Of a stretch of DNA of 9,391 nt, positions 1 to 9,391 are shown piece by piece. Source of the stretch: Nitrospinae bacterium RIFCSPLOWO2_12_FULL_45_22 (lineage in GTDB: Bacteria; 2-12-FULL-45-22); assembly GCA_001803565.1 (NCBI GenBank), contig MHDQ01000016.1:1-9391 (forward strand). The letters are read 5' to 3'. The notes under the pieces are model-generated. The model was not told where the DNA came from. It worked only from the letters and a program-made list of their open reading frames with translations, and did not search any database. Positions within the stretch are counted from its first letter, which is position 1. The number at the start of each line of letters is the position of its first letter. The position numbers and the translations under genes are program-made.

Positions 1-1
1 C

Positions 2-85
2 CTCCTAACTTTTCGTATTCTCAAAACACATGTATTCGCTTCATTCGGTGCAATTGTTCTTGGTATTTCTTTACTTGGTGTTTGA
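2..85 (+). pseudogene. Upstream part of membrane-protein frame, ended by in-frame TGA
   Basis: The frame of the downstream 149-residue ORF continues upstream to the window edge and is broken only by a TGA at 83-85. The codons before it encode a hydrophobic stretch (FGAIVLGISLLGV). The codons after it continue in the same style (LGLIIGF), so the stop falls inside what reads as one transmembrane helix. A Trp codon TGG changed to TGA would explain this. The three tryptophans further on in the frame all use TGG, so a reassigned code is unlikely. The true N-terminus lies outside the window. A sequencing error is possible. Otherwise the gene is inactivated, or restarts at GTG 143. Confidence 0.5.
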
Positions 86-142
86 TTAGGTCTCATTATA
101 GGATTCCCAATTCAACCTGTTCTTTTAGGAAGTTTTGTTTTA

Positions 143-592
143 GTGAATGTTGTGTTGTTTTATCTTTTAGCACTAATCCGGAATGGAAATTTTCATATTC
201 AAGAACCAAAAGACTTTTTGTTTCGGTTTCAAGCCCGCCCAGAGGTTTACTTATATATTAACGGGGAGGGTAGGCATATACCCGATCCTCATACTTTATT
301 TCTTCTCGGTTGGTCTTTTAATGATGTAGTTATTTTAGATAAGAAAGAATTTAATGCATTTCAAATTGGAAGACCACTTGAGAGTGTTTTAAATGCACGC
401 CTAGTTCGCCCTGATGATAGTGAGAACGAGGTCTGGATGATTTTAGAGGGTAGGAAAAGACGTATAGATCCCACGATAATTAATTCGATAAAAAACTTAA
501 ATCCTAAACGAATAATAGATGCTATTCCTCGATCACAAATTGCAGCATGGCAGGAAGACAAACCTTTGGCAGCTATTATCTTTCAGAATTAG
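143..592 (+). CDS. Membrane-anchored protein with two imperfect soluble repeats (3' part of an interrupted gene)
   Basis: Unrecognised protein of 149 residues if translation restarts at GTG 143. The frame is open upstream to the TGA at 83-85, and the two segments together read as a two-helix membrane anchor (second helix around VLLGSFVLVNVVLFYLLALI, partly before residue 1) followed by a soluble domain. The soluble part has two imperfect repeats of about 45 residues: residues 35-79 (VYLYINGEGRHIPDP, then LGW..NDV, ending GRPL) and residues 98-142 (VWMILEGRKRRIDP, then LNPKRI, ending DKPL). Repeats with an R-H/R-I-x-D-P turn occur in many secreted or membrane-attached bacterial proteins; I know no defined function for them. 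The gene is visibly more AT-rich than the operon to its right. Its TAG stop lies two bases before an attC-like site, as expected of an integron cassette gene. No start-deciding ribosome binding site is evident before GTG 143. Confidence 0.5.
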   Translation: MNVVLFYLLALIRNGNFHIQEPKDFLFRFQARPEVYLYINGEGRHIPDPHTLFLLGWSFNDVVILDKKEFNAFQIGRPLESVLNARLVRPDDSENEVWMILEGRKRRIDPTIINSIKNLNPKRIIDAIPRSQIAAWQEDKPLAAIIFQN

Positions 593-594
593 CT

Positions 595-656
595 GTTTAA
601 CAACGGCATAGAGTGCGACGGCAAAAAGCCGCCGCGCATCATGCCGAGCATTAGGC
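595..656 (+). other. attC-like integron recombination site
   Basis: A 62-base imperfect inverted repeat has the attC layout. It starts with an R''-like GTTTAAC (595-601; consensus RYYYAAC), a 2-base spacer, and L'' CGGCAT (604-609). A stem with unpaired bases follows around an AAAAA loop (CGGC 619-622 against GCCG 628-631, flanked by TGCG 614-617 and CGCA 635-638). Then come L' ATGCCG (641-646), a 3-base spacer AGC, and an R'-like ATTAGGC (650-656). The consensus R' is GTTRRRY, so the first base is A instead of G, which would weaken recombination. Length is in the usual attC range (about 57-141). It lies two bases after the stop of the upstream gene and before another plus-strand start, as between two cassettes. 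No integrase gene is in the window. Confidence 0.55.
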
Positions 657-670
657 ATCTGATTAGGCAT
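650..670 (+). repeat. Short tandem direct repeat of ATTAGGCAT at the attC 3' end
   Basis: ATTAGGCAT occurs at 650-658 and again at 662-670, a 12-base period. The first copy is the R'-like end of the attC-like site. The second could be a duplicated or shifted R' end left by cassette insertion, or chance. A weaker echo of the attC 3' arm (GCATCATGCGCCGATAATGG) follows at about 700-719. Confidence 0.4.
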
Positions 671-731
671 AAAAACGAGATAATAAAAGGCAGTTGAGCA
701 TCATGCGCCGATAATGGTATGTTATAGCAAC

Positions 732-803
732 ATGCCAAATAATAAGAGAAAAAACGGCAAAGCAATTCGATACATTGATTTATTCTGCGGCATTGGCGGC
801 CTC
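732..803 (+). pseudogene. Truncated DNA cytosine-C5 methyltransferase (N-terminal fragment, motif I only)
   Basis: From ATG 732 the frame reads a basic leader followed by AIRYIDLFCGIGGL. This is the start of a DNA (cytosine-5-)methyltransferase, with motif I (DLFCGIGG), the S-adenosylmethionine-binding loop, about 18 residues from the start as in many family members. After codon 24 (CTC, 801-803) the sequence stops being methyltransferase and becomes the antisense of the adenine-methyltransferase remnant; the frame ends four codons later at TGA 816-818. The rest of the gene (catalytic PCQ motif IV, target recognition domain, motifs VIII-X) is missing here. It is convergent with the remnant on the minus strand, so a rearrangement joined two unrelated genes at about 798-803. 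It lies just after the attC-like site and may have been a cassette gene. Confidence 0.7.
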
Positions 804-913
804 TTTTTCTTAAACTGAGCCTGCAACCCTATATCCGGCCGTAATAAGCTCTCGGCATCCTTGTGGTCATAAGACCTGGTATTGGCCTCTATCCTTTTTT
901 TCGTTAGTGCCAT
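800..913 (-). pseudogene. N-terminal remnant of a second type III-like adenine methyltransferase
   Basis: Starting at ATG 911-913, about 38 codons closely match the start of the intact methyltransferase at 7133. From NTR through QFKKKR (27 residues) only four positions differ, all in the block containing YDHK, AESLLRPD and GLQAQF. Homology ends at about 800, where the sequence becomes the cytosine methyltransferase fragment on the other strand; the frame runs on to 722 without meaning. A good ribosome binding site (AGAGG in CTAGAGGTTAAATAATG) remains. The missing part, about 860 residues, includes both catalytic motifs, so no enzyme can be made. It was probably deleted by illegitimate recombination. 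Confidence 0.8.
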
Positions 914-972
914 TATTTAACCTCTAGATTCGCTTTGCTCACTACAAGTTTTACCATCGGCTGATACCTATT

Positions 973-1248
973 CTACCCCAGACAATTGCATATTAACCCT
1001 TTCGTTTTCAAACCCACGGCCTTCCAGATCTGTGGATGTTCTTTACACAAGGCAATGTCAATATCATCTTTATGCCTTTTTATTGCTTCTATGATGGTTC
1101 TAAATATCCTGATTCTAAGCTTCTCAGGATATCTCAGCTTTTTTAATCGTTTAATCCCCAATAAGTTTGATTCTAGAATAGATTTTATGTTGGAAATCCT
1201 GAAGTATTTCTCTATGGGGATAGCAAAGCAGAAGAATAAGTCATTCAG
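973..1248 (-). pseudogene. C-terminal remnant of a second SPL-like radical SAM gene
   Basis: From 1140 down to the TAG at 973-975, 55 codons match the last 55 residues of the intact radical SAM protein at 46 positions, including KLRYPE, FRTIIEAIKRHKDDI, the conserved Cys of ALCKE, WKAVGL and the terminal CNC. The frame stays open up to 1248 (TAA at 1249-1251), but between 1141 and 1248 there is at most faint similarity to the intact protein (around LLGIKR against LLKINR), so that part is diverged or foreign. The CxxxCxxC cluster region is absent, so the remnant cannot be an active enzyme. It ends 59 bases before the methyltransferase remnant, against 13 bases in the intact operon, and keeps the same order and strand. 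Positions 1249-1371, up to the nuclease gene, contain nothing I recognise. Confidence 0.75.
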
Positions 1249-1371
1249 TTATTTTCTTGAAAGACATATTTGTAAAGCCAGCAATTCTCGGTAAAAAATC
1301 TCTTTAAAGCCCTATCTGGCAGGGTTAGAAAACCCCGCTTATCGGTAGTAGGCTATCTTAGAGGAGAATAC

Positions 1372-4300
1372 TTATGTCTCGCATTTTACGGATAAAGGAG
1401 ACATGTGCGAAAGCCTCTCGGCTGATTTACGAACTGCCTCATTCAAATCCGTTGGGTGATAAATGATGGCATAATCCCAAAGCCCAAAACCACCCTCATT
1501 ATTTACTGCCCATACCCATCTTCGGGCAGCAGCTTCTTTTACCTCAGCCAGCGGATCATAACCTTTTACCTCTAAGATAAGGGTACCTACCTCTTTCCCA
1601 TCCCACTTGAGGTTAATCAAAAAGTCCGGTATATAATCCCTCTTCTCACCATTATGGAAATAGGGTATAGCAAATCCTAGATTAAAATTACGCGCAAAGG
1701 AAATCACATGATCATGCTTATCCAGATAGAATTTGGCTATCTGTTCCCATTTTTCCGTATCTGCGATAGCGTAGTTAAGATGACTCCTTTGGCACTCCAC
1801 CACTTTTTTGCTAGTCCAGAAGTCTACATCCCCAGTTGAGCCCGGCCCGCGATTTATCTCATAACGGGGTAGTTCAGATGCATCACCTTCCTTTACATAT
1901 GGAATTATAGCACCCATAATGGTTTCAACCGCCCAACCATAATAGGGATTGAGGAACAGGTCTCTTAAATCTGTCCCACCCATTGGTTGAACCCGGGTTT
2001 TAATAAATTGCCTCACAATATTTAAGACCTGAGGAAAAAGCACATGGACAGGTATCTCACACCCGGAGCTACCGGACAATTTATCCGTTAAAGTGCGAGC
2101 CAGCTCAAACTCCAGTTCCTGCAACCTCTTGGTCTTTCTCCATTCTTCGAGGGAAATTTCATCAGTACGCCCAGGCCCAAAAAGGGAGAGCCGTCCAGTT
2201 TCTGTAGCGGATAACCCTTTTACCCTTACCTCGTCAGGTATATTTGCGGGGTCCAATAGCAGGGTCGGGACCCGCGACCAGTCCACCTGAATACTGTTTC
2301 CTATCTTATAAACATACCCCTCTACCCGGGGGAAGCGGATCTCCAGATGGTCTTTCTCTGGAGAAAGGGCATGAACATGGTAGATTTTTGCTGGAGGCTG
2401 CTTATGTTCTTTAGGATTAGTTTTTAGAGGTATGAGCTCAAAAGGGACGCCATAGACCTTGGCTAATTCTTCAGCCTGAAGGTCATGGTATTGGGAGCGT
2501 CGAAGGGCCCTTCCCACTACTTGCTCACAAAGAAGCTGTGATTGGAATGGCCGTAAGCCTACGATATGGGTCACAGTATGGGCATCCCACCCTTCAGCAA
2601 GCATGGCAACAGAAACAATGCACCGGACATCCCTGCCCGGGGGAATGGATGGGTCTATCACCCTTTCCCCCAATTCTATAACCTTTCGATTTACCTTCTC
2701 TATCAAGAGAGTATATTCCGGAGGAGGTTTTCCTCCGGGCCATACCGTTTTACCAATGGTATCTAGAATAAAACGCAGGCGGCGGTTCTCATCGGTTTTG
2801 ATGGCGCCGGTTTCCAACTCTTCAATTACTTTAGAATCAATCCTCACAGTATATTCCTGGCCATTTCTATTCAAGAATTCTTCAATAGGCGGGGCAGTTT
2901 CGCTCCCTCCTTCAGCCATCCACTCATAGATAACCCGGGCAAGTTTTGTGTCCCGGCAAACAATAACGAATACCGGCGGTACCGAGGGCCTTGAACCTTT
3001 CTCTGCCTCCTTTTGCCATTCCAGAAAGGTCTCTCGCCATAGCCCTGCCAATTGAGCAATGGGTGCCTGGGCCCATTTAAGCACTGCCTCAGGTTTTATT
3101 TGGCCCCGCCTGCCACCTTTTTCAGTCCTAGTGAGTTTTTCTTCTATAATCCATCTCCAGACATTAAAATAGGCAGGGATGGGTCTGCCGGTGGTATCTT
3201 CTATAGGCAATTGTGGGATCTTTACTAGACCGGATTCTATGGCATCAATCAATCCGAAGTCCGATACTACCCAGGGAAAAGGCCGCCCCGGTTCATTGCC
3301 GGTATTGTTCAGATAGAAAGGTGTTGCCGATAAATCAACGCAGAAGTTGATCCCCCTTATCCGGTTTATCTTGTCCAGTCCATCAATCCAGACAGTGGCT
3401 TCTTTCCTTTCTACCTCGGAAAGCTCGTCCTCTTCTTCTATTTCGGGGGTATTGTCTAATTGCCTGATCCGGTAAGCATGATGTGCCTCATCGTTAAAAA
3501 CCAGGATGTTTCCTTTCCCTTTTACTGACCACAATACCTTTTCTACTAAGGCGGTATCTGACTCAAAGTATTTTGTCTCGATGGTCTCTACCTTTTTCCC
3601 GTCTATATCTCGGGTAACCCGTACCTTTTTCTCTACACCCCGCTTTACTACCCGGGATGAATCCTTCCCAACGGTATTCATCTCCTGAGGTTCCAGAACA
3701 TGCCAGTTGGTAATAATTACCTGACCTTTCCTTAAGTCGCTCATCAGGTGAGGAAGAACTAAATCAAAGGTTCGGTAAATACTGGTCTCACCCTTATTGG
3801 GGTCGAGTTCCTGAAGTCTGTCCCGTATGGTTATGTTAGGGCATATAATCAGTACTGTATCAGAAAAGCGGGCATCAGAACGATTGGCTACCTTGTTTAA
3901 GATACTCCAGGCTGCCAGCATCGCCATAACCGTAGTCTTTCCAGTCCCGGTAGCCATCTTGCAGGCATACCGCAGAAACCCAGAATACCCCTTCTCCCTG
4001 GCTTCCTTAGACGGTTCATCCCCCGGTATGGTGATCCCTTGCCGGTAATCGGCCCTAGCCTCGGTTAAAAAGATGATGGTCTCAACCGCTTCTCGCTGAC
4101 AGAAAAAGAGCCGTCTTTCCCTCTCCTCTTGACCCCAGTATTTAAGTAATTCATCCGTAACCAAGGTTATCCCAGGGTATCCTGACTCTCTCCATTCTTT
4201 AAGACTTTTGCGGATTTCATTTGCCAGCTCTAAGGGGAATTTGGTCCCAATATCGTCTGCCTGGTCTTTGGTGGTCTGCCTTCCTGGAGGGCGGAAGTAA

Positions 4301-4425
4301 TAAAAGGCCTCCCGCTGCCCTTCCATAAGTTTTGGTCGTTCACCCTTTTCTATAAGATAATAGTGACGAGGCTCCTCATAGGCATCATTGATTATAGGTT
4401 TAATGACTTCATTAAACTGGCTCAT
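1372..4425 (-). CDS. Type III-like restriction endonuclease subunit: SF2 helicase with C-terminal PD-(D/E)XK nuclease (BPTD_3080-like)
   Basis: This 1017-residue protein should be the ATP-driven, DNA-cleaving subunit of the restriction system. Helicase motifs are clear: a Q-motif-like FFCQREAVE (107-115), Walker A MATGTGKT (157-164), DEAH-box NDEAHH (311-316), motif III-like SATPF (366-370), and motif VI QVVGRALRR (635-643), preceded by AEGWDAHTV (610-618). The C-terminal third has a PD-(D/E)XK nuclease core: PDF with D934, then E952-V-K954 in LILEVKG. An earlier GDVDFW/VVECQRSHLNY stretch (865-885) is part of the same region. The size and order match NCBI's BPTD_3080 family of restriction endonucleases, which I recall without a search. 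The start ATG overlaps the methyltransferase stop as ATGA (4422-4425), so translation is coupled. All key residues are present and there is no frameshift, so it is probably active. Its end is followed by the degraded second module. Confidence 0.9.
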   Translation of the reverse strand: MSQFNEVIKPIINDAYEEPRHYYLIEKGERPKLMEGQREAFYYFRPPGRQTTKDQADDIGTKFPLELANEIRKSLKEWRESGYPGITLVTDELLKYWGQEERERRLFFCQREAVETIIFLTEARADYRQGITIPGDEPSKEAREKGYSGFLRYACKMATGTGKTTVMAMLAAWSILNKVANRSDARFSDTVLIICPNITIRDRLQELDPNKGETSIYRTFDLVLPHLMSDLRKGQVIITNWHVLEPQEMNTVGKDSSRVVKRGVEKKVRVTRDIDGKKVETIETKYFESDTALVEKVLWSVKGKGNILVFNDEAHHAYRIRQLDNTPEIEEEDELSEVERKEATVWIDGLDKINRIRGINFCVDLSATPFYLNNTGNEPGRPFPWVVSDFGLIDAIESGLVKIPQLPIEDTTGRPIPAYFNVWRWIIEEKLTRTEKGGRRGQIKPEAVLKWAQAPIAQLAGLWRETFLEWQKEAEKGSRPSVPPVFVIVCRDTKLARVIYEWMAEGGSETAPPIEEFLNRNGQEYTVRIDSKVIEELETGAIKTDENRRLRFILDTIGKTVWPGGKPPPEYTLLIEKVNRKVIELGERVIDPSIPPGRDVRCIVSVAMLAEGWDAHTVTHIVGLRPFQSQLLCEQVVGRALRRSQYHDLQAEELAKVYGVPFELIPLKTNPKEHKQPPAKIYHVHALSPEKDHLEIRFPRVEGYVYKIGNSIQVDWSRVPTLLLDPANIPDEVRVKGLSATETGRLSLFGPGRTDEISLEEWRKTKRLQELEFELARTLTDKLSGSSGCEIPVHVLFPQVLNIVRQFIKTRVQPMGGTDLRDLFLNPYYGWAVETIMGAIIPYVKEGDASELPRYEINRGPGSTGDVDFWTSKKVVECQRSHLNYAIADTEKWEQIAKFYLDKHDHVISFARNFNLGFAIPYFHNGEKRDYIPDFLINLKWDGKEVGTLILEVKGYDPLAEVKEAAARRWVWAVNNEGGFGLWDYAIIYHPTDLNEAVRKSAERLSHMSPLSVKCET

Positions 4426-7133
4426 CGTTCTATCTCGGCCTCATCAAGGGACTTCACCACCATTAATTCGTTACCCCGGTCGTCAATGACCTTGACCGCT
4501 ATCCGGCCATGTTCTCCAGCAACAAATGGCTCGCTTATAGTGCCCGATAAATGCTCCCAAACACTGTCTTCAAACGTACCTTTAAGGGCCTTTTGTAGAC
4601 TGTCCCAGGCCCGGGTACGGGGAAAGAATGCCTGAGTTACACAAAAAGCTAGATTATTGTAGTCGCTGTCCAGGAACCAGGCCGGAACATCATCTCCCCT
4701 GGAATGGTAAACCTCGCAAGTCACCGGATCGAAGACATCCAGGCCTAAAAGCTCCACCTGATATAACTCTGAGCCATCCTTTGCCTTTTTGTCTGTGCGT
4801 GTCAGACGGATCTCCGGGGCACCGGTGACACTGAAGACCTGACTGGAGCGGGTGGTCTTCAAGAGGTCACTCATCTGCAGGTCCATGGTAGCCTGCACAT
4901 AGGTGGCCGGGATACCCACAACATCAAGGCAGGAATGAATAAACCTGGTAGCCTTATCCTGGATGGCAAAGCCGATAATATAGAGATGGGAAAAGCTCTT
5001 GGCGTAAGCCTCCCGGGCCGCGGCAAAGACCATCTGCTCCGTCACTGGTCCATGCTCCGGTCCAAAATAAAAGGCGACCGGTTTTTCTTTGTCATTGGCT
5101 ACCACTGCCTCAGCATGAATATCCATAGCCCTGGCCGGACGGCGCACATTCTTGAATTCTACGGTCTGATTGCCCGGCAGTCTCAATAGCGGGGAGTGGC
5201 GGAGCACCTCTATCATCCGGTTGATATAATCACCGTATTCAGTCTCACCCTCTGCTACTTTGCCCGGTTCTTTTTCCTCTATCTGGATGGGTGTAGGTAT
5301 GGTGGCTTCTACTACAAAGGGACCAGAGACCCTGGTAATGCTCGTAACCACTTCGGGCCGGTCCACCAGCACCTCCTCGTCAGGTGGTTGGTTCTGGGCG
5401 ATGGATTTGAGGGTGATGTGGGGCACAATGCCGCCTACTTCCTCTCCCTTCTTATTCTGCTTGCGTTTATAGACAAAGCCACCGGAGGGCCCTTTAGCCG
5501 GGTCCCGCAGTTCATAATAAGCAAAGGTAGCGGTTAAAAGTCGCTGCCGGGCAAGGGCTAAGGGGACCCGGCTGGTATCAATCGTGATCCAGCGCCTGCC
5601 CCACTGCTCAGCCACATAAGCCGTGGTGCCTGAACCACAGGTAGGGTCAAGGATCAGGTCACCAGGGTCAGTAGTCATAAGAAGACAACGGGAGATTGGT
5701 AGCTCTGATGTCTGAACTACGTAATCCTTAATGATCTCCGGACCAGTATCATTCCAGGTAGAAGTTAATTCAACATACGGAAAATCATCAAAAAACGCTA
5801 TTGACCGCAAAACGCTTTTACTTTCAGTAACTCGATTACTTTGCACTAATCTGGAAAACCCTTCATCAGAGTGCCGCCAGTGCATTCCCTCTGGAATAGA
5901 CCACATTTTGTCGTTGAATTCTCTTTCTTTATTATTGCCAGTTCCTTTCGAATGCATTGGTAAAGTGGAAAAGAAGCGACTTCCCTTTTTCACAAGTTCT
6001 GGATTTTGTTTCTCTTCATCTGTTAGTGGCCGGCGTGTTCCATTTTGATCTTCGATGTTAGAGAAGATAGATGTATCCAATTCTTGAGGAAGAAAGAGCC
6101 GCCGAAACTTTATCTTTTGCTTTTCTTTAGCATACCAGATGAGGAAATCTGTTGTTTGTGGAAGTCCGTGAGCCTTCTTGGTTCCGCCTGTAACCTTGAA
6201 AGATACCATCCCGCAGAAATTCTCTGCCCCAAATACCTCATCCAACAATTCTCTGACATGATGGACATTTTCATCGCCGATCTGGACAAAGATTGAGCCT
6301 GAAGGATGAAGCAGTTCTCTGGCAAGCAAAAACCGGTCTCGCAGATAGGTAAGGTAGGAATGGAGTCCCAGCTCCCAGGTATCGCGATAGGCCTGTACCA
6401 TCTCTGGCTCCCTGGTCATATGCTCATCATCACCATGCTTCACATCCCGCTTGCGTATGAAGGGCTGGAAATTGGAGCCAAACTTGACCCCATAAGGCGG
6501 GTCCATATAAATCATCTGCACCTGCCCGCCCAATCCTTCATACTCTAAGAGTGAGTTCATCGCTACCAGAGAGTCACCAAGGATCATCCGATTTACCCAG
6601 GGGATCTTGTGGACATAGGCCTTTAGGATACGGTCAGTGATGGAGAGATCATGATCAGCAAAAAGTTCCATCTGTCTAGCCTTATCTTTTTTACGATGCT
6701 TCAGGGTCTCAAGAATGGCCTGGGTGGAGAGCCGTTCATGGATAAAAAGTGGCAGGGTGGGCACGTTAAACTCCGTCCGCTCAGCCTTACCGGCCCAGTT
6801 AAGGAAATGGCGGGACATACGTTTCAGGGCATCGGCAGCAGTTTTGATTTGCAACAAAAGTCCTTCCAGTTTTGCAGGGTCATCCTTATGCCCTGCTAAC
6901 TTTTCCGTTAGCTCCTCTATCTCCGCAATCAGCGCCTCTACCCTTTCCCGGTCAGCATTTATATCCCAGGAAAGTGATGGATCAATACTGGAATCATAGC
7001 GATAGGTCTTTGGCAATCTCTTTCTCTTAAACTGCGCCTGTAACCCTACATCCGGCCGTAATAAGCTCTCGGCCTCCTTGTGGTCATAAGGCCTGGTATT
7101 GGGTCCTATACTTTTTTTCTTACCCGCTGCCAT
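4422..7133 (-). CDS. Type III-like beta-class DNA N6-adenine (or N4-cytosine) methyltransferase with long C-terminal extension
   Basis: This is the modification subunit of the restriction pair. It transfers a methyl group from S-adenosylmethionine to an exocyclic amino group, most likely adenine N6. In the beta-class (PF01555-type) order, catalytic motif IV DPPYG (211-215) comes first and the SAM-binding motif I DPTCGSGTT (496-504) comes later. Between them, roughly 300-490, is the variable region where target recognition is expected. Residues 1-50 carry a conserved-looking block (YDHK, AESLLRPD, GLQAQF) also kept in the remnant at 913. Residues 60-110 look helical and charged. From about 550 to 903 there is an extra region without motifs I can name, probably for contact with the nuclease subunit. 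At 903 residues it is longer than a typical type III Mod (about 600-700). AAGGG at 7145-7141 is the ribosome binding site, 7 bases before ATG, 13 bases after the radical SAM gene. The stop overlaps the nuclease start. Confidence 0.9.
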   Translation of the reverse strand: MAAGKKKSIGPNTRPYDHKEAESLLRPDVGLQAQFKRKRLPKTYRYDSSIDPSLSWDINADRERVEALIAEIEELTEKLAGHKDDPAKLEGLLLQIKTAADALKRMSRHFLNWAGKAERTEFNVPTLPLFIHERLSTQAILETLKHRKKDKARQMELFADHDLSITDRILKAYVHKIPWVNRMILGDSLVAMNSLLEYEGLGGQVQMIYMDPPYGVKFGSNFQPFIRKRDVKHGDDEHMTREPEMVQAYRDTWELGLHSYLTYLRDRFLLARELLHPSGSIFVQIGDENVHHVRELLDEVFGAENFCGMVSFKVTGGTKKAHGLPQTTDFLIWYAKEKQKIKFRRLFLPQELDTSIFSNIEDQNGTRRPLTDEEKQNPELVKKGSRFFSTLPMHSKGTGNNKEREFNDKMWSIPEGMHWRHSDEGFSRLVQSNRVTESKSVLRSIAFFDDFPYVELTSTWNDTGPEIIKDYVVQTSELPISRCLLMTTDPGDLILDPTCGSGTTAYVAEQWGRRWITIDTSRVPLALARQRLLTATFAYYELRDPAKGPSGGFVYKRKQNKKGEEVGGIVPHITLKSIAQNQPPDEEVLVDRPEVVTSITRVSGPFVVEATIPTPIQIEEKEPGKVAEGETEYGDYINRMIEVLRHSPLLRLPGNQTVEFKNVRRPARAMDIHAEAVVANDKEKPVAFYFGPEHGPVTEQMVFAAAREAYAKSFSHLYIIGFAIQDKATRFIHSCLDVVGIPATYVQATMDLQMSDLLKTTRSSQVFSVTGAPEIRLTRTDKKAKDGSELYQVELLGLDVFDPVTCEVYHSRGDDVPAWFLDSDYNNLAFCVTQAFFPRTRAWDSLQKALKGTFEDSVWEHLSGTISEPFVAGEHGRIAVKVIDDRGNELMVVKSLDEAEIER

Positions 7134-7146
7134 TATTTAACCCTTT

Positions 7147-8325
7147 TTACCTCAGACAGTTACACCTTAGCCCCTTTACGTTCAAACCTACGGCCTTCCA
7201 GATCGGTGGAGGTTCTTTACACAAGGCAATAGCAATATCATCTTTATGCCTCTTTATTGCTTCTATGATGGTTCTAAATATCTTGATCCTAAGCCTCTCA
7301 GGATATCTCAGCTTTCCTCCTTCCTTTACCAAGCTTCTGTTTATCTTCAATAGGTGAGATTTAGGAAATCGGGAATTGATATGGTTAGCAAGGCCATTGG
7401 AGGGGCGGTATTCACCTATGGTTATCCTTGTAGGCCGCACATACTCAAATATCTTATCCACCAATGTTATGTAGTCCGTTTCCCAGGTAGAATAGAATAT
7501 GACTGGGTCTATCCTGAGACGCACTTCATAACCTGCTTTCTGGGCTTTGGCCGCAGCCGCTAAGCGAGACTCAGGGGAGGGTGTCCTATGTTCTAGCTGA
7601 TAAAAAACGGGATCAGTATTTATACTAAAAGAAATAATTGATAACCCTCCATGATCAAGAGAAAGGATATCATCCACGCAATCACTTTTTGTCAAAAATA
7701 ACAAGCGGGTATTTGGGGCATATTTGGGCATGAAGGGGATAATCTTTTGGGCAAACCCAGTTATATAATCCACAGCTAGGGGATCACCAAGCTCACCAAG
7801 GTTTAGAACTCTAAGATATTCTGGTATATTGGATTGGTCAAATTTAATAATTTCATCAAACATCTTCTCATAGTTAACAAAATGGGTGGAAACCGGCTGG
7901 GTTCGGAAGGTTAAATAGAGATAACAATACTCACACCAAAAATTGCAATTATTGTAGGCTGTTAGTTTATAAAATTTTGCGCACCGCCCGATCGGGTGTT
8001 GAAACTGTTCAATAAAAGGACTCGTTCTATTACGTAATAAAATAATACTTCTCTCAACCAAAAGCTTTTCTATGCCCTGTTTCCCATTAATTTCTGGTAT
8101 TTTATCCAGCCAGATCAAAGGCAACCCAGCATGGTTGGCTATCTGGTTAGCCCTTATTTCATGAGTCATACCCCGGATCGCCCATAATTCCCTCACAAGT
8201 AGCTCTTGTAAATCATTTTGCGGGTATGCTGGGTTTTTTTTACAAATCCTTCGGCTATGCTCAGGACAGGCTTGTTTTATAATGTCTACCCCTTCTGTCC
8301 GACAACCCTTTGGAATTCCCATCAC
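7147..8325 (-). CDS. Spore-photoproduct-lyase-like radical SAM protein, partner of TcmP
   Basis: Radical SAM enzyme of 392 residues. The [4Fe-4S]/SAM motif CxxxCxxC is C127, C131, C134 (CNFWCEYCYL). Other stretches follow the spore photoproduct lyase (SPL) pattern: THFVNYEKMFDEI (147-159), LGELGDPL (176-183), LLFLTKSD (208-215), ISFSINTDPVFYQLEHRTPSPESRL (in 231-255) and DPVIFYSTWETDY (273-285). In my memory alignment the SPL hydrogen-donor cysteine (B. subtilis Cys141) falls at Glu178, so it is SPL-like rather than a true SPL. The C-terminus has three more cysteines (369, 388, 390; CNC at the end) that might bind metal. The start is GTG 8323-8325 or ATG 8320-8322, both overlapping the TcmP stop. 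Residues 19-26 (ACPEHSRR) come from an inserted dispersed repeat, so the first ~30 residues are probably not ancestral. The substrate is unknown; neighbours suggest nucleic acid. Confidence 0.85.
   Translation of the reverse strand: MMGIPKGCRTEGVDIIKQACPEHSRRICKKNPAYPQNDLQELLVRELWAIRGMTHEIRANQIANHAGLPLIWLDKIPEINGKQGIEKLLVERSIILLRNRTSPFIEQFQHPIGRCAKFYKLTAYNNCNFWCEYCYLYLTFRTQPVSTHFVNYEKMFDEIIKFDQSNIPEYLRVLNLGELGDPLAVDYITGFAQKIIPFMPKYAPNTRLLFLTKSDCVDDILSLDHGGLSIISFSINTDPVFYQLEHRTPSPESRLAAAAKAQKAGYEVRLRIDPVIFYSTWETDYITLVDKIFEYVRPTRITIGEYRPSNGLANHINSRFPKSHLLKINRSLVKEGGKLRYPERLRIKIFRTIIEAIKRHKDDIAIALCKEPPPIWKAVGLNVKGLRCNCLR
8234..8271 (-). repeat. PEHSRR-type dispersed repeat inside the radical SAM gene, followed by an A8 run
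   Basis: The bases at 8247-8271 contain CCTTCGGCTATGCTCAGG followed by ACAGGC. This is a form of a short imperfect palindrome scattered through many environmental bacterial genomes; read on the minus strand it gives the telltale peptide ACPEHSRR. Here it is in frame at codons 19-26 of the radical SAM gene. Directly downstream in the reading direction is a run of eight A (8241-8234), encoding CKKNP, which could be prone to slippage. Identification rests on recognising the motif; genome-wide copies cannot be seen in this window. Confidence 0.7.
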
Positions 8326-9149
8326 AAATATTTCCTGTACTTATTAAAAATATCAGTGACAATCTTTTTGCCCGTTTCATTGTGGGAAGCAAAGAATAAA
8401 AAGTATAAAGGCCCCCCTTTACTATTTCTCATGAGTACTGGGTCGGAGACAAATTTAAATCCCGCAGCTCGTTCCAGCCTTTCTTCCTTGAACCATTTTC
8501 CAAGTTTAACATTATCCCCTATCTTAATCTGGGAATCAACACCAAAGAGGCCCATTTGCCTCACATATAAAACTCTCTTCCATTCCTCAGTCCCACAAAA
8601 TATGTTCATTCGTTCTATCTGATCCGGATCAGCAGAAAGGAGATCCTGATGTAATACATTGCGATTGATATCCATAAGCGGGAAGTTCAAAAAAATTTCA
8701 ACCGTTTCTAGCCTGGTTGCGGAGAGGATCGTTTCCCAGTTGAGATGCAAACCGTAAGGATCTAAGATACATAAAGCCCTTTTTCTGCTTCTATATGCCA
8801 GAGATGGGAAGATATTTTTTATCAGAATTTCATTACAATCTCCTTCGTAAACTTGTATGTTGGGATGCCCACCGACTAAGGTTCTAAGAGCTTCAGTTTT
8901 TTCTCTATCAATATCAATGTAGTGATATTCCGTAAAGAGATTTTCAATCTCAAGCGCGTTCAAAGGAGAACCCGGAATAAATTCTCCTGTTTTTCGTGAA
9001 ACGTTGATTCCAGCGCCAGCAAAGGCATCTATATATACATACCCTTTACACCACGCTTTCTTTTTCATTATCTTTGTATAGGCATTGGCATATTCCCTAA
9101 TAATATCCAACTTAATTTCGGACCAAATGCCTACCTTATCCAGTTTCAT
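8322..9149 (-). CDS. tcmP: Three-Cys-motif partner protein TcmP (Rossmann methyltransferase-like)
   Basis: This 275-residue protein matches the TcmP family, named for being encoded next to a radical-SAM-like protein with a three-cysteine motif; that is the arrangement here. Visible features fit a SAM-methyltransferase-like Rossmann fold: YIDAFAGAG (39-47) as motif I, YHYIDIDREK (75-84) as the acidic strand-2 end, VYEGDCNEIL (100-109), and the family signature LCILDPYGL (126-134) in the motif IV position. NFPLMDINRN (155-164) follows. No enzyme activity is established for the family as far as I know; it may methylate a nucleic acid or act as a partner of the radical SAM enzyme. The start is ATG 9147-9149 with AGAAGAG (9164-9158) 8 bases upstream. 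Its TGA stop overlaps the next gene's start. It is the first gene of the operon. Confidence 0.85.
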   Translation of the reverse strand: MKLDKVGIWSEIKLDIIREYANAYTKIMKKKAWCKGYVYIDAFAGAGINVSRKTGEFIPGSPLNALEIENLFTEYHYIDIDREKTEALRTLVGGHPNIQVYEGDCNEILIKNIFPSLAYRSRKRALCILDPYGLHLNWETILSATRLETVEIFLNFPLMDINRNVLHQDLLSADPDQIERMNIFCGTEEWKRVLYVRQMGLFGVDSQIKIGDNVKLGKWFKEERLERAAGFKFVSDPVLMRNSKGGPLYFLFFASHNETGKKIVTDIFNKYRKYL

Positions 9150-9157
9150 TGTCTATT

Positions 9158-9164
9158 CTCTTCT
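9158..9164 (-). promoter_or_regulatory. Ribosome binding site of tcmP
   Basis: AGAAGAG on the minus strand, 8 bases before ATG 9149. It supports that start over any internal one. Confidence 0.55.
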
Positions 9165-9282
9165 GGCCAACCCGTTAAGGAATATAGGTCACTAGACCCT
9201 GCATGGATGCAATTGATCTATATAAGGTTTATGACATTTCATCATCGCTTCTCCATGAATAGAATATACCAAAGCACGAGTA

Positions 9283-9310
9283 AAAATATATTATACATTT
9301 ACTCTGTCAA
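9283..9310 (-). promoter_or_regulatory. Candidate sigma70-type promoter of the four-gene operon
   Basis: A perfect -35 box TTGACA (9310-9305, minus strand) is followed after 16 bases by TATTTT (9288-9283; 4 of 6 consensus positions). A better -10 sequence, TATATT (9290-9285), lies only 14 bases away, which is short, so the -10 assignment is uncertain. It lies in an AT-rich gap about 130 bases before tcmP and is the best candidate on this strand; no other clear promoter is visible between the operon genes. I see no operator or riboswitch. The rest of the gap out to 9391 holds nothing I can identify. Confidence 0.4.
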
Positions 9311-9391
9311 CCTCAAAAGCAGCTTTATTTCATAACAATTCCGATGTCCACTTTCATTTGCCTAACATTTTTCCAATATAGCCTATTAGAG

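Follow-up and report, generated by a model that had tools for sequence, protein, structure and literature searches.

The window analysed here is an entire contig of 9,391 bases from a MAG that is 85% complete and comprises 321 contigs. ORF calls place four co-directional, closely spaced genes on its minus strand, encoding TcmP, a spore photoproduct lyase (SPL)-like radical SAM protein, a DNA methyltransferase (MTase) and a helicase-nuclease (Table 1). The genes are packed like one operon, with overlaps at 8322-8325 and 4422-4425 and a 13-base gap between the SPL-like and MTase genes, an arrangement given in the preliminary description and reproduced by the ORF coordinates; the first overlap holds for the GTG start of the SPL-like gene, and an in-frame ATG at 8322 gives TGATG, a one-base overlap. 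The contig shows only 242 bases upstream of tcmP. Its composition is typical of its bin. The GC content of the TcmP and SPL-like genes is 39-41% versus 47-49.5% for the restriction-modification (R-M) genes, and this difference in base composition indicates that the two pairs have different histories. A DNA hairpin at 590-790 was no more stable than shuffled sequences (z = -1.1).

Table 1. Positions of the genes and of the degenerate junction in the window
Feature	Position	Strand	Product	Basis
tcmP	8322-9149	minus	275 aa	TIGR04474, PADLOC PDC-M41A
SPL-like radical SAM gene	7147-8325 (GTG start) or 7147-8322 (ATG start)	minus	392 aa (GTG start)	PF20903/TIGR04070, alignments, structure model
Beta-class amino DNA methyltransferase gene	4422-7133	minus	903 aa	PF01555, PADLOC MTase_III
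BPTD_3080-family helicase-nuclease gene	1372-4425	minus	1017 aa	NF046055, PF04851, PF08722
Degenerate second SPL-like/MTase junction	793-1141	minus		blastn and protein identity

Downstream of the four genes lies a second SPL-MTase junction that is diverged and truncated. Here the final ~55 codons of an SPL-like gene are separated by a longer spacer from the opening ~44 codons of an MTase gene; its identity to positions 7010-7315 is 75.6% over 353 bp, with 88% over 171 bp for the SPL tail (blastn), and the corresponding protein pieces are 85% (SPL-like) and 78% (MTase) identical to the intact proteins of the window.

In sequence, the MTase and the nuclease form a complete R-M pair with intact motifs. 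The nuclease matched NF046055 ('BPTD_3080 family restriction endonuclease') with 1034 bits over residues 9-1000 (cut-off 800), contains PF04851 (ResIII helicase) and PF08722 (TnsA-like) domains, and displays in translation the motifs MATGTGKT, DEAHH, SATPF and VGRALRR together with a C-terminal TnsA-like PD...EVK nuclease. The MTase matched PF01555 and PADLOC MTase_III (497 bits), presents motif IV (DPPYG) ahead of motif I (DPTCGSGTT), and is related to PDB entries for type III Mod subunits; the same-strand pairing of the two genes recurs in most related loci. Earlier this pair had been called type III-like, a label that is fair for the Mod-type MTase and the ResIII helicase, but the nuclease is assigned to a distinct family with its own name, BPTD_3080, and matched PADLOC REase_III weakly (24 bits, over 47 residues only). 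A phmmer search with the nuclease sequence gave no PDB match, and a literature search on BPTD_3080 returned nothing informative. The space between the nuclease and MTase genes of BPTD_3080 operons holds varied cargo (AAA_21/AAA_15 ATPases, HepT, a TIR protein, SLFN/AlbA_2 and a DUF3368 protein).

TcmP was recognized by TIGR04474 (202 bits; cut-off 53) and by PADLOC PDC-M41A (186 bits). Its SAM motif, DAFAGAG, occupies residues 41-47, and its motif IV reads D130-P-Y-G, in which D130 is kept in 98 of 98 relatives; DPPY is typical of amino-methyltransferases. The TcmP sequence had no match in the PDB. Its AlphaFold model (pTM 0.81) was closest in fold to RlmJ, the 23S rRNA A2030 N6-methyltransferase (Z 16.6 over 204 residues, rmsd 2.9), with the tRNA methyltransferase Trm1 as the second fold family (Z 13.7). 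TcmP is thus predicted to be class I methyltransferase-like, with an RlmJ-like fold and conserved SAM and DPY motifs. The claim that TcmP pairs with a three-Cys radical SAM-like protein is borne out, the partner being the CX3CX2C protein in the window and DUF5131 or an SPL-like protein in nearly all relatives. The chemistry of TcmP and its three-Cys partners is not described in the literature searched; searches on DUF5131/PF07505 gave nothing informative, and a 2026 BREX survey mentions neither TcmP nor radical SAM. Two S. meliloti papers name TcmP once each.

The SPL-like protein matched PF20903 (103 bits) and, far under the equivalog cut-off of 400, TIGR04070 (129.9 bits); no PADLOC model matched it. 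Alignment with 15 relatives revealed seven invariant Cys, namely the radical SAM CX3CX2C at C127/C131/C134 and four additional residues, C115, C369, C388 and C390. The structure model matched SPL with a Z score of 33 over 321 residues. The catalytic Cys of SPL is C140 in Geobacillus and C141 in B. subtilis; Glu178 fills this position here, and no aligned relative has a Cys there. In B. subtilis SPL, C141 is required for the H-donation step (PMC3742179). The absence of the catalytic Cys rules out that the protein is spore photoproduct lyase itself and makes an SPL-type repair reaction unlikely. Taken together, the model and alignment depict a protein predicted to keep the SPL fold and FeS/SAM motif, without the catalytic Cys and with four gained invariant Cys. 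A viral scan with the SPL alignment detected one distant phage relative.

TcmP together with DUF5131 was found with the BPTD_3080 R-M family on nine other contigs, representing Abyssobacteria (L089/L128), G355 (L091), G151 (L094), Chloroflexota (L135), Bryobacterales (L147), Acidobacteria (L186 and L169, the latter contig stopping after TcmP), Desulfobacterium (L178) and an IMG/VR contig that also carries a recombinase-like gene (L260). The commonest order in these loci is nuclease-TcmP-DUF5131-MTase; the Desulfobacterium locus has the gene order of the window, with DUF5131 replacing the SPL-like gene. Among ~36 nuclease loci picked regardless of TcmP, three had such a link to TcmP+DUF5131 versus 0.044 expected (P ~1.4 × 10−5), a value that assumes random placement although defence genes cluster in islands. 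The R-M associations are scattered over both trees, with 7 changes for 9 labelled tips in the TcmP tree and 8 for 9 in the nuclease tree, and many TcmP+DUF5131 pairs are found away from R-M genes, in unremarkable runs of genes that include MutY-like ones. TcmP+DUF5131 is already known as the phage-defence candidate PDC-M41, and the SPL-like partner lies outside the PADLOC models: the DUF5131 protein of one Abyssobacteria locus (L089) matched component B of PDC-M41 with 408 bits, whereas the window's SPL-like protein did not. Literature searches on PDC-M41 matched only the phrase 'phage defence candidate'.

In the close SPL-like clade, an R-M methyltransferase is nearby in 11 of 15 loci, and these cover type I (L118), Eco57I-like (L126), type IIG (L124, L125, L229 and L283-L287) and BPTD_3080 (the window) systems. 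TcmP is not nearby in four SPL-like loci (L284, L286, L288 on a short contig, and L290), and the SPL-like gene occurs beside R-M genes also without TcmP, as well as next to Avs3a-like and Shedu-like genes. Away from R-M genes, a TcmP-SPL fusion lies between a RecA-like and a RecX-like gene (L025) and the pair of another locus lies near LexA-like and UmuC-like genes (L027; gene names assigned by eye from sequence starts in both loci). Scans of the 80 top-ranking TcmP loci, of 740 genomes from two phyla (for the SPL-like gene) and of 386 relatives detected no second genome with TcmP, SPL-like and BPTD_3080 genes; within these scans the set was found only in this genome, where one copy is intact and the other truncated. 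On this basis the reading of the four genes as one conserved system is rejected; also rejected is the idea that TcmP/SPL beside R-M genes is peculiar to this genome. The preliminary description had taken the four genes as one system, which does not hold given that the exact set was found only here, many R-M types are joined, either DUF5131 or an SPL-like protein can serve as the partner, and both genes also occur away from R-M genes. What survives of the proposed co-occurrence is the broader link between the TcmP/three-Cys pair and R-M, which well exceeds chance. Because the exact set was found only here and the association is broader, the pair is better regarded as a portable accessory module of R-M than as part of one fixed four-gene system.

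We put at roughly 50% the probability that the locus is a BPTD_3080 R-M pair with an acquired portable two-enzyme module, TcmP plus the SPL-like radical SAM protein, that alters a base beyond plain methylation. The recurrence beside many different restriction systems indicates that the add-on probably makes or handles a chemical mark on DNA, and base modification beyond methylation is our best guess at the chemistry of the pair. The R-M pair would methylate self DNA and cut unmarked DNA through ATP-driven translocation. The SPL-fold enzyme would act on DNA by generating a substrate radical, and its extra Cys set could form an auxiliary FeS cluster or a sulphur/carbon donor site. TcmP, as an adenine-N6-type methyltransferase, might act before or after the SPL-like enzyme, or position it on the target, the two together altering the base beyond plain methylation. 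The outcome might be a stronger or varied self-mark, or an R-M system able to act on modified phage DNA. The more specific proposal that the SPL-like enzyme, with an auxiliary FeS cluster from C115/C369/C388/C390, and TcmP install a base modification new to DNA that several R-M types use in their self/non-self code is speculative and on balance unlikely.

A possible, though somewhat doubtful, alternative is that TcmP and its radical-SAM-like partner constitute an independent PDC-M41-like anti-phage module, carried as cargo within or next to R-M operons, with a shared promoter and not a shared mark. PADLOC lists TcmP and DUF5131 as candidate PDC-M41A/B, the nuclease-MTase space of BPTD_3080 operons is a general cargo slot, the SPL-like gene also sits beside Avs3a-like and Shedu-like genes, and there is a published precedent in DarTG2, which is embedded within a type I R-M operon (PMC12255303). 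However, R-M methyltransferases at 11 of the 15 SPL-like loci represent a more specific association than with defence islands generally, the SPL-like gene adjoins R-M genes even without TcmP, and it is unusual for a toxin-like effector to comprise a pair of SAM enzymes of which one has a DNA-lyase fold.

Improbable by comparison is a DNA-repair module for UV or alkylation lesions, drawn to R-M genes since cutting and methylation stress DNA: the extent of the SPL fold and the placement of some pairs near RecA/RecX-like, LexA/UmuC-like or MutY-like genes would fit, but Glu replaces the catalytic Cys and strong R-M linkage is unexpected for housekeeping repair. Slightly more improbable still is that the pair modifies rRNA or tRNA, for example shielding the cell from RNA-cutting effectors in R-M operons or marking invader RNA. 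The best folds of TcmP, RlmJ (23S rRNA adenine-N6) and then Trm1 (tRNA), agree with this, but the substrate cannot be read from a shared methyltransferase fold, the fold of the partner is that of a DNA enzyme and the neighbours are DNA methyltransferases rather than RNA nucleases. An assembly or binning artefact, which the short contig, the fragmented MAG and the unequal GC of the gene pairs might suggest, is very hard to reconcile with intact frames, short overlaps at two junctions, the diverged second junction on the same contig, bin-typical composition and related arrangements in independent assemblies.

One three-Cys partner family of TcmP combines a DNA-enzyme fold, a replaced catalytic residue, four added invariant Cys and a steady place by R-M methyltransferases of several types. 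If the pair makes a new DNA nucleoside, radical-SAM chemistry would be added to R-M action on DNA; if it changes no DNA nucleoside, it would be an R-M-linked effector with unusual enzymology.

Comparison with known systems delimits the locus further. Type III cleavage requires two inversely oriented sites and ATP, and methylation is on one strand. With type III R-M (EcoP15I) the window shares a Mod-like MTase and a ResIII helicase domain, but its nuclease lacks a PDB sequence match and ends in a TnsA-like nuclease domain. BPTD_3080 R-M systems, such as those carried by Mycobacterium avium and Planktothrix plasmids, have a nuclease up to 49% identical over near full length and nuclease and MTase genes near each other on the same strand, whereas the plasmid systems inspected are without the TcmP/SPL pair, the intervening space being empty or filled with other cargo. 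TcmP has the RlmJ fold but is only 16% identical, with DPYG as motif IV and a different gene context. The SPL-like protein resembles SplB in fold and CX3CX2C motif, and differs in Glu178 and in having C115 and a C-terminal LCKE...CNC, which are missing from SplB. Finally, PDC-M41 (TcmP plus DUF5131/Gp37-Gp68) shares component A with the window and likewise joins TcmP to a three-Cys radical-SAM-like partner on the same strand, DUF5131 and SPL-like families being apparently distant homologues (hhalign 84%, E 7 × 10−6); the partner in the window, in contrast, is SPL-like, with a Cys spacing unlike that of DUF5131 (CX3CX2C), extra invariant Cys and a usual position beside R-M methyltransferases.

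The four genes at the centre of this analysis are transcribed in the order tcmP, a radical SAM gene resembling spore photoproduct lyase (SPL), a beta-class amino-methyltransferase and a helicase-nuclease; the ORFs of the window, all on the minus strand, bore out the positions and overlaps given for them in the preliminary description. The helicase-nuclease motifs are intact in the sequence (Walker A, MATGTGKT; DEAHH; SATPF; VGRALRR; a TnsA-like nuclease end). The window is the entire contig C16 of a fragmented MAG, and its composition is consistent with the rest of the bin. Downstream of the nuclease lies a second SPL-like/methyltransferase junction, truncated and diverged, with a longer spacer than that of the intact copy. 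Its SPL tail is 88% identical to the intact one at the DNA level, and the encoded proteins are 85% and 78% identical to theirs; if both copies derive from one, the linkage predates their split. The start of the SPL-like gene, a low-confidence N-terminus, carries a repeat-like insert of which the bin has just one further near copy, on contig C71. The same genome has a second BPTD_3080-family restriction-modification (R-M) system (L092, contig C32), of odd composition for the bin, in which a 579-aa gene sits between nuclease and methyltransferase.

Coordinates and assignments of features in the window and in three comparison loci
Locus	Feature	Positions	Strand	Assignment or context
Window	tcmP	8322-9149	-	TIGR04474 match
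Window	SPL-like radical SAM gene	7147-8322	-	PF20903/TIGR04070 matches
Window	Amino-methyltransferase	4422-7133	-	PF01555; DPPYG precedes DPTCGSGTT
Window	Helicase-nuclease	1372-4425	-	Above curated NF046055 cut-off (BPTD_3080 restriction endonuclease family)
Window	Truncated junction	793-1141	-	
Window	Repeat-like insert	8248-8270	-	CCTGTCCTGAGCATAGCCGAAGG, encodes CPEHSRR
Window	Stretch resembling insert	about 925-950		In spacer of truncated copy
Window	149-aa ORF	143-592	+	No Pfam, NCBIfam or PADLOC match
L025	TcmP-SPL-like fusion	8447-10606		Flanked by RecA-like and RecX-like genes
L027	TcmP + SPL-like pair	8417-11302		Adjoins LexA/UmuD-like regulator and UmuC-like gene
L230	TcmP-SPL fusion	6952-8991		Convergent with methyltransferase genes (734 and 467 aa)

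The TcmPs closest to that of the window (57-71% identity) include SPL-partnered ones from Desulfobacterota and Nitrospirota. The SPL-like gene was found in 8 of 395 and 5 of 345 genomes of the two phyla searched, previously known ones included, and an R-M methyltransferase lay near it in 11 of the 15 clade loci: type I (L118), type IIG (L124, L125, L229, L283-L287), Eco57I-like (L126) and the BPTD_3080 system of the window. Three of the remaining loci are on short or broken contigs (L288 and L289, 4 kb; L119, ending 0.6 kb past the gene), and the fourth, L290, has an SLFN/AlbA_2 gene. At the background density of amino-methyltransferase genes, estimated by a motif proxy, the count of 10 of 13 made before L126 was recognised has a chance of about 4e-6 under a null that takes no account of defence-gene clustering. 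Shedu-like and Avs3a-like genes, type IIG enzymes and HKD-Snf2 helicases also adjoin the SPL-like genes of L283 and L284.

Linkage to BPTD_3080 systems likewise recurs. Among about 36 nuclease loci read besides that of the window (NF046055 search, 386 relatives), three carry TcmP and its other three-Cys partner, DUF5131, between nuclease and methyltransferase on one strand (L089, identical with L128; L091; L094), compared with 0.044 expected by random placement (P about 1.4e-5). Scanning GTDB contigs for TcmP added L135, L147, L169, L178 and L186, and viral contigs one more, L260, adjoining a recombinase-like gene; L178 has the gene order of the window with DUF5131 replacing the SPL-like gene. 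Linked members are scattered on both trees (7 changes for TcmP, 8 for the nuclease, nine labelled tips each), so the link was gained or lost many times. Of the viral-collection contigs, L261 and L262 also carry TcmP + DUF5131 pairs, and L198 carries an SPL-like gene. Many TcmP + DUF5131 pairs belong to ordinary gene strings; 92 operon neighbours of TcmP pairs (L118-L197) include three MutY-like (HhH-GPD + NUDIX) and three ScpB genes.

The predicted structure of the SPL-like protein matches Geobacillus SPL (Z 33 over 321 residues; next radical SAM family, 15.5). SPL requires catalytic Cys C140/C141 in its H-donation step (PMC3742179); in alignments this place is taken by Glu178, within a GE[LI]xD motif, which rules out a photoproduct lyase. 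Alignment of 15 diverse relatives, at 23-76% identity, shows seven invariant Cys: C127/C131/C134 of the radical SAM triad, C115, and C369, C388 and C390 of a C-terminal LCKE...CNC motif that B. velezensis SplB and two other SPL-family proteins lack. The extra Cys are naturally read as a putative auxiliary FeS cluster. A separate SPL-like subfamily (L233, L235, L236, L237) has GKLxD and the same LCxE...CNC end; in some of these loci it lies next to ParB-like genes and another protein of the three-Cys type, and it looks phage or mobile-element borne.

The TcmP model (pTM 0.81) best matches RlmJ, an adenine-N6 rRNA methyltransferase (Z 16.6; Trm1, 13.7). TcmP is probably an active SAM enzyme, because 98 relatives conserve both its DPY motif (D in 100%, P in 99%) and the D-x-F-A-G-x-G SAM loop. 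DUF5131 and the SPL-like partner appear to be distantly homologous; hhalign aligns them across the Cys motif with 84% probability (E 7e-6). The fusions in L025 and L230 suggest that TcmP and the SPL-like domain cooperate, and L284, L286, L288 and L290, where no TcmP is visible by the SPL-like gene, point to a radical SAM enzyme able to act without it.

Taken together, these loci establish the linkage of the TcmP/SPL-like pair to R-M genes and the anatomy of the locus. On the favoured reading, for which we infer substrate, product and benefit, the R-M system would carry an accessory module that changes a DNA base through radical chemistry, with TcmP as its second SAM enzyme. The strongest rival is an independent defence module embedded in the operon, because other defence genes occupy that position in BPTD_3080 systems; the Pfam matches of 34 cargo genes are mostly to defence or toxin families, and the plasmid-borne systems inspected have other cargo, or none, between nuclease and methyltransferase. 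DNA repair or RNA modification by the TcmP/SPL-like pair are weaker alternatives to a base-modifying accessory module.

In the literature searched, mostly without subscription journals and preprints, no description was found of the SPL-like partner, its extra Cys or its steady link to R-M methyltransferases. TcmP with DUF5131 is already listed as the PADLOC phage-defence candidate PDC-M41, and a precedent for R-M operons with defence genes inside them is known (PMC12255303).
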